Source of the DNA: Agrobacterium tumefaciens
GTDB taxonomy: Bacteria; Pseudomonadota; Alphaproteobacteria; Rhizobiales; Rhizobiaceae
Reading direction: 5' to 3'
Length of the DNA: 64,000 nt
Assembly (NCBI RefSeq): GCF_009649785.1
Contig: NZ_WJOK01000002.1
Span: 62,001 to 126,000 of the forward strand
The notes below the pieces were generated by a model. The model was not told the origin of the DNA, ran no database searches, and saw only the letters and a program-made list of their open reading frames with translations. Both the position numbers and the translations under genes were made by a program. Shown here piece by piece: positions 1 to 64,000 of the stretch (its first letter is position 1; each line of letters opens with the position of its first letter).

Positions 1-2
1 GG

Positions 3-782
3 CCGCCGCCTGCCGCGATCATGATCGAAATGGCAGCCATACCGGAAGCCGTCAACACCGAGGAAACGACGCCTGCGCAGGACGTTGAAGATGCCGAAGA
101 GGTACAGAGCGACAACAGCCAGCCGGTAGAGGAAGTCACCCCGGAGGAGCCGCCGCCGCCTGAGCCGGTTGTGGAAACGCCGCCGCCGGAACCCGTGCAG
201 CCGCCGGAACCGCCGGTCGAGGAGATCGTCGAGCCGCAGGAAATTCCCGAACCGGTGGAGCCGATCGATCCCGTGCAGGAACAGATGATGGCGGAACTCG
301 AAAATGTCGAGGTTCCCTTGCCCGTCATCCGGCCGCCGCCGCCGCCGGTCGAAAAGAAGGTGGAGAAGAAAGAACCGGACGACAAGAAGAAGGTCGAGCG
401 CCAGCGCCCCAAACCGCAACAGGCATCGGAACTGCGCGAAACGGCCAAGGCCGAGACACAGCAATCCGACCGGACGGCGGCATCGCGCAACAATGCCGGT
501 TTCTTCTCTTCATCCTCCGCCTCGCCGGCAAAATGGGGATCGAAGGTTCGCTCGCATATCCAGAGGCGTAAGCCCCGCTCGCTTCGCAGCGATGCGATGA
601 CAGCGACCGTGCGGTTCCGGGTTAACGATACAGGCGCCATCAGCGGTGTCAGTGTGGTGCAGTCCACCGGTGATTCCTCCATCGACCAGCAGATTGCGGC
701 CTGGATCCAGAGCGCATCACCCGTGCCCGCGCCGCCACCGGACGCAAACAAGACAATCACCTTGCCGATCAGCATCCGCTAG
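3..782 (+). CDS. tonB: TonB energy-transducing protein, 5'-truncated by the window edge
   Basis: TonB links the proton-motive force through ExbB-ExbD to outer-membrane siderophore, haem and cobalamin receptors. The frame is open from base 3, so the N-terminal membrane anchor lies outside the window. What is visible is a long Pro/Glu/Val-rich periplasmic spacer (Pro-Glu-Pro runs, then Lys-rich stretches around 355-400), followed by a C-terminal domain of about 80 residues that starts near VRSHIQRRKPR, has a TVRFRVNDTG strand and ends in ITLPISIR. Spacer plus terminal domain is typical of TonB. The ATG at 21 is probably internal, because Pro-rich coding continues upstream of it. ExbB/ExbD would be expected upstream but are not visible. 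Confidence 0.85.
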   Translation, partial: PPPAAIMIEMAAIPEAVNTEETTPAQDVEDAEEVQSDNSQPVEEVTPEEPPPPEPVVETPPPEPVQPPEPPVEEIVEPQEIPEPVEPIDPVQEQMMAELENVEVPLPVIRPPPPPVEKKVEKKEPDDKKKVERQRPKPQQASELRETAKAETQQSDRTAASRNNAGFFSSSSASPAKWGSKVRSHIQRRKPRSLRSDAMTATVRFRVNDTGAISGVSVVQSTGDSSIDQQIAAWIQSASPVPAPPPDANKTITLPISIR

Positions 783-968
783 ATCGATTCCAAGGCCATG
801 TCGCGGTTCTGCTGGAATAAGCTCTTGCCTGGTATGACGCCCTCCCGAAGGGCGAATGCGTGCCCGACCGGTATTCTCGATAAGATATCCATTTGGGCCT
901 GAATTGCATTTCGCGAATGTTTTCGATGGTGTAGGTCTTGTCGACTTAACACGCAGAGGCATTCCGGA

Positions 969-1958
969 ATGAAATTCTCAATCGCAGAGGCGGAGGATCT
1001 CGTATCCTCTATCTTTGAGCGTAACGGCGTTCTGCCGCAAAACGCCCGCTCCGTGGCGAAGGCGCTCGTGGCATCCGAGGCTGCAGGCCAGGGCGGCCAC
1101 GGTTTTCGGCGTATCCCCGTTTATGTCCGTCAGGCGCGGGTTGGCAAGGTCGATGGCAATGCGCGGCCGGTGGCAAGTCGTGTCAAACCGGGTGTGCTTT
1201 CAATCGACGCTAACAACGGTTACGCCTATCCCGCGATCGACTGCGCCGTAGGCGAGTTGCCGGACATGGCCCGGCAGCAGGGCATCGCGCTCGCCGCGAT
1301 CCATCGCTCCCATCATGCAGGCGTCATGGCACTTACAGTCGAGCGTTTCGCGGAAATGGGCCTCGTGGCGCTGATGTTCGCCAATGCGCCTGCATCCATG
1401 GCGCCTTGGGGTGGCACCAAACCGCTCTATGGCACCAATCCGATTGCTTTCGCCAGCCCTGTTGGCGAGGCAGATCCGCTGGTGATCGATCTGGCGCTTT
1501 CCAAGGTTGCGCGCGGAAAGATCATGGCGGCCCGCCAGAAGGGCGAAACCATTCCGGGCGACTGGGCGCTTGATACGAATGGCCGGCCCACGACCGATCC
1601 CGAAGAAGCCCTAGCCGGAACGATGGTGCCTGCGGGCGAGGCCAAGGGGGCTGCCCTGGCGCTTATGGTGGAGATCATGGCCGCCGCGCTCACCGGTGGA
1701 AGCTTCGCCTTCGAGGCCTCTTCCCTTCTGGACGACAAGGGTGCGCCACCCTCTCTCGGCCACACGATCATCGCCATAGACCCCGTATCGTCGGGCGGTG
1801 CGGCCTTTACCGAGCGACTGGCGCTTATCGCCGGAGAGATAGAGAAGCAGGAAAACGTGCGTTTGCCCGGTCGGCGAAGCCAGGGCATTCGAAGGCAGGC
1901 GCTGGAAAGCGGTATCATCGTCGAAAGCGATATTCTTGCCGAGATTCAGTCGCTGTGA
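969..1958 (+). CDS. Ldh2/malate-lactate-ureidoglycolate dehydrogenase family oxidoreductase
   Basis: A 329-residue NAD(P)-dependent 2-hydroxyacid dehydrogenase of the Ldh2 (malate/L-sulfolactate/ureidoglycolate) fold. Family marks visible are the early GxGGHGFRRIPVY segment, the AIHRSHHAG histidine region near residue 115, the GGTKPLYGTNPIAFASP block near residue 155 and the C-terminal RLPGRRS segment. The length is usual for the family. The substrate cannot be read from sequence; malate, lactate, ureidoglycolate and Δ1-piperideine-2-carboxylate reductases all share this fold. It stands alone, 186 bases after tonB, and is followed by a good Rho-independent terminator at 2077-2101, so it is probably monocistronic. 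Confidence 0.8.
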   Translation: MKFSIAEAEDLVSSIFERNGVLPQNARSVAKALVASEAAGQGGHGFRRIPVYVRQARVGKVDGNARPVASRVKPGVLSIDANNGYAYPAIDCAVGELPDMARQQGIALAAIHRSHHAGVMALTVERFAEMGLVALMFANAPASMAPWGGTKPLYGTNPIAFASPVGEADPLVIDLALSKVARGKIMAARQKGETIPGDWALDTNGRPTTDPEEALAGTMVPAGEAKGAALALMVEIMAAALTGGSFAFEASSLLDDKGAPPSLGHTIIAIDPVSSGGAAFTERLALIAGEIEKQENVRLPGRRSQGIRRQALESGIIVESDILAEIQSL

Positions 1959-1974
1959 GGAACTGAAAATGAAA

Positions 1975-2002
1975 ACCCGGCGGACCGGAAAGTCCGCCGG
2001 GT
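1975..2002. repeat. Perfect 11-bp inverted repeat behind the Ldh2-family gene
   Basis: ACCCGGCGGAC at 1975-1985 pairs perfectly with GTCCGCCGGGT at 1992-2002 around a 6-base loop. No T-run follows on either side, so this is a stem-loop of 3'-end or REP-like type rather than a classical terminator. A second small perfect hairpin, CGGAAA-TCA-TTTCCG, lies at 2041-2055. Confidence 0.6.
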
Positions 2003-2076
2003 AAACCGTGTATGGCTGCCTTGCAGTTGCGCCGATAGGCCGGAAATCATTTCCGACCCGCCTTTTGGTCCGCCGT

Positions 2077-2101
2077 CCCGCCATCGAAATGGTGGGTTTT
2101 T
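2077..2101 (+). terminator. Rho-independent terminator for the Ldh2-family gene
   Basis: CCCGCCAT (2077-2084), loop CGAA, ATGGTGGG (2089-2096) form an 8-bp stem with one G-T pair, followed directly by five T residues on the + strand. Stem, tetraloop and T-run fit an intrinsic terminator for the gene ending at 1958. Confidence 0.65.
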
Positions 2102-2181
2102 GGCGCAGAAAGCAACACATCCGGTTTTGACTTACGGGAAGGGGACGATTTCGCGTAAGCTTTTGGAGCGAGAGGGAAGCT

Positions 2182-2427
2182 CTAAATATCCTGTTCGATC
2201 AGTCCACGCAGCAGGGCGATGCTGACGGCATTCAGCAGATTGGCCGCACCTAGCCTTAGGCGGACCCGTTCCAGAGTATCTTTAACATCCGCTTCGTCCG
2301 CTCCCGTTATCAAGGCAATGTGAGAAGGATGTCGGCCTCGCGCAACGAGCCCCAGATATTGCCGCTCACGATCCGAAAGGACGATTTCACGCGCCTGATG
2401 ACGTTCATGCTGCGTTTTTGACGACAT
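2182..2427 (-). CDS. Small LuxR-type HTH-only regulator
   Basis: An 81-residue protein that is almost entirely a LuxR/GerE-type four-helix DNA-binding domain: LSDRERQYLGLVARG (entry helix), HIALITGADEADVKDTLERVRLRLG (scaffold and recognition helices) and LLNAVSIALLRGLI. There is no receiver or autoinducer domain, so it resembles stand-alone GerE-like regulators. The ATG start is clear, but no partner gene is close. The target is unknown; the 380-base upstream gap could hold its own control sites. Confidence 0.6.
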   Translation of the reverse strand: MSSKTQHERHQAREIVLSDRERQYLGLVARGRHPSHIALITGADEADVKDTLERVRLRLGAANLLNAVSIALLRGLIEQDI

Positions 2428-2810
2428 AGTCTTTCAGCCTCAAAAGAGATTGACCTTCCCAAAGCCGGATGTGGCCTCAGGAACCAGGCAGTAAGCAGCT
2501 GATCTCGCAGCCAGCCGGTCCCGGCATGGGCATATCCTCGGCGATGAAAGAATGACTGCATCGTCCTTCCCAAAAACCTGAAATCGGTTCTTGTCCAGAA
2601 CAATGTAAAATTCAAAGCTTTGGAATGTTTTCCGTCATGCCCGAAGGCATATTGCGGCGTTCTATTAGGCGGTCTGCCATCTCAAGAGAATAACATCTCA
2701 CGCCAAGTTTTGCGTTTTTATTGTTATGTTTCGATACATAATCCAATGAACGCCGACATATTTCCCAATTTTATTTTGGATATATGGAATATTGATGCTG
2801 GGAATGCGTC
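2428..2810. other. Intergenic region between the LuxR-HTH gene and the AraC gene
   Basis: No convincing gene. The open frames here on both strands lack family resemblance. The stretch around 2700-2790 is AT-rich and holds the perfect inverted repeat TTATGT-TTCGAT-ACATAA at 2724-2741, which could be an operator or the end of the AraC transcript. It presumably also carries the promoter of the leftward gene starting at 2427. Confidence 0.4.
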
Positions 2811-3857
2811 CTATACGGCGGAATGATGCGCGTGTTTCTTGCGAATATCCGTGGGCGTTGCCCCGAACCAGCGGGAAACGGAACGCGAAAACGCACCCGG
2901 CGTAGAATAGCCGAGCCTGTAGCTGATATCGGAAACCGGAAGATCGCTTTCCACGAGGAGCTTGAAGCCGGCATTCTTGCGAATGGCGTCCTTTATCTCG
3001 TTGAGATTAGTCCCAAGCTCGGCAAGCCGTCTTTGAAAACTGCGTTCCGACAGGTTGAAATAGGGGGCGATCTCGCTCAGCGAAAGCTCGGCATCCGACA
3101 GCCGCACCTGCATGTAACGCTTCACCTGATCGATGAAATGCGTGGCGTCTGCCGATGTCTCCGGCCGCAGCATCCGGCATTGCAAGTTCATCAGCTCGAA
3201 CAGCCGCTCATCTGCATTTGGGTTGACCACGTCCAGAAGTGATGTGGGAAGACGCATGGTATGGATGGGTTGCGAAAAGCTGACGCGCTTGGTCATTCTT
3301 TCTTTAAATAGCTGAATATTAACCGGTTTCGGCCGTTCCAGACCGATCTCGATCAGGTTCACGCGCTCCCGCTCCCCCAGAATATCGCGAAGGCGCTGGA
3401 TCAGAGCTGTCAGCGACAAATCCACATATTGATCGCGTTTGACGATGACGGGCGCAAAGGACCATGACAGGGTTACGTGCGCGGCATCCGTGACCATGGT
3501 GAAATTGCTGTTATTGGTCGCGTAATAAACGTGATCCTGAAGAAAACGCAGGAAAGCCCGCACTGTCGGCGCGCTCATCAGGCCATATCCGAACGCGCCG
3601 GATGCGCCGGCGGGAAAGGTGGACGCGCATTGCAAACCAAAGGCGTCGTCGCCGGAAATCAACGCACATGTCTCGAGCAGGCGGCAAAATCGGTCGAGGC
3701 TGATGCGCTCCGTCACGCTGCCGAAAGTGGCGGGATCGATATCGAGAGCCTTGCAGATGGGGGCAATGTCGATGCCCCGCGACCGCGCATAATTGGCGAC
3801 GCCGGCGGCCAGACCGGCCACCACTGTTATCTCGTCGCTGACCCTCTTTTCAGGCAT
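2811..3857 (-). CDS. AraC-family transcriptional regulator with arabinose-binding-type N-terminal domain
   Basis: 348 residues. The N-terminal 200 residues match the Arabinose_bd type of sensor domain (YARSRGIDIAPICKALDIDP, GAFGYGLMSAPTVRAFLRFLQDH). The C-terminal 100 residues are a double helix-turn-helix AraC domain: LSLSEIAPYFNLSERSFQRRLAELG (first HTH) and LPVSDISYRLGYSTPGAFSRSVSRWFGATPTDIR (second HTH and signature). This architecture is shared by OruR/ArgR-like and virulence regulators; the ligand is unknown. It ends the phosphonate region on the left but shows no sequence evidence of controlling it. Confidence 0.85.
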   Translation of the reverse strand: MPEKRVSDEITVVAGLAAGVANYARSRGIDIAPICKALDIDPATFGSVTERISLDRFCRLLETCALISGDDAFGLQCASTFPAGASGAFGYGLMSAPTVRAFLRFLQDHVYYATNNSNFTMVTDAAHVTLSWSFAPVIVKRDQYVDLSLTALIQRLRDILGERERVNLIEIGLERPKPVNIQLFKERMTKRVSFSQPIHTMRLPTSLLDVVNPNADERLFELMNLQCRMLRPETSADATHFIDQVKRYMQVRLSDAELSLSEIAPYFNLSERSFQRRLAELGTNLNEIKDAIRKNAGFKLLVESDLPVSDISYRLGYSTPGAFSRSVSRWFGATPTDIRKKHAHHSAV

Positions 3858-3944
3858 CCCTCGCCTTGGCGTACCATGTTTGGAAATTGTCGCCTGATGG
3901 TAAGCGTTGGGAAGCCATTTGTCGAGCAGTTCGGCCTGTGGAGT

Positions 3945-4559
3945 TTAAATGTGGCGACGGCAGGCGCTCTGCTCCAGCACCTGCATGATGGTTTTGCCCG
4001 CATCTTCCATGGCACCGCTATTGTCCACGGTCGTCACATCAAAATCCCCGACGACCGTGAGCGAACTGCGTTCCAGCCGCCGGAGAATATCCTCCCGGCT
4101 TTCCCGCCCGCGCTGCTCCAGCCGCTTCGCCAGCACGTCCGGCCGTGCAACGATGTTCACGACCTTGAGGCGCGCAAAGGCGGTGCCGAACTGGGGCAGG
4201 GCCGAGCGGGAGCCGTTGGCGATGACCACGTCTCCCGCATTAAGATGACGATAGACGGCGGCCGGAATGCCATATTTCAGCCCGTGCGCCTGCCAGGAAA
4301 CGGCAAAAGCACCTTCCTCTTCCAGCCGGTTGAACTCGTGCATGGAAACCGCATCGTGATTTTCGCCGCCGGCATCGCCGCTGCGGGTAATGACCCGGCG
4401 TGTGAAATGGAAGCCCGGCCGCCCGAACAGCTGCGCTGCGGCATAATCCATCAGCGTGTCCTTGCCGGCCCCACTCGGGCCGACAATTACGATCATGGTT
4501 CCGGGCACCGTACCCAGCGTCTGGCCGTCAAGCCGGCTATCCTGTCCGTTGCCGGTCAT
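3945..4559 (-). CDS. phnN: Ribose 1,5-bisphosphate phosphokinase PhnN
   Basis: PhnN phosphorylates ribose 1,5-bisphosphate to PRPP, the last step that recovers the ribose carrier of the C-P lyase pathway. The protein is 204 residues with a guanylate-kinase-like fold and a P-loop GPSGAGKDT near residue 27. The segments HFTRRVITRS and EEGAFAVSWQAHGLKYGIP are typical of PhnN. Its ATG overlaps the phnM stop by four bases (ATGA), implying translational coupling. An internal ATG just before IVIVGPSG could also be the start; the longer form is chosen for the overlap. Confidence 0.9.
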   Translation of the reverse strand: MTGNGQDSRLDGQTLGTVPGTMIVIVGPSGAGKDTLMDYAAAQLFGRPGFHFTRRVITRSGDAGGENHDAVSMHEFNRLEEEGAFAVSWQAHGLKYGIPAAVYRHLNAGDVVIANGSRSALPQFGTAFARLKVVNIVARPDVLAKRLEQRGRESREDILRRLERSSLTVVGDFDVTTVDNSGAMEDAGKTIMQVLEQSACRRHI

Positions 4560-5692
4560 GCCACACGTTTGCCCTGACGCCAGACCGAGCGGGCGACGGG
4601 AACGCCGTCCTCACGGTGAACTCGGACCAGATCGGCCCGCAATCCCGTTGCGATGCTGCCGCGATCGCGAAGGCCCACCGTTCGTGCCGGCGTGGAGGTA
4701 ACCATGCGCAACGCTTCCGGCAGAGTGATGGCTTCCACCTGGTCGGCGAGCAGGAACGGTGCGTAAAGCAGGCTGAACGGCACATAGTCGGAAGAGAGAA
4801 CATCCAGCACGCCAAGTTCGGCAAGATCACGGGCGGCGATGTTGCCGGAATGGGACTTGCCGCGAACGATGTTCGGTGCGCCCATCAGCACGCTCATGCC
4901 GGCGCTGTGCGAAGCCTTTGCCGCCTCGACGCTGGTGGGGAACTCCGCGAGTTTCACGCCGTGTCCGATCGCTTCGCCCACATGCGCTTCTGTAGCGTCG
5001 TCATGGCTTGCAACGGTTATGCCGCGCTCGGCGCAACGGGCCGCCAGGTAATCCCGGTGCTTGGCGGAAAACTCCGCCGATGCCGTCTGCCGGCGTCTGA
5101 CGAACTCGGCGAAAGCCTCGTCGCTCAGTCCGCGCTTCTTCTGGTAATAGAAGATATATTGGTCCATCGACTGGAACTGGCGCTGTCCCGGGGAGTGGTC
5201 CATCATCGAAATCAGCCGCACACGCGGATCGGTCTCAAAATCTTCGAAATGCTCGAGCACATCGGCGGAGGCGACTTCACAGCGCAGGTGCAGCAGGTGA
5301 TCTGCCCGCAGGCGGTTCTGATCGGCAGCGGTTTCAATGGCATCTGCCATTTCCCGCATCTCGCCCTTCTTGAACCCGCCATCTTCGTCGGAGCCCAGCC
5401 GCAGGCAGTCGAAAACAGTGGTAATGCCTGATGACGCGACCTGCGCATCGTGAGCCTGAATTGCGGCGATCTTATCCCAGATAACCCCGGGACGCGGCGA
5501 ATAGTGCTGTTCCAGATGGTCGGTGTGCAGTTCCACCAGACCCGGGATGAGGAAATCGCCTTCGAGATCTTCACCGGTCTTGGAGGCGCCTTCGCTGATA
5601 TCGGCGATCTTGCCGTCACGGATCAGAACGGATCCCAGAATAATATCGTCTTCCAGAACGATACGGGCGTTGGAAAGGGCATGCTCGGTCAT
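4556..5692 (-). CDS. phnM: Alpha-D-ribose 1-methylphosphonate 5-triphosphate diphosphatase PhnM
   Basis: PhnM removes pyrophosphate from the 5-triphosphoribosyl phosphonate made by PhnGHIL, giving the substrate of PhnJ. 378 residues, amidohydrolase superfamily. The metal site motif LVELHTDHLEQHYSPRPG (about residues 52-69), DHSPGQRQF near 165 and SHDDATEAHV near 230 are characteristic of PhnM. It overlaps the DUF1045 gene upstream and phnN downstream by four bases each, forming a tight three-gene leftward unit. Length and motifs are normal for the family. Confidence 0.93.
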   Translation of the reverse strand: MTEHALSNARIVLEDDIILGSVLIRDGKIADISEGASKTGEDLEGDFLIPGLVELHTDHLEQHYSPRPGVIWDKIAAIQAHDAQVASSGITTVFDCLRLGSDEDGGFKKGEMREMADAIETAADQNRLRADHLLHLRCEVASADVLEHFEDFETDPRVRLISMMDHSPGQRQFQSMDQYIFYYQKKRGLSDEAFAEFVRRRQTASAEFSAKHRDYLAARCAERGITVASHDDATEAHVGEAIGHGVKLAEFPTSVEAAKASHSAGMSVLMGAPNIVRGKSHSGNIAARDLAELGVLDVLSSDYVPFSLLYAPFLLADQVEAITLPEALRMVTSTPARTVGLRDRGSIATGLRADLVRVHREDGVPVARSVWRQGKRVA

Positions 5693-6378
5693 GGGTCAGC
5701 ATCTTTCTTTGGCGGCTGGCCAAGCGGGTGCCAGCGATGAACGGTAAATGGTGCGCCGCGCGTTTCCTCAACGAACAAAGCGAGGCCGGAAATGGTGAGA
5801 GGCCGGTCGACGAACTCGGAAAACTTGGTCGAAAGCACATCCTGGATAGCGGGCGCGTCGCTTTCGTCGATGCGGCCCGTCAGCGTCATATGAAAGCGGA
5901 AGTCGTCCATGACATGCGGATAACCCCAGAGCGACAGATTTTGCCGCTGGCTTTCGGTCAGGTTTTGCGGGCGCCGGCGGGCAATGTCGGTCTCGGACAA
6001 GGGCGCGCGAAACCGGTCGAAATGGTCAACGATCTCAGCGGCAAAATCCTGCAGCGGCTGGTAGGTGCGATCCGGAACGAGCGCGAAAAACGGCCCGAGT
6101 GCGCCGATGACAACACGCGGAATATCGAAGACGGACTGGCTGGCCGCAAACTGTTCGAGGGCGGCGACGAGTTCCGCTTCGCTGTATTTTTCGGAAAGCT
6201 CGAAGGGGGCTTTCAGCGTCGCGTGGAAACCGTAACGGCGCGGCTCCTCCGTCATCTCCGCATAAGCGGCATGGTCATCATGTTGCGCGCCGGAAAAGGC
6301 ATTGCGTCCCAGCCAGCGCGACGCCGCTTCAGTCAGTGGATGATCTTTAGCCGGAGAAAAATAGATGGCGTAGCGCAC
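5689..6378 (-). CDS. DUF1045 family phosphonate-operon protein, predicted 2H phosphoesterase
   Basis: About 229 residues. Two H-x-[ST] motifs are visible, H-A-T in YGFHATLKAPFEL and H-M-T in FRFHMTLTGRID; paired motifs of this kind mark the 2H phosphoesterase superfamily, which acts on cyclic or 2'-5' phosphodiesters. The family (DUF1045, 'phosphonate metabolism protein') occurs in phn operons and I know of no assigned reaction. A GTG at 6378 is taken as the start because GAAGAG sits eight bases upstream and the protein then begins MRYAIYF; a GTG at 6387 is less well spaced. No phnP is present in the locus, so this is a candidate for the cyclic-phosphate opening step (inference). Confidence 0.85.
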   Translation of the reverse strand: MRYAIYFSPAKDHPLTEAASRWLGRNAFSGAQHDDHAAYAEMTEEPRRYGFHATLKAPFELSEKYSEAELVAALEQFAASQSVFDIPRVVIGALGPFFALVPDRTYQPLQDFAAEIVDHFDRFRAPLSETDIARRRPQNLTESQRQNLSLWGYPHVMDDFRFHMTLTGRIDESDAPAIQDVLSTKFSEFVDRPLTISGLALFVEETRGAPFTVHRWHPLGQPPKKDADP

Positions 6379-6614
6379 GGCAAGCACTCTTCGGTGTCAT
6401 GGAAAACCTGGATGAAAAGCTATTTGGCGTGACTCGCCCGCTTCCCGCAAGGTCAGGAGTGCGAGGTAATCGCTTTCCGTGACAGAATGATGATGCCCCA
6501 GGAAAAAAAGCGCTTGAAACGCCGCGTGTCTCTCGAATGTCCGGAAGACGGATGCTGGCGCATTGAGGGGATGTATCTGACTTTGCAAAGAGGTTCCGGT
6601 TTTGCGCACGTCTC

Positions 6615-6643
6615 GGGAAGCGGGATAACCAAACCCCGCTCCC
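6615..6643 (-). terminator. Stem-loop after phnE2
   Basis: GGGAAGCGGG (6615-6624) faces CCCGCTCCC (6634-6643) with one bulged base, a few bases past the leftward phnE2 stop. It separates the transporter operon from the DUF1045-phnM-phnN unit. No strong T-run follows. Confidence 0.4.
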
Positions 6644-6653
6644 GCTTTATGAA

Positions 6654-8003
6654 TTAATGCTGGGTTTTCCCGATCAGGCGCGACCGCAGGGAATTCGAGA
6701 TGTGGTCGAACAGGAAAACCACGAAGAGAATGAGCAGCACCATATAAGCGACCTTGTCCCAGTCGGCATTGGTACCCATCGCTTCCAGCAGTTTCAAACC
6801 GATGCCGCCAGCGCCAACCGCACCGATGATCGTGGCGGAACGGGTGTTGCTTTCCCAGAAATAAAGCGACTGGGAAATGAAGACCGGCAGGACCTGCGGA
6901 AGCACGCCGAAACGATTGACGGCAATGGGAGAAGCGCCAACCGATTTGACGCCCTCGCGCTGCTTGTCGTCAACATTCTCCAGCGCCTCGGCATAGACCT
7001 TGCCGAGCGCGCCGGTATCGGTGAAGAAGATCGCGGCAATGCCGGGGATCGGCCCCGGACCGAAGCTGCGCGTAAAGAACAGCGCCCAGATCAGCATGTC
7101 GATCGAGCGCAGGAAGTCGAACAGACGCTTCATGCCCCAGTTGGCGGCCCTGTTAGCGGTGATATTGCGTGCGGCGAGAAAAGCGAGCGGCAGGGCAACG
7201 AGCGTGCCGAACAGCGTGCCCACAAAGGCCATCACCAGCGTCTGCATCAGCTTGGAAAGAATATCGGCGTGCTGCCAGACACCATTGTCGAGGAAATCAT
7301 CGACCATGTGGCTGATATTGGAGCGCGTGGGATCGAGCCTTTCCCCCCACAGCGCCAGTGCGGCAAGGTCGCCGTAGCCCTTGCCCCAGAATTCCGATTT
7401 GGTATCGAACAGGAAGTTCGCCCATCCGAGGAACCGCCGCTGCACGTAAACCTGGCTGGTGCGGATTTCCGCCTGTCCGGCAAAACCGTAATGCACGAGA
7501 ACCTTGTTGCCGTCCTGCGTGATCTCTTGCGGCAGGACCTCAGGCGCCAGAGCCTTGTCGCCATCGATGATGACGGGATAGTTCTTGCCGTCCACATAGA
7601 CGTCCACCCGGGTCGGCGTTACGTCGAGACGGTTTTGCGTGCCCGCGTAAACGACGCTGTAGCCGCCATCCGGCAAGGGTTGCAGCCAGTCGATCGGCGC
7701 ATCGGCGGGATATTGCATCCGGCTTGACCACTGCGGGTTCACCTTGCCGTCTTCGAAACGAAGGCGTGGCTGGGCCCGCCAGGAATACCAGTCCTGAATG
7801 TAGCTCGAAGCGCGATCCCATCGACCCTGCATGAAAGCGGGGCCGACATTGAAGAAGAAAAAGCAGGCGGTGAGATAGACGAGGACGGCGACAATACCGG
7901 TCAGCAAGCCGTATCGCTGCATGAAGCCGCGATTGAAAATTGCGGGATGTGCGGCCGTCAGCCTCTCGCGGTCTGCGGTATTGAGAATGAAGCTGGACGA
8001 CAT
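6654..8003 (-). CDS. phnE: Phosphonate ABC transporter permease PhnE (second copy, enlarged)
   Basis: 449 residues, much longer than the usual 260-280 of PhnE. A first membrane helix (about 30-52, LLTGIVAVLVYLTACFFFF) is followed by about 180 hydrophilic residues predicted outside the membrane, then a normal permease domain with several helices and the EAA-type loop (EALENVDDKQREGVKSVGASP, then NTRSATIIGAVGAGGIG). It starts at an ATG that overlaps the stop of the first phnE by one base (TGATG), so the two permeases are coupled and probably form a heterodimer in the inner membrane. The role of the inserted domain is unknown. Confidence 0.9.
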   Translation of the reverse strand: MSSSFILNTADRERLTAAHPAIFNRGFMQRYGLLTGIVAVLVYLTACFFFFNVGPAFMQGRWDRASSYIQDWYSWRAQPRLRFEDGKVNPQWSSRMQYPADAPIDWLQPLPDGGYSVVYAGTQNRLDVTPTRVDVYVDGKNYPVIIDGDKALAPEVLPQEITQDGNKVLVHYGFAGQAEIRTSQVYVQRRFLGWANFLFDTKSEFWGKGYGDLAALALWGERLDPTRSNISHMVDDFLDNGVWQHADILSKLMQTLVMAFVGTLFGTLVALPLAFLAARNITANRAANWGMKRLFDFLRSIDMLIWALFFTRSFGPGPIPGIAAIFFTDTGALGKVYAEALENVDDKQREGVKSVGASPIAVNRFGVLPQVLPVFISQSLYFWESNTRSATIIGAVGAGGIGLKLLEAMGTNADWDKVAYMVLLILFVVFLFDHISNSLRSRLIGKTQH

Positions 8004-8989
8004 CAGGCCGCTCCCCGTCCGAATTCGAAGGATTGATGGCCGATCAGCCTGCGGCGCAACCAGCTTGAAAACTGGTCTACGGCGATGATGGTGATCAGCA
8101 GCAGGATGATGATGGCATAGGTCTTGGAGGCGTGATCGTTACCGATCGACAGCCGGAAGACCTCGCCAATGCCGCCACCACCAACGGCGCCGATGATGGT
8201 TGAGGCGCGTACGTTGATTTCGGCACGCAGCAATGCATAGGACACGAAATTGGGCAGGACCTGCGGCACGATGGCAAAGCGAACCCGCTCCAGCCAGTTG
8301 GCACCCGCGGCACGCAGGCCTTCATCCGCCTTCATGTCGGCATTTTCCACGACTTCGAAGAATAGCTTCCCCAGAGCCCCGATGGTGTGCACGGAAATCG
8401 CGATGATCGCCGCGATCGGCCCGATCGATAAGATGGCAGTCAGCAATCCCGCGACGACGATCTCCGGAAAGGCGCGCAGGATCTCCATTACCCGGCGTAC
8501 AACCCAGCGCACGAGGCCGGCACCGATAAGGTTGGTGGAGGCAAAGAAGCACAGCACAAATGCGAAGGTCGTGCCTATTATCGTCGAGACCAGCGCGATG
8601 TTGAGCGTGATGATCAGCTGATAGATGAAATGCGGTATGTAGAAACCGTTGGTGATGTAAACGCGATCCGCGACATAGTTGTATTTCAGCGAACCGTTGT
8701 CATAGGGCGACGGCAGGTCGAACATCGCCCGGAAGACCTCGAGCGGGCTATCCGGCACGAATGTTTTCATGAAGTCGAAAAAATATGGCAGGCGCTCGAA
8801 GAACTTGCCCGAATTGGCCTCATTGGCGAAATTCAGTGAGGCGGCAAGGACGATGAGGAAGATAACGAGCGACATAACGGTATAAATCCGCCGTGTCCTA
8901 AGCTGCCGTTGATAATGACGCATCACCGTTCGGGACGATGCGCTCAATCCCTCGGGCGTGAGGGTACCATGTTGCAGTGTGGTCGCCAT
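8003..8989 (-). CDS. phnE: Phosphonate ABC transporter permease PhnE (first copy)
   Basis: 328 residues, inner-membrane permease of the PhnCDE importer. One N-terminal helix near residue 45, then four or five more. The cytoplasmic EAA loop is FFEVVENADMKADEGLRAAGANWLERV, followed by INVRASTIIGAVGGGGIGE. The ATG at 8989 is chosen because AGGAAA lies a suitable distance upstream; an in-frame TTG at 9010 has no ribosome site. It follows phnD after a strong hairpin at 9011-9040 and overlaps the second phnE. Confidence 0.92.
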   Translation of the reverse strand: MATTLQHGTLTPEGLSASSRTVMRHYQRQLRTRRIYTVMSLVIFLIVLAASLNFANEANSGKFFERLPYFFDFMKTFVPDSPLEVFRAMFDLPSPYDNGSLKYNYVADRVYITNGFYIPHFIYQLIITLNIALVSTIIGTTFAFVLCFFASTNLIGAGLVRWVVRRVMEILRAFPEIVVAGLLTAILSIGPIAAIIAISVHTIGALGKLFFEVVENADMKADEGLRAAGANWLERVRFAIVPQVLPNFVSYALLRAEINVRASTIIGAVGGGGIGEVFRLSIGNDHASKTYAIIILLLITIIAVDQFSSWLRRRLIGHQSFEFGRGAA

Positions 8990-9010
8990 GCCGCTTTCCT
9001 TTATTGGCAA

Positions 9011-9040
9011 AAGCGGCGATGCCGCAAGGCACCGCCGCTT
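9011..9040 (-). promoter_or_regulatory. Strong hairpin between phnD and phnE
   Basis: AAGCGGCG (9011-9018) pairs with CGCCGCTT (9033-9040). Inside, TGCC-GCAA-GGCA extends the stem across one A/C mismatch, giving a near-perfect 13-pair hairpin with a GCAA tetraloop. It sits in the 69-base gap after phnD. Hairpins here in binding-protein operons commonly protect the upstream mRNA or attenuate the permease genes; there is no T-run, so full termination is unlikely. Confidence 0.65.
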
Positions 9041-9058
9041 CCGGATATGATCTGAGGA

Positions 9059-9964
9059 TCAGCCGCCGATAACGGACTTACGGGCGTCGATGATCGTCTG
9101 GTAGAAAGCCGGGTCGACCTTGATGTAGGCAGTGTTCTTGCCCTGGGTGTAACCCTGGAAGCAGGCGAGATCCTTCTTCGGCAGTTCCATGAAGAAGTCT
9201 TCGACCTTCTGCTTCATGCTGTCACCGATCTTGTTGGCAACGAGAAGCGGACCGTTCGGGATCAGCGGGGATTTCCAGACCTGAACGATATCGTCCATGT
9301 CGAGGTTGCCCTTCTTGACCATCTGGTGAAGGTTGCCGCCGGAGTAGCCTTCTTCCCACTTGCCGACGCCCGAACCGAATGTCGTGCCGACGTCGAACTT
9401 TTTGTCGAGAACGGCGAGAACGAGGTTCTCATGGCCGCCGCCGAAGCCGGTTTCGGAGAAATATTCCTTGACCGGAACGCCGGTTTCCTTCGGGATCGAT
9501 ACGTTCGGGACGAGGAAGCCCGAGGTGGAGTCAGGGTCGGCGAAGCCGATCTTCTTGCCCTTGGCGTCAGCCAGAGACTTGATGCCGCTGTCCTTGCGGG
9601 CAACCATGATCGTGTAGTAGCCGCTGGAACCGTCAGAGCCGGTATAGGTCAGGATCGGATCGACGGCCTTGGGATCGGCAATGGCGATCTTGGCGTAGGA
9701 AGAAGCGCCCATGGATGCAATGTCGATGGTGCCGCCGAGCAGGCCCTGGATAACGCCGTTATAGTCCGGCGACGGGAAAACCTGAACTTCGGAAACGCCG
9801 GTTGCAGCCTTGAGGCCATCCGCAACGCACTTCGTGTTGCGGATCTGGTCGGCTTCATTTTCCGAACCGTCGAGACCGATACGCAGGACCTTGACGTCCT
9901 GAGCCATGGCCGAACCGGCCAGAACGCCAAGGGCGACTGCCGAAAGAAGGATTTTCTTCAACAT
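9059..9964 (-). CDS. phnD: Phosphonate ABC transporter substrate-binding protein PhnD
   Basis: 301 residues with a signal peptide (MLKKILLSAVALGVLAGSAMAQ, cleavage after AMA). The body carries PhnD-family features: RIGLDGSENEADQIRN, FPSPDYNGVIQGLLGGTIDIASMGASSYAKI and TFGSGVGKWEEGY. It binds phosphonates in the periplasm and hands them to the two PhnE permeases. The ATG at 9964 gives a standard leader, so the open frame upstream is ignored. A strong hairpin lies between it and phnE, fitting the need for excess binding protein. Confidence 0.95.
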   Translation of the reverse strand: MLKKILLSAVALGVLAGSAMAQDVKVLRIGLDGSENEADQIRNTKCVADGLKAATGVSEVQVFPSPDYNGVIQGLLGGTIDIASMGASSYAKIAIADPKAVDPILTYTGSDGSSGYYTIMVARKDSGIKSLADAKGKKIGFADPDSTSGFLVPNVSIPKETGVPVKEYFSETGFGGGHENLVLAVLDKKFDVGTTFGSGVGKWEEGYSGGNLHQMVKKGNLDMDDIVQVWKSPLIPNGPLLVANKIGDSMKQKVEDFFMELPKKDLACFQGYTQGKNTAYIKVDPAFYQTIIDARKSVIGG

Positions 9965-10049
9965 GGACTTTCTCCTGTTTCCCGGCGAGCCGGAGTTTGT
10001 TGTGAAGTATCGGCCCTTGACGCGGGCGCAAACGATGCTGAGCGGTTCC

Positions 10050-10910
10050 TCAGAGCCCGGCGAGAGCCAGCGGTTCGGGACCGGCAGATTGCTGAACCGG
10101 ACGCGCGGCAAGCTGCGCGCCGGGAATATTGATGCTGGTCGAGGTCATGGTCTCGTCGATGCCGGCGCCGTGTGAATCCGTGCCGTAAATCTCCGTGACC
10201 GCCGCAGCCGTTAGTTCGGCGGGTGTTCCGTCGAAAACGACTCGACCCTGCGACATGCCGATAATGCGTTCGCAATAATTGCGCGCCGTATCCAGCGTAT
10301 GCAGATTGGTGATGACGGTGATGCCTTCACGCTCGTTGATGTCGCGCAGGGCGTCCATGACGATCTTGGCGTTCAGGGGATCGAGAGAGGCGATCGGCTC
10401 GTCGGCGAGAACCATCTTCGGAGACTGCATTAGTGCCCGGGCGATAGCGACGCGCTGCTGCTGGCCGCCGGAAAGCGTGCCCGCCGCCTGCATGGCTACG
10501 TGCTCGATGCCGAGCCGCTCGAGGGCGGCAATCGCCATCAGGCGCTCTTCATCCGTGAAAATGTTGAACAGGCTGAGCACGGTCGAACGGTGGTTCAGGC
10601 GGCCGAGCATGACATTGGTGAGCACGTCGAGACGCGGCACCAGATTGAACTGCTGGAAGATCATCGCGCAGTCGCGCTGCCAGTTGCGCAGGGCGGCACC
10701 CTTCAGCGAAGAGACTTCCGTGTCGTTGAAATGAATGGAACCCGAGGAGGGATCGACGAGGCGGTTGATCATGCGCAGCAGCGTTGACTTTCCTGCGCCA
10801 GAACGTCCAATCACGCCAACCATCTGGCCTTGCGGAATTTCCACATTCACGGAATCGACCGCAGTGTGGTTGCCGAAACGGCGCGTGACTTGCTTCAGGT
10901 GAAAGCTCAT
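10050..10910 (-). CDS. phnC: Phosphonate ABC transporter ATP-binding protein PhnC
   Basis: 286 residues. Walker [10 protein letters not shown] (about 35-43), the ABC signature [19 protein letters not shown], Walker [13 protein letters not shown] and the switch histidine in VITNLHTLD are all present. It powers uptake by PhnD-PhnE1-PhnE2. The ATG at 10910 is preferred over an in-frame TTG at 10922. The C-terminal tail of about 35 residues after TEIYGTDS is Ala/Pro-rich and less conserved. It heads the leftward phnCDE1E2 operon and has Pho-box-like repeats upstream at 10954-10986. Confidence 0.94.
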
Positions 10911-10953
10911 TTCCCCGTCCAATCTTCTTCTGATGGGGTTCGACCTAACAGCG

Positions 10954-10986
10954 GTGCGTGAAGCGTGAATGTCAGTTTGATGAAGA
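10954..10986 (-). promoter_or_regulatory. Candidate triple Pho-box half-site array upstream of phnC
   Basis: Read on the minus strand, three consecutive 11-base units begin TCTTCAT, CTGACAT and GCTTCAC. The middle one matches the PhoB half-site CTGTCAT at 6 of 7 positions, the outer two at 4 of 7, all in the 11-base phase PhoB requires. The array starts about 45 bases upstream of the phnC ATG. The outer units are weak, so the call is moderate. Confidence 0.45.
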
Positions 10987-11147
10987 AAATATTACAGAAT
11001 GCGCAGATAAGGCGTGCGCGTGGTCGCCTGCGAACCTTTTAGTAGTCGTGCCAAGGGCTTGAAGCCCGCGCTGTGTCTCGCAGACATGGTTAGGGAGACC
11101 CGGGAGCATGCCCCCGGAATCTGCAGTTTCTTCGGTGTGGGGCGATT

Positions 11148-11765
11148 TTACCCGGCGTATTTCGCCACGAAATCCTCGGCGGCGAGGGTGCGGAAATCGT
11201 CCAGTGCGCCGCGCAGCGTTGCGTGGTCCCAGTCCCACCATTTGAGATCGTCCATGCGCTGGCCAAGGTCCGCCGGGAAGCGGTTCCTGATCAGCCGGGC
11301 GGGTACGCCGCCGACGATGGTATAGGGCGCAACGTCTTTCGACACGACCGCACCGGCCCCGATTACCGCACCGTTTCCGATTGTGACGCCAGGCAGGATG
11401 GTCGCGCCATGGCCGATCCAGACATCGTGGCCGATCACCACGCGCTTGGCGCGGCGGGCGGCGAAGAAGTCATTTTCATCATCGGCGTCGTCCCAATAAT
11501 TGCGGGCACGGTAGGTGAAATGGTGAAGCGTGGCGCGCGACATCGGATGATTGGTCGCGTTGATGCGGACGGATGCGGCGATGTTGACGAATTTGCCGAT
11601 GGTGGCGCACCAGATCGCACCGTCCTGCATGACATAGGAATAGTCGCCCATCTCCACTTCCTCGATGCGGCAGCGTTCCGAAATTTCGGTATAGCGGCCG
11701 ATCGATGAATTGGTGACGCGGGCACTTTCGTGGACAACCGGTTCGAGACCGACCTTCACACTCAT
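11148..11765 (-). CDS. Phosphonate-locus hexapeptide-repeat acyltransferase
   Basis: 205 residues, left-handed beta-helix acyltransferase of the chloramphenicol/xenobiotic acetyltransferase type. Hexapeptide repeats run through [41 protein letters not shown] and [15 protein letters not shown], with the HPMSR segment near residue 73. Members are found in phn clusters, where they may acetylate amino-phosphonates as PhnO does in E. coli with an unrelated fold; that role is inferred. Its ATG overlaps the phnL stop by four bases, so it is the last gene of the phnG-L operon. Confidence 0.85.
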
Positions 11766-12469
11766 GCCGCTGCCTTCCGGGGGGAGAATTGCGAGACATC
11801 CAGGACGCGATCGGCCACGGCTTCCCGCACTTCCTCGTCATGGAAAATACCGAGCAAGGCCGTCCCTTTGCGCTTCTTTTCCGCGACCATCTCCACGACC
11901 ACCCGTCGGTTGGCGGCATCCAGGGATGCGGTCGGTTCATCGAGAAGCAGGATCGCGTGATCGGTGATGAAACCGCGTGCGATGTTGACGCGCTGCTGCT
12001 CGCCGCCGGAAAAGGTTGCTGGCGGCAGCGACCACAATTCCCGCGGCAGGTTGAGTTTCGAAAGCAGAACGGCTGCCTGCTCGCGGGCCTCTTCCGCGGC
12101 AACCTTGCGCGCAAAAAGCGGCTCGGCGACGACGTCGATTGCCGGAACGCGCGGCACGGTGCGCAGAAACTGGCTGACATACCCGATGGTGCGATGGCGA
12201 ATCTCGAGGATGGTACGCGGCGAGGCGCTGCCCATGTCGATGACCTGATCCTCGTGGCGGATGAGGATCTGGCCGCTGTCGATGGCATAATTGCCATAGA
12301 GCATTTTCAGGATCGAGCTTTTGCCGATGCCGGATGGGCCGCCGAGCACGACACATTCTCCGCCGGACACGGAGAAACTGACATCGCGGACAACAGGCAG
12401 TTCGATGCCATCGCGAAGATGCATGGTGAAGCTTTTGAAGACTTCCGAAACGATAAGGGGTGTCGGCAT
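11762..12469 (-). CDS. phnL: C-P lyase subunit PhnL, ABC-type ATPase
   Basis: 235 residues. Walker [11 protein letters not shown], signature [15 protein letters not shown], Walker [13 protein letters not shown] and HDEE after the D-loop mark an ABC ATPase without membrane partner. PhnL works with PhnGHI to attach the phosphonate to the ribose of ATP. The start is the ATG at 12469 ([14 protein letters not shown]), five bases after phnK ends; the upstream in-frame extension overlaps phnK and is unlikely. Confidence 0.93.
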
Positions 12470-12473
12470 GGCG

Positions 12474-13250
12474 TCAAACCTGCAAAATGGAGGAAACAAG
12501 CAATTGCGTGTAGGGTTCGCGCGGATCATCCAGCACCCGGTCTGTCAGACCGTGTTCGATGACGTCACCTCCCTTCATCACCATCATGCGATGGGAAAGC
12601 AGCCGCGCGACCGCCAGATCATGGGTGACGACGATAACGGCGAGGCCGAGATCGTTGACGAGACCACGCACGAGATCGAGCAGGCGTGCCTGCACCGAGA
12701 CATCGAGGCCGCCGGTCGGTTCGTCCATGAAGACGAGGCGCGGTGAGGTCACCAGGTTGCGGGCAATCTGCAGACGCTGACGCATGCCGCCGGAAAAGGC
12801 GCGTGGCTGGTCGTCAATGCGGTCTGTGCCGATTTCTACCCGCTCCAGCCACTCGCTGGCTGATTGCCGGATATTGCCGTAATGCCGGTTACCGACAGCC
12901 ATAAGCCGCTCGCCGACATTGGCGCCGGCCGAAACCGCCATGCGCAGTCCATCCGCTGGGTTCTGGTGCACGAAACCCCAGTCTGTCCGCATCAGGAAAC
13001 GCCGTTCGGCCTCGCCCATATGATAGAGGTCTCGCACCGAGCCATCGCGCATGCGATATTCCACGCTGCCAGCCGTCGGCACGAGCCGTGTGGAAATGCA
13101 GTTGAGAAGCGTGGTCTTGCCGGAGCCGGATTCACCGACGATTGCCAGAACTTCGCCCGGATAAAGCTCGAAGGAGACGTTGCGGCAACCGGCGCGGTCG
13201 CCGTAATATTTCGAAACGTCCCTGACTTTCAGAAGCGGTGCGTCGCTCAT
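12474..13250 (-). CDS. phnK: C-P lyase subunit PhnK, ABC-type ATPase
   Basis: 258 residues. Walker [10 protein letters not shown] near residue 40, PhnK-typical GSVEYRMRDGSVRDLYHMGEAERRFLMRTDWGFVHQNP, signature FSGGMRQRLQIARNL, Walker B LVFMDEPTGGLD and the VVTHDLAV switch region. In the E. coli core complex PhnK docks on PhnJ. The ATG at 13250 overlaps the phnJ stop by four bases, which fixes the start. Confidence 0.94.
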   Translation of the reverse strand: MSDAPLLKVRDVSKYYGDRAGCRNVSFELYPGEVLAIVGESGSGKTTLLNCISTRLVPTAGSVEYRMRDGSVRDLYHMGEAERRFLMRTDWGFVHQNPADGLRMAVSAGANVGERLMAVGNRHYGNIRQSASEWLERVEIGTDRIDDQPRAFSGGMRQRLQIARNLVTSPRLVFMDEPTGGLDVSVQARLLDLVRGLVNDLGLAVIVVTHDLAVARLLSHRMMVMKGGDVIEHGLTDRVLDDPREPYTQLLVSSILQV

Positions 13251-14149
13251 TCTGCGGCCTCCTTCACATCCGCCAGCAAATGGCCCTTGTGGCCATGGGC
13301 GCGGCGGTCTTCGCAATGGTCGGTATCGGAGCAGACGAACATCCGCCCGCCCTTGTCGTCCAGCACCACCTCGTCCAGATAGACATTCTCCCCGCCGCAC
13401 ATCGCGCAGGGCTTGTCGAAGCTCTGGATTTCAAACGGATGGTCCTCGAAATCCAGGCTGACGACATCCGTGTAGGGTGGCACGGCATAGATGCGCTTTT
13501 CGCGCCCGGCCCCGAACAATTGCAGGGCGTCCGACAGGTGCATTTTCGGATTGTCGAACTTCGGGGTTGGCGAGGGGTCCATCACATAGCGCCCCGCAAC
13601 CTTCACCGGATAGGCATAGGTGGTGGAGATACGGCCGTTGCGGGCGATGTCCTCATAAAGCTTGACGTGCATCAGACCGTATTCCTCCAGCGCATGCATG
13701 ACGCGGGTTTCGGTCTCGCGCGGCTCGAGGAACCGCAAGGGTTCAGGAATGGGAACCTGATAGACAAGCACCTGCCCCGAATGCAGTTCTTCTTCGGGAA
13801 TGCGGTGCCGCGTCTGGATGATGGTTGCATCCTTGGTGCGTGTGGTGACGGCGACATCAGCGACTTTCTGGAAGAAGGCGCGGATGGAAACGGCGTTGGT
13901 GGTGTCGTCGGCGCCCTGGTCGATAACCTTCAGGACATCGTCTGGACCGAGGATGGCGGCGGTCACCTGCACGCCGCCGGTGCCCCAGCCGTAAGGCATG
14001 GGCATTTCACGGGAAGCGAAGGGAACCTGATAACCGGGAATGGCAATTGCCTTCAGGATCGCCCGGCGGATCATCCGCTTGGTCTGTTCGTCCAGATAGG
14101 CGAAGTTGTAGGCAGCCAGCCCGTCGTCGAATGAAACTTCTTTAAGCAT
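13247..14149 (-). CDS. phnJ: Carbon-phosphorus lyase core protein PhnJ (radical SAM)
   Basis: PhnJ cleaves the C-P bond using an Fe4S4 cluster and S-adenosylmethionine, producing an alkane and ribose cyclic phosphate. 300 residues. The PhnJ-specific cysteine set C-X2-C-X21-C-X5-C is intact at C248, C251, C273 and C279, as is the N-terminal SFDDGLAAYNFAYLDEQTKRMIRR block. The gene lies between phnI and phnK, but a 133-base gap separates it from phnI, and a small open frame on the opposite strand fills that gap. Confidence 0.97.
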   Translation of the reverse strand: MLKEVSFDDGLAAYNFAYLDEQTKRMIRRAILKAIAIPGYQVPFASREMPMPYGWGTGGVQVTAAILGPDDVLKVIDQGADDTTNAVSIRAFFQKVADVAVTTRTKDATIIQTRHRIPEEELHSGQVLVYQVPIPEPLRFLEPRETETRVMHALEEYGLMHVKLYEDIARNGRISTTYAYPVKVAGRYVMDPSPTPKFDNPKMHLSDALQLFGAGREKRIYAVPPYTDVVSLDFEDHPFEIQSFDKPCAMCGGENVYLDEVVLDDKGGRMFVCSDTDHCEDRRAHGHKGHLLADVKEAAE

Positions 14150-14185
14150 TGCGCGTTAACCTTGCGAAAAAAGGAGTACAAGCTC

Positions 14186-14281
14186 ATGGAGATTGGAATT
14201 CTTGCAGCCGTGTTCTTTGCCGCTTTTGCAGCATTGACCGTCTTTTGCGCCTATTGGTTCGGCGAGCAGCACAGTCGCTGA
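14186..14281 (+). CDS. Possible 31-residue single-pass membrane mini-protein, antisense within the phn operon
   Basis: The + strand reads MEIGILAAVFFAAFAALTV, then FCAYWFGEQHSR, then a stop. That is one hydrophobic helix with a short polar C-terminus, as in CydX-like or other small membrane proteins. AAGGAG at 14171-14176 lies nine bases before the ATG, a good ribosome site. The frame stays within the 133-base phnJ-phnI gap and ends two bases before the phnI stop codon. It runs against the flanking genes, so it would need its own promoter, and none is obvious. No homologue is recognised; expression is untested. Confidence 0.4.
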   Translation: MEIGILAAVFFAAFAALTVFCAYWFGEQHSR

Positions 14282-14282
14282 T

Positions 14283-15392
14283 TTATTCGGCTGCATCGCT
14301 CATCCATTCCCCGGCATCGGTGTCGGTCGCGTCGAAATCGGCGCGCATTTTGCGCACCAAGCCCAGTTCGGCCTGAAAATCCACGTAGTGCGGCAATTTC
14401 AGATGTTCGACAAAGCCCGTCGCCTGCACATTGTCGGCGTGCGAGATGACGAATTCCTCGTCCTGCGCGGGGGCAACCACATCCTCACCGAATTCAGCGG
14501 CGCGTAGCGCACGGTCGACCAGTGACATGGCCATCGCCTTGCGCTCGCTCTGGCCGAACACCAGACCGTAACCGCGGGTGAATTGCGGAGGTGCCTTGGC
14601 AGAACCCTTGAACTGGTTGACCATCTGACATTCGGTGACCTTGATGTCGCCGAGCGAGACAGCAAAACCGAGCTCCGGCACATCCAGTTCGACCTCCACC
14701 TCGCCGATGCGGATTTCACCGACGAACGGGTGTGTGCGTCCGTAACCGCGCTGCGTCGAATAGGCGAGCGCCAGAAGAAAGCCCTCGTCGCCGCGTGCAA
14801 GCGATTGCAGGCGCAGGTCGCGCGCCATCGGAAACTCTATTGGTTCGCGTGTCAGATCGCCGGCAACGTGGTCATCCGGCATGTCGCCGTCACTTTCGAT
14901 CAAGCCTTCTTCGGCGAGAATGTCGGATACGCGCATGACGTATTCTGTCTCGCCCTCACGGATGGCAGGGATCTCGACAGCTCCGTTCTCCAGCAGCGAG
15001 GGATCGAGCAGGCGGTGGGTGTAATCGAAGGTCGGTCCCAGCAATTGCCCGCCCGGCAAATCCTTGTAGGTCGCCGAAACGCGCCGTTGGACCGTCATCT
15101 TCGCAGTATCCACGGGAACAGAGTAGCCGAAACGGGGCAGGGTCGTGCGGTAGGCGCGCAGCAGGAAAATCGCTTCTATCATGTCGCCGCGAGACTGCTT
15201 GACGGCAAGGGCGGCCAGCGACTGGTCGTAAAGCGAAGCCTCCGCCATGACCCGGTCAACGGCGAGCGAAAGCTGCGAAACGATCTGCGCCACCGTCATG
15301 GCGGGCAGGTCGCGGTCTCCGCGCCGCTTGTCTGCCAGAAGCCGGTGGGCGTTGGCGATGGCGGTTTCCCCGCCTTTGACAGCAACATACAT
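14283..15392 (-). CDS. phnI: C-P lyase subunit PhnI
   Basis: 369 residues. PhnI is the catalytic nucleosidase-like subunit that, with PhnG, H and L, displaces adenine from ATP by the phosphonate. Typical blocks are MYVAVKGGETAIANAHRLLADKRRGD at the N-terminus, SQLSLAVDRVMAEASLYD, YGRTHPFVGEIRIGEVEVE and the C-terminal LPHYVDFQAELGLVRKMR. It follows phnH after one base. The last residues are followed by the 133-base spacer before phnJ. Confidence 0.95.
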   Translation of the reverse strand: MYVAVKGGETAIANAHRLLADKRRGDRDLPAMTVAQIVSQLSLAVDRVMAEASLYDQSLAALAVKQSRGDMIEAIFLLRAYRTTLPRFGYSVPVDTAKMTVQRRVSATYKDLPGGQLLGPTFDYTHRLLDPSLLENGAVEIPAIREGETEYVMRVSDILAEEGLIESDGDMPDDHVAGDLTREPIEFPMARDLRLQSLARGDEGFLLALAYSTQRGYGRTHPFVGEIRIGEVEVELDVPELGFAVSLGDIKVTECQMVNQFKGSAKAPPQFTRGYGLVFGQSERKAMAMSLVDRALRAAEFGEDVVAPAQDEEFVISHADNVQATGFVEHLKLPHYVDFQAELGLVRKMRADFDATDTDAGEWMSDAAE

Positions 15393-15393
15393 C

Positions 15394-16002
15394 TTATGCC
15401 TCCACGGGTTGAATGCGCGTCGTGCGCGGCAGGCAGACGAATTTGTCGCCAGCGGTCAGGATGACGTCGATGCCGCGCGGGAAGATGGCGTTGTTTTCCG
15501 CCCATAGCCTCGGGAATATGTCCGGCAGGCCGGATGGGCTAATGATGTTGATATGGCGGATGCCGGGGCCGGACAGCAGCAGTTCCCGTCCGCCGTCAAG
15601 ATCGGGCAATTCAATGATGACCGTCGTGGAACGGTCGGGGTATTCCTGACTGCCCTGGGAAAAGAGACCGAAGGAGGCAATTGCGCTTCCCGCCTCAATG
15701 ACGGCGAAATGCGCCGCGCTTTTTTCCTCTGTTGTAACCGCCCCGGTGTGAAACCCGATCCATCCCGGCACCGTGGTTTTGCGTAGCGCGCCGCTCAGCC
15801 AGACCGGCGTGTCATGGTCGCAAAGTGCAAGAAGAACGGCGCCGCTGGCCGCACCAAGCGGCAGCGGCGGGGCAACTGTTGTTTCAATGGTTTGCGCTGT
15901 GCCTGGCCGGGCCATGCCGTCCATGAGCTTCTTGAAGATTCGCTGTGAATCGAAAACGGCGTCGGAAAAACCGCCCGTCAATGCTTCGGCTTTCACGCCC
16001 AT
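15394..16002 (-). CDS. phnH: C-P lyase subunit PhnH
   Basis: 202 residues. PhnH is a homodimeric pseudo-PLP-transferase fold subunit of the C-P lyase core complex. Family features include GGFSDAVFDSQRIFKKLMDGMARPGT near the N-terminus, LALCDHDTPVWLS, and GPGIRHINIISPSGLPDIFPRLWAENNAIFPRGIDVIL. The ATG at 16002 overlaps the phnG stop as TGATG; an in-frame TTG one codon upstream is not used. It lies one base before phnI. Confidence 0.94.
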   Translation of the reverse strand: MGVKAEALTGGFSDAVFDSQRIFKKLMDGMARPGTAQTIETTVAPPLPLGAASGAVLLALCDHDTPVWLSGALRKTTVPGWIGFHTGAVTTEEKSAAHFAVIEAGSAIASFGLFSQGSQEYPDRSTTVIIELPDLDGGRELLLSGPGIRHINIISPSGLPDIFPRLWAENNAIFPRGIDVILTAGDKFVCLPRTTRIQPVEA

Positions 16003-16463
16003 CAATCCTCTCCTCGAACCATGGTGAAGAAATCCACACGAGTTGCGGCTGTTTCTTTCGTTTTCCGATCTTTCTCCTCGGCCAGTCTTTTTTCGACCGG
16101 TGAAAGAAGCTCGGTCTCGATGAAGCCGCGTGTCGGGTTTTCCTGCCAGAGCGCATCGAAAACCGCAGCGTACCAGGCCTTCTTGCGACCGGTGCCGAGC
16201 ACATGCGCATGGCCGACGGTGCCGGATGCGAGCTTCACGGTTGCCCGGGTCACGGTGGTTTCGCCCAGATTAAAGGGCGCACCGCCGCCGCCGATACGGC
16301 CCTTGACCATCACGAGGCCGGTTTCAGGCCCCCGCACGTTTTCCGTCTGCGGGCTGGCATCCTGCCGGCTCCAGACGGCCTCAAGTTCCTGAACGGTGGC
16401 GCGGGCAAGAAGTGCTGCCACCCGTTTCCTTTCCGCATGTGAATTCGCAGCTTCGTTATTCAT
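16002..16463 (-). CDS. phnG: C-P lyase subunit PhnG
   Basis: 153 residues. PhnG is a small subunit of the PhnGHIJ core complex. Recognisable blocks are RVAALLARATVQELEAVW, the Gly-rich VKGRIGGGGAPFNLGETTVTRATVKL, GTVGHAHVLGTGRKKAWYAAVFDALWQ and RVDFFTMVRGED. The ATG at 16463 is chosen because AGAGG lies eight bases upstream; a further in-frame ATG at 16496 would put the palindromic operator candidate inside the coding region. It is the first gene of the leftward phnGHIJKL operon. Confidence 0.93.
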   Translation of the reverse strand: MNNEAANSHAERKRVAALLARATVQELEAVWSRQDASPQTENVRGPETGLVMVKGRIGGGGAPFNLGETTVTRATVKLASGTVGHAHVLGTGRKKAWYAAVFDALWQENPTRGFIETELLSPVEKRLAEEKDRKTKETAATRVDFFTMVRGED

Positions 16464-16478
16464 CGCTTGACCTCTAAT

Positions 16479-16494
16479 GTCTATTGATATAGAC
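16479..16494 (-). promoter_or_regulatory. Palindromic operator candidate for PhnF, upstream of phnG
   Basis: GTCTATTGATATAGAC is a perfect 6-bp inverted repeat with a 4-base centre, 16 bases upstream of the phnG ATG. Half-sites of the form GT-N-TA / TA-N-AC are what HutC-subfamily GntR regulators bind, and PhnF is encoded by the divergent gene. Binding there would block phnG transcription. Confidence 0.55.
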
Positions 16495-16525
16495 AACTAT
16501 ACAATATAAGTTACAATTAACGTCG

Positions 16526-16547
16526 ATGAATGACAAGCGTGTGACAT
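16526..16547 (-). promoter_or_regulatory. Pho box between phnG and phnF
   Basis: On the minus strand the two adjacent 11-base units begin ATGTCAC and TTGTCAT, each matching the PhoB half-site CTGTCA(T/C) at 6 of 7 positions and in the required 11-base phase. The site is about 65-85 bases upstream of the phnG start and overlaps the ATG of phnF. It suggests phosphate-starvation control of the C-P lyase operon by PhoB. Confidence 0.65.
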
Positions 16548-17283
16548 GAGCCCTTCGGCAGCGATGAAAAGAAAGAACGGCGTGGCGCTCTGGCGACAGA
16601 TCGCCGACAGGATCAGGGGCGAGATCGCAGCGGGCGATCACGACGAAACCGGCATGTTGCCGCCAGAAATGACGCTGGCCGAAAAATTCGGCGTCAACCG
16701 CCATACCGTCAGGAGCGCCATTGCCGCGCTGGCAAGCGAAGGCATTCTCGAGGCGAGGCAGGGGCGCGGCACGATGATTGCGCGCAAGGAACGACTGAGC
16801 TTTCCGATTTCACTGCGCACACGGTTCACGGCCGGTATCAGCGATCAGGTGAAGGATATGCAGGCGCTGCTTCTTTCCCACACCACCGAGCCGGCAAATG
16901 CCGACCTGGCGGCACGGCTGCAATTGCAGCCGGGTGCACCGCTTGTGCGTCTGGAAACCCTGCGAAAGGCCGACAGCCGGCCGGTTTCGCGCTCGACCAC
17001 GTGGTTTCCGGCGGACCGTTTTTCAGGGATAGGGGATGCCTATCAAAAAAGTGGGTCGATCACCGCCGCCTTCGAAATGCTGGGCGTCGCGGATTATGTG
17101 CGCATCTCTACCGTCATTTCCGCGAGCCACGCTGATACGCAGGATCTGGCCGATCTCGAATTGGCGCCGGGCGCAATCCTGCTCGTCACCCAGGCGCTGA
17201 ACGCGGATATGGACGGCATTCCCGTGCAATATGCCATCAGCCGGTTCTCGGCAGATACGGTTGAGTTTACCGTGGAAAATTAA
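16546..17283 (+). CDS. phnF: PhnF, GntR/HutC-family regulator of phosphonate genes
   Basis: 245 residues. An N-terminal winged helix (VALWRQIADRIRGEIAAGDH, PPEMTLAEKFGVNRHTVRSAIAALASEGILEARQGRGTMIA) is followed by a UTRA ligand domain of the HutC type. It is divergent from phnG, the usual place for PhnF. The start is uncertain: the ATG at 16546 overlaps the Pho box and has no clear ribosome site, and an ATG at 16564 (MKRKNGVALW) is possible. It ends 22 bases from the convergent dapB. Confidence 0.9.
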   Translation: MSPSAAMKRKNGVALWRQIADRIRGEIAAGDHDETGMLPPEMTLAEKFGVNRHTVRSAIAALASEGILEARQGRGTMIARKERLSFPISLRTRFTAGISDQVKDMQALLLSHTTEPANADLAARLQLQPGAPLVRLETLRKADSRPVSRSTTWFPADRFSGIGDAYQKSGSITAAFEMLGVADYVRISTVISASHADTQDLADLELAPGAILLVTQALNADMDGIPVQYAISRFSADTVEFTVEN

Positions 17284-17305
17284 GGCGCAGACGTAGACTG
17301 AAGCG

Positions 17306-18145
17306 TTATTCTGCCTGCGAAATGCCGAGAACATCCAGCATCGAATAGAAGCCCGGCTTCTTGTCGAAGGCCCAGACCGCCGCCGCAATCGCGCCGCGTG
17401 CGAAGATGGAGCGGTCGCCGGCGTAGTGGGAAAGCTCGACGCGCTCTCCCTCGCCAGCGAAGATCACCGAATGTTCGCCGATCACCGAGCCGCCGCGCAG
17501 GGTCGCAAAACCGATTGTGCCCGCTTCGCGCGCACCCGTATGCCCGTCACGCACGCGAACGGAGGAGGTGGCGAGATCGACCTTGCGGCCCGCTGCCGCC
17601 GCTTCGCCGAGCAGCAGCGCTGTTCCGGAGGGCGCGTCCACCTTGTGTTTGTGGTGCATTTCAAGGATTTCGATATCCCAGTTCTGCGCATCCAATGCCT
17701 TGGCGGCCTGCTGCGTCAAAACGCTGAGCAGATTGACGCCGAGGCTCATATTGCCCGATTTGACGATGCGGGCATGGCGTGACGCTGCCTTGAATTTTTC
17801 CTCGTCGCCCAGTGAGCAACCGGTGGTGCCGATGACGTGTACGATGCGGGCCTGCGCGGCGAGACCGGCGAAAGTGACGCTGGTTGCAGGCGAGGTGAAG
17901 TCGATCACCCCTTCCGCATGCAGGAATGCCTGCAAGGGATCGCTGGTGATCTCGATGCCGATTGGTCCGAGACCGGCAATCTCGCCGGCATCGCGGCCAA
18001 CAAAAGCAGACCCTTCGCGTGCGACGGCGGCATGCAGCGTTACACCCGGTGTCTGGTGAATAAGGCGGATCAGCGCCTGTCCCATGCGGCCCGCCGCACC
18101 AACCACCACCAGTTTCATATCGCTGCCGCTCATGCCTTCACTCAC
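17306..18145 (-). CDS. dapB: 4-hydroxy-tetrahydrodipicolinate reductase DapB
   Basis: Reduces hydroxytetrahydrodipicolinate in lysine and diaminopimelate synthesis. 279 residues with the Rossmann start [36 protein letters not shown], the active-site loop [24 protein letters not shown] (catalytic His pair and Lys) and [31 protein letters not shown] at 18145 is taken as the start because AGGA lies eight bases before it; ATGs at 18133 and 18118 are alternatives. Convergent with phnF. Confidence 0.95.
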
Positions 18146-18248
18146 TTTTCACGTCCTGCCGTTCAAGGTCGCCATTCAATTGACTGACCCATACCTCACC
18201 GACGTTAAAGACCGCCCGCCCGCTTCGCAAGCCTGTCCCAAGCGCAGA

Positions 18249-19271
18249 TCAGGCTCTCCAGCGCCGCCCGTCGAGTGAAAGGCCGAAATCCGAAGGGGTG
18301 CGCGCGTAGGTGGCGAGACCGGAAAGGGCCGCCTGTGGATGGGTAACGACGAAGGTGGGAATGCTGCGCATCAGGGCACTGTGCGGCGCCTTGTCTTCGA
18401 ACGCCGCCCGGAATTCAGGGCTTTTCAGCGCGGGAACGATTTTCTGCGAAATGCCACCTGCGAGATAGACACCGCCCTTGGCCATGAAGATCAGGGCAAG
18501 GTCACCCGCCACACGGCCGAGATAGGTGCTGAAAAGCGAAAGCGTCTCTTTCGCCTGCGGGTTCTGGCCCGAAAGCCCCTGCGAGGTTATGTCGGCCGGA
18601 TCGGAAAAGATCGGCTCGATGCCATCGGCGGTGCAGATGGCCCGGTAAAGATTGACCAGCCCGCGCCCGCAAAGGATCTGTTCGCCGGCGACACGGCCCT
18701 CGATGGTCTCGATATGCGGAAAGACCGCATAGTCACGCGCGCTTCTGGGGCCGATATCGATGTGGCCGCCTTCGCCGGGTACGGGAAACCACATATGTCG
18801 GGCGTAAACCAGACCGGCAACGCCAAGGCCCGTGCCTGGTCCGAGAACGACGCGCGATGCCAGCATGTCTTTTTTGCCGGAGCCGATAGAATCGCGGTTG
18901 TCGTCGTCGAGCGCGGCAATAGCCAGTGCCTGCGCCTCGAAATCGTTGATGACGATGACGTCTTTCAGGCCGAGTTTGGCCAGCATATCTTTCGGCTTCA
19001 CAACCCAATGGCAGTTGGTCAGCGGAATTTCGTCGCCTTCGATGGGGCCGGCGATCGCAAGGATGGTCGACACGGGCTGAAGCGAGGTCTTGTCCAGAAC
19101 CGCCTGCTGGATGGCGTCGTCAATTGTCGGATATTCCGCTGTTTTCACGGTGGTGAGGTGCACCGGTTCCGCAAAGGAATCGATCAGAATGGAAAAGCGG
19201 GCATTGGTGCCGCCGATGTCGCCAAGAAGGATCGGAAAGGAAAGATATTCGGTATCGGACGTCTTCGGCAT
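18249..19271 (-). CDS. glk: Glucokinase
   Basis: Phosphorylates cytosolic glucose to glucose 6-phosphate. 340 residues of the proteobacterial Glk family: phosphate-binding [10 protein letters not shown] at about 17-26, [39 protein letters not shown] and the zinc-free bacterial EGGHIDIGP motif, plus GGVYLAGGI near the C-terminus. The ATG at 19271 has GGA seven bases upstream; an ATG at 19283 would add four residues. It lies 21 bases after mgsA and is probably co-transcribed with it. Confidence 0.94.
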
Positions 19272-19292
19272 TACCTGTTCCATGTTGGCGCG

Positions 19293-19676
19293 TCATTTGG
19301 CGAGGTTGAAGTCGATCAGGTTTTCTGCGGTGGCGCGATTGAGCGCCATGGGAATGTCGTAAACCGTGGCAAGCCGCGTCAGCGCCTTCACATCCACATC
19401 ATGCGGCATCGCCGTCAGCGGGTCGGTGAAGAAGATAAGCATATCGACCTCACCGGTGGCGATCATCGCACCGATCTGCTGGTCACCGCCAAGCGGGCCG
19501 CTTTTGAGGCGAATGACGCTGAGGTCGGGGCAGGCTTCCTGAACGCGCCCGCCGGTGGTGCCGGTGGCGACGATCTTGAAGCCGGAAAGCACCTTTTGGT
19601 GATGACGCGCAAAATCCGCCATATCGTCTTTTTTCTCGTCGTGAGCGATGAGTGCGATACAGCGTTGTCCTGCCAT
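19293..19676 (-). CDS. mgsA: Methylglyoxal synthase
   Basis: Converts dihydroxyacetone phosphate to methylglyoxal and phosphate, a bypass when phosphate is scarce or glycolysis is imbalanced. 127 residues, with [13 protein letters not shown], the phosphate-binding TGTTGG, catalytic-region [29 protein letters not shown] and [20 protein letters not shown]. It precedes glk, so the two sit together at the entry and overflow ends of glucose use. Confidence 0.95.
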
Positions 19677-19777
19677 GTCCCCAGCCTGTTCCCATAAAGA
19701 ATTAAATCGATTTGAAGCCTTCTATAACAGCTTGTCCCCATTTGAAAAGGGAAGCTGTTTAATGCCGCATTTCTGTT

Positions 19778-20827
19778 TCAGTTCAATGTCGGGCGCTGGG
19801 TCGGAAGCGGAATATCCGCAGGTGGCTGAATGGCCGGAGCGTTCTGGATGATCTGTTCCACGCCTTGCTGGCGCACGGCCTGGGCCGGGGAATATGCCTG
19901 GGCAGCAAAACCTTCCGTATTGGCGGATGGGGCGGCGGCCACGGCGGCACAGGCTGCGGGCAGATCGGAGACCATGACCTGACGGGGTTTCACAGGCTTG
20001 GCATTGGGGTCTTTTTTCGGCGGCGCCCATGGTTCCTTGGTGAACCACCAGGCCAGCGACTTGTCGCAACCGTCACCTTTGCCAACTTCGGCCTGAGGTT
20101 TGCAGTTGGGCGCGCCAGGCGGGCATTCCAGCCGGATGTGGAAATGTTCGTCGTGACCGTAGATTGGCCTGATCTTGCCCATGAAGGTGCGGTCGCCGGT
20201 CCATGTCTGGCAGAGTTTCTGCTTGATTGCCGGGTTAACGAAGACCCGCTCCACCTGCGGATAGCTCGCTGCCATCATTACCAGCCGTGCATTGAGCGGC
20301 GACCATTTGCGGTCATCGACCGTCAGGAACTTGGACTTATCAAGCATGGAAATGAAAGGCAGCGTCTCGCGCTGCTGCACCGTCAGCCTTGGGTTCGGCA
20401 TGGGCCGCCACCACACATCGACATCGAGGCCGATCTGGTGCGAGGCATGGCCTGTCAGCATCGGTCCACCGCGCGGCTGTGAGATATCTCCGAGCAACAG
20501 GCCCGGCCAGCCGATTTTCTGTGCATCCTGCGAAAACCGCTCGAGGAAGGAAATCAGCTGCGGTTGGCCCCAGTTGCGATTGCGGGAAAGGCGCATGGCT
20601 TGCCACGTCGGGCCATCTGCGGGCATGGCGATGGCGCCGGACTGACATCCCTTTGCATAGGAGCCGATCGGCTGGGAGCTATTCGCAGATGGCAGGTCGA
20701 TGTGGCCGAATACTTCTTTCGCGGGCCTGTCCTCGGCCGATGCGATTTGCGTCTGCAACTGGAGCGCCGAAACGACCGAAATCGCCAGCATGGCCGCCTT
20801 GAAAATTCTGGATGATCCCGCCGTCAT
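19778..20827 (-). CDS. mepA: Penicillin-insensitive murein endopeptidase MepA
   Basis: LAS-type metallopeptidase that cuts D-Ala-mDAP cross-links in peptidoglycan in the periplasm. 349 residues. Signal peptide with cleavage near QIASA at residue 31; zinc-site motif TGHASHQIGLDVDVWW (H127, D135) and the second ligand segment HDEHFHIRLECP. Cysteines in KGCQSG, QKLCQTW, LECPPGAPNCK and GDGCDKS fit the disulfides of MepA. The C-terminal 60 residues are Ala/Pro/Gln-rich and variable. Divergent from yejA. Confidence 0.93.
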   Translation of the reverse strand: MTAGSSRIFKAAMLAISVVSALQLQTQIASAEDRPAKEVFGHIDLPSANSSQPIGSYAKGCQSGAIAMPADGPTWQAMRLSRNRNWGQPQLISFLERFSQDAQKIGWPGLLLGDISQPRGGPMLTGHASHQIGLDVDVWWRPMPNPRLTVQQRETLPFISMLDKSKFLTVDDRKWSPLNARLVMMAASYPQVERVFVNPAIKQKLCQTWTGDRTFMGKIRPIYGHDEHFHIRLECPPGAPNCKPQAEVGKGDGCDKSLAWWFTKEPWAPPKKDPNAKPVKPRQVMVSDLPAACAAVAAAPSANTEGFAAQAYSPAQAVRQQGVEQIIQNAPAIQPPADIPLPTQRPTLN

Positions 20828-21033
20828 ATATTCGTGCCCGTTCCGACTAAATGATTCTCTCGCCCCTCAGGATAAACTGGATCGGGATTTTGTTGAAACC
20901 ATGTTTCAAGCCGCCCGCACCAAGGCATGCGAATAAAGGCCTCAATAAAGAGCTTGTGAGCCGGAGCATCTGTTTTTTGCCAATGTTTGTTTTATGCTCT
21001 CTTCAACAAACACGAAAACAGGGAACGTCCCGA

Positions 21034-22878
21034 ATGAAATTGGCACCGTTGAAATCCCGGCTCCTCGTCGCTCTTGCGGCCTCCGCCATGCTGATGCCGG
21101 CGGCCGCCTCCGCACAGTCTGCGGATGTGTGGCGAAAGGGAATCTCGACGGTCGGCGAATTGAAGCATCCCGATGGTTTTGATCATTTTGACTATGTGAA
21201 CACCAAGGCGCCGAAAGGCGGCACACTACGCCTGTCGACATCGGGAACCTTCGATACGCTCAATCCGCTGCTCGCCAAGGGTGAGGCGGCTACAGGTCTT
21301 TCGCTGGTTTTCGACACTCTGATGAAATCGACGGAAGAGGAACTCTCGGCCTCCTACGGTCTCCTGGCAGAGGGCGTGAGCTATCCCGACGATATCTCCA
21401 AGGCCACCTTCCGGCTGCGCGCGGAAGCGAAATGGGCCGACGGCAAGCCGGTGACGCCGGAAGATGTCGTCTTCAGCTTTGAAAAAGCCAAAGATCTCAG
21501 CCCGCAGCTTGCGACCTATTACACCCATGTCACCAAGGCAGAGGTGACGGGTGAAAGGGACATCACCTTTACCTTCGATCAAAAGAATAATCGCGAATTG
21601 CCGCAGATCGTCGGGCAGTTGCTGATTGTTCCCAAACACTGGTGGGAGGGTGTTGGTCCGGATGGCAAGCCGCGCGACATATCGCGTGGCACGCTGGAGC
21701 CGGTGATGGGGTCTGGCCCCTATAAAATAGCGTCGCTGTCTCCCGGATCGACGATGACCTATGAGCGACGTGACGACTATTGGGGCAAGGACATCAATGT
21801 GAATGTCGGCCAGCACAATTTCAAAACAATCACCTATACCTTCTTTGCCGATCAGGACGTCGAGTTCCAGGCTTTCAAATCAGGCACAGTCGATTTCCGG
21901 CAGGAAGCTTCTTCCAGCCGCTGGGTCACTGGTTATGATTTTCCGGCCGTCAAGGAAGGCCGCGTCACAAAGGAGGAATTGCCGAACATCTATCGCGCCG
22001 TCGGCATCATGCAGGCCTTCGTGCCGAACATGCGGCGGGAGAAGTTCCAGAACCCGAAACTGCGCAAGGCGCTTAACTATGCTTTCGACTTCGAAGAGCT
22101 GAACAGGACGCTGGCTTACGGTCAGTTTCAGCGCATCAACAGCTTTTTCATGGGCAGCGAGCTCGCCTCTTCAGGCTTGCCGACGGGTCGTGAACTCGAA
22201 ATTCTTCAGGAGTTGAAGGATCAGGTGCCGCCGGAGGTCTTCACCACCGAATATAGCAATCCCGTCGCGGGTGAACCCGCCAAACAGCGTGACAATCTGC
22301 GCGAGGCGGTCAAGCTGATGAAGGAGGCCGGTTATGAGCTTCGCGGCAACCGCATGGTCAACGCGGCGAGCGGGCAGCCGCTGGATATGGAGTTTCTGAT
22401 CGATTCCTCCGGCATGGAAAGAACCATCCTGCCCTATGTCCAGAACCTGAAGAAGATCGGCGTCAATGCGACCATCCGCACCGTCGATGCCTCGCAATAT
22501 ACCAACCGTACCCGCAGCTTCGATTTCGACGTTGCGGTCAAGCTCTGGGCGACGTCGGCAAATCCTGGAAACGAACAGGCGGATTTCTGGGGTTCGGCGG
22601 CGGCCGACCGGCAGGGCTCCAACAATCTCGCCGGCATCAAGAACCCTGCCGTCGACGCTTTGGTCAGGAAGGTCATATTTGCGCCCAACCGGGATGAGCA
22701 GGTGGCCGCCGCGCGGGCGCTTGACCGGGTGCTTCTGGCAAACAGCTACGTCATACCGCAATTTTATCGCGGCGAGATGTTCATCGCTTACTGGAACACG
22801 CTCATCCGTCCGGAAAACCTGCCGCAATATGGCGTCGGTTTTCCGGAAGCATGGTGGTCCAGCCAGGCCGCGAACTGA
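21034..22878 (+). CDS. yejA: Extracellular solute-binding protein of a YejABEF-type peptide importer
   Basis: 614 residues, family-5 (oligopeptide/microcin C type) binding protein. Signal peptide MKLAPLKSRLLVALAASAM with AMLMPAAASAQ cleavage. YejA features: GTFDTLNPLLAKGEAATG, EPVMGSGPYKIASLSPGS, PNMRREKFQNPKLRKALNYAFDFEELNRTL and FPEAWW near the end. The ATG at 21034 is chosen for the leader, although the frame is open upstream. First gene of yejABEF. In related bacteria this system imports microcin C-like compounds and gives tolerance to antimicrobial peptides. Confidence 0.93.
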   Translation: MKLAPLKSRLLVALAASAMLMPAAASAQSADVWRKGISTVGELKHPDGFDHFDYVNTKAPKGGTLRLSTSGTFDTLNPLLAKGEAATGLSLVFDTLMKSTEEELSASYGLLAEGVSYPDDISKATFRLRAEAKWADGKPVTPEDVVFSFEKAKDLSPQLATYYTHVTKAEVTGERDITFTFDQKNNRELPQIVGQLLIVPKHWWEGVGPDGKPRDISRGTLEPVMGSGPYKIASLSPGSTMTYERRDDYWGKDINVNVGQHNFKTITYTFFADQDVEFQAFKSGTVDFRQEASSSRWVTGYDFPAVKEGRVTKEELPNIYRAVGIMQAFVPNMRREKFQNPKLRKALNYAFDFEELNRTLAYGQFQRINSFFMGSELASSGLPTGRELEILQELKDQVPPEVFTTEYSNPVAGEPAKQRDNLREAVKLMKEAGYELRGNRMVNAASGQPLDMEFLIDSSGMERTILPYVQNLKKIGVNATIRTVDASQYTNRTRSFDFDVAVKLWATSANPGNEQADFWGSAAADRQGSNNLAGIKNPAVDALVRKVIFAPNRDEQVAAARALDRVLLANSYVIPQFYRGEMFIAYWNTLIRPENLPQYGVGFPEAWWSSQAAN

Positions 22879-23020
22879 CGCCGCGCTTGCTTTCGCGCCG
22901 AAGGCTTGATTCACATAGGGCGAGACGAATCGCTTGGATCGCGCAAGGCAGCGCTTTCAGGAGGGGACCGGGTTTGACAGAAACGAAAACCGCTGACGTA
23001 TCAGCCGGGAGCAAAGGCTG

Positions 23021-24115
23021 ATGGGCGCCTATATTCTCAGACGTCTGGCGCTGATGATCCCGACCATTATCGGCATTATGGGCATTTCGTTTCTTGTCAT
23101 CCAGTTCGCGCCGGGCGGGCCGGTGGAACAGGTCGTCGCGCAACTGACTGGGCAGGGCGACAGCGCCTCCGACCGCCTCTCCGGCGGCGGCGATCTTATG
23201 GGCCAGTCCGGCGGTTTCGATGAAAGCGGCTCGAAATATCGCGGTGCGCAGGGCCTTGATCCGGAGCTGATCGCCAAGCTCGAGAAACAGTTCGGTTTCG
23301 ACAAGCCGCCGCTCACCCGTTTTCTCGAAATGATGTGGAATTACATACGCTTCGATTTCGGCGACAGCTTCTTCCGCAATTCCTCGGTCATCGATCTCAT
23401 CATCGACAAGCTGCCGGTCTCGATGTCGCTCGGCTTCTGGATTCTGATCATCTCCTACATGATCTCCATTCCACTCGGCATCAAGAAAGCCGTTTCCGAC
23501 GGCTCGACCTTTGATATTTGGACATCAGGCATCATCATCATCGGTTATGCCGTTCCAAGCTTCCTGTTCGGCATTCTTCTCATCGTGCTTTTCGCCGGAG
23601 GATCGTTCTTCGACTGGTTCCCGCTGCGCGGTCTGGTATCGGACAATTTTGACCAGCTGAACTGGTGGCAGAAGATCATCGACTATTTCTGGCACCTGAC
23701 CCTGCCGCTGATCGCGCTATCGCTTTCGGCTTTCGCGACGACGACGCTTCTGACGAAAAATTCCTTCATCGACGAGATCAAGAAGCAATATGTCGTGACC
23801 GCCCGCGCCAAGGGGCTCAGCGAACGCAAGGTTCTTTATGGCCACGTCTTCCGCAATGCGATGCTGATCGTGATCGCCGGTTTTCCGGGCGCCTTCATCT
23901 CGGCATTCTTCACCGGTTCGCTGCTGATCGAGAATATCTTCTCGCTGGATGGCCTAGGCCGCCTCGGTTATCTCTCGGTCGTCAATCGCGACTACCCGAT
24001 CGTGTTCGGCACGCTTTTCATCTTTTCGCTGATGGGCCTCGTGGTCAGCCTCCTATCCGACCTTATCTACACATGGATCGATCCGCGAATCGATTTCGAG
24101 CGGAGGGACGTGTGA
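23021..24115 (+). CDS. yejB: ABC transporter permease YejB
   Basis: 364 residues, inner-membrane permease of the DppB type. N-terminal helix [28 protein letters not shown], a Gly/Ser-rich periplasmic loop near 45-75 that is typical of YejB, and the EAA-type motif [27 protein letters not shown]. It follows yejA after 142 bases; the stop overlaps the ATG of yejE by one base (TGATG). Confidence 0.94.
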
Positions 24116-25260
24116 TGACGCTTGCCCATACCGCCGCAACGGAAACGTTGGTAAAGCCGAAGCGCCCCTGGTTTTCACCAACCACCAAGCGCCGCTGGCA
24201 GAATTTCAAAGCAAACCGGCGCGGTTACTGGTCCTTCTGGCTGTTCCTGATCCTGTTTTTCCTGAGCCTGATTGCGGAATTCATCGCCAATGACAAACCC
24301 ATTTTCGCTTCTTACAAGGGCGAATTTCTGGTGCCGGTCATGGTCGATTATCCGGAGGAAAAGTTTGGCGGGTTCCTTGCCCAGACTGACTACAAATCCT
24401 CCTTCATTCAGGACGAGATCAACGCCAATGGCTGGATGATCTGGCCGCCGATCCGCTATTCCTATCAGACGGTCAATTCCAACATTCCGCATTCGGCCCC
24501 CACGGCACCCTTCTGGCTGATGGATGAAAAGGACCGCTGCTCGGCCTATCCGCAGGGTAATGCCGATCCCGGCTGTACGCTCGGCAATCTCAATTGGCTC
24601 GGAACCGACAATCAAGCGCGCGACGTCACGGCGCGGATGATCTATGGCTTCCGTATTTCCGTGCTTTTCGGCCTGACGCTGACGATCGCATCCGCCCTCG
24701 TTGGGGTGACTGCCGGCGCCATCCAGGGTTATTTCGGCGGCTGGACGGACCTGCTGTTGCAGCGTTTCATTGAAATCTGGTCATCCATGCCGGTGCTTTA
24801 CATCCTGCTGATCATCGCGGCTATTCTGCCGCCGGGTTTCTTCGTGCTGCTTGGCATCATGCTGCTGTTTTCATGGGTCGGCTTCGTCGGCATCGTGCGC
24901 GCGGAATTCCTGCGTGCCAGAAACTTCGAATATGTCCGCGCCGCCCGCGCCCTTGGCGTCGGCAACTGGACAATCATGTTCCGGCATCTTCTGCCAAACG
25001 CCATGGTGGCAACACTGACCTTCCTGCCGTTCATCCTCTCCGGCTCGATCACCACTTTGACCTCGCTCGATTTCCTCGGCTTCGGCATGCCGCCGGGATC
25101 GCCGTCGCTGGGCGAGATGATCGCGCAGGGCAAGAACAATCTTCAGGCGCCCTGGCTTGGCCTCACGGCCTTCTTCACCATGTCCATCATGCTGTCGCTG
25201 CTGATCTTCGTCGGCGAGGCGGTGCGAGACGCCTTCGACCCACGCAAGACGTTCCGGTGA
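24115..25260 (+). CDS. yejE: ABC transporter permease YejE
   Basis: 381 residues, DppC-like permease. Starts at the ATG overlapping the yejB stop, which overrules a longer open frame that begins inside yejB. N-terminal segment RPWFSPTTKRRWQNFKANRRGYWSFWLFLILFFLSLIAEF, long periplasmic loop with GTDNQARDVTARMIYGFRISVLFGLTL, and EAA motif EFLRARNFEYVRAARALGVGNWTIMFRHLLPNAM. Pairs with YejB. Confidence 0.95.
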   Translation: MTLAHTAATETLVKPKRPWFSPTTKRRWQNFKANRRGYWSFWLFLILFFLSLIAEFIANDKPIFASYKGEFLVPVMVDYPEEKFGGFLAQTDYKSSFIQDEINANGWMIWPPIRYSYQTVNSNIPHSAPTAPFWLMDEKDRCSAYPQGNADPGCTLGNLNWLGTDNQARDVTARMIYGFRISVLFGLTLTIASALVGVTAGAIQGYFGGWTDLLLQRFIEIWSSMPVLYILLIIAAILPPGFFVLLGIMLLFSWVGFVGIVRAEFLRARNFEYVRAARALGVGNWTIMFRHLLPNAMVATLTFLPFILSGSITTLTSLDFLGFGMPPGSPSLGEMIAQGKNNLQAPWLGLTAFFTMSIMLSLLIFVGEAVRDAFDPRKTFR

Positions 25261-25265
25261 TTGCC

Positions 25266-26906
25266 ATGATGGAAACAAAGACCCAGCCGCTTCTCTCCGT
25301 CCGTGATCTCTCCGTTGCCTTTCATCAGGGTGGAGCGACCAGCATCGCCGTAGATCATGTCTCCTTCGACCTGATGCCGGGCGAAGTTGTCGCCCTGGTC
25401 GGGGAATCCGGCTCGGGAAAATCGGTCACGGCGAACTCCATTCTCAAATTGCTGCCCTATCCGGCGGCGAGCCATCCTTCGGGCAAAATCCTGTTCGACG
25501 GCAAGGATATGCTGACCCTGCCGGAACGCGCGTTGCGCGCTGTTCGCGGCAACGACATCACCATGATTTTCCAGGAGCCGATGACCTCGCTCAACCCGCT
25601 CCATACCATCGAGCGGCAGATCGGCGAGATTCTGGAACTGCATCAGGCAATCACCGGCGCTGAAGCGCGGGCGCGCACGCTGGAACTGTTATTGCAGGTG
25701 GGCATCCGCGAGCCGGAAAAGCGCCTGAAGGCCTATCCGCATGAATTGTCCGGCGGCCAGCGGCAGCGCGTGATGATCGCTATGGCGCTTGCCAACCGGC
25801 CGAAACTGCTGATCGCCGATGAACCCACGACCGCACTCGATGTAACCGTTCAGGCGCAGATCCTTGAACTGCTGAGCGACCTCAAAAACCGGCACGGCAT
25901 GTCCATGCTGTTCATCACCCACGATCTCGGCATTGTCCGTAAGTTTGCCAATCGTGTCTGCGTGATGACCAAGGGAAAGATCGTCGAGACCGGCACGGTT
26001 GAGCAGGTGTTTACCGATCCGCAGCATGCCTATACCCGCCATCTTCTGGCTGCCGAACCCAAGGGCGAGCCGCCGCTTTCCGATGCCAGCAAACCTGTCG
26101 TCATGCAGGGCGACGACATAAAAGTCTGGTTCCCGATAAAGGCGGGGCTGATGCGCAAGGTGGTCGACCACGTGAAGGCGGTTGACGGTATCGATATTAC
26201 CCTGCGCGCAGGACAGACGGTTGGCGTCGTGGGCGAATCCGGCTCCGGCAAAACGACACTCGGTCTCGCCCTATCGCGTCTTATAGCGTCTGAGGGGCGT
26301 ATCAGTTTCATCGGTCAGTCGATCGACAGCTATTCCTATGAAATGATGAAGCCGCTCAGAAATCGGCTTCAGGTGGTGTTTCAGGATCCTTACGGTTCGC
26401 TCAGCCCACGCATGTCGGTGGGCGAAATCGTTGCCGAGGGTCTGAAGGTGCACGAGCGACAGCTTTCCGCCGATGAGCGGGATACCCGCGTCGCCCAGGC
26501 GCTGGAAGAAGTCGGGCTCGACCCGGAGACGCGCTGGCGCTATCCGCATGAATTTTCCGGTGGTCAGCGTCAGCGTATCGCCATTGCCCGCGCCATGGTG
26601 TTGAAACCTCGCTTCGTCATGTTGGACGAGCCCACATCGGCGCTCGACATGAGCGTGCAGGCACAGGTGGTCGATCTCTTGCGCGATCTTCAGGCCCGCC
26701 ACGAACTCGCCTATCTCTTCATCAGTCATGACCTGAAGGTAGTTAAAGCGCTTGCCAACGACGTAATCGTCATGCGCAACGGCAAGGTGGTGGAGAGCGG
26801 CCCGGCAGCGGGGATATTCGCTGATCCGCAACAGGAATATACCAAGGCCCTGCTGGCTGCTGCTTTCAATATCGAGGCGGTCGAAACTAAAGCGGTGAGC
26901 CAGTAG
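25266..26906 (+). CDS. yejF: ABC transporter ATP-binding protein YejF (two ATPase domains)
   Basis: 546 residues with two fused nucleotide-binding domains. Domain 1: Walker [11 protein letters not shown] near residue 47, [31 protein letters not shown]. Domain 2: [11 protein letters not shown] near 325, [32 protein letters not shown]. Each half ends in an oligopeptide-type C-terminal segment ([13 protein letters not shown] and [13 protein letters not shown]). It drives YejBE. The start is the first of two adjacent ATGs. Confidence 0.95.
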
Positions 26907-27008
26907 CAGGCGCATTGCTGTTTCTATTAAGACGATGATTTTTCTGTTGCTTTGCGCAAAATGCCGACCCATGTTGCGCGGACGAGATACGCAAACGGAT
27001 TGAATGCC

Positions 27009-28256
27009 ATGGCAGCGGATGTGATCGTTTTGGGGGCGGGGATCATCGGGGTCTCCGTCGCTTTGCAACTGGCCCGCAGGGGCAAATCGGTGGTGCTGGT
27101 GGACCGGCGGGGACCGGGTGAGGAAACGTCCTTCGGCAATGCCGGACTGATCCAGAGAGAGGGTGTCGTTCCCTACGCCTTCCCGCAGGAAGTTAGCCGG
27201 CTTCTCCGCTATTCCCTGAACAACAGCATCGATGCCCGTTATCATCTCTCGGCCCTGCCGAAGATCGCGCCTTTTCTTGGCCGCTACTGGTATAATTCCG
27301 CAGCCACGCGCCACGCAGCAATTGCCCGCGCCTACGCGCCGCTGATCGAGCACTCGGTCTCCGAACACAGCATCCTGATCGATGAAGCCAAGGCCGGCGA
27401 TCTAATCGTGAAAAACGGTTGGATGGAGGCCTACAGGACCGCCGAAAGGCGGGATGCAGACTTTGCTTTCGCCGAACGTCTGGCGCGCGACCACGGCATC
27501 TCCCACACGAAACTCGATGGGGCGGAACTCGCCGCGGCGGAGCCGCATCTCAGCCGCGAGTTCGTCGGCGGTTTGAAATGGAATGATCCATGGTCGGTGC
27601 GCGATCCACATGCGCTGACGCTCGCCTATGTCAAACTGTTCGAGAGCCTTGGCGGAACCTTTGTCCGGGGTGATGCATCCACGCTCAGCCAGACGACAAG
27701 TGGTTGGACGGTACGCACCGAGACCGGGGCGGTGGAAGCTGAACAAGCCGTTGTCGCACTAGGCCCCTGGGCGGATACGGTGACGGAACGGCTCGGTTAC
27801 CGCTTTCCGCTCGGCGTGAAACGCGGCTATCACATGCACTATGCGCCGCAGGAGGGCACCAAGCTCAACAACTGGCTAATCGACGCCGAGCGCGGTTATT
27901 TCCTCGCGCCAATGCGCAAAGGCATCCGCCTGACGACCGGCGCGGAATTTGCCGAACGCGATGCGCCGAAATCCCCCGTGCAGATCGAGCGGGCGGAACG
28001 GGTCGCCCGCACCGTCTTTCCTCTGGGCGGCAGGCTGGATGCGGAACCCTGGATGGGCGCGCGTCCCTGCACACCGGATATGATGCCGATCATCGGCAAG
28101 GCGCCGCGCCACAGGACATTGTGGTTCTCGTTCGGTCACGCCCATCACGGCCTCACACTTGGGCCCATCACTGGCCGTGTGCTGGCGGAAACCATGCTGG
28201 GAGAAACGCCGGTCATCGCCATCGATGCCTATCGACCCGAAAGGTTCAATCCCTAG
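27009..28256 (+). CDS. FAD-dependent D-amino-acid dehydrogenase-like oxidoreductase
   Basis: 415 residues, DAO superfamily. The dinucleotide fold VIVLGAGIIGVSVALQLARRGKSVVLVDRRGPGEETSFGNAG lies at the N-terminus, and the C-terminal FAD segment is GHAHHGLTLGPITGRVLAE. MGARPCTPDMMPIIG resembles the DadA family. It probably oxidises D-amino acids or a related amine to the keto acid; the exact substrate is not clear. The ATG at 27009 puts the FAD motif at residue 4, as usual. It starts 102 bases after yejF in the same direction. Confidence 0.85.
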   Translation: MAADVIVLGAGIIGVSVALQLARRGKSVVLVDRRGPGEETSFGNAGLIQREGVVPYAFPQEVSRLLRYSLNNSIDARYHLSALPKIAPFLGRYWYNSAATRHAAIARAYAPLIEHSVSEHSILIDEAKAGDLIVKNGWMEAYRTAERRDADFAFAERLARDHGISHTKLDGAELAAAEPHLSREFVGGLKWNDPWSVRDPHALTLAYVKLFESLGGTFVRGDASTLSQTTSGWTVRTETGAVEAEQAVVALGPWADTVTERLGYRFPLGVKRGYHMHYAPQEGTKLNNWLIDAERGYFLAPMRKGIRLTTGAEFAERDAPKSPVQIERAERVARTVFPLGGRLDAEPWMGARPCTPDMMPIIGKAPRHRTLWFSFGHAHHGLTLGPITGRVLAETMLGETPVIAIDAYRPERFNP

Positions 28257-28281
28257 ATCCTGATGAACTGAAGTCATCTCT

Positions 28282-28307
28282 GGCGAAAACCGTGTACACT
28301 TTTCGCC
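28282..28307. repeat. Rhizobial interspersed hairpin repeat, short copy
   Basis: GGCGAAAA (28282-28289) and TTTTCGCC (28300-28307) form a perfect 8-bp inverted repeat around CCGTGTACAC, followed by a CCCGCTCTGA segment. The pattern of GAAAACCG and a facing TTTTC next to a GCTCT end resembles interspersed repeats common between rhizobial genes. A longer, clearer copy lies at 52073-52178. It sits in the 235-base gap before the glutamine-synthetase-like gene. Confidence 0.45.
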
Positions 28308-28491
28308 ATCCCGCTCTGATGGCCGAATCCGCTGGCCTTCGCGCGGCGGGCCACGTAACATGGGCTTATGAAAAGGGAAAAGGGGCAAGCGTCATCATGA
28401 CGGCGAGGTTTCTCATCTATCAACAGCAGGACGATTTTCGTTAGCGAAGCGCTTCTGCGCGCGAAACAGAAGAGAAACGGCCTGCTGGTGC

Positions 28492-29853
28492 ATGATGGAT
28501 GATATTGAAAAAGCAAAGAAATTTTTCGACGATAACCCCGATATCGAAATTCTCGAAGCCTTCGTCATAGATGCGAACGGCGTGCCGCGCGGCAAATGGA
28601 TTCCGCGCGAAAGGGCGATCGATGTCCTTGAAAAGGGAATGGCGATCCCACGCTCGGTCTATGCGCTGGATATCTGGGGCCGCGATGTGCATGCCGCAGG
28701 CCTCGCCGAAGGGACGGGCGATCCGGACGGGTTCTGCTTTCCTGTTCCCGGCACGCTGTCTCGGGTGACATGGCTTGGCCGGCCGACCGCACAAGTCCTG
28801 CTCGCGATGAAAAATCCTGATGGAACCGGGTTTTATGGCGATCCGCGCAATGTTCTGGCAAGGGTGCTGGAAGCCTACAAAAAGGCCGGCCTCACGCCGG
28901 TCGTGGCGACCGAACTTGAATTTTACCTGATCGACCCGGTTCGCTCTGCGCTCGATCCGGTGCGTCCGCCGCATAGCCGCGAAGGCCGGTGGCACACGGG
29001 CCAGACACAGGTTCTGTCGATTTCCGAATTGCAGGATTTCGAGGATGTCTTCCATGATATCGCAACCGCATGCAGGGCGCAGGGTGTTCTTGCCGATACG
29101 ACGCTGCGGGAAAACGGGCCCGGCCAATATGAAATCAACCTCAATCATGTGCCGGACGCGTTGCGGGCCGCCGATTTCGCTGTCTTCCTGAAACGCATCG
29201 TCAAGGGTGTGGCGCGGCGGCACGATCTCGACGCCACCTTCATGGCGAAGCCGTACGGGTTACAGGCCGGCAATGGCATGCATGTGCATTTTTCCGTTCT
29301 CGATAGTGACGGCAGGAATATCTACGCCGGGGAAAACGGCCCATCGGACGCGCTGATGCATTCGGTCGGCGGCCTTCTGGAAAACATGGGGGAGAGCATG
29401 GCGATCTTCGCTCCCCATGCCAATTCCTATCGCCGCCTGACGCCCAGCGAACATGCGCCCACCTATGCCTCCTGGGGCATAGACAACCGCTCGGCGGCGG
29501 TGCGCGTTATCACTGCCAGCAAGGCCGCAACCCGCATCGAACATCGTGTCGCCGGCGCCGATACCAATCCCTATCTCGTTGTGGCGATGATCCTGAGTGC
29601 TGCCCTTGCCGGCATGAAGGAAAAACGCCAGCCGGGCGGCGCGATTTCCGGCGACAGCCACGCCATCAATCACGAACCTCTGCCCACTAACTGGGATTAT
29701 GCATTGCAGCGTTTCACGCGTTCGAGTTTCGCCTATGCGACGCTTGGCCAGCGTTATCGCACGCTGTTTTCTGCCTGCAAACAGCAGGAACTTTCCGAAT
29801 TTTCCCTGCGTGTAACCGACGTCGAATATGACGCCTATATCAGGACGGTGTGA
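28492..29853 (+). CDS. Glutamine synthetase family protein, likely gamma-glutamyl-amine ligase (PuuA-like)
   Basis: 453 residues. N-terminal beta-grasp (DIEILEAFVIDANGVPRGKWIPRERA) and catalytic domain with VVATELEFYLID, ENGPGQYEINLNH, the ATP-site NGMHVHFSVLD, and SAAVRVITASKAATRIEHRVAGADTNPYLV. This matches the GlnA3/PuuA group, which joins glutamate to amines such as putrescine, rather than housekeeping GlnA. The neighbouring FAD amine oxidase supports an amine-degradation role. Two ATGs are adjacent at the start; the stop abuts the next gene. Confidence 0.85.
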   Translation: MMDDIEKAKKFFDDNPDIEILEAFVIDANGVPRGKWIPRERAIDVLEKGMAIPRSVYALDIWGRDVHAAGLAEGTGDPDGFCFPVPGTLSRVTWLGRPTAQVLLAMKNPDGTGFYGDPRNVLARVLEAYKKAGLTPVVATELEFYLIDPVRSALDPVRPPHSREGRWHTGQTQVLSISELQDFEDVFHDIATACRAQGVLADTTLRENGPGQYEINLNHVPDALRAADFAVFLKRIVKGVARRHDLDATFMAKPYGLQAGNGMHVHFSVLDSDGRNIYAGENGPSDALMHSVGGLLENMGESMAIFAPHANSYRRLTPSEHAPTYASWGIDNRSAAVRVITASKAATRIEHRVAGADTNPYLVVAMILSAALAGMKEKRQPGGAISGDSHAINHEPLPTNWDYALQRFTRSSFAYATLGQRYRTLFSACKQQELSEFSLRVTDVEYDAYIRTV

Positions 29854-29854
29854 G

Positions 29855-31156
29855 ATGGCTGAGGTGACGACTATTCCCAATCCCGGCCACACATCCTCCT
29901 GGTATGCGGCCTCCGCCAATGTCAAATCCGTGCGGCCAACGCTTGAAGGCGCAATGGAAGCGGATGTCTGCGTCATCGGTGGCGGGTTTACCGGCATTTC
30001 CGCAGCACTCGAACTTTCCGAACGCGGCTATTCCGTTATCGTGCTGGAAGGCGTGCGGGTTGGCTTCGGCGCCTCGGGGCGCAATGGCGGCCAGATCGTC
30101 AATGGCTATAGCCGCGACCTCGAAACAATCGCCAGTCGTTACGGCCACGACAAGGCGGTGAAACTCGGCGAAATGTCGCTGGAAGGCGGGGAGATCATCC
30201 GCAGCCGCATTTCGAAATACGCTATCGATTGCGATCTCGTCGATGGCGGTTTCTTTGCGGCCTTCACGACGAAACAGATTCGCGAGATGGAGGCCCACAA
30301 GGCCCATTGGGAAAAACACGGCCATGGCGGGCTTGAGATGGTCTCCAAAGCCGATGTCGGAAAATACGTGCGGACCGATCGTTATGCCGGCGGCATGATC
30401 GACCGTTTCGGCGGCCACATCCATCCGCTCAATCTGGTGCAGGGGGAAGCCGCGGCGGCCGAAAGTCTCGGTGCGCGCATATTCGAAAATTCGAGGGTCA
30501 TTTCGCTGGAGCAGGGCGTAAACCCTGTCGTGCGCACGGCGACGGGCAGCGTGAAGGCGAAATATGTTCTCGTCTGCGGCAATGCCTATCTCGGCAAGCT
30601 GCTGCCGGAAATCGGCGACCGGATGATGCCGGTCTCAAGCCAGGTCATGGCGACAGAGCCGCTTGATGCCGATCTGATCGAGCAACTCCTGCCAGCCAAT
30701 TATTGCGTCGAGGATGCCAATTATATTCTCGATTATTATCGCCGCACCTCCGACAACCGCCTGCTTTATGGCGGTGGTATCGGTTATGGCGGCAGCGATC
30801 CGGCGGATCTGACCGGGGTAATCCGTCCGAATATGCTGAAGACTTTCCCGCAACTGGAAAAGACGAAGATCGATTTTGCCTGGAGCGGCAATTTCGCGCT
30901 GACGCTGACGCGCATCCCGCATATGGGCAAACTGTCGGACAATGTCTATTTTTCGCATGGCGACAGCGGCCACGGTGTCACCACCACGCATCTGCTCGGC
31001 AAGATATTGGGCGAGGCCGTTGCAGGCCACGCCGAGCGTTTCGATGTCTGGAGTTCCCTGCCGAATTATCCGTTCCCAGGCGGTAAGACGTTCCGCGTGC
31101 CGCTGACCGTGCTTGGTGCATGGTGGTACGGCCTGCGCGACAGGCTCGGATTTTAA
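29855..31156 (+). CDS. FAD-dependent oxidase, PuuB/gamma-glutamylputrescine oxidase-like
   Basis: 433 residues, DAO superfamily. The FAD motif ADVCVIGGGFTGISAALELSERGYSVIVLEG is near residue 35, then GFGASGRNGGQIVNGYSRDLE, YYRRTSDNRLLYGGGIGYGG and FSHGDSGHGVTTTHLLGKILGEA. This is the PuuB type that oxidises gamma-glutamyl amines or related secondary amines. The ATG at 29855 follows the previous stop by one base, so the two genes are coupled and the products probably act in sequence. Confidence 0.87.
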   Translation: MAEVTTIPNPGHTSSWYAASANVKSVRPTLEGAMEADVCVIGGGFTGISAALELSERGYSVIVLEGVRVGFGASGRNGGQIVNGYSRDLETIASRYGHDKAVKLGEMSLEGGEIIRSRISKYAIDCDLVDGGFFAAFTTKQIREMEAHKAHWEKHGHGGLEMVSKADVGKYVRTDRYAGGMIDRFGGHIHPLNLVQGEAAAAESLGARIFENSRVISLEQGVNPVVRTATGSVKAKYVLVCGNAYLGKLLPEIGDRMMPVSSQVMATEPLDADLIEQLLPANYCVEDANYILDYYRRTSDNRLLYGGGIGYGGSDPADLTGVIRPNMLKTFPQLEKTKIDFAWSGNFALTLTRIPHMGKLSDNVYFSHGDSGHGVTTTHLLGKILGEAVAGHAERFDVWSSLPNYPFPGGKTFRVPLTVLGAWWYGLRDRLGF

Positions 31157-31662
31157 AAAATCACCGCTTTCAGGCCCGAAAGTGCGTTTGCGGTAATTTC
31201 CTCCGGCGTGGCGTCGATGCTGACGGTTACGACGCCGGGTTCGCCCGTCGGCACTTCCAGCGTGGCAAGCTGGGTCTGGAGCAGCGAGAGCGGCATGAAG
31301 TGGCCCTTGCGTTCGCCCATACGCCTGCTGAGAAGTTCCAGGCTGCCGTCCAGATAGACGAAAGCGAGCGGGCCACCGGTAGCCTCGCGAAGGCGGTCGC
31401 GATAGATTTTCTTCAGCGCCGAGCAGGAAACGACGACACCGTTATTTTCGTTTCCCTTGCGCAGTTCTGCGCCAATCAGATCGAGCCAGGGCCAGCGATC
31501 TTCGTCGGTCAGCGGAATGCCCTCTGACATCTTGTCGACATTGGATTTCGGGTGAAGCTTGTCGCCCTCAATAAAGGCAATGCCCAGTTTTTCCGCCAGT
31601 TCCTCTGCGACCGTGGACTTGCCAGAGCCGCTCACTCCCATCACGACGATTGCCTTTGTCAC
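31153..31662 (-). CDS. gntK: Gluconokinase
   Basis: Phosphorylates gluconate to 6-phosphogluconate. 169 residues with P-loop GVSGSGKST near 10-18, the family block GDKLHPKSNVDKMSEGIPLTDEDRWPWL and CSALKKIYRDRLRE, then YLDGSLELLSRRMGERKGHFMP. The start is a GTG at 31662, with GAGG five bases upstream. It is convergent with the PuuB-like gene and their 3' ends overlap by four bases. Confidence 0.93.
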   Translation of the reverse strand: MTKAIVVMGVSGSGKSTVAEELAEKLGIAFIEGDKLHPKSNVDKMSEGIPLTDEDRWPWLDLIGAELRKGNENNGVVVSCSALKKIYRDRLREATGGPLAFVYLDGSLELLSRRMGERKGHFMPLSLLQTQLATLEVPTGEPGVVTVSIDATPEEITANALSGLKAVIF

Positions 31663-31749
31663 CCGAACCTCGAATGTTTCTGTTTCGACGGTCAGCCCCT
31701 AACATGCGCGGCGGATGTCGGGAACATAAAAATGAGGAGCTTGCATTTG

Positions 31750-32490
31750 TCAGTGCCCGGTTTTGCGGGCCGCTGCCTTTTCGAGTGCAGAAAAGCTGGC
31801 GTGGATCAGGATTGCCAGCACAGCGACGATCAATCCGCCCTGAAGGATGAAGGCGAGATTGTTGGATTGCAGGCCGGCGATGATCACCTCTCCGAGCGTG
31901 CGGGCCGCGACCGTAGAACCGATGGTTGCTGTCGAAAGGCTGATCACCGCCGAAAGCCTGATGCCTGCGAGGATCGCCGGAAGGGCAAGTGGCAGCTCCA
32001 CTTTAACAAGTCTTTGCCAGCCGGTCATGCCGGCGCCCTTTGCGGCATCCATTACAGTTGGCGGCAGCGTGGTCAGCCCTGTCAGCGTATTTTCGAAAAC
32101 CGGTAGAAGCGCATAGAGAAACAGCGCAATGAGCGTCGGTTTCTCGCCAAAGCCGATCATCGGCACGGCAAGCGCCAGCACCGCCACCGGCGGAAAGGTC
32201 TGGCCGATATTGACGATGCTGCGCGATAGCGGCAGAAAATCCGCGCCGAAAGGGCGGGTGACGAGAACCGCAAGGGCTCCCGCCACCAGCGTGGCCAGCC
32301 CCGTTGCGATTGCGACAATGGTCAGATGCGACAGTGTCAGGGAAAGCAGATTGGCCTGCGTGTAGATCGCCGGCGCGTTGGTCTGCACAAGAGGGCGGAA
32401 TATCGGTGCGAAAACCTGCGGCGCCGCGAGAAAGGCCATCAGCGCCAGCACCAGAAGCCCGGGGGCGAAAAACGAAGCGGCATTTTTCAT
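31750..32490 (-). CDS. Osmoprotectant-type ABC permease (second permease)
   Basis: 246 residues, six hydrophobic segments, OpuBB/YehY-W type permease domain with EAA-like loop LPPTVMDAAKGAGMTGWQRLVKVELPLALPAILAGIRLSAV and STATIGSTVAARTLGEVI. Start ATG at 32490 overlaps the ATPase stop by four bases; longer upstream reading would run inside the ATPase gene. Last gene of the four-gene leftward importer for glycine betaine, choline or a similar compound. Confidence 0.9.
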   Translation of the reverse strand: MKNAASFFAPGLLVLALMAFLAAPQVFAPIFRPLVQTNAPAIYTQANLLSLTLSHLTIVAIATGLATLVAGALAVLVTRPFGADFLPLSRSIVNIGQTFPPVAVLALAVPMIGFGEKPTLIALFLYALLPVFENTLTGLTTLPPTVMDAAKGAGMTGWQRLVKVELPLALPAILAGIRLSAVISLSTATIGSTVAARTLGEVIIAGLQSNNLAFILQGGLIVAVLAILIHASFSALEKAAARKTGH

Positions 32491-33425
32491 GGGGTTCCGG
32501 CAGCCCGCTGGAGCAGAACATCGCGCCGCACGATACCTGCGGGTTTGCCATCGTCTTTCAGCACCGGCAAGGTATCGCAGCCCGCCCACAACATTGCAGA
32601 CAGGGCGTCGCGCTGGCTGGTATGTTCATTCAATGGTTCGCCTTCAGCGCTTCCCGGCTCCACGACGTCTGCAACCGACAGGACGGATAACAGTTTCAGG
32701 GCGCGCTCGTTTTCGCCGATCATGGTGCGGACGAAATTCGTTGCCGGTTTCAGCACCAGCTCGGCCGGCGGGCAGTCCTGAACGATACGGCCCTTGTCCA
32801 TGACGGCAATACGATCCGCCAGGTGAAAGGCCTCGTCCATATCATGCGTGACAAGAACGATGGTGACACCGAGCTTCTTCTGGATATCGAGAAGATCGTT
32901 CTGGGCCTTTGCGCGGATAACCGGGTCCAGTGCACCGAAAGGTTCGTCCATCAGAAGAATGTTCGGTTCTGCTGCAAGCGCGCGCGCCACGCCGACACGC
33001 TGTTGCTGGCCGCCTGAAAGCTCATGCGGAAAGCGGTTGGCATAAAGCGCCGGGTCCAGCTGGAAGAGCTGCATCAGCGCGTCTATTTTCGCATCGATTC
33101 GCTTGCGGTCCCAGCCGATGAGCTGCGGAACCGTCGCGATATTCTCCGCCACGGTGCGATGCGGAAACAACCCATGGCCCTGAATGGCATAGCCGATCTG
33201 ACGGCGCAGCTTGTAGCCCGGCATGGTGCTCACATCGTCTCCGTCGATGCGGATAGTGCCGGAGGTCGGCTCCACCAGCCGGTTTATCATGCGCAGCAGC
33301 GTGGTTTTTCCCGACCCGGAAGTGCCGACGATGACGGTGACGGTGCGCGGCGCCACAGTCAGGGAGACCTGGTCGACCACGACCGTATCGCCATATCGTT
33401 TCGTGATGGTGTCGATCTCGATCAT
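32487..33425 (-). CDS. Osmoprotectant-type ABC ATPase (ProV/OpuBA-like)
   Basis: 312 residues. Walker [25 protein letters not shown] near residue 37, signature [19 protein letters not shown], Walker B ILLMDEPFGALD, VTHDMDEAF switch. A C-terminal CBS-type region (DTLPVLKDDGKPAGIVRRDVLL) follows, as in ProV/OpuA proteins where it senses ionic strength. The ATG at 33425 overlaps the upstream permease stop by four bases. Confidence 0.92.
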   Translation of the reverse strand: MIEIDTITKRYGDTVVVDQVSLTVAPRTVTVIVGTSGSGKTTLLRMINRLVEPTSGTIRIDGDDVSTMPGYKLRRQIGYAIQGHGLFPHRTVAENIATVPQLIGWDRKRIDAKIDALMQLFQLDPALYANRFPHELSGGQQQRVGVARALAAEPNILLMDEPFGALDPVIRAKAQNDLLDIQKKLGVTIVLVTHDMDEAFHLADRIAVMDKGRIVQDCPPAELVLKPATNFVRTMIGENERALKLLSVLSVADVVEPGSAEGEPLNEHTSQRDALSAMLWAGCDTLPVLKDDGKPAGIVRRDVLLQRAAGTP

Positions 33426-34588
33426 GCCTTTTGCCTTCCGCCTGCGCTGAAGAGATTGCTGTCGATAAGGGCGTCGAGCGTAATCGCGGCGGCGAAGCCG
33501 AGCAGAACGGTCGGCACGGTGCCGAGCAGTACGAGGTCCATCGCGGTCTGCCCTATGCCCTGAAACACGAAAACGCCAAATCCACCGCCGCCGATCAGCG
33601 CTGCGATGGTCGCAAGACCGATATTCTGCACCAGCACGATACGGATGCCGGTGAGGATGACGGGCATGGCGAGTGGAAACTCCACCCGCAGCAGCCTTTG
33701 CAGAGGCGTCATGCCAAGCCCGCGCGCGGCTTCCCGCACTGCCTGCGAAACGCCGGACAGGCCGACCACCGTATTGGAGACAACGGGCAGCAGCGAATAG
33801 AGAAATAGCGCCACGAAGGCCGGCGCCATGCCGATGCCGGCGATGCCGATCTTCGCCGCACCCGGCACATTGGCTGCCATCCATCCGAGTGGCGCGATCA
33901 AAAGGCCGAAAAGCGCGATGGAGGGAATGGTCTGGACGATATTGAGAGCGTTCAGTAGACCGGAGCGCAAACGCTCGACCTTGTAACAGAGAATGCCGAG
34001 CGGGATACCGGCGAGGGTGGCTGCAACCAGCGACCCGATGGCAAGTTCCACATGCCGCAGTGCTTCGGTCCAGAAGATATCTGCCCGGCCGGTATATTCC
34101 TTGATGATGGAGAGATCGTCCCAGAGGCCGCTTGTCAGTACCGCCGCAAGCGTCCCGGTTGCCACCAGCAACAGCAAAATCCGCAAAGTGGGTTTCGGCT
34201 GGAGACGTGCAATGCAATCGGCGGCAAGCAATGCAAGCCCTGCAAACATCAACCAGAAACCGCTGGCGGGCGAAACGCGGGCAAAACTGTTGCCCTCAGG
34301 TGTCAGCGCAGACGCCGCCTGCCCGACGAAGATCGCCAGTGCCGCGAGACCGACCAGCGCAGCGGCGAGTTTCAGGTGCGCCGGAAACCGGAAAAAGGCG
34401 ATGAAGGCGGCGACAATAATGATGGCGACGAGGAGGGTAGCAGCAGCAACCGGAAGCGCTTCGAAGATCGTGCGCGTTTCACCCTGAATGATCCGGTTAG
34501 CTCGGAATGTCATGAAGGGGGCCGCTGCAAGCGCGTAGAGAAGCAGGCACGAAATCAGCACGCCTACCTTGTCAGGCCATTTCGTCAA
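33422..34588 (-). CDS. Osmoprotectant-type ABC permease (first permease, YehY-like)
   Basis: 388 residues, longer than the partner permease because of about 170 extra N-terminal residues with four hydrophobic segments, as in YehY. The permease domain has the loop LSGVSQAVREAARGLGMTPLQRLLRVEFPLAMPVILTGIRI and IGLATIAALIGGGGFGVFVFQG. The start is a TTG at 34588, supported by GGAG six bases upstream; the next methionine would remove the first helix. It lies 85 bases after the binding-protein gene. Confidence 0.9.
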   Translation of the reverse strand: MTKWPDKVGVLISCLLLYALAAAPFMTFRANRIIQGETRTIFEALPVAAATLLVAIIIVAAFIAFFRFPAHLKLAAALVGLAALAIFVGQAASALTPEGNSFARVSPASGFWLMFAGLALLAADCIARLQPKPTLRILLLLVATGTLAAVLTSGLWDDLSIIKEYTGRADIFWTEALRHVELAIGSLVAATLAGIPLGILCYKVERLRSGLLNALNIVQTIPSIALFGLLIAPLGWMAANVPGAAKIGIAGIGMAPAFVALFLYSLLPVVSNTVVGLSGVSQAVREAARGLGMTPLQRLLRVEFPLAMPVILTGIRIVLVQNIGLATIAALIGGGGFGVFVFQGIGQTAMDLVLLGTVPTVLLGFAAAITLDALIDSNLFSAGGRQKA

Positions 34589-34673
34589 ATTCCGCTCCCC
34601 CGGGTCATAGGTTCGGACGGGATGGTGAACCTCACATCGTTTCCGATATCCCGCCCCAACGGTTCTCTGGAAA

Positions 34674-35585
34674 TTACTTGAGGAAACCGTTCTTTGTCAG
34701 GAAGTCGGTCGCAACTGCCTTGGCCTGTTCGCCCCCCACCTGCACGCGGGCGTTCAGCTCCTGCAAGGTTGCCAGATCCAGCTTTTCGAAAACAGGTTTC
34801 AGCAATGTCTCGATATTGGGGTTCTTTTTCAGAACTTCCTCGCGAATGATCGGCGCGGGCTGGTAGACGGGCTGCACATGCTTGTCGTCCTCAAGCACGA
34901 CAAGGCCGGACGGCGCTATGCCACCATCGGTGCCATAGACCATGGCAGCATTGGCATTGTTCGTCTGGTTTGCGGCGGCAGCGATAGTGGCAGCCGTGTC
35001 GCCACCGGAAAGCGTGATCAGCTGATCCGGCTTCATGGTGAAGCCGTAGGTGGTCTGAAATGCTGGCAGGGCGGCTGCGGAATTGACGAATTCCGAGGAG
35101 GCGGCAAGAACGACCTCACCGCCACCGGCAATGTATTTGCCGAAATCTGAAAGCGTCTTCAGATTGTTCTTGTCGGCAACATCCTTGCGCAGCGCGATCG
35201 CCCAGGTGTTGTTTGCGGGCGATGGTGTCAGCCAGACGATCTTGTTGGCGTCATAGTCGAGTGTCTTGGCTTCCTGGTAAGCCTTGGCGGCATCTTTCCA
35301 GAGCGGGTCGTCCGCCTTGGAGAAGAAGAAGGCGGCGTTGCCTGTGTATTCCGGATAAATGTCGATCTCGCCAGCAGTGATCGCTTTTCTGACGACCGGG
35401 GTAGCGCCGAGCTGGATGCGATCCGTCGTCTCGATATTGTTCTTGTTCAGCACGGCAAGGATGATGTTGCCGAGAACGCCACCCTCCGTGTCGATCTTAG
35501 ACGACACCACCACCTGCGCCTGAGCGAAGGAAACAGAAAGGGCAAGCGCAAATCCGGCGCCTGTCAACATCATCAAGCGGTTCAT
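34674..35585 (-). CDS. Osmoprotectant ABC substrate-binding protein (OsmF/OpuC-like)
   Basis: 303 residues. Signal peptide MNRLMMLTGAGFALALSVS, cleavage at FAQAQ. OpuAC-type domain: VVSSKIDTEGGVLGNIILAVLNKN, IDIYPEYTGNAAFFF (the EYTG ligand-site motif), WLTPSPANNTWAIALRKDVA and ALPAFQTTYGFTMKPDQLI. It binds glycine betaine, choline or similar compounds in the periplasm. First gene of the operon with two permeases and one ATPase. Upstream palindromes at 35634 and 35680 may control it. Confidence 0.9.
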   Translation of the reverse strand: MNRLMMLTGAGFALALSVSFAQAQVVVSSKIDTEGGVLGNIILAVLNKNNIETTDRIQLGATPVVRKAITAGEIDIYPEYTGNAAFFFSKADDPLWKDAAKAYQEAKTLDYDANKIVWLTPSPANNTWAIALRKDVADKNNLKTLSDFGKYIAGGGEVVLAASSEFVNSAAALPAFQTTYGFTMKPDQLITLSGGDTAATIAAAANQTNNANAAMVYGTDGGIAPSGLVVLEDDKHVQPVYQPAPIIREEVLKKNPNIETLLKPVFEKLDLATLQELNARVQVGGEQAKAVATDFLTKNGFLK

Positions 35586-35633
35586 GAATAGTCCTCCGGT
35601 GGGTCAGCCTGTCGAACACGCGAAAAATCGCCG

Positions 35634-35694
35634 CCGCAATTGCGGAGAAACATGAACGGCCAGAGGAACAAATGGTTGCAACGCCATTGGCGTT
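35634..35694. promoter_or_regulatory. Two perfect palindromes upstream of the osmoprotectant operon
   Basis: CCGCAATTGCGG at 35634-35645 is a perfect 12-base palindrome. AACGCCATTGGCGTT at 35680-35694 is a perfect 15-base palindrome followed by TTTT on the + strand. Both flanking genes read leftward, so the second cannot be their terminator; it looks more like a LacI-type operator. Both lie 50-110 bases upstream of the binding-protein start. Confidence 0.4.
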
Positions 35695-35726
35695 TTTTAC
35701 CTGAATGGCGAGGGCGCTGGCCCGGC

Positions 35727-36773
35727 TTAGATTTCGCCGTCCCGCTTGCGTGCATCCTTGCCCATGACCAGCGGCATGAGAACCGACAGGAACAGGAGCC
35801 GTAAGACGTGATGTGACCCGACATAGGCGGTATCGGCATGCATCATCACGGCCATCGCCGCCATGGTTTCAAGCCCGCCCGGCGAATAGGCGATCATCAC
35901 CGCATTGAGCGGAACGCCTGTAATGTTGGAAATCATCCAGGCGATACTTCCGGCGATCACCATCACGGCGATGGTGACGACGAAACCTGCCAGAAAGCCT
36001 TTTCGCACATCCATCAGCGACACATTCGAAAAGCGCGTGCCGATGAGACAGCCGATCAGCACATAGACCGGCAGGCTGAGCCAGCTCGGAACGCCGCCCT
36101 CGGTAAGGCTGGTAATATGGGTGCCGATGGAAACCGCGACGCCGCCCAGCAGCAGGGCTGCGGGAAATCTCCAGCGAAGGAACAGCCATCCCATCGCAAG
36201 CGACGCGCCAATGGTCAGGGCCAGTGTGAACAGGCCCATCGGTGGATTGGCGATGAGCGGTTCCGTGCTGACGAGATCGAAATATTCAACAATCAGCGGC
36301 ACGGAAAGCGTCAGCGCCAGCACCCGCACGCTTTGCACGATGCTGACGGTCGCAAGGTCGCTTTTCGTCTCGGCGCCGAGGCTGATGATATAGCTGAGGT
36401 GCCCGGGCGAAGCGCCCAGCATTGCCGTCGTCCTGTCGTATCCGAAGCCGTAATGCAGGATCCAATAGGCGACATACAGCATGATGACGACTGCAACGAG
36501 CACGATGACGAAGCTCAGTGGCCATGTCTTCGCGGCATCGATCACCGACGGCGTTACGCTCGTTCCCATCGAAATGCCGACCACAACGAAACAGGCATTG
36601 CGGATGAAGGCGGGAATCCCAAGCTTCACGCCCGCCAGTCCCGTAATCGTCACGGCGAGCGCCGGACCGGACAGAAACGGCGCTGGAACGTTAAGGAGAC
36701 TGGCAAGCAGCGCACCCATGCTGCCGACGAGCGCGGTAAGTGCAAATGTATGGAATTCAGGCTTGATGATCAT
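35727..36773 (-). CDS. AbrB-family (AbrB duplication domain) membrane protein
   Basis: 348 residues with about ten hydrophobic segments. The duplicated family pattern is visible as LLNVPAPFLSGPALAVTITGLAGV, GISMGTSVTPSVI, MLGASPGHLSYIISLGAE and, in the second half, IGCLIGTRFSNVSL and NAVMIAYSPGGLETMAAMAVMM. Annotated elsewhere as 'AbrB' or 'ammonia monooxygenase' regulators, but it is a membrane protein, and its function is not established. The ATG at 36773 is chosen over an in-frame TTG at 36797; neither has a strong ribosome site. Confidence 0.8.
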   Translation of the reverse strand: MIIKPEFHTFALTALVGSMGALLASLLNVPAPFLSGPALAVTITGLAGVKLGIPAFIRNACFVVVGISMGTSVTPSVIDAAKTWPLSFVIVLVAVVIMLYVAYWILHYGFGYDRTTAMLGASPGHLSYIISLGAETKSDLATVSIVQSVRVLALTLSVPLIVEYFDLVSTEPLIANPPMGLFTLALTIGASLAMGWLFLRWRFPAALLLGGVAVSIGTHITSLTEGGVPSWLSLPVYVLIGCLIGTRFSNVSLMDVRKGFLAGFVVTIAVMVIAGSIAWMISNITGVPLNAVMIAYSPGGLETMAAMAVMMHADTAYVGSHHVLRLLFLSVLMPLVMGKDARKRDGEI

Positions 36774-36879
36774 TGCGACGCTGGCTGATTGCTTCAAAAA
36801 AGCTCGCGACCAAATGCGCCGCTTCGTCTCCTGGCGTCAACACGCTCGACCAAAAATATTGCATTTCCGAAGTATTCTA

Positions 36880-36912
36880 TAAAAGAAAAGCCCGTGACCT
36901 GCGGACACGGGC
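36880..36912 (-). terminator. Rho-independent terminator of rirA
   Basis: GCCCGTG (36890-36896) pairs with CACGGGC (36906-36912). On the minus strand the stem is followed by TTTTCTTTT. It lies just past the rirA stop codon and separates rirA from the AbrB-family gene. Confidence 0.8.
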
Positions 36913-36943
36913 TAGCGCAATTGTTGCTTGGGCAATGGGATGA

Positions 36944-37414
36944 TCAGGCGGCCGGCAAGGCGGCGATCTTTGGCATTTCCGTGTCGATGCCGAGCAGGAA
37001 GTTGATCTGCGGCCGCGCCTTGACGAGATCGTCGATGGAATATTCCGCCAGCACATCGAAGAAGGCATTGAGCGCCTTGCGAAGCGCCGAGTTGAGGCCG
37101 CAGCTATCCACAAGCGGACATTCGACAGCACCGTCCTCGAAGCATTCCGCCATGGCAAAACTGTCTTCGGTCACCTTCACCACGTCAAACAGGCTGATTT
37201 TCTCAGCGGGTTTACCAAGACGCACGCCGCCGTTACGGCCGCGCACGGTTTCCACCAGACCGGCCTTGTTGAGCGGCTGCAGAATTTTGAAAAGGAACAG
37301 CTCAGATACGCCATAAGCCCTGGCGATCTCCGGAATGCGGCTCAACTTGCCTTCATTTGCGGCGCAATACATCAACATGCGAACGGCATAGTTGGTCTGT
37401 TTGGTCAAACGCAT
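36944..37414 (-). CDS. rirA: Rhizobial iron regulator RirA (Rrf2 family)
   Basis: 156 residues. RirA is an Fe-S cluster repressor that shuts down iron-uptake genes when iron is sufficient in rhizobia and Agrobacterium. The Rrf2 winged helix runs through MRLTKQTNYAVRMLMYCAAN and SELFLFKILQPLNKAGLVETVRGRNGGVRLGKP. The three cluster ligands are present at C91, C99 and C105 (CFEDGAVECPLVDSC). AGGAG precedes the ATG. Divergent from an iron-binding protein gene, with ICE-like and IRO-like motifs between them. Confidence 0.97.
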   Translation of the reverse strand: MRLTKQTNYAVRMLMYCAANEGKLSRIPEIARAYGVSELFLFKILQPLNKAGLVETVRGRNGGVRLGKPAEKISLFDVVKVTEDSFAMAECFEDGAVECPLVDSCGLNSALRKALNAFFDVLAEYSIDDLVKARPQINFLLGIDTEMPKIAALPAA

Positions 37415-37453
37415 GCTGGTCTCCTAACTCTCAATGTGGAGTTATATAGTCTC

Positions 37454-37488
37454 TTTTTCAGTTTAGAACAATTCCAGAAACTGAAAAA
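37454..37488. promoter_or_regulatory. Large palindrome with ICE (Irr) motif upstream of rirA
   Basis: TTTTTCAGTTT (37454-37464) and AAACTGAAAAA (37478-37488) are perfect 11-bp inverted repeats. Within them TTTAGAA-CAA-TTCCAGA (37462-37478) resembles the iron control element TTTAGAA-N3-TTCTAAA recognised by Irr, fully in the left half and 5 of 7 in the right (consensus from memory). It lies 40-75 bases upstream of the rirA start. Confidence 0.5.
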
Positions 37489-37553
37489 ACTGGCAGCCAT
37501 CCGATATTTCTCGGACAGCCTTGTTGACCGCTTTGATGATTCATGAACAAACA

Positions 37554-37568
37554 AGTCAAGAATCTGAA
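37554..37568 (+). promoter_or_regulatory. Candidate IRO box (RirA site) upstream of the ferric-iron binding protein gene
   Basis: TGAACAAACAAGTCA fits the iron-responsive operator pattern TGA-N9-TCA exactly. It lies seven bases before the ribosome site (GGAGG at 37575-37579) of the gene starting at 37588 and in the intergenic region shared with rirA. The pattern is short, so chance occurrence is possible. Confidence 0.5.
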
Positions 37569-37587
37569 TGTAATGGAGGCATTCTTA

Positions 37588-38637
37588 ATGGCAAGCTTGA
37601 AATCGTGTTTTTCCGCTGCCGTTTTTTCGGGTCTGACGATCCTCTGGGCCGCGCCCGCTGCTTTTGCGGGCGGCGAGGTGAACGTCTATTCCTACCGGCA
37701 GCCCGAGTTGATCCAGCCGCTGCTCGATGCCTTCACGAAAGAAACGGGCATAGAGGCCAACGTTCTCTTCCTCGACAAGGGTCTGGTGGAGCGCATTCAG
37801 GCAGAAGGCGTCAATTCGCCGGCCGACGTGCTGTTGACGGTCGATATCGCCCGGCTTGTCGAGGCGAAAGAAGGCGGCGTCACACAGCCGGTGCTGAACG
37901 ATCCCGTCATTGAAAAGGATATCCCGGCCAATCTGCGCGATCCGCAAGGCGAGTGGTTCGGCCTGACGACGCGTGGCCGCGTGGTATATGCCTCAAAGGA
38001 GCGGGTCACCCAGAAAGACATCACCTATGAAGAGCTTGCCGATCCGAAATGGAAGGGCAAGATCTGCATTCGCGACGGCCAGCATTCCTACAATATCGCG
38101 CTGATCGCCTCGATGATCGCCCATCATGGTGTCGATTATACCCGGACATGGCTGACCGGCCTTAAGAACAATCTTGCCCGCAAGCCTGATGGAACAGACC
38201 GCAGCCAGGCCAAATCGATCTTTTCCGGCGAATGCGATATCGCGCTAGGCAATACCTATTATGTCGGCCTGATGCTGACCAACGACCGCGAGCCGGAGGA
38301 AAAGGTTTGGGCGGGATCGGTGCGGGTGATCTTTCCCAATGCGGGCGATCGCGGAACGCATGTGAATATTTCCGGCATGGCGCTGACGAAATACGCACCC
38401 AACAAGGACAATGCGCTGAAGCTGATGGAATTCCTGGCATCGCGCGAGGCGCAGGAAATCTATGCCAAGCAGGTCTTCGAATACCCGGTGCTGCCCGGCG
38501 CGGAGCCTTCCGATGTCGTGAAGGGCTTCGGCCCCATCAATCCGGACAAGCTGCCACTGACGGATATTGCCGCCCACCGCAAACAGGCATCCGAGCTGGT
38601 GGACGAAGTGGGTTTCAACGACGGCCCGACCAATTGA
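37588..38637 (+). CDS. Ferric-iron ABC transporter substrate-binding protein (FbpA/FutA-like)
   Basis: 349 residues. Signal peptide (MASLKSCFSAAVFSGLTIL, cleavage near AAFAGG). The body has VNVYSYRQPELIQPLLDAFTKETGIEANVLF, the CIRDGQHSYNIALIASMIAHHG loop, and the paired tyrosines of NTYYVGLML that ligate Fe(III) in FbpA/FutA proteins. GGAGG eight bases before the ATG at 37588 fixes the start. It is divergent from rirA. No permease or ATPase gene follows, so its partners are elsewhere. Confidence 0.9.
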   Translation: MASLKSCFSAAVFSGLTILWAAPAAFAGGEVNVYSYRQPELIQPLLDAFTKETGIEANVLFLDKGLVERIQAEGVNSPADVLLTVDIARLVEAKEGGVTQPVLNDPVIEKDIPANLRDPQGEWFGLTTRGRVVYASKERVTQKDITYEELADPKWKGKICIRDGQHSYNIALIASMIAHHGVDYTRTWLTGLKNNLARKPDGTDRSQAKSIFSGECDIALGNTYYVGLMLTNDREPEEKVWAGSVRVIFPNAGDRGTHVNISGMALTKYAPNKDNALKLMEFLASREAQEIYAKQVFEYPVLPGAEPSDVVKGFGPINPDKLPLTDIAAHRKQASELVDEVGFNDGPTN

Positions 38638-38669
38638 CGTCGTTTACACGCCTGTGACCGGTTAGGATA

Positions 38670-38692
38670 CCGGCGGGTCAATCGCCCGCCGG
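38670..38692. terminator. Bidirectional stem-loop between the iron-binding protein gene and mmsA
   Basis: CCGGCGGG (38670-38677) pairs perfectly with CCCGCCGG (38685-38692) around a 7-base loop, between two convergent genes. Only a short T-rich stretch (GTCATTGTTT) follows on the + strand. Confidence 0.6.
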
Positions 38693-38715
38693 GTCATTGT
38701 TTAGAGACGCATTGC

Positions 38716-40212
38716 TTACTTCATCGTCGGCATGACGAATTCGGCACCCGATTTGATGCCGGACGGCCAACGCGAGGTGATCGTCTTGGTCTTCGTCCAG
38801 AACTTGATCGAATCTGTTCCGTGCTGGTTGAGATCGCCGAAGCTCGAGGCCTTCCAGCCGCCGAAGGAGTGGTAGGCGAGCGGAACAGGGATCGGAACGT
38901 TGATGCCGATCATGCCGATATTGATGCGGCTGGCGAAGTCACGCGCAGCGTCGCCGTCGCGGGTGTAGATCGCAACACCGTTGCCATATTCATGCTTCAT
39001 CGGCAGTTCCAGCGCGTCTTCGTAGTTCTTGGCGCGAACGACGGAGAGAACCGGTCCGAAGATTTCCGTCTTGTAGATGTCCATGTCAGGGGTGACGTGG
39101 TCGAACAGGCAGCCACCGACGAAATAGCCGTCTTCATAACCCTGGAGCTTGAAGTCGCGGCCATCGACCAGCAGCTTTGCGCCCTGCTCGACACCGCTGT
39201 CGATCAGACCCTTGACGCGCGTTTGCGCTTCCTTGGTAACGAGCGGGCCCATATCGGCCTTGTCGTCGGTGTAGGGGCCGATCTTCAGTGCTTCGATCTG
39301 CGGGATGAGCTTTTCAACGAGACGGTTGGCCGTTTCTTCGCCAACCGGAACCGCAACCGACACGGCCATGCAGCGTTCGCCGGCCGAACCGTAACCGGCG
39401 CCCATCAGGGCGTTCACGGCCTGATCGAGATCGGCATCAGGCATGATGATCATGTGGTTCTTCGCGCCGCCGAAGCACTGTGCGCGCTTGCCGTTCATGG
39501 CGGCAGTACCGTAGACGTAGCGGGCAATCGGCGTGGAACCGACGAAGGAAACCGCGCCGATATCCGGATCGGTCAGGATGGCGTCGACAGCGCCCTTGTC
39601 ACCATTGACGACGTTGAGGATGCCAGCCGGAAGACCTGCCTCGATCATCAGTTCGGCAAGGCGGATCGGCAGGGACGGATCGCGCTCGGAAGGCTTGAGG
39701 ATAAAGGCGTTGCCGCAGGCGATTGCCGGCGCAAACATCCACATTGGGATCATGCCGGGGAAGTTGAACGGCGTGATGCCCGCACCGATGCCGACCGGCT
39801 GGCGGATCGAATACATGTCGATGGCGGGACCTGCGCCCTCGGTGAACTCACCCTTCTGCAGATGCGGAATGCCGCAGACGAATTCGCAGACTTCGAGGCC
39901 GCGCACGATATCGCCCTTGGAATCTTCGACGGTCTTTCCGTGCTCGCTGGAGAGCAGCACCGCCAGTTCATTCATGTCGCGGTTCAGAAGTTCGACGAAC
40001 TTGAAGAAAACGCGGGCGCGGCGCTGCGGGTTGGTGGCGGCCCACTTCGGCTGTGCCGCTTTTGCGCTTTCCACGGCAGCGCGCAGCTCGGCGTCGCTGG
40101 CAAGCGCGACAGTCGCCTGCACTTCGCCGGTTGCCGGGTTGTAGACGTTAGATGTGCGGCCACTGGTGCCGGACACATGCTTGCCGTTGATGAAATGGCC
40201 GATTTCCCTCAT
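38716..40212 (-). CDS. mmsA: Methylmalonate-semialdehyde dehydrogenase (acylating)
   Basis: CoA-dependent aldehyde dehydrogenase that converts methylmalonate or malonate semialdehyde to propionyl- or acetyl-CoA, in valine and inositol breakdown. 498 residues. NAD site ITPFNFPGMIPMWMFAPAIACGN, MMSDH-specific FGGAKNHMIIMPDADLDQAVNALMGAGYGSAGERCMA with the catalytic Cys, and the C-terminal SFGDLNQHGTDSIKFWTKTKTITSRWP. The ATG at 40212 gives the normal MREIGHFINGK start. Confidence 0.95.
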   Translation of the reverse strand: MREIGHFINGKHVSGTSGRTSNVYNPATGEVQATVALASDAELRAAVESAKAAQPKWAATNPQRRARVFFKFVELLNRDMNELAVLLSSEHGKTVEDSKGDIVRGLEVCEFVCGIPHLQKGEFTEGAGPAIDMYSIRQPVGIGAGITPFNFPGMIPMWMFAPAIACGNAFILKPSERDPSLPIRLAELMIEAGLPAGILNVVNGDKGAVDAILTDPDIGAVSFVGSTPIARYVYGTAAMNGKRAQCFGGAKNHMIIMPDADLDQAVNALMGAGYGSAGERCMAVSVAVPVGEETANRLVEKLIPQIEALKIGPYTDDKADMGPLVTKEAQTRVKGLIDSGVEQGAKLLVDGRDFKLQGYEDGYFVGGCLFDHVTPDMDIYKTEIFGPVLSVVRAKNYEDALELPMKHEYGNGVAIYTRDGDAARDFASRINIGMIGINVPIPVPLAYHSFGGWKASSFGDLNQHGTDSIKFWTKTKTITSRWPSGIKSGAEFVMPTMK

Positions 40213-40387
40213 GGGGCTTTCCTCCGCGATTTTTTGATGGGTGCAGCATTGCACTTGAATTTGTACAAATCAATGAACTCAGATAAGAAACCGTTGTGCG
40301 TAAATTGAAGCAAGGCGAGTATTTTGAGGGTGGCGGTGGATTTCCGACACCGACACGTTCGCCGGTCAACAGAAGGTCAGAAGCTTG

Positions 40388-40702
40388 ATGAGCGATGAAC
40401 CGGTCGTGCGGATGGCTGAAATCCAAATCGATCCAACCCAGCTGGATGCCTATCGCAGACTGCTTGCAGAAGAGATCGAAGCTTCGGTCAGCCTGGAAAT
40501 TGGTGTGCTTGCATTAAATGCGGTGGCAATTAAAGGCAGTCCGGAAAAGATTCGCATCCTCGAAGTCTACGCGGACCGGGCGGCATATGAAGCGCATCTG
40601 CAAACGCCGCATTTTCTGAAATACAAAGAGGGTGTGGCAGGAATGGTGACGTCGCTGACCTTGCTTGATGTCGAACCCATAATGCTGCGCAGCAAACCAT
40701 GA
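40388..40702 (+). CDS. Antibiotic-biosynthesis-monooxygenase-fold (ABM) small protein
   Basis: 104 residues with a dimeric alpha/beta-barrel ABM fold: VRMAEIQIDPTQLDAYRRLLAEEIEASV, ILEVYADRAAYEAHLQTPHFLKYKEGVAGMV. Proteins of this type are quinol monooxygenases, haem-degrading enzymes or small oxidoreductases; the function here is not clear. The ATG at 40388 follows an in-frame TTG and is preferred. Its stop overlaps the LysR gene start by four bases. Divergent from mmsA. Confidence 0.8.
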   Translation: MSDEPVVRMAEIQIDPTQLDAYRRLLAEEIEASVSLEIGVLALNAVAIKGSPEKIRILEVYADRAAYEAHLQTPHFLKYKEGVAGMVTSLTLLDVEPIMLRSKP

Positions 40703-41580
40703 ATTGGGATGACGTCCGCATCTTCCTCGCCGTTGCCCGCTCCGGGCAGATCCTTGCCGCATCGAAACGGCTCGGACTCAACCACGCAACGCTTTCGCGA
40801 CGATTGACGTCGCTGGAGCAGGCACTGAAGACCCAATTATTTATCCGCCGGACGAACGGTTGCGAACTGACCGAAGAAGGTCAGCTGTTTTTGGGCGCCG
40901 CCGAGCGCATGGAAACCGAAATGCTGAATGCGCAGGCAAATCTCGGTCGTGTCGATACGGCAGTGGCGGGAACGGTGCGCATCGGCGCGCCCGATGGTCT
41001 CGGGGTTTCTTTTCTTGCGCCACGGCTTGGCCGGCTGACCGCGCGTTATCCCGACCTGAAAATCCAGCTCGTGCCGGTGCCGCGCTCCTTTTCCCTGTCG
41101 CAGCGAGAGGCCGATATCGCCATCACCATCGAGCGGCCGGAACAGGGTAGGCTGATGTTTTCCAAGCTCACCGACTATTCGCTGGGGCTTTACGCATCGA
41201 AGTCCTATCTCTCCGAATATGGAACGCCTGCGGATGTGGAAACACTCAAGCGCCATCGGCGCATCGGCTACGTCGAGGATCTGATCTTCTCGCCTTCTCT
41301 GAACTATACCGGCGAGATCATGCGCGACTGGGACGCCGCCTTTGAAATATCCAGCGCCACCGGTCAGACCGAGGCGGTGCGCTCGGGCGCCGGTATCGGC
41401 ATCCTGCACAATTACATTGCCGGACAATATCCCGAACTTCTGCGGATCATGCCGCATATGAGCATAAGCCGGTCCTATTGGACGGCCTATCACGAATCCG
41501 CCCGTCAGTTGGTCCGCGTGCGCACGGTGGTCGATTTTCTCCAGGAACTCGTTGCCGAAGAGAAGCGCATGTTCGCGTGA
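40699..41580 (+). CDS. LysR-family transcriptional regulator
   Basis: 293 residues. N-terminal winged helix MNWDDVRIFLAVARSGQILAASKRLGLNHATLSRRLTSLEQALKTQLFIRR, then a type-2 periplasmic-binding-like effector domain beginning AGTVRIGAPDGLGVSFLAPRLGRL. It is translationally coupled to the ABM gene (ATGA) and reads away from mmsA, so it is a natural candidate to control mmsA or the ABM gene. Effector unknown. Confidence 0.9.
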   Translation: MNWDDVRIFLAVARSGQILAASKRLGLNHATLSRRLTSLEQALKTQLFIRRTNGCELTEEGQLFLGAAERMETEMLNAQANLGRVDTAVAGTVRIGAPDGLGVSFLAPRLGRLTARYPDLKIQLVPVPRSFSLSQREADIAITIERPEQGRLMFSKLTDYSLGLYASKSYLSEYGTPADVETLKRHRRIGYVEDLIFSPSLNYTGEIMRDWDAAFEISSATGQTEAVRSGAGIGILHNYIAGQYPELLRIMPHMSISRSYWTAYHESARQLVRVRTVVDFLQELVAEEKRMFA

Positions 41581-41696
41581 CATCGAAATTGCCGATTTAT
41601 TAGTACTATTAATACGCGAGTCCTCCCGCTTCGGGCTTGACAAACGAGGGCTGGCTGAACGACCAATGCAGCCATTGGGAGAGAACGGAACCTGAC

Positions 41697-42617
41697 ATGC
41701 CGAATATATTACGAAAGCTTTCGCCGACTGGCCTCGGCGTGGCCGTCATGCTGCTTGGAATGCTGCTTTTCGCGTTGAACGACGCTATGGGAAAATGGCT
41801 GGTTTCGACCTACAGCCAGGGGCAGGTGATCCTCATCCGCAGCGTCGCTGCCCTTGTCATCCTGGTTCCGATCGTGTGGAAAGGCGGTCTTTCCGGCCTC
41901 ATGAAAATCGAGCGACCGTCTCTTCAGGTGGCGCGCGTATTCTTCTCCACCGCCGAGCTTTTCTGTTTCTATTTCGCAGTCGCTGCCCTGCCGCTGGCAG
42001 ACGTGATGACCTATTGGCTCGCCGCCCCCATTTATGTTGCGGCTCTATCGCCGTTTCTCCTGGGAGAAAAGGTCGGCTGGCGTCGCTGGACGGCCATCGC
42101 CATTGGTTTCGTCGGTGTTCTCATTGCCTTGCAGCCAAGCTCGGCAAGCCTCACCTCGGCCGCACTGTTTTCCATTCTCGGCAGCGCCGCCTTCGCCTTC
42201 ATGATGTTGTCCGGACGCCAGCTACGCAACACGCCCGATACGGTGCTCGCTTTCTGGCAGATCATCGGTGCGGGGCTTGCGGGCCTCGTTGCGGTGTTCG
42301 TCACGCCGTCGGGCTGGTTGCCGGTCCAGTCCGGTTTCGATCTCGCTTTCCTCGGCCTGCTCGGCGTGGTCGCCATGGCAGCGCATGTGCTGGTCAACCG
42401 CGCTCTGAAGCTCGCGGACGCCGCGACCGTCGCGCCGCTGCAATACACATTGCTGCTCTGGGCGGTGGTCTTTGGTTGGCTGTTCTTTGGTGATGTGCCG
42501 CAGACCAGTATCGTCGTCGGTGCGGGCCTGATCGTTCTTTCCGGCCTTTATATTTTCTTCCGTGAAAATACGCTCAAACGCGGTCGCGAAAAGGTGGATA
42601 TACTGGCTGCGGACTAG
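41697..42617 (+). CDS. EamA/DMT-family metabolite transporter
   Basis: 306 residues with ten predicted membrane helices in two EamA repeats: GVAVMLLGMLLFALNDAMGKWLV (repeat 1) and SLTSAALFSILGSAAFAFMMLSGRQL (repeat 2). C-terminal PLQYTLLLWAVVFGWLFFGDVPQTSIVVGAGLIVLSGLYIFFRE is typical. A likely exporter of amino acids or other metabolites. The ATG at 41697 is taken, as the upstream extension is not hydrophobic. Confidence 0.87.
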   Translation: MPNILRKLSPTGLGVAVMLLGMLLFALNDAMGKWLVSTYSQGQVILIRSVAALVILVPIVWKGGLSGLMKIERPSLQVARVFFSTAELFCFYFAVAALPLADVMTYWLAAPIYVAALSPFLLGEKVGWRRWTAIAIGFVGVLIALQPSSASLTSAALFSILGSAAFAFMMLSGRQLRNTPDTVLAFWQIIGAGLAGLVAVFVTPSGWLPVQSGFDLAFLGLLGVVAMAAHVLVNRALKLADAATVAPLQYTLLLWAVVFGWLFFGDVPQTSIVVGAGLIVLSGLYIFFRENTLKRGREKVDILAAD

Positions 42618-42924
42618 ACATTTCCTCTGTTTACCCGTGATGGCGCCGCCGAAATCATCACGGGACTTGACGAAGAGGTGATCTTCGAGGAGTAAGAGAA
42701 GGTCCTGCGATCATATGTCTCGCAAGGGCAGAGGAAACAAAGGTGCCGGGCCCCTCTGGCGAGAGTTTTACGGCGCTCTCGTGATGTCGGTACCGCCTGC
42801 AAAAATTGGCCGGCGGATTAAAAACTATGAAAAACCTGAATGTGCTTCGCGCGCGTGCTTTCTGCGTGCGGCCCGACGTCCTGCGTCGTTCCGCAATCGC
42901 TCTCGTTACCGGAGGTAACCGGAC
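42618..42924 (+). promoter_or_regulatory. Long structured leader region of the DUF475 gene
   Basis: 307 bases without a convincing gene. Several local hairpins are visible: GAAGA-GGTGA-TCTTC near 42672-42686 and CGAGAG / CTCTCG near 42760-42781. Next to the ATG, GTTACC (42905-42910) pairs with GGTAAC (42914-42919), so the ribosome site GGAGG (42911-42915) is in the loop and right arm of a hairpin. TerC-related genes are often controlled by Mn2+ or pH-responsive leaders (yybP-ykoY), but I do not find that motif here. Confidence 0.45.
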
Positions 42925-44031
42925 ATGAGCGCCGCCCAGAAAACCACACTTTCCTACTTCAAGTGGGCTTTTATCGTCACCATCGTCGGTCTGATCCTTG
43001 GCGGCTATCTCGGCTGGGAAATGACCGGAACTGTCAGTGGAACAGCGACGATCTTCTTCATTTGTGCGGTGCTTGCCGTGCTGGAAATTTCGCTTTCCTT
43101 CGACAACGCCATCGTCAACGCCAACAAGCTGAAAGAGATGACGCCAGTCTGGCAGCATCGCTTCCTGACCTGGGGTATTCTGATAGCCGTTTTCGGCATG
43201 CGTATCGTCTTCCCGCTGCTGATCGTGGTCGTTGCCGCCAATGTCGGCCCCTGGACGGCGCTCGTCATGGCGGCCACGCAGCCGGAACGTTATGCAGAAA
43301 TCATGCGTGACGCCCATCTGCCGATCGCTGCTTTCGGCGGTACCTTCCTGATGATGGTCGGTCTCAACTTCTTCTTCGACCATGAGAAGGACGTGCACTG
43401 GGTGCGCTGGATCGAGGAAAAGGCTGCGGTCTATTCCTCCGTCAAGGGTATCGAGATCGCCTTCGTGCTGGTCGTCATGCTGGCCTTCTCTCGTATCATC
43501 GGCGCCAGCGACAATCCGGAGCTTGGTCCGGTTGCGGCCAACACCTTTTTCCATGCGGCAATCTGGGGTCTTTTGACCTTCCTGCTGGTGGAAGTCGTCG
43601 GCGGTATTCTCGATCGTAGCCAGGAAGTGCTCGAAGGCGCTGCAAAAGGCGGCTTCGGTGCGTTTCTCTATCTCGAGGTGCTCGATGCAAGCTTCTCCTT
43701 CGATGGCGTCATCGGTGCTTTTGCGCTGACGCAGAACCTGTTCATCATCGCCATCGGCCTCGGTATCGGCGCCATGTACGTGCGCTCGATGACGATCATG
43801 CTGGTGGAAAAGGGAACGCTCGCCGAATACCGCTATCTGGAACACGGCGCTTTCTACGCGATCCTCATCCTGTCCGTCATCATGTACGTGCAGACGATGT
43901 TCCACATTCCGGAGGTCATCACCGGCCTTGGTGGCGCGACCCTGATCGGCATTTCGCTCTGGTCGTCGATCCGACATAACCGGCGGCACAATGCAGATGC
44001 GACCGATGCCGCATGCGGTGCGGAAATCTGA
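42925..44031 (+). CDS. DUF475 integral membrane protein (TerC-like)
   Basis: 368 residues with about nine hydrophobic segments. Acidic in-membrane motifs ISLSFDNAIVNANKLKEM and LDASFSFDGVIGAFALTQN are typical of the TerC/DUF475 group, which is linked to metal (Mn2+) export or tellurite resistance in relatives; the exact substrate is unknown. A GGAGG precedes the ATG inside a hairpin. It is followed by an intrinsic terminator at 44048-44078. Confidence 0.85.
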   Translation: MSAAQKTTLSYFKWAFIVTIVGLILGGYLGWEMTGTVSGTATIFFICAVLAVLEISLSFDNAIVNANKLKEMTPVWQHRFLTWGILIAVFGMRIVFPLLIVVVAANVGPWTALVMAATQPERYAEIMRDAHLPIAAFGGTFLMMVGLNFFFDHEKDVHWVRWIEEKAAVYSSVKGIEIAFVLVVMLAFSRIIGASDNPELGPVAANTFFHAAIWGLLTFLLVEVVGGILDRSQEVLEGAAKGGFGAFLYLEVLDASFSFDGVIGAFALTQNLFIIAIGLGIGAMYVRSMTIMLVEKGTLAEYRYLEHGAFYAILILSVIMYVQTMFHIPEVITGLGGATLIGISLWSSIRHNRRHNADATDAACGAEI

Positions 44032-44047
44032 TCCATCCCGATCCCAG

Positions 44048-44078
44048 CCTTCCGCTGTTACGGCGGAAGGCAGTTTTT
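44048..44078 (+). terminator. Rho-independent terminator of the DUF475 gene
   Basis: CCTTCCGC (44048-44055) pairs perfectly with GCGGAAGG (44063-44070) around a 7-base loop, followed by CAGTTTTT on the + strand. Confidence 0.85.
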
Positions 44079-44201
44079 AAGCACTGAATTGCTGATTGCC
44101 TGTTTTTGTTGCTATTTCCGCCTTGCGGAAAATTTGAACATAACATCGAAGTTATACCCCAAGCACCTGTTTTTGCTCGTATTTGTGCGCTGCAGTAAAA
44201 C

Positions 44202-44217
44202 TGGCACGCTTCCTGCA
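44202..44217 (+). promoter_or_regulatory. Candidate sigma-54 (RpoN) promoter
   Basis: TGGCACGCTTCCTGCA has the invariant GG and GC dinucleotides exactly ten bases apart and matches TGGCAC-N5-TTGCA except for one C in place of T. It lies in the 368-base gap between the DUF475 terminator and marR, reads rightward, and would start transcription near 44228, upstream of two hairpins. Confidence 0.5.
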
Positions 44218-44227
44218 TCTCATCTTG

Positions 44228-44340
44228 CAAGTCCAGAGGGGACATTAGAGGCCCGAAAAACGGGTTTAAACAACACCGCCGCGCCGCGCGATCTTTTATG
44301 ATCTGCGAAGGCGCGGCGGTTCTGTTTGTGCGGTATGCTT
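44228..44340 (+). ncRNA. Possible small RNA or structured 5' leader before marR
   Basis: Two stem-loops follow the candidate RpoN promoter. One is CCCG-AAAAA-CGGG at 44252-44264. The second is large: CCGCCGCGCC (44276-44285) pairs perfectly with GGCGCGGCGG (44310-44319), with an inner GATC-TTTTAT-GATC, followed by TTCTGTTT. The second could end a short RNA of about 100 bases or act as an attenuator of marR. No protein frame is convincing here. Ends are estimates. Confidence 0.35.
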
Positions 44341-44399
44341 CTTGAGTTTTCCGCTCCGTTGAATGAAAACGGTGGGATAACGACTGGAAGGTTACCGGT

Positions 44400-44744
44400 T
44401 TGCCTGCAGAACTTTCGCCTACGGAGGCCTTGGGGCTTTGGCATCGCGTATCTGCTGCGCAGGTCACGGCCGATGCGCCGGATTTGACCTTGCGCCAGAC
44501 TACAATCCTGCTGCAGATATACCTCGTGCCGCCGCCACATACAGTCCGGGGCCTCGCCGCCTTGCTGGGCGTGACCAAACCGGTCATCACCCGCGCACTC
44601 GACAGTCTGGGAGCGCTCGGGCTGGTTGACAGGGTGCGGGACGAACGGGACAAGCGCAATGTCGTGATAAAACGCACCGTGGCAGGTGCGCTCTATCTGG
44701 AAAAATTCGGCGATCTGATTATTGATCAGGCACGCAAGATCTAA
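44400..44744 (+). CDS. MarR-family transcriptional regulator
   Basis: 114 residues, a compact winged-helix MarR domain: LTLRQTTILLQIYL, TVRGLAALLGVTKPVITRALDSLGALGLVDRVRDERDKRNVVIKRTVAGALYLEKF (recognition helix, then wing with DxRDKR). It starts at a TTG at 44400, supported by AAGG eight bases upstream; no in-frame ATG exists nearby. It ends 17 bases before the NlpC/P60 gene and is likely co-transcribed with it. Confidence 0.8.
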   Translation: MPAELSPTEALGLWHRVSAAQVTADAPDLTLRQTTILLQIYLVPPPHTVRGLAALLGVTKPVITRALDSLGALGLVDRVRDERDKRNVVIKRTVAGALYLEKFGDLIIDQARKI

Positions 44745-44761
44745 CCTCTGGATGTGAAACC

Positions 44762-45613
44762 ATGATGCTCGACCGCCGCCTGAATGTCTTCCGCTCCGAT
44801 CTGGCCGATGAGAAACTGCAAGGCGTGGTTCAGGCCGAGCGTTTCGTCAGCGGTTCGCCCGCCCAGATCGCGGTGCCGGTTATTGGCCTGCGGCCAACGC
44901 CTGACCTTGCCGCCGGCATCGATACGGAGCTGCTGTTTGGTGAAACCGTGCGCATTTTCGACCGGGCGAATGGCTTCGCCTGGGTGCAGGCGGATGCGGA
45001 TGGTTATGCCGGTTACGTGCCGGAGACGGCAATCGGCGATGTCGTTGCCGTTACCCACCAGGTGGTTGCGCCACGCACTTTCCTCTATCCTTCCGCCGAA
45101 TTGCGCAAACCGCCGGTCGCAGCCATTTCCATGGGCAGCATGGTCCGGATCGTTGGTGAGGCCGAGACACGCGGCACCCGCTATCTGCTGACCGAAAAAG
45201 GCGAAGGCATTATCGCCGCCCATTGCCGACCAGCCGATGCCGCTCTTGAAGAGGACTATGTTGCGGTGGCCTTGCGCTTTATCGAGACACCTTATCTCTG
45301 GGGCGGCCGCTCCGGCTTTGGCATCGATTGCTCGGGCCTCGTGCAATTGTCCATGGCGATGACGGGCCGACGGGTTCTGCGCGATACCGACATGCAGGTG
45401 AAATCGCTCGGCGTGGAAATAGAACGCGATGAATTGCGCCGCGGCGATCTGGTTTTCTGGAAGGGCCATGTCGGGCTCATGGAAAACGAAGAGACGCTGC
45501 TGCATGCCAATGGCCACACGATGAATGTTGCACGCGAAAATCTCAATGAGGCCATCGAGCGCATCGGCTGGCTTTACGAAAAGCCGACGGCTTTCCGGCG
45601 TTTGGAAGGCTGA
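44762..45613 (+). CDS. NlpC/P60 cysteine peptidase with SH3-like domains
   Basis: 283 residues. N-terminal half holds one or two bacterial SH3-like folds (PVIGLRPTPDLAAGIDTELLFGETVRIFDRANGFAWVQAD). The C-terminal NlpC/P60 domain has the catalytic triad C190 (GIDCSGLVQ), H236 (GHVGLM) and H248 (LLHANGH). Such enzymes cut gamma-D-Glu-mDAP links in peptidoglycan. No signal peptide is visible, so it may act on imported muropeptides in the cytoplasm, like dipeptidyl-peptidase VI. Confidence 0.9.
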   Translation: MMLDRRLNVFRSDLADEKLQGVVQAERFVSGSPAQIAVPVIGLRPTPDLAAGIDTELLFGETVRIFDRANGFAWVQADADGYAGYVPETAIGDVVAVTHQVVAPRTFLYPSAELRKPPVAAISMGSMVRIVGEAETRGTRYLLTEKGEGIIAAHCRPADAALEEDYVAVALRFIETPYLWGGRSGFGIDCSGLVQLSMAMTGRRVLRDTDMQVKSLGVEIERDELRRGDLVFWKGHVGLMENEETLLHANGHTMNVARENLNEAIERIGWLYEKPTAFRRLEG

Positions 45614-45707
45614 GGCGGCGGCTTCACGAAATTGTGCCTGCCTCGCCCTTTGTGCGACCACAGCCGAAAGCCTACATCGGTTGAATGATGGTACGGGACC
45701 GGCATCG

Positions 45708-46067
45708 ATGAACACAAAAATGGCAACACGATTGGCAACGATGCTGGCAGCGCTTTTAATGAGCGCTTCCGCGCAGGCGCAGACCGTTTTTCAGAATGGT
45801 TTTGCTCCGGCTCCAGATGCCTATGCGAACCTGCCGGGTGTCAAGGACCCGCGAACGCTACAGCCCAAGGTGCGTTACAATTGCCATAGCGAACTTGGTG
45901 TAACTGGATATGCCCGCGGCCCATACCGGGATGTTTTCGGTAGTCGCGGTCTGCCGGTTCAGGGCTATCGCTGCACCGATGAGAACGGCATCTCCAGCTT
46001 CGGTGGCAGAAATCCCATCTCCAAGGACTGGTATCCCGGCATCAATCCAGTCGACCCGACCTTCTGA
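45708..46067 (+). CDS. Small secreted protein of unknown function
   Basis: 119 residues. Signal peptide MNTKMATRLATMLAALLMS with likely cleavage after AQAQ. The mature part of about 94 residues has two cysteines (YNCHSELG and YRCTDENG) that could form a disulfide, and many Gly, Pro and aromatic residues. I do not recognise the family. It lies alone 94 bases after the NlpC/P60 gene; a GC-rich hairpin follows at 46084-46099. Confidence 0.65.
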   Translation: MNTKMATRLATMLAALLMSASAQAQTVFQNGFAPAPDAYANLPGVKDPRTLQPKVRYNCHSELGVTGYARGPYRDVFGSRGLPVQGYRCTDENGISSFGGRNPISKDWYPGINPVDPTF

Positions 46068-46083
46068 AGTAATATGACTTAAA

Positions 46084-46099
46084 GCGGCGTTTGCGCCGC
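46084..46099 (+). terminator. Hairpin after the small secreted protein gene
   Basis: GCGGCG-TTTG-CGCCGC is a perfect 6-bp stem 17 bases past the stop. No T-run follows, so it is only a weak terminator candidate. Confidence 0.35.
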
Positions 46100-46225
46100 C
46101 CGCACTCTGGACTTGTTGTTGCTTTTTCAGATAAATCTTTGACATGACAGGTTGATAATACCTGCCGAGGTGCGGGGTGACGTCGGCCCTGCCGATGTTC
46201 TGGGCCGATGCTGGGGAATGCAAGC

Positions 46226-47530
46226 ATGACGAAGACCGATATAGCAACCCGTGTCCACAATCACACCTGGAAACTCGATCCGATCGTCCGCAGCCTGATC
46301 GATACGGATTTCTACAAGCTGCTGATGTTGCAGATGATCTGGAAACTCTATCCGGAAGTCGACGCGACGTTTTCGCTCATCAACCGCACGAAGACGGTGC
46401 GGCTGGCGGAAGAGATCGACGAGATGGAACTGCGCGAGCAGCTCGATCACGCGCGTACCCTGCGCCTCTCCAAGAAGGAAAACATCTGGCTTGCGGGTAA
46501 CACCTTCTACGGCCGCTCGCAAATCTTCGAGCCTGAATTCCTCTCCTGGCTTTCGAGCTACCAACTGCCCGAATACGAGCTTTTCAAGCGCGACGGGCAA
46601 TATGAGCTGAATTTCCACGGCCGCTGGATGGATACGACACTCTGGGAAATCCCGGCACTGGCGATCATCAATGAGCTACGCTCGCGCAGCGCAATGCGCT
46701 CGCTTGGTTATTTCACGCTGGATGTTCTCTACGCCCGCGCAAAGGCCAAGATGTGGGAAAAGGTCGAACGGTTGCGGGAACTGCCGGGCCTGCGAATTTC
46801 CGATTTCGGCACCCGTCGCCGCCACAGTTTTCTGTGGCAGCGCTGGTGCGTCGAGGCGCTGAAGGAAGGCATCGGCCCTGCCTTCACCGGCACGAGCAAC
46901 GTCCTTCTCGCCATGGATTCAGACCTTGAGGCGGTCGGCACCAACGCGCATGAATTGCCGATGGTGGTTGCGGCGCTGGCGCAAACCAACGAGGAACTGG
47001 CCGCAGCACCCTATCAGGTTCTGAAGGACTGGAACCGGCTTTACGGCGGCAACCTGCTGATCGTGCTGCCCGATGCTTTTGGCACGGCGGCCTTTCTGCG
47101 CAACGCGCCGGAATGGGTGGCGGACTGGACGGGCTTCCGTCCCGACAGCGCGCCGCCGATCGAAGGCGGGGAAAAGATCATCGAGTGGTGGCAGAAGATG
47201 GGCCGTGACCCCCGCAAGAAGATGCTGATTTTCTCAGATGGTCTCGATGTCGATGCCATCGTCGATACATACAGGCATTTCGAAGGCCGGGTGCGCATGA
47301 GCTTCGGCTGGGGCACCAATCTGACCAATGATTTCGCCGGTTGCGCGCCGAAGACCATCGCCAGTTTGAAGCCGATTTCCATTGTCTGCAAGGTCAGCGA
47401 CGCCAATGGTCGGCCAGCCGTGAAACTCTCCGATAATCCGCAAAAAGCGACAGGCGAACGATCCGAGGTGGAGCGTTATCTGAAGTTCTTTGGTGAGGAA
47501 GATCTCAAGGAACAGAAGGTTCTGGTTTGA
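46226..47530 (+). CDS. pncB: Nicotinate phosphoribosyltransferase
   Basis: Joins nicotinate and PRPP to nicotinate mononucleotide in NAD salvage. 434 residues with the PncB blocks [17 protein letters not shown] near the N-terminus, [17 protein letters not shown], the phosphorylated-His segment [10 protein letters not shown], and the phosphate-site [36 protein letters not shown]. The ATG at 46226 matches the usual [13 protein letters not shown] start; an ATG at 46208 would add six residues. Confidence 0.96.
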
Positions 47531-47538
47531 TTAAGGCC

Positions 47539-47563
47539 GGGCGCTCCGCTTAACGAAGCGCCC
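47539..47563. terminator. Stem-loop between convergent pncB and the aminopeptidase gene
   Basis: GGGCGCT (47539-47545) pairs with AGCGCCC (47557-47563) around an 11-base loop, a few bases past the pncB stop. It lies between convergent genes and may serve both. Confidence 0.5.
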
Positions 47564-47594
47564 GTGGGCAAGTCAGATCAACCGTGGTACCGAT

Positions 47595-48989
47595 TTACTT
47601 CGCAAACTGGTGTGTGATGTAATGGAAGAGTGCTCTGATACCTTGAGCCTCGCCGCCGATCGATGAATGGTGCCTTTCGCTCAAGGACCAGCCGTAAATA
47701 TCGAAATGTGCCCATTTTTTCGTATTGGTGACGAAACGCTTCAGGAACAGGGCGGCGGTGATCGATCCTGCCATGCCGCCTGATGGCGCGTTGGTGATAT
47801 CGGCCGCGCGTGAGCGGATATCCTTGTCGTACCCCATGTAGAGCGGCATGCGCCACAGGGGATCGTCGGTATCGATGCTGGCTTCCGCGATATCGTGGGC
47901 CAGATCGTCGTCATCGGTATAGAAGGGCGGCAGATCCGGGCCGAGAGCAACGCGGGCGGCACCCGTGAGCGTTGCCATGTCAATCATCAGGTCCGGCGCA
48001 TCCTCGTCTGCATAGGCCAGCGCATCGGCTAGAACGAGACGGCCTTCCGCATCCGTATTGTCGATCTGTACCGTCAGGCCCTTGCGGCTCCTGTAGATGT
48101 CACCGGGACGGAAGGCGTTGGCGGAAATGGAGTTTTCGACGGCGGGCACGAGGACGCGAAGATTGACCGGCAGTTTCGCGTCCATGATCATCAGCGCGAG
48201 ACCGAGAACATTGGCCGCACCACCCATGTCCTTCTTCATCAGCGCCATGGAGGCGGCTGGCTTGATATCGAGACCACCAGTATCGAAGCAGACACCCTTG
48301 CCAACGAGGGTCAGGCGGGGATTTCCCTTCTTGCCCCAGTTCATTTCCAGAAGGCGCGGTGCGCTTTCGCTGGCGCGGCCGACGGCATGGATGAGCGGGA
48401 AGTTTTCCTTCAGCAGATCGTCGCCGGTTATGACGCCCACCTTTGCCTTGTAGTGTGCGGCAAGGCTGCGGAAGGCGATCTCAAGCTCGTCCGGTCCCAT
48501 ATCGTTGGCCGGAACATTGATGAGATCGCGGGCGAGGAAGACGCCGGCCAGAACGCGCTTGATCTCGCCATCTTCGGCATCCTGCGGAATGAGAAGCTTG
48601 GCCCCGCTGGTTTTGGTTGTCTTGTATTTGTCGAAGCGGTAGCTGCCGAGGCCGAAACCGAGAGCCAGCCGATTGGCCGTCAATGGCGCGGTTTCAATAT
48701 GCCACTCGCCTTCGGGCAGCTCGCGGGCCAGTTTTCCGGTTATGAACGGGATTTCTGAGGGATTGCCTCCAAGGCCGAGAAGAACGCCACCCAGCGAACC
48801 ATCGGAAGAGGGAACAAGCAATACGGCGCCTGCTTCGGCCTTGAAACCCGCTTTTTTCGCCCAGTCCAGAGCAACAGGATCTATGGCACCCTGTTCGATA
48901 TGGGCTGGCGTCACGGCGAAAACCGGCAGGGTGCTGCCAGCCTTGGAGCTGAAAGGTGTCGGGCGTTCGATGAACTGATAGGGCGCCAT
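47595..48989 (-). CDS. M17-family leucyl aminopeptidase
   Basis: 464 residues. The two-metal site is complete: VGKGVCFDTGGLDIKPAASMALMKKDMGGAA (Lys, Asp, Asp) and the M17 signature NTDAEGRLVLADALAYA (Asp, Glu, Arg). N-terminal domain has the ISGK/ELPEGEWHIETAPLTANRLALGFGLGSYRF region of the shorter PepB-like subgroup. It is a cytosolic aminopeptidase that releases N-terminal residues from peptides. Divergent from tadD. Confidence 0.92.
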   Translation of the reverse strand: MAPYQFIERPTPFSSKAGSTLPVFAVTPAHIEQGAIDPVALDWAKKAGFKAEAGAVLLVPSSDGSLGGVLLGLGGNPSEIPFITGKLARELPEGEWHIETAPLTANRLALGFGLGSYRFDKYKTTKTSGAKLLIPQDAEDGEIKRVLAGVFLARDLINVPANDMGPDELEIAFRSLAAHYKAKVGVITGDDLLKENFPLIHAVGRASESAPRLLEMNWGKKGNPRLTLVGKGVCFDTGGLDIKPAASMALMKKDMGGAANVLGLALMIMDAKLPVNLRVLVPAVENSISANAFRPGDIYRSRKGLTVQIDNTDAEGRLVLADALAYADEDAPDLMIDMATLTGAARVALGPDLPPFYTDDDDLAHDIAEASIDTDDPLWRMPLYMGYDKDIRSRAADITNAPSGGMAGSITAALFLKRFVTNTKKWAHFDIYGWSLSERHHSSIGGEAQGIRALFHYITHQFAK

Positions 48990-49131
48990 GGTCTGCTTTC
49001 GTAACTGTCGAGAATCGGTGCGATTAACGCTCTGTTAGGGTTAACAGATTATTGCTTAAGCGAAAGTTGCGTCATGTGAGTCTGTCGTATGTCGGGCGCA
49101 AGATCGATAATTCTTGGGCGGGAGCACTGCC

Positions 49132-49956
49132 ATGACTGCTTTTTCTTTGAGCGAGACAGGTCGGACAGGCTTACTGCGGGGAGCATGTCTCGCAGCGCTG
49201 GTTTTCGCCGTTTCCGGATGCGCGAGCACCAACAAGCCGGATCGCATGTCCACCGGCTCCATTCCTGCGGCAACACGCTCCTATGACCACATGAACATGG
49301 ACCAGCTCCGGCAGGCGGAAGAGACGGCCGGCAAGGCCTATGAACGCAGCCCCAAGGACAGGTCCGTCGGCATGAATTATGCCAACGTGCTGATGATGAC
49401 CGGCAAGAACACGCAGGCGCTCGCGGTCATGCAGCAGATCGCCATCGCCAATCCGGCCGACCGCGAGGTGCTTGCCGCCTATGGCAAGGCGCAGGCAGCA
49501 TCAGGCCAGCTCGAACAGGCCCTTTCAACCATCCAGAGAGCACAGACGCCTGATCGTCCAGACTGGCGGCTGTATTCTGCCGAAGGTGCCGTGCTCGACC
49601 AGCTTGGCAGGTCGAACGAGGCCCGCACAAAATACCGACAGGCACTCGATCTCAAACCGAACGATCCAAGTGTGCTCTCGAACCTTGGCATGTCCTATGT
49701 CCTGTCGAGCGATCCCCGTACCGCCGAGACGTATCTGCAATCGGCCATCGCCCAGCCGGGCGCCGACAGCCGCGTTCGCCAGAACCTCGCGCTCGTGGTG
49801 GGTCTTCAGGGACGGTTTGCCGAGGCTGAGCGCATCGCGGTTCAGGAACTTTCGCCACAGCAGGCACAGGCAAATCTCGGTTATCTGCGTGCAATGCTGT
49901 CGCAGCAGAATTCCTGGCAGCAACTGGCGAAGAAGGACAACAAGCCAGCAGGCTGA
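49132..49956 (+). CDS. TPR lipoprotein TadD-like
   Basis: 274 residues. Lipoprotein signal ends in VFAVSGC, with Cys as residue 30. Tetratricopeptide repeats follow: RSVGMNYANVLMMTGKNTQALAVMQQIA, REVLAAYGKAQAASGQLEQALSTIQRA, WRLYSAEGAVLDQLGRSNEARTKYRQAL and PSVLSNLGMSYVLSSDPRTAETYLQSAI. TadD-type pilotin-like proteins help assemble the Tad secretin. GGGAG before the ATG at 49132 supports the start. It is convergent with the Tad operon, whose last gene ends 99 bases away. Confidence 0.85.
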   Translation: MTAFSLSETGRTGLLRGACLAALVFAVSGCASTNKPDRMSTGSIPAATRSYDHMNMDQLRQAEETAGKAYERSPKDRSVGMNYANVLMMTGKNTQALAVMQQIAIANPADREVLAAYGKAQAASGQLEQALSTIQRAQTPDRPDWRLYSAEGAVLDQLGRSNEARTKYRQALDLKPNDPSVLSNLGMSYVLSSDPRTAETYLQSAIAQPGADSRVRQNLALVVGLQGRFAEAERIAVQELSPQQAQANLGYLRAMLSQQNSWQQLAKKDNKPAG

Positions 49957-50055
49957 TGCGGGTTCAGGCACGTCCATCAATACCAGATCGCAGATAATAT
50001 TCACAGCTCCGTCTCATCACTCGCTACCGCCTACAGTGCGGTCGCGTTTAGCGTG

Positions 50056-51042
50056 TCAGAACGTATCGGCGACGCGAATGCCGGCTGGTCCGAGAATGAC
50101 TGCGATGAGCACCGGCAGGAAAAATATGATCATCGGCACGGTCAGCTTTGGCGGCAGGGCGGCGGCCTTCTTTTCGGCTTCGTTCATCCGCTCGTCGCGG
50201 CCTTCCTGGGCCAGAACGCGCAACGCCTGAGCCAATGGCGTGCCGTATCGTTCCGCCTGGATAAGTGCTTGCACCACGCTTTTGACGCCGTCCAGCTGCG
50301 TGCGCATGCCAAAATTCTCAAGTGCGATGCGCCGGTCCTGAAGGAAGGAAAGCTCCGCTGTCGTCAGCATCATTTCCTCCGCCAGTTCGGGCGACTGCTC
50401 ACCCATTTCTTCCGCAACACGACGCATGGCGGCCTCCATGGACACACCGGATTCGATGCAGATCAGCATCAGATCCAGCGCATCCGGCCAAGCGCGCCTG
50501 ATCGAGGCCTGCCGCTTGTTCATGGCGTTGGAAACATAGATATTGGGTGCGTAAAAACCCAGATAACCGAAAATGAGCACTGCCATCAGCCGGACGACGA
50601 AAGCCTTATCGGCGAGGTTTCCGAGAACGAAAACCCAGGTAAAGGCCAGGGCCAGAAAAACGAATGGCAGCACGAACCGGGCGGCAAGAAATGTGTTGAG
50701 CGCATTCTGTGAACGAAAACCCGCAGCGCGCAGCTTGTTCATCGTGTTCTTGTCGGCAAGCGCTTCCTGAAGGTTGAATTTTTCGACGATGCGGCGCGCC
50801 GATTTATTATTATTGCCACGCAGGGAGGCCTTCCCGTCCCTGGTGGCGGCGGCGAGGCGCTCACGCTCGCGGCTGCGAATGAGATCGCGCTCCGATGACA
50901 CGGCTTTCATGCGCTTGGCGAAGTCTTTTCGCTCGAAGAGCGGCATGATGAGCGTATAGAGGGTTGCGAAAACCGCAAGGGTGACGAGAATGGCAATGAT
51001 CGTTTGCGGGTCCGTCAGGCTGGAAAAGAGGCTTCCTGTCAT
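50056..51042 (-). CDS. tadC: Tad pilus inner-membrane platform protein TadC
   Basis: 328 residues, type II secretion F family. Membrane segments lie near 13-32, 120-165 and the C-terminus (TVPMIIFFLPVLIAVILGPAGI). The GspF-like core AWPDALDLMLICIESGVSMEAAMRRVAEEM and LAQALRVLAQEGRDERMNEAEKKAAALPPKL is present. It forms the platform with TadB. Ten bases separate it from tadB. This is the last gene of the leftward operon (ctpI by position in the Agrobacterium Ctp nomenclature). Confidence 0.93.
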   Translation of the reverse strand: MTGSLFSSLTDPQTIIAILVTLAVFATLYTLIMPLFERKDFAKRMKAVSSERDLIRSRERERLAAATRDGKASLRGNNNKSARRIVEKFNLQEALADKNTMNKLRAAGFRSQNALNTFLAARFVLPFVFLALAFTWVFVLGNLADKAFVVRLMAVLIFGYLGFYAPNIYVSNAMNKRQASIRRAWPDALDLMLICIESGVSMEAAMRRVAEEMGEQSPELAEEMMLTTAELSFLQDRRIALENFGMRTQLDGVKSVVQALIQAERYGTPLAQALRVLAQEGRDERMNEAEKKAAALPPKLTVPMIIFFLPVLIAVILGPAGIRVADTF

Positions 51043-51052
51043 GGTCGTGCCC

Positions 51053-52057
51053 TCATATGTCGAAATTGATCATTTGGCGCATGATGAAAATCCCGATCAG
51101 CATCCATAATCCCGACACCCCCAGAATGATGTGCCCACGCATGTCGGTGAAGAGCACCGACAGATAGTCGGGCGAGGTGAAGTGCACCAGCAGCATGACG
51201 ATGAAAGGCAGCGCGCCAATAATAACTGCAGAGGCCTTCGCCTCCATCGATAACGCGTTGACTTTGGCACGCATTTTCCTGCGTTCACGCAGAACTTTCG
51301 AAAGGTTGGAAAGAGCCTCCGAAAGATTGCCGCCCGCCTGCGCCTGAATGTTGATGACGGTGCTGAAGAAGCTCACTTCGAAAAGCGGCACAGTCAGCAT
51401 CATGCGCTCGATCCCCTGCGGAATGCCGATGCCGACCTGCTGCGCATCGACGACGCGCTGGAACTCCGTCTTCACCGGTTCCTGTCCGTCCGACGCGATC
51501 AGTCGCACGGCGTCGTTGAGCGGCAATCCGGATTTGATCGACCGGCACATGACATCCAGCGCATTTGGGAATTCCTCGAGGAATTTTTTCTGCCGGCGCT
51601 TGAGTATAAATGCCAATACCCATCGCGGCAGTCCCAAGGCCACGACGGCTCCTATGAGCAGAGCGATAAGCATCGACAGGCCATAAAGAAGCGCAATGAC
51701 GACGGAGAATGCAGCCGCGCCTGCGCTCAGAAGGTGGAACTGCCGGACAGAAAGTTGCAGTCCCGCCTGAACCAGCTTTTCGCGCAAACCGACATTCTTT
51801 GCTTTCTTTGCCTTTTCGCTTTGTTTCTTTTCCATTTCCCGCAGGCTGTCCTGCATGGACTTGCGGCGTTTGCCAAGTTCCTGGACCCGGTCCCGCGCGG
51901 CCTTGATGTTTGCGTGATCCGTTTCGGCGGCCTTGACCCGCTTGACGCGACTGGTGGTCTTTTTCTCGACCTCGATCTGCTGGAAGAGGAAGGCATAAGC
52001 AAGCGCCCCTGCCGAAATAGCGACAAGTGCGGCCAGTAACAGGATTGTGGGGTCCAT
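51053..52057 (-). CDS. tadB: Tad pilus inner-membrane platform protein TadB
   Basis: 334 residues. N-terminal helix, then a basic, charged cytoplasmic stretch (KKTTSRVKRVKAAETDHANIKAARDR..., coiled-coil prone), then F-family segments FPNALDVMCRSIKSGLPLNDAVRLIA and VINIQAQAGGNLSEALSNLSKVLRERRKMRAKVNALSMEAKAS. It is separated from tadA by a 118-base spacer that is mostly an interspersed repeat. Confidence 0.93.
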   Translation of the reverse strand: MDPTILLLAALVAISAGALAYAFLFQQIEVEKKTTSRVKRVKAAETDHANIKAARDRVQELGKRRKSMQDSLREMEKKQSEKAKKAKNVGLREKLVQAGLQLSVRQFHLLSAGAAAFSVVIALLYGLSMLIALLIGAVVALGLPRWVLAFILKRRQKKFLEEFPNALDVMCRSIKSGLPLNDAVRLIASDGQEPVKTEFQRVVDAQQVGIGIPQGIERMMLTVPLFEVSFFSTVINIQAQAGGNLSEALSNLSKVLRERRKMRAKVNALSMEAKASAVIIGALPFIVMLLVHFTSPDYLSVLFTDMRGHIILGVSGLWMLIGIFIMRQMINFDI

Positions 52058-52072
52058 GGCAGTCGCCTTCCT

Positions 52073-52178
52073 TAGAGCATTTCCAGTAAAATTGCGTAGT
52101 GGTTTTCCGTCCGGAAAATGCGTAGAAACAAAGAGTTAGAGCACGTCAGACGATTCCGTTTAAACAAGACTTGCTCTA
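52073..52178. repeat. Interspersed mosaic hairpin repeat between tadA and tadB
   Basis: The element starts with TAGAGCA at 52073-52079, has a second direct copy at 52137-52143, and ends with the inverted TGCTCTA at 52172-52178. Inside, TTTTCCG-TC-CGGAAAA (52103-52118) is a perfect hairpin. The TAGAGCATTTCC start, the GGTTTTCCGTCCGGAAAATGCG core and the AAACAAAGAGTTAGAGC segment are what I recognise as a repeat scattered between rhizobial genes. Its right end overlaps and supplies the tadA stop codon. Confidence 0.7.
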
Positions 52179-53648
52179 GGATGTCTTTTCCATCTCGTCG
52201 AGCGCGGTGGCCAGGCGTTTTTCCTCGCCATAATAGCGCGCGCGATCCCAGAAATGGGGTTTGCTGATGCCCGTGGAGACGTGCTTGCCGATCAGCTTGC
52301 CATGCGCGTCTTCGCCGTCAATTTCGTATCGCATCAGATCCTGGGTCACGATGACGTCGCCTTCCATGCCGATCACTTCGGTGATCTGCGTTATGCGGCG
52401 TGAGCCGTCGCGAAGGCGCTGGGCCTGAATGACGATATCGATAGAGCCCGAGATGATTTCGCGTACCGTCTTTGCCGGCAGGGTAAACCCGCCCATGGCA
52501 ATCATCGATTCGATACGGCTGAGGCATTCCCGCGGCGTATTGGCGTGGAGCGTTCCCATCGATCCGTCATGGCCGGTGTTCATCGCCTGAAGAAGGTCGA
52601 AAACCTCCGGTCCACGCACTTCGCCGACGATGATACGTTCAGGCCGCATACGAAGGCAGTTCTTGATCAGATCACGCATGGTGATCTCGCCTTCACCTTC
52701 GATATTCGGCGGGCGCGTTTCCAGCCTCACCACATGCGGTTGCTGCAGTTGCAGTTCGGCGGTGTCCTCACAGGTGATGACGCGTTCATCCTTGTCGATG
52801 AAGCTCGTCAGGCAATTGAGAAGCGTGGTCTTGCCCGAGCCGGTACCACCAGAGATGACGACATTGCAGCGGACGCGGCCGATGATCTTGAGCAGGGTCG
52901 CGCCTTCAGGCGTGATCGCGCCGAAACGCACCAGCTGGTCTAGCGTGAGCTTGTCCTTCTTGAATTTTCGGATCGTAAGCGCCGGACCATCGATGGCGAG
53001 CGGTGGTGCGATGACGTTGACACGCGATCCATCGGGTAAGCGGGCGTCGCATATCGGGCTCGATTCGTCCACGCGTCGGCCGACCTGGCTGACGATGCGC
53101 TGGCAGATGGAAAGCAATTGACCATTGTCACGGAACCGTATGTCGGATTCGATGGTCTTGCCGCCGACTTCGATGAAGGTCTGGCCGGAACCGTTGACCA
53201 TGATATCGGCAATATCATCGCGTGCGAGAAGCGGCTCCAGAGGGCCATAACCAAGAACGTCGTTGCAAATGTCTTCGAGCAGCTCTTCCTGCTCGGCGAT
53301 GGACATGGCGAAATTCTTGATCGTGATGATGTCGTTGACGATATCACGAATTTCCTCGCGTGCGCTCTCCGCGTCGAGCTTGGCGAGCTGCGAAAGGTCG
53401 ATCGTATCGATGAGCGCGGAAAAGACCTGGCCCTTGGTATTGTAATAATCTTCCGTGCGGGCACGCTTTTTCTGCGGCGATTGCATGGGAGATTGTGCCT
53501 GCCGCGTTGCAGGCGATTGGCCGGGCTCCAAAGTGTCGATCGCCAGAGATCGCGGCTCAGGTGTTGCCTTCACCTGCTGTATGGCAGGCGCGACAAAATC
53601 CGGCTTTATGGTTCTGGCTGGGCCTTCTGGCCCGCGTTTTCCGAACAT
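52176..53648 (-). CDS. cpaF: Tad pilus assembly ATPase TadA/CpaF
   Basis: 490 residues, VirB11/GspE-type ATPase that powers both extension and retraction of Tad pili. A Gln/Pro-rich N-terminal region of about 65 residues precedes the domain. Walker A SGGTGSGKTT at about 266-275, Asp box CEDTAELQLQQPHVVRLETRPPN, His-box region and Walker B RIIVGEVRGPEVFDLLQAMNTGHDGSMGTLHAN are intact. The stop codon TAG lies in the terminal inverted repeat of the adjoining repeat element. ctpG by position. Confidence 0.96.
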   Translation of the reverse strand: MFGKRGPEGPARTIKPDFVAPAIQQVKATPEPRSLAIDTLEPGQSPATRQAQSPMQSPQKKRARTEDYYNTKGQVFSALIDTIDLSQLAKLDAESAREEIRDIVNDIITIKNFAMSIAEQEELLEDICNDVLGYGPLEPLLARDDIADIMVNGSGQTFIEVGGKTIESDIRFRDNGQLLSICQRIVSQVGRRVDESSPICDARLPDGSRVNVIAPPLAIDGPALTIRKFKKDKLTLDQLVRFGAITPEGATLLKIIGRVRCNVVISGGTGSGKTTLLNCLTSFIDKDERVITCEDTAELQLQQPHVVRLETRPPNIEGEGEITMRDLIKNCLRMRPERIIVGEVRGPEVFDLLQAMNTGHDGSMGTLHANTPRECLSRIESMIAMGGFTLPAKTVREIISGSIDIVIQAQRLRDGSRRITQITEVIGMEGDVIVTQDLMRYEIDGEDAHGKLIGKHVSTGISKPHFWDRARYYGEEKRLATALDEMEKTS

Positions 53649-53681
53649 CGGCGTTTCCGTCTAAAGGCCCAGAAAGGGAGC

Positions 53682-54968
53682 CTATTTGCGCTTGAGAATA
53701 TTCTTGAGCTTGTCCAGACCGCCGCGCTTGTTTTTGCGCAGAATGGTACGGCCTGTAATGGTATGGGCAATTTGCGAGAACGTTTCCGCGATCTGGGATT
53801 TTTCGTCCATCTCGCTGATCATGCGACCGCTGTTGGCGGCATTTCCGAACAGCTGGGTGTCGAACGGAATGATGGCGACCGGCTCGATTTCCAGTGGGTC
53901 GAGAAAATCCGCAGGGGCGATCTCCGGGCGTTTCGGCATGCCGACCTGATTGAGAACGAGATGCGGTAACTTGTCGTTGGGTCTCAGTTTTATCAGCGCG
54001 TCGAACAGGTTCTTCGTATTGCGCAGGTTTGCGAGATCCGGAACCGCCGTAATGACCACCTCGTCGGCTTCCGCAAGCACCGCTCGCGTCCAGTCACACC
54101 ATTGATGGGGAAGGTCGAGAACCGCGACGGGCGCACTGCGCTGCAGGACCTCAAGAATCGGCAGAAACGCCTGACGATCGAAATCATAGGTCCTGTCGAG
54201 GAGAGAGGGTGCGGCCAAAAGTGAGAGGTGGTCGGAACATTTCGTCAGCAGACGGTCGAGGAACACCTCGTCCAGCCGTTCCGGCGAAAACACCGCTTCC
54301 GCCATGCCCTGAGCGGGATCCTGATCGAAATCGATGTTGGCCGTGCCATAGGCAAGATCCATATCCGCCAGAATGGTTTCGGTGGAGAAGAGGGTGGAGA
54401 TGCCGAAGGCGCAATTATGCGCGATCGTCGACGAGCCCACCCCGCCTTTGGCACCGATGAAGGCAATGTTGCGACCGAGCGGCTCCGCTTCCGGATCAAC
54501 GAAGATCGTCGCGATCGAGGCCAATAGATCGGCCATGTTGATCGGTGCGACGAGATATTCGGAAATGCCGTTACGGATGAGATCGCGATAAAGCGTTATG
54601 TCGTTGTGCCGGCCAACGATGATGACACGGGTGGTGGGGTCGCAGACCTCTGCCAGAGGAGCGAGATCATCCAGCAGAGAAGACGGTGAGCTTGCTGTTT
54701 CGAGAACGATGAGGTTGGGCGTTGGTGAGGCGGAAAACATCGTCGCCGCCGCGTTGATGTCGCCCTTGGTTACCCGCAGGGTGACCTTGCTCATCCGCCT
54801 GTCACTGGACAAGGCATCCATCACGCGCTGCATGTTTTCGCTGACGCAGAAGGCATGGACGGATATGCGGGGCAAGGGCCGCAGGCGATCCATATCCGAG
54901 GCACGCGGCGCCGGCTGTTCGGCTTCCGCGTCGCCGCTTGACTTGATATCGTATTCTACAGCGCTCAT
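53682..54968 (-). CDS. cpaE: Tad pilus localisation ATPase-like protein CpaE/TadZ
   Basis: 428 residues. An atypical receiver-like domain (about 50-180) precedes a ParA/MinD-like domain. The deviant Walker motif reads KGGVGSST: the signature Lys at the start is kept but the P-loop Lys is Ser, as in other CpaE/TadZ proteins, so ATP hydrolysis is doubtful. CpaE places the pilus machine in the cell. The ATG at 54968 has AGGAAAG upstream and is preferred over an upstream in-frame start. ctpF by position. Confidence 0.93.
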   Translation of the reverse strand: MSAVEYDIKSSGDAEAEQPAPRASDMDRLRPLPRISVHAFCVSENMQRVMDALSSDRRMSKVTLRVTKGDINAAATMFSASPTPNLIVLETASSPSSLLDDLAPLAEVCDPTTRVIIVGRHNDITLYRDLIRNGISEYLVAPINMADLLASIATIFVDPEAEPLGRNIAFIGAKGGVGSSTIAHNCAFGISTLFSTETILADMDLAYGTANIDFDQDPAQGMAEAVFSPERLDEVFLDRLLTKCSDHLSLLAAPSLLDRTYDFDRQAFLPILEVLQRSAPVAVLDLPHQWCDWTRAVLAEADEVVITAVPDLANLRNTKNLFDALIKLRPNDKLPHLVLNQVGMPKRPEIAPADFLDPLEIEPVAIIPFDTQLFGNAANSGRMISEMDEKSQIAETFSQIAHTITGRTILRKNKRGGLDKLKNILKRK

Positions 54969-55002
54969 TGTCTTTCCTGCCCTGACAATTGTTGGAACCG
55001 CG

Positions 55003-55695
55003 TCAATTTGGCGTCGCCGTGTTTTTGCCGCTGCGATAGGCGTCAATCACCACCGCTCGGCGCTCCGCGTCGATCGGACTCATGCCACGCGGGCCAACCA
55101 GATCCATGGGGTTGGCAACCTGTGCCGCGAGATTGCTCTGGGAGGCACATCCGAAATTGTACCAGTTCTTGTTGGCAAAGGTATTGTCGGAAAGGTCTTC
55201 GGGCCATTGACCGCATTGCCCGGTCATGGCGGTAACGGCCACATAACTCAGTCGAATGGGGGCGGCGTCGCCATTCGGGGATGCAGCGTAACGTGTTTCC
55301 ATGATCTTGCCAGAAGGCACACCAGCGCCGGAAAGCGCGGAGCGGATTTGTCTCGCCATTTTTGAAGCCGCTGCCGAGTTGGCTGATCCCGATGGCATCT
55401 GGATGTTGACGATACCGGTCGACATCGAGGCGTAATTCTGGGCGAAACCACGGACATTATCCGCCATTGCCGTGGTCAGCCGGCTATCGCCTGCTGAAAC
55501 CGGAATATCCAGCGAATGCTCGGCTTCCGAGAGGGTGATCGGATGGCGCGTGCGGTAGTCGTCAGGAATGGCGTTGGTCGTCATCGGGTCGCGTGCGCAA
55601 CCCTGCAACAGGCCGGCGGCAAGCGCCACCATGGCGACGAGACCTGCCCGTCTGCCCGGCAGGCTTGAGGAAAAGGAAGAAGGGTTTTCCTGCAT
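55003..55695 (-). CDS. cpaD: Tad pilus lipoprotein CpaD
   Basis: 230 residues. The lipobox LLQGC lies after a hydrophobic stretch, giving an outer-membrane-associated lipoprotein. Family segments are YRTRHPITLSEAEHSLDIPVSAG, the GVPSGKIMETRYAA region and NFGCASQSNLAAQVANPMDLVGPRGMSPIDAERR. The ATG at 55695 is chosen for its AGGAA ribosome site and for a normal leader length; an ATG at 55755 overlaps the cpaC stop by four bases but would make an unusually long leader. ctpE by position. Confidence 0.88.
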   Translation of the reverse strand: MQENPSSFSSSLPGRRAGLVAMVALAAGLLQGCARDPMTTNAIPDDYRTRHPITLSEAEHSLDIPVSAGDSRLTTAMADNVRGFAQNYASMSTGIVNIQMPSGSANSAAASKMARQIRSALSGAGVPSGKIMETRYAASPNGDAAPIRLSYVAVTAMTGQCGQWPEDLSDNTFANKNWYNFGCASQSNLAAQVANPMDLVGPRGMSPIDAERRAVVIDAYRSGKNTATPN

Positions 55696-55751
55696 GACGT
55701 TTCCTGCCCGGACCGGGCTTGCTCTGAGGACGAGATTTCGTGCGTGTGTCG

Positions 55752-57335
55752 TCATTTGTAGATGAACCCCACTGATCCCTGATAGGGAGCCGCCTGAACC
55801 TGGTCCTTGCGGCCATAGACCTTGTTGACACGGTTCATGAAATACATGGCGGCATCGTTTTCCGGGTTGAAGTTGTCATCCGGCCGGGCGATCTGGTTGC
55901 GCGCAACAGGACGTACCAGATAGGGCGTTGCTATAATGACAAGCTCTGTCTCGTTGCGGATGAAATCCTTGCTGCGGAAAAGCGTGCCGAAGATCGGGAC
56001 TTTGGAAATGCCGGGAAGTCCTGACATGGCCTGGCGAATATTGTCCTGGACAAGACCTGCGATCACAATCGAGCCACCGGACGGAAGTTCGACTGTTGTC
56101 GATGTCTCGCGTTTGCGGATCGACATGTAGGTGGAGCCTGGGATCGTGCGGCCCGCATTTCCGGTTACAACGTTGCCTTCATATGTCGGCTCGGAAACAT
56201 TGGTCTCGATTTTAAGGCTGATCCGTCCCGGTGAAAGCACGACGGGCCTGAAGTTCAACGTGATGCCGTAGTCGACCGTGTTGGTGGTACGCGTTATGGT
56301 TGGCTGGCCCGTTTCCTTGTCGATGGTAACCTCCTGCTCTGCAGGCAGACGGAAATCGCCCCCCACGTAGAACTTGGCCTGTTCGCCGGAGATGGCGGTA
56401 AGACTTGGTTCGGCCAGAGTGCGCACGACACCCGCCTGTTCCATGGCGTTGAGATAGGAAGCAAAGTTGAGCGAGCCGGAGCCAATCGCGCCACTGGCTA
56501 TTCGCGACGCACCGCTAATTGCATTTCCGAGATTGGACGGATTTGAAAATTCGAAACCGTTATTGCTTGTCGAGCTGCTGATGGAACCATTGAAGCCAAG
56601 CTGTTTCAGCACCTGCCGGCTAACTTCAGCTACGGTGACTTTCAGCGTCACCTGATCTTCGCCCTCAATCGTCAGCATATTGACGATCTGCGATGTCTGG
56701 CGGTTTTCGGCAAAAATCGCAGCGTCACCGCCGTTATTGCCGCCCGTCAGCGATATGTTGCGGGTAGTGGCTTCGCCGCCTTTCAGGAATGCTTCGGCAA
56801 GCTGGACAGCGCGTGCCGAATCCTGAGGTGTGCGCACTGATCCCGTGAGAACGATGTTGTCCGAAACGATCTCTACCTTGATGTCCGATTCGGGAATGAA
56901 ACGACGGATATTGGCCTCAAGCCCGGAGATATCGCGCTCGACCTCAAGATCAAGACTGACGATTTCGCGCCCGCCATCTCCGAAAATGAAGATATTGGTC
57001 TGGCCCACCGTTTTTCCGAACAGATAGATGCGCTTGGACGTACGGGTTACGGCATCGGCAAGGCTCGGATCGGCGACGAGAATATCATGGGCATCCTCCG
57101 GCAGATCGATGACCAGTGCCTTGTTGAGACCGAGCTTCAGGCGCTTGCGAATGCCACTACCGCTTTCGGTGATCCGCACGATGCTCGCGCTTTGAGCCTC
57201 GGCTTCGCTGATACGCAAAAACGCGGGTGAGTGCTGACCCGGAATACCTGAAAAAGCCAGGCAAAATGCAAGGCTGCCCGCCATCGAGGAACGCAGGTGT
57301 TGTTTAATGCGCTTTGCCATGGAACCCCCGGTCAT
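55752..57335 (-). CDS. cpaC: Tad pilus secretin CpaC/RcpA
   Basis: 527 residues. Signal peptide near the N-terminus, then a secretin-N/BON-like region (LKLGLNKALVIDLPEDAHDILVADPSLADAV) and the C-terminal secretin domain (VVRTLAEPSLTAISGEQAKFYVGGDFRLP, GSIVIAGLVQDNIRQAMSGLPGISKVPIFGTLFRSKDF). It forms the outer-membrane pore for the pilus. The ATG at 57335 has GGGAG seven bases upstream and overlaps the cpaB stop (ATGA); an ATG at 57320 is possible. ctpD by position. Confidence 0.95.
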   Translation of the reverse strand: MTGGSMAKRIKQHLRSSMAGSLAFCLAFSGIPGQHSPAFLRISEAEAQSASIVRITESGSGIRKRLKLGLNKALVIDLPEDAHDILVADPSLADAVTRTSKRIYLFGKTVGQTNIFIFGDGGREIVSLDLEVERDISGLEANIRRFIPESDIKVEIVSDNIVLTGSVRTPQDSARAVQLAEAFLKGGEATTRNISLTGGNNGGDAAIFAENRQTSQIVNMLTIEGEDQVTLKVTVAEVSRQVLKQLGFNGSISSSTSNNGFEFSNPSNLGNAISGASRIASGAIGSGSLNFASYLNAMEQAGVVRTLAEPSLTAISGEQAKFYVGGDFRLPAEQEVTIDKETGQPTITRTTNTVDYGITLNFRPVVLSPGRISLKIETNVSEPTYEGNVVTGNAGRTIPGSTYMSIRKRETSTTVELPSGGSIVIAGLVQDNIRQAMSGLPGISKVPIFGTLFRSKDFIRNETELVIIATPYLVRPVARNQIARPDDNFNPENDAAMYFMNRVNKVYGRKDQVQAAPYQGSVGFIYK

Positions 57336-58138
57336 TGCGATGCTCCCTGTCCGGCTTTGACGATCGAACCGGATTTGATCACCTGAATCTCCGGCTGCCC
57401 GGAGCCGCCGTTGAGAAGGTAACCTGCTGAAAGCGTGTCGTTTTCCTGCGCATCGGCGACTGAGCGCAAAGCCAGCGTAAGGCGATCCGCCATCTGTTGC
57501 GCCACGGTGATGATTTTGGCCTGTTCGGGTGTGAGTTCGAGCGTTGCGGTTGCACCCACAACGGCTGAGGTGCCGTCCTCGCCTTCCTTGATCTGCTGGT
57601 CGATCGCCAGAACACGGACATTGTTCAAAACATTTTCAGTTAAAAAATGACCTGAATCGCCCTTGCGGACCATGATGACATCGACTCGGTCATTCGGCAG
57701 CACGAAACCGCCAGCACCTGTCGAGACGGAAATTTCCGTGGCGACGGCGCGTTTGCCGGCCGGCAAAAGCGAGGACATGATGCGGGTGCTGGAATCGACC
57801 ACTTTTTCAGGCCGTACCGGCTCGCCCTGAAACAAAGGCAGCCGCACGACAGCGCCGGATAGTTCGGTTATGGCGTTCGGGTTTTTCGCTTCCGTTATGA
57901 AGCTGTCGATGACGTTACCAGTGGGCCAGGGCGTCCAGTGTACCGAACTATCGTTCAGGCGGCTGCCAACGGGTAGGTTGACCGAGGAAACGAGAACGTT
58001 AACCGTCGGTTCCTTCTCTATGATCGTTTCCGCTTTTTCGATGACCTGCTTCGCGCCGGAAATCTGCATGGCAACGATGCCGGCAAGACCGGCGGCGACC
58101 AGGGCAACGGAGAGAATGACGATACGCGACGGTTTCAT
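57332..58138 (-). CDS. cpaB: Tad pilus assembly protein CpaB/RcpC
   Basis: 268 residues. One N-terminal membrane helix (RIVILSVALVAAGLAGIVAMQISG), then a periplasmic SAF/antifreeze-like domain (VLVSSVNLPVGSRLNDSSVHWTPWP) and the CpaB domain (VATEISVSTGAGGFVLPNDRVDVIMVRKG, ATLELTPEQAKIITVAQQMADRLTLALRS). It supports the secretin in the periplasm. Overlaps cpaC by four bases. ctpC by position. Confidence 0.94.
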   Translation of the reverse strand: MKPSRIVILSVALVAAGLAGIVAMQISGAKQVIEKAETIIEKEPTVNVLVSSVNLPVGSRLNDSSVHWTPWPTGNVIDSFITEAKNPNAITELSGAVVRLPLFQGEPVRPEKVVDSSTRIMSSLLPAGKRAVATEISVSTGAGGFVLPNDRVDVIMVRKGDSGHFLTENVLNNVRVLAIDQQIKEGEDGTSAVVGATATLELTPEQAKIITVAQQMADRLTLALRSVADAQENDTLSAGYLLNGGSGQPEIQVIKSGSIVKAGQGASQ

Positions 58139-58263
58139 GCTCGATCCTTGAGGGAATCAGATTCTTCTCCCGTCAGGATGGCCCGTCATTGGTATAATTA
58201 TGGTTAATATTATGCTTGGATTTCTGGTTAACAAGCCTTTAACCTGCAGTGAACGCAGATTTC

Positions 58264-58776
58264 TCAGGAAAGACTTGCGATGGCGGCTTTCACAATTGGT
58301 GTTTCGCCATAGGTCAAAAGCCCGGCAATGGCGATGCCTATGCCATAGGGGATTTTCTTCGCAACCAGCAGGGAATCCGGAATGGGAATGCCGGCCGCCA
58401 TGATTTCCTGCGAGCGCGATCGCAGAAGCAGGATTCCAAGCGTCAAGACACCGCCGATCAATGTCACTGCAAGTAGAAAGTCTACGAGAGAAATGTTGAA
58501 GCCGTACCACACTGCCGCTCCCGTCAACAGCTTGGCGTCGCCCCCGCCCATAACATTTGCAGCGAATAGGGTGAAACAGCCAAGAAAAACGGCCAATCCG
58601 GCAGCAAGACTCAAGCCGAAAGTGTGTAAATTCATTCCCGCCAGTGGCGCGACGAAAGCGAAAGAAAGCAAAAGCACGACAGCTATCACGTTGGGAATCG
58701 TCATGCTGAAGAGATCGTTAAGGGCAGCAAAACTCAGGCAAAGCGGAACGATGAGGAAAATCGCTGCGATAACCAT
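58264..58776 (-). CDS. cpaA: Prepilin peptidase CpaA/TadV
   Basis: 170 residues, A24 aspartic peptidase with six hydrophobic segments. Both catalytic aspartates are present, D21 in ALNDLFSMTIPN and D80 in VMGGGDAKLL (GxGD motif). It cleaves the leader of the Flp pilin. It lies 95 bases after the pilin gene with a strong hairpin in between, and 125 bases before cpaB. ctpB by position. Confidence 0.93.
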   Translation of the reverse strand: MVIAAIFLIVPLCLSFAALNDLFSMTIPNVIAVVLLLSFAFVAPLAGMNLHTFGLSLAAGLAVFLGCFTLFAANVMGGGDAKLLTGAAVWYGFNISLVDFLLAVTLIGGVLTLGILLLRSRSQEIMAAGIPIPDSLLVAKKIPYGIGIAIAGLLTYGETPIVKAAIASLS

Positions 58777-58812
58777 AAGTAGAATTCCCTTGCGATTCGG
58801 TTTTGGTTCAAT

Positions 58813-58856
58813 CCAAGAAAATACAGGTGATGTCCCAGCGGATCATCACCTGTATT
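58813..58856 (-). terminator. Strong stem-loop behind the pilin gene
   Basis: AATACAGGTGATG (58820-58832) and CATCACCTGTATT (58844-58856) are perfect 13-bp inverted repeats around an 11-base loop. On the minus strand the stem is followed by TTCTTGG, making a run TATTTTCTT at the base. It lies between the pilin stop and cpaA, where it could partly terminate transcription and stabilise the abundant pilin mRNA. Confidence 0.75.
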
Positions 58857-58871
58857 GTACTGTCAGTAAAA

Positions 58872-59063
58872 TCAAACGCCGCCGGTAGAAGCCTTGGAAT
58901 TCGTAAACTGAGTACTGATGTAATCAAAGGTCGTCTTGAGTTTGCTGCCAACGGTTGTGGCGCCGCCAACGATAGCGACAGAAATAAGCGCAGCAATCAG
59001 GCCGTATTCAATTGCCGTTGCGCCGGACTCATCCTTCAGGAAGCGAGCGAAAATCTTGGTCAT
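58872..59063 (-). CDS. Flp/Fap-type pilin (type IVb)
   Basis: 63 residues. Short basic leader MTKIFARFLKDESG, processing site G14/A15, then ATAIEYGLIAALISVAIVGGATTVG with Glu and Tyr at mature positions 5 and 6, as in Flp pilins. The mature pilin has 49 residues. AGGAG precedes the ATG. It is the first gene of the Tad operon and corresponds by position to ctpA of the Agrobacterium common pilus. Confidence 0.95.
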   Translation of the reverse strand: MTKIFARFLKDESGATAIEYGLIAALISVAIVGGATTVGSKLKTTFDYISTQFTNSKASTGGV

Positions 59064-59481
59064 GGGTCTCTCCTAACTCTTGTGTTGTGTTCAGCACGCC
59101 GACAACTGTTTTCCGTTGTTCGGTTGCGTTCAAATTACAGGTGAGCGATTTCCAAGCGCTTAAAGAAGAGGATTAATCCAAAGTAAACGACAGGATGAGT
59201 TTCTCTTGGTAAACAAAACAAAAAAGTATTGTCTCTATTTTTATAGTTGCTGATAAACAAATATATTCCAGAGACTGTCAGTTTCTTATTTCCGGCAAAG
59301 TGTCCTCCCGGTGAGACATAGATGTTCAGTTTTGGTGCGGGACAGCGAGAGCCTCGAAAATATTGCCATGTCAGGCATGGTTACCGTTCACATTAGGGGC
59401 CTCTATCATTTAACGCTTCATTCACTAAAAACACGCATTCTGCTGCACAGTAAGTGCGGGTAGTGAGCAGGGGCGAAACGC
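59064..59481. promoter_or_regulatory. Divergent AT-rich control region of the pilin gene
   Basis: 418 bases without a supported gene, between the leftward pilin gene and the rightward secretin-N-like gene. It is clearly more AT-rich than its surroundings from about 59150 to 59290. TTAATCCAAAGTAAAC at 59173-59188 fits the CtrA pattern TTAA-N7-TTAAC with one mismatch, and TAAAC recurs at 59210 and 59253. Pilin promoters in Caulobacter are CtrA-controlled; here this is only a candidate. Confidence 0.45.
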
Positions 59482-59892
59482 GTGTCATCCGGAAAACTGG
59501 CGAAAATCGTGGTCGGCTTGTCCGTCATCCTATCGGGTTCGTTACAGCCTGTTTTTGCTCAGGAAGATATATTGCGCGTTTCGATGAACCACGCCCGTGT
59601 CCTTCGCCTCGACCGCCCGGTAAGCAAGGTTATTGTCGGCAACTCGAAAGTCGCCGATGCGACGGTGGCCGATGCCACCACGATCGTGCTGACCGGGCGC
59701 AGTTTCGGCACGACGAATCTTGTTCTTCTCGATGCCGAGGGCAATCCAATCGTCGATGAGCGCATTCTCGTCTCCATCGATGAGGGCAATACGGTTCGCG
59801 TTTTTCGACAAACGGAACGGACCGTGCTTTCCTGTACGCCGAATTGCGAACAGCATTCGCAAAACAGTGGCGACAAAGACGCCCAGCCTTAA
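59482..59892 (+). CDS. Stand-alone secretin-N/pilus-assembly N-terminal domain protein
   Basis: 136 residues. Signal peptide (cleavage near PVFAQ), then one domain ILRVSMNHARVLRLDRPVSKVIVGNSKVADATV... resembling the N-terminal domain of the nearby CpaC secretin (LNKALVIDLPEDAHDILVADPSLADAV). It lacks the pore domain. The C-terminus has two cysteines (LSCTPNCEQ) and a polar tail. Starts at a GTG with GGGG upstream. Divergent from the pilin gene. It may sit on or modulate the secretin; function untested. Confidence 0.8.
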   Translation: MSSGKLAKIVVGLSVILSGSLQPVFAQEDILRVSMNHARVLRLDRPVSKVIVGNSKVADATVADATTIVLTGRSFGTTNLVLLDAEGNPIVDERILVSIDEGNTVRVFRQTERTVLSCTPNCEQHSQNSGDKDAQP

Positions 59893-60132
59893 GCGAACTA
59901 CAACCCAATACCAGGTCTGAATATATCGGAATTCCGCGCGCGAGAATGGCTGGCATTTTGTCAAAGTGACAAAGGCTTAGTGCTCGTCCTGGGCAGTATT
60001 TTTATGGGAAAAATCGGGGTTGATCGCCAGCAAAACGAAAAACCGCAACATGTTCCCCTGCGTTTTGCAGGAGGACTGAATGTTGCTGTTTTTTCGTCTA
60101 AGTGTTTGATCTGGCTAAGATCAAAAATGGAA

Positions 60133-60219
60133 TGGTGCCCAGAAGAGGACTCGAACCTCCACACCCTTGCGAGTACCAGCACCTGAAGCTGGCGCGTCTA
60201 CCAATTCCGCCATCTGGGC
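60133..60219 (-). tRNA. tRNA-Leu (anticodon CAG)
   Basis: On the minus strand the gene begins GCCCAGATGGCGGAATTGG and ends in TCTGGGC-A-CCA with encoded CCA. The anticodon arm is CCAGC-TTCAGGT-GCTGG, so the anticodon is CAG and the tRNA reads CUG. A long variable arm (TACTCGCAAGGGTG) and T-arm GGTTCGAGTCC are present, typical of class II tRNA-Leu. It stands alone; no integrated element was seen next to it. Confidence 0.97.
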
Positions 60220-60339
60220 GACGGAGAGCGATGTACGAGGGCAGCCGCCCGGTGTCAACAGACTTTTTGAACTTTTATGACGATCATTGATTTTAAAGGG
60301 AAAAAACTTGGTTAGACGCTGTTGAAACATGTTGCCGCG

Positions 60340-60645
60340 TCAATTGTCGAGCCCTTCATGCTTCGTCCTGTCGACGTGACCTAGGTCCCGTTCCGGGTCG
60401 ATGACATCGCGGATTCTCTGTTTGAGCTCTTTTGGACCGGGGAAACCGCCATCGCGCTTGCGCTCCCATATGGTTTCACCATCAACGGTGATCTCGAACA
60501 GGCCACCCGTTGAGGGAATGAGGCTGACTTCGCCGATGTCAGAAGCGAAGGTTTGCAAAATCTCCTGCGCCATCCATCCCGCACGAAGCAGCCAGTTGCA
60601 TTGTGTGCAGTAGCGGATGGTTATGCGGGGCTTGGTCTCGGCCAT
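60340..60645 (-). CDS. SelT/SelW/SelH-type (Rdx family) thioredoxin-like protein
   Basis: 101 residues. The CxxC redox motif is YCTQCNW (C13, C16); the domain continues with LRAGWMAQEILQTF, VSLIPSTGGLFEITVDGETIWERKRDGGFPGPKELKQRIRD. Rdx proteins have a thioredoxin-like fold and presumed redox function. Cys replaces selenocysteine at the active site. The ATG at 60645 is preferred; a longer open frame upstream is not supported. Divergent from doxX. Confidence 0.88.
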   Translation of the reverse strand: MAETKPRITIRYCTQCNWLLRAGWMAQEILQTFASDIGEVSLIPSTGGLFEITVDGETIWERKRDGGFPGPKELKQRIRDVIDPERDLGHVDRTKHEGLDN

Positions 60646-60690
60646 GATCACGTCTCCTTCAGCGCCCGATGACAATAATGCTCACGATAA

Positions 60691-60704
60691 TGTCAACTAT
60701 GACA
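60691..60704. promoter_or_regulatory. Inverted repeat in the Rdx-DoxX divergent promoter
   Basis: TGTCA-ACTA-TGACA is a perfect 5-bp inverted repeat midway between the two divergent starts, a possible operator for a shared regulator. Confidence 0.35.
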
Positions 60705-60790
60705 CTCATGTTTTTACCTGCGGCATGCTTGTTCTTATCATGCTGCTTTGCGAACAGATAAGCCATCGAAGGCTAAAACGCGGAGATCCC

Positions 60791-61240
60791 ATGGCCCAGT
60801 TCGACAATAATCGTCAGCGTCTTTTCGTTCCGGCGGTCGCACCTCTTTATAATTCGACACATGATCTGGTGGAGACCGTTCTGCGCGTCGTGGCCGGGCT
60901 TCTTCTTGTCACCCACGGCTTCGGCAAGATCGCCAATCCGTTCGGGGCTGTCGGCATGGTGGAGAGCCTCGGCTTTTATCCGGGTGTATTCTGGTCACCT
61001 CTCCTGGCCGCCACCGAATTTTTCGGTGGAATTCTCGTGGCCATTGGGCTGTTCACGCGGCCGGCATCCTTTGCCGCAATGATCGTGCTTTTAGTAACGG
61101 TCTATTTTCACGGTATCGTAAAGGCGGAAGGTCTGGGTGGCGCGGAAAAATCAGTTCTCTGGGCAGCCATTTTCCTGTTCTTCGCTGTCCGTGGCGGCAA
61201 CCGGCATTCCGTCGACGCGAAGCTGTCGCGGGAATTTTAA
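60791..61240 (+). CDS. DoxX-family membrane protein
   Basis: 149 residues, four hydrophobic segments: VVAGLLLVTHGFGKIANPFG, PLLAATEFFGGILVAIGLFTRPASFAAMIVLL and the AAIFLFFAVRG end. DoxX proteins are small membrane proteins linked to thiosulfate or quinone redox chemistry and oxidative stress, function often unclear. The ATG at 60791 follows GGAGATCCC. Divergent from the Rdx protein gene. Confidence 0.87.
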   Translation: MAQFDNNRQRLFVPAVAPLYNSTHDLVETVLRVVAGLLLVTHGFGKIANPFGAVGMVESLGFYPGVFWSPLLAATEFFGGILVAIGLFTRPASFAAMIVLLVTVYFHGIVKAEGLGGAEKSVLWAAIFLFFAVRGGNRHSVDAKLSREF

Positions 61241-61378
61241 GATGCCACAGGCCGGCTTGTCCCCTTATTGCCTCGCTAACGATATCGCGCCTCTTGAAAA
61301 TCCGTTTTTCTCGTGGTGAAGCTGAATTCGATCGGCGATACCGGCCGATCGAATTCCCCGTTGTCGGCAAGAGGCCCC

Positions 61379-62077
61379 ATGCGCGTTGCAATTATCGAAA
61401 ACATGGCGGGCACGCCGCATGGACAGATCGGCGTCGCTCTGGAAGAGGCAGGGGCTGACGTGCATGTCATCTGCGCCTATTCGGGTGAGCCTCTTCCTCT
61501 CGATGCAGCTGCACACGATGCGCTCGTCGTTTTGGGCGGGGAGCAGAACGCTCTTGACGACGTGCTTTATCCCTATCTTCCAGACCTCGCACTTTTGATG
61601 AAAGCGTTTGGCGATGCGGACAAGGCCGTGATGGGCGTCTGTCTCGGCAGCCAGTTGCTGGCGCGCGCCTATGGCGGAGAAAATATTCTGGCCGGCCCGC
61701 CCGAATTCGGCTGGGAAGACGTATCCCTCACGGAAGAGGGCGTGTCCGATCCGCTCTTGGCGGGGCTCGACAAGACATTTCCCATTTTTCAGTGGCATTG
61801 CGACACATTCACGCTTCCGCCCGAGGCAACGAGACTTGCGACCAATGGTGCAACGCGAAATCAGGCTTTTCGCGTTGGCCGCGCTGCCTATGGCACGCAA
61901 TTTCATTTTGAGGCATCCACGGCCGTGGTCGACGGATGGTGTGAGGCATTCCCTGCTTCCGTAGAAAAAATGGCGCCCGGCTGGATGAACAATTACCGCG
62001 ATCACCGTGGCGGGCGTGCCGATGTGGCCGATGCGACCGGTCTGGAAATTGCCCGTGCCTGGGTACGGCTTGTCTGA
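61379..62077 (+). CDS. Class-I glutamine amidotransferase (GuaA N-terminal-like)
   Basis: 232 residues. Triad: Cys in the nucleophile elbow MGVCLGSQLLARA (about residue 87), His in QFHFEAS (about 181) and an acidic partner after it. LVVLGGEQNALDDVLYPYLPDLALLMKAF and PIFQWHCDTFTLPPEATRLA fit the GATase1 group of 'glutamine amidotransferase-related' proteins that lack a fused synthetase. Target amide acceptor unknown. The ATG at 61379 follows AAGAGG; a GTG at 61313 is less likely. Confidence 0.87.
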   Translation: MRVAIIENMAGTPHGQIGVALEEAGADVHVICAYSGEPLPLDAAAHDALVVLGGEQNALDDVLYPYLPDLALLMKAFGDADKAVMGVCLGSQLLARAYGGENILAGPPEFGWEDVSLTEEGVSDPLLAGLDKTFPIFQWHCDTFTLPPEATRLATNGATRNQAFRVGRAAYGTQFHFEASTAVVDGWCEAFPASVEKMAPGWMNNYRDHRGGRADVADATGLEIARAWVRLV

Positions 62078-62163
62078 TCTGGCAATTATCGGTTGCGAAT
62101 ATGGCCAAGGCCGCTCAGAATTGAGTGTGTTTCACCGACGTTTGCCAAGGAGGCACCAAGATC

Positions 62164-62352
62164 ATGTATAAATTCGAAATCTATCAGGACAGGGCCGGGG
62201 AATATCGCTTCCGCTTCAAAGCATCCAACGGGGAAACGATGTTTTCCTCCGAAGGATACAAGGCCAAGGCATCGGCCATCCACGCCATCGAATCGATCAA
62301 GAAAAATTCCCCCGGCGCCGATACGGTCGATCTGAGCACGATGACCGCCTGA
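62164..62352 (+). CDS. YegP/DUF1508-family small protein
   Basis: 62 residues: MYKFEIYQDRAGEYRFRFKASNGETMFSSEGYKAKASAIHAIESIKKNSPGADTVDLS. This is one DUF1508 domain; E. coli YegP has two. The family's function is unknown. AAGGAGG upstream of the ATG is a strong ribosome site and decides the start. Confidence 0.88.
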   Translation: MYKFEIYQDRAGEYRFRFKASNGETMFSSEGYKAKASAIHAIESIKKNSPGADTVDLSTMTA

Positions 62353-62529
62353 AGCTCTCCGTTTCGCGAAACCTCGAGGCATTCTCCTGCCAGAAATGAC
62401 GGGCGCGTTGGAAGGTGTCGGCGTAAAGATAAGATTCAGTCTTTTTTGATAATCTTCCGTTAGCAATTGTATTTCGAGGTTCCCGGGCGGCGTCAGAGTG
62501 CCCCTGGATTGTTTTGCGTACGGGTTCTC

Positions 62530-63627
62530 ATGCGTTCATCGGCTGTGCCAGCACTTCTCTTCGGTTGCCTTCTGCTTGGTGGCTGTACGTCCAGTTCCGG
62601 GCCGGAAAGCCTGATGGCCGGCCTGCCGTCGAAGGAAACCACGAGCTCGGTTACGCCATCCGCGCCGGTGCCGCAGGCAAGCGTGGGCAGCCAACCCATC
62701 ACGGCCCAGCCGCGACAGGAAGTTCTGGCATGGGGCGGGCCGGTGCCCGAAGAGCCAAAGGCCTTTTCAGCCGTTACCCCACGGGCGCCCGTGCCGCAGA
62801 ACGCGCTTGAAACCCGTTTGCCCTCACCGTCACAGGCAGGAATTGTACGACCGGCAGAGCGTCCGATGGAGCGTCCGGTACAATTGGCCATGGCTGCAGC
62901 CCCGGCGGCCAGTGCCGGTGCGCAGATCCGTTCGCGCATTTTCCGCTCCAGCTTCAGCGATGCCAAACCCATCAATTTCGGCAGGGTCCAGCCGCGCCAT
63001 TTTCAGGTCCACGGGGTGGATGTCTCGCGCTGGCAGGCCAATATAGACTGGCCGCAGCTGCGCACACGCGGTGCCAACTTCGCCTTCATCAAGGCTACGG
63101 ATGGCGGCGATCATCTTGACCCGATGTTCCGCACCAACTGGCAGCGTGCGAAGGAAGCGGGCATCCGTCGTGGCGCCTACCATTTCTTCTACTGGTGCCG
63201 GTCGGCCGGCGAGCAGGCGGATTGGTTCATTCGCAACGTACCGCGCGATCCGGATGCGCTGCCGCCGGTGATCGACGTGGAATATAACGGCGAATCGAGC
63301 TGCAAGATGCGCCATTCCCGTGAGCGTATTCTGGAAAAGATGCGCGTGTTCATGGATAAGCTGGAGCGCCATTACGGCCAGCGTCCGATTATCTATACGG
63401 CGCCCGATTTTTATAAGGACAATCTGACCGGCGAGTTCCAGGACTATCCCTTCTGGCTGCGCGCCGTTGCCCAGCATCCGTCCGTGGTCTATCCCGGCCG
63501 CAAGTGGTTGTTCTGGCAATATTCCGGCTCCGGCCTGTCGCATGGTGTCGATGGCCGCATCGATCTCAATGTCTTCAACGGCAATGAGGATGCCTGGCAT
63601 CGCTGGGTAGACCGCCGCTCGAGTTGA
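62530..63627 (+). CDS. GH25 family lysozyme-like lipoprotein
   Basis: 365 residues. Lipoprotein signal with lipobox LLLGGC (Cys at about 19), a Pro/Ser-rich spacer to about 150, then a glycoside hydrolase family 25 domain: VHGVDVSRWQANIDWPQL, FAFIKATDGGDHLDPMFRTNWQRAKEAG, the catalytic DVE in PVIDVEYNG, and WLFWQYSGSGLSHGVDGRIDLNVFNG. It likely cuts peptidoglycan glycan chains at the outer membrane. The ATG at 62530 gives a proper leader. Confidence 0.92.
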   Translation: MRSSAVPALLFGCLLLGGCTSSSGPESLMAGLPSKETTSSVTPSAPVPQASVGSQPITAQPRQEVLAWGGPVPEEPKAFSAVTPRAPVPQNALETRLPSPSQAGIVRPAERPMERPVQLAMAAAPAASAGAQIRSRIFRSSFSDAKPINFGRVQPRHFQVHGVDVSRWQANIDWPQLRTRGANFAFIKATDGGDHLDPMFRTNWQRAKEAGIRRGAYHFFYWCRSAGEQADWFIRNVPRDPDALPPVIDVEYNGESSCKMRHSRERILEKMRVFMDKLERHYGQRPIIYTAPDFYKDNLTGEFQDYPFWLRAVAQHPSVVYPGRKWLFWQYSGSGLSHGVDGRIDLNVFNGNEDAWHRWVDRRSS

Positions 63628-63638
63628 CGGGGCGGGCG

Positions 63639-64000
63639 TCAGCGCGAAAATTTTCGCGCGCCGGCAACGCAGAGCACCACCACGAGCGTGATGCCGATCA
63701 TCGCAGGGCTGACCTCCTCGTGAAGCAGGGTTGCTGCAAGCACCAGCCCGAAGAACGGCTGCAGCAATTGCAGCTGGCCCACTGCGGCAATGCCGCCAAG
63801 CGCCAGCCCGCGATACCAGAAGATGAAGCCGATCAGCATGCTGAACAGCGAGACATAGGCAAGGCCGCCCCAGGCCTGCGGGTCGATGCCTGCGAGGGTT
63901 TGCGGCCCTGTGAAAAAGGCAAGCGGCAGCATCAGAGGCAGGGAGAGGACCAATGCCCATGAGATGACCTGCCAGCCCCCCAGTTTGCGGGAAAGGGCAG
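63639..64000 (-). CDS. EamA/DMT-family transporter, 5'-truncated by the window edge
   Basis: Only the C-terminal 120 residues are inside the window; the frame is open to the edge (…KLGGWQVISWALVLSLPLMLPLAFF). The second EamA repeat is visible: GGLAYVSLFSMLIGFIFWYRGLALGGIAAVGQLQLLQPFFGLVLAATLLHEEVSPAMIGITLVVVLCVAGAR. Convergent with the GH25 gene 11 bases away. Likely a metabolite exporter. Confidence 0.88.
   Translation of the reverse strand, partial: ALSRKLGGWQVISWALVLSLPLMLPLAFFTGPQTLAGIDPQAWGGLAYVSLFSMLIGFIFWYRGLALGGIAAVGQLQLLQPFFGLVLAATLLHEEVSPAMIGITLVVVLCVAGARKFSR

What the first reader, a model, noticed from the sequence alone, without database searches (positions are those of the whole stretch)
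5689..6378. DUF1045 protein may replace PhnP as the cyclic-phosphate hydrolase in the C-P lyase pathway
Seen: the locus has phnG-N functions but no phnP, and the gene coupled to phnM and phnN encodes a protein with two H-x-T motifs (HAT and HMT). Known: 2H phosphoesterases open cyclic phosphates; in E. coli PhnP converts 5-phosphoribosyl 1,2-cyclic phosphate to ribose 1,5-bisphosphate, the substrate of PhnN. Inference: DUF1045 does this step. I cannot exclude that this has been proposed or tested elsewhere.
Basis: partly seen in the sequence, partly recalled or inferred. Interest (0 to 1): 0.7.

Follow-up and report, generated by a model that had tools for sequence, protein, structure and literature searches.

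The report
DUF1045 stands in for PhnP
The gene most likely makes the enzyme that opens the ring-shaped sugar phosphate left after bacteria break down phosphonates, a job that the unrelated enzyme PhnP does in E. coli; others have proposed this before, and a genome survey here supports it strongly.

Summary
Window 5689-6378 (-) encodes a 229-aa DUF1045/TIGR03223 protein with HAT and HMT motifs, overlapping phnM, in a phnC-N locus without phnP; the whole genome has no PhnP (best 23 bits, cut-off 272).

The inference is well supported but already in print (Martinez 2013 and later). Added here: of 142 PhnJ-bearing Pseudomonadota genomes, 113 carry DUF1045, 26 PhnP, none both, three neither. PhnN accompanies both enzymes. 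Both catalytic His are present in 77 of 77 phn-linked panel loci. A confident model has the 2H fold; its best match of known activity is Arabidopsis CPDase, which opens the same kind of ribose 1,2-cyclic phosphate. A published phnP-less cluster with the 2H gene let E. coli lacking phnH-P grow on methylphosphonate. I found no direct assay.

Unexpected: the genome has a second DUF1045 beside allantoin-pathway genes. It belongs to a clade in which 12 of 16 rows have lost at least one of the four motif residues (5 of them a His), although near pairs show low dN/dS. Its role is unknown.

The parts
5689..6378 (-). DUF1045 / TIGR03223 2H phosphoesterase; proposed phosphoribosyl 1,2-cyclic phosphate phosphodiesterase (PhnP substitute)
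6217..6225 (-). first H-x-T motif, H52-A53-T54 (coordinates computed from residue numbers)
5884..5892 (-). second H-x-T motif, H163-M164-T165 (coordinates computed from residue numbers)
4556..5692 (-). phnM, ATGA overlap with the DUF1045 gene
3945..4559 (-). phnN, ribose 1,5-bisphosphokinase, 4-base overlap with phnM
   Evidence: TIGR02322 258 bits, cut-off 156
6654..8003 (-). phnE (second permease)
8003..9010 (-). phnE (first permease); ORF as listed, true start uncertain (8006-8992 was searched)
9059..9964 (-). phnD, phosphonate-binding protein; start codon chosen by eye inside a longer ORF
10050..10910 (-). phnC, ABC ATPase; start codon chosen by eye
11148..11765 (-). hexapeptide-repeat transferase family TIGR03308 (phn-associated)
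   Evidence: 349.8 bits, cut-off 201.65
11762..12529 (-). phnL
12474..13250 (-). phnK; start taken at the internal ATG of the ORF (12477-13238 was searched)
13247..14149 (-). phnJ, C-P lyase radical enzyme
   Evidence: PF06007 490.3 bits
14283..15392 (-). phnI
15394..16002 (-). phnH; start chosen by eye (15397-15987 was searched)
16002..16463 (-). phnG; start codon chosen by eye
16546..17283 (+). phnF, GntR/UTRA regulator, divergent

Best explanation
The protein is the phosphoribosyl cyclic phosphodiesterase of this C-P lyase pathway. PhnJ releases 5-phosphoribosyl 1,2-cyclic phosphate. The 2H fold brings H52/T54 and H163/T165 to one pocket, where the two His act as acid and base and the Thr hydroxyls hold the phosphate. 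Water attacks the cyclic phosphate and the 2-oxygen leaves, giving ribose 1,5-bisphosphate, which PhnN turns into PRPP. It is a non-homologous replacement of PhnP. Shown here: the gene, its neighbours, absence of PhnP, mutual exclusion, predicted fold, conserved residues. Inferred: the reaction, its regiochemistry and the role of each residue.
Against: No assay. All 75 alphas of the phylum draw's PhnJ+ set have DUF1045 and none PhnP, so the exclusion may reflect few ancestral events; the Fisher value 5e-23 is not a true probability. 11 of 91 DUF1045 genomes lack PhnJ, 7 of them with only a lone copy. 9 of 80 PhnJ+/DUF1045+ genomes have only copies without phnM, phnN or phnJ-type neighbours in the fetched flanks of about 6 kb (in one, G555, the copy is about 8 kb from phnJ). 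Three PhnJ+ genomes have neither enzyme at these thresholds. Sub-cut-off MBL homologues of PhnP (77-94 bits, E 1e-20 or better) occur in 4 of 80 and 6 of 33 PhnJ+/DUF1045+ genomes. G019 and G030 have PhnJ and DUF1045 but no PhnN at E 1e-20. The fosmid result does not isolate the one gene, and that its 'RcsF' is a DUF1045 protein is inferred.
Confidence: 0.85

Rival explanations
1. DUF1045 is a cyclic-phosphate hydrolase of the pathway but not the PhnP equivalent: it clears a side product or shunt metabolite (for example dephosphorylated ribose 1,2-cyclic phosphate, or the 2-phosphate isomer).
For: Lone copies in PhnJ-negative genomes (7 of 91 DUF1045 genomes) point to a wider substrate range; 2H enzymes act on several cyclic phosphates (PMC5283653, passages).
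Against: It does not explain why PhnP is missing in all 113 PhnJ+ genomes with DUF1045, nor growth from a phnP-less cluster in E. coli.
Confidence: 0.09
2. A housekeeping metallo-beta-lactamase-fold hydrolase (G000 C61) opens the cyclic phosphate, and DUF1045 does another, unknown step.
For: It is the best PhnP-model match in the genome, though only 23 bits; somewhat closer homologues exist in other alphas.
Against: No phn gene was seen in the 11 kb read around it; of the 21 genomes with only a sub-cut-off match, 4 are PhnJ+ (counted); it leaves the phnM/phnN neighbourhood of 76 of 106 DUF1045 loci unexplained.
Confidence: 0.04
3. DUF1045 is a structural or regulatory subunit of the C-P lyase and not an enzyme.
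For: A related clade has lost motif residues and still shows low dN/dS between near pairs, so non-catalytic DUF1045 proteins may exist.
Against: Both His are present in 77 of 77 phn-linked panel loci.
Confidence: 0.02

Closest known systems
RcsF / DUF1045 2H phosphoesterase of C-P lyase operons (Martinez 2013 PMC3840354; review PMC10574752; Aminobacter paper PMC8235418)
   Same: Same gene neighbourhood and same proposed role in place of phnP.
   Different: Nothing in kind; here quantified over 142 PhnJ+ genomes, with a structure model and a diverged paralogue. That the papers' rcsF is the DUF1045 protein is inferred from neighbourhood and 2H family.
PhnP (TIGR03307), E. coli
   Same: Works like it: same proposed pathway step, gene near phnN.
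   Different: Metal-dependent metallo-beta-lactamase fold (recalled); not homologous; the window protein matches no PhnP model.
Arabidopsis CPDase (PDB 1jh6, 1jh7, 1fsi)
   Different: 14% identity; a nucleotide substrate instead of ribose 5-phosphate; 181 residues in the chain against 229.
Bacillus subtilis YjcG (PDB 2d4g)
   Different: 17% identity; titled a putative 2'-5' RNA ligase; no function shown in the entry's title.

Membership tests
2H phosphoesterase superfamily | two H-x-(S/T) motifs | tested here: met
   HAT and HMT; 77 of 77 phn-linked panel loci have H-x-T then H-x-T/S
2H phosphoesterase superfamily | 2H fold | tested here: met
2H phosphoesterase superfamily | phosphodiester hydrolysis | not testable with these tools
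   needs an assay
TIGR03223 / DUF1045 | model score over the curated cut-off | tested here: met
   297.2 over 248.95; PF06299 208.5 over 24.3
PhnP (TIGR03307) | match to the PhnP model | tested here: not met
   no NCBIfam match at E 0.01 other than TIGR03223; genome best 23.2 bits, another gene
phosphoribosyl cyclic phosphodiesterase (function) | replaces PhnP across C-P lyase genomes | tested here: met
   139 of 142 PhnJ+ genomes have exactly one of the two, 0 both, 3 neither
phosphoribosyl cyclic phosphodiesterase (function) | turns over 5-phosphoribosyl 1,2-cyclic phosphate | not testable with these tools
   needs purified protein; fosmid growth is indirect

The most novel reading that the evidence does not exclude
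A phn-operon DUF1045 gave rise, through an arrangement like L200 (phnE2-DUF1045-phnM-phnN followed by puuE-uraD-allA), to a paralogue kept in the allantoin cluster of Rhizobiaceae. There the substrate pocket and then the 2H motif residues were lost in several branches while the fold stayed under purifying selection. It is a conserved pseudo-phosphoesterase, perhaps a ligand-binding or partner protein of ureide breakdown. The positions that vary in this clade but are fixed in the phn enzymes (Y6, F97, A99, R135, Y153, besides H52, T54, H163, T165) would then mark the phn enzyme's substrate pocket.
Probability: 0.55. Interest if true: 0.55.

Novelty: already known. Interest (0 to 1): 0.4.

Why it matters
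If true, a two-His hydrolase finishes phosphonate breakdown in most of the C-P lyase genomes sampled here (113 of 142, a sample weighted towards alphas), so PhnP is the minority solution in that sample and a protein still filed as 'unknown function' can be named. Surveys that score phnP as part of a complete pathway would call complete pathways incomplete. The ureide paralogue gives a natural set of active-site losses that predicts which residues to mutate, and is a possible new pseudoenzyme.

Tried and rejected
A Pho-box search (CTGTCATN4CTGTCAT, up to 3 mismatches) gave 5 matches against 3.6 expected by chance; one (16530-16547) lies by phnF/phnG but the count is not significant. Sequence searches of the PDB gave no significant relative; only the fold search did. 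Among 20 lone DUF1045 copies no neighbour family was shared by more than three. The idea that the MBL gene at C61 is PhnP was rejected on score and position. The phn clusters of G516 and G513 were read for a third phosphodiesterase: phnF-G to phnN with no extra ORF assigned between, flanking ORFs not family-searched. Whether DUF1045 was ever assayed: searches showed proposals only, in an open-access library that does not hold Podzelinska 2009, Mazumder 2002 or Hove-Jensen 2014. DUF1045 as a word occurs in two held papers. phnO was not searched for.

Rows dropped, altered or biased: the fragmentary DUF1045 copies of G375:C103 were not fetched. Four rows (L068, L085, L113, L134) had one stop inside the tblastn-aligned part; the stop was written X for alignment and skipped for the tree. 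L167 was left out of A2 for a stop. The 80 loci were found with a peptide pattern that demands the first H-x-T motif, and are the best 80 of at least 595; so the 150-of-150 counts lean on that choice for H52 and T54, and I quote the 77 panel loci (found by profile) where it matters. The 186-row set mixes both samples and holds close duplicates (183 different sequences). The phn-linked label is itself set by neighbours.

Full report
OBSERVATION. The ORF at 5689-6378 (-) is real: 229 aa, GTG start with GAAGAG upstream, DUF1045 (PF06299, 7e-62) and TIGR03223 'putative phosphonate metabolism protein' over its cut-off. It also reaches the Pfam gathering scores of two 2H families, 2_5_RNA_ligase2 (33.3 over 27) and LigT_PEase (26.2 over 23.3, though no single stretch passed on its own). 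Its stop overlaps the phnM start as ATGA, and the phnM and phnN ORFs overlap by 4 bases. The locus reads phnG-H-I-J-K-L-(hexapeptide transferase)-phnC-D-E-E-DUF1045-phnM-N, with phnF divergent. None of these is PhnP; phnO was not searched for. The whole genome has no PhnP: best 23.2 bits against a cut-off of 272.25. That match is a metallo-beta-lactamase-fold gene beside an ORF that I read by eye as TatD, with no phn gene seen in the 11 kb around it. The nearest named relative found is an Agrobacterium tumefaciens MAG (88% protein identity) with the same order from phnG to phnN among the genes mapped.

PRIOR ART. The idea is not new. Martinez 2013 (PMC3840354; passages and section 20 read) proposes that the 2H protein called RcsF, found in clusters lacking phnP (citing Huang 2005), hydrolyses the cyclic phosphate. 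A 2023 review (PMC10574752, passages) reports a survey of 54 operons, 27 with phnP, and rcsF in 16 operons lacking phnP. The Aminobacter paper (PMC8235418, passages) names DUF1045 as a putative phosphoribosyl cyclic phosphodiesterase, citing its reference 26. I found no direct assay (searches listed under Tried and rejected); most subscription papers are not held. The same Martinez section holds the best functional evidence: a Rhodobacteraceae fosmid without phnP but with the 2H gene let E. coli lacking phnHIJKLMNOP grow on methylphosphonate. Inserts in that library average 40 kb, so the gene is not isolated.

GENOME SURVEY. In a draw of 396 Pseudomonadota genomes, 108 have PhnJ, 91 have DUF1045 at E 1e-10, 27 have PhnP over the cut-off and 120 have PhnN at E 1e-20. 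Among the 108: 80 DUF1045 only, 26 PhnP only, 0 both, 2 neither (G513, G516). A separate alphaproteobacterial draw gave 42 PhnJ+ of 241, 8 of them already in the first set; the other 34 were then tested: 33 DUF1045, 0 PhnP over the cut-off, 1 neither (G119, a 1.6-Mb genome). In all, 139 of 142 have exactly one. Lineage is a serious confounder: all 75 alphas among the 108 have DUF1045 and none PhnP. Outside the alphas (33 genomes) the split is 26 PhnP, 5 DUF1045, 2 neither, and one family, f150, holds both kinds. PhnN is present in 78 of 80 DUF1045 and 26 of 26 PhnP genomes, which fits one common product, ribose 1,5-bisphosphate.

AGAINST. 11 of 91 DUF1045 genomes lack PhnJ; in four of these a copy lies by phnM and/or phnN, and seven have only a lone copy. 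9 of the 80 PhnJ+/DUF1045+ genomes have only copies without phnM, phnN or phnJ-type matches in the fetched flanks of about 6 kb; in one of these, G555, the copy is about 8 kb from phnJ on the same contig. Lone copies share no common neighbourhood. Sub-cut-off MBL homologues of PhnP (77-94 bits) occur in 4 of 80 and 6 of 33 PhnJ+/DUF1045+ genomes. So DUF1045 may act on other cyclic phosphates too, or linger after operon loss, and an MBL enzyme is not excluded by sequence alone.

POSITION. Of 106 DUF1045 loci read (104 fetched plus the window and its paralogue), 77 were labelled phn-linked by their neighbours and 76 have a phnM or phnN match within 1.3-1.5 kb, midpoint to midpoint. In the 26 PhnJ+ PhnP genomes the phnP match lies 5-554 bases from the phnN match. 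Two unrelated genes thus hold similar places in the locus.

THE PARALOGUE. The genome has a second DUF1045 (G000:C25:34363-35043, 233 bits, below the TIGR03223 cut-off) next to PuuE, UraD and AllA (each over a cut-off). Its second motif reads QMS. Sixteen such loci form one clade (SH-aLRT 99; quick tree, LG+G4, no bootstrap): 10 from the genome draw, the window's own included, and 6. Assignment is by neighbours; L049, whose contig ends before puuE could be seen, was placed by hand. Motifs: intact in 4, HGV/HMP in 4, HGT/HMM in 3, HGT/QMS in 2, MG(I or L)/QMM in 2, RAC/YLP in 1. So 12 of 16 have lost at least one of the four motif residues and 5 of them a His; in the 10 found by profile alone the loss is 8 of 10. 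Of 27 positions at least 95% fixed in phn-linked rows, 14 are fixed in all 16 ureide rows; the 13 varying ones include A99 (0 of 16 keep it), Y153 (4), T165 (4), R135 (5), Y6 (7), T54 (9), F97 (11), H163 (11) and H52 (13). The scaffold is kept while the site changes.

VERDICT. Observation confirmed; interpretation supported at about 0.85, but already proposed in print. The quantified exclusion, the fold match to a ribose 1,2-cyclic phosphate hydrolase and the eroded ureide paralogue are, as far as the searches here show, additions.

Noticed in passing
L010:9340-10044 (-) (G000:C25:34363-35043): Second DUF1045 in the same genome, beside puuE-uraD-allA, second catalytic His replaced by Gln; member of a 16-row clade with eroded motif residues but low dN/dS between near pairs.
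   Followed up: yes
L200:10001-10696 (+) and downstream: phn-linked DUF1045 with phnM, phnN, then puuE, uraD and allA downstream; sister of the ureide clade.
   Followed up: partly
L145 (G516), L146 (G513), G119: PhnJ-bearing genomes with neither PhnP nor DUF1045 at the thresholds used; some other route must deal with the cyclic phosphate.
   Followed up: partly
G300, G375, G591, G483, G015: A more distant extra PhnJ (379-397 bits against 450 or more for the others); in G300 with DUF1045 copies nearby, in G375 with fragmentary ones.
   Followed up: no
G019 (L080), G030 (L134): PhnJ and DUF1045 present but no PhnN at E 1e-20; the step after the cyclic phosphodiesterase is unexplained.
   Followed up: no
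L065 (G321), L071 (G548), L073 (G467), L064 (G585): DUF1045 kept beside phnM and/or phnN in genomes without a PhnJ match.
   Followed up: no
window 11148-11765 (-): phn-associated hexapeptide transferase (TIGR03308), role unknown, matched in many of these loci.
   Followed up: no
L010:7004-7366 (-): Small ORF with a weak HepT-like match (42.6 bits, cut-off 60) between uraD and allA.
   Followed up: no
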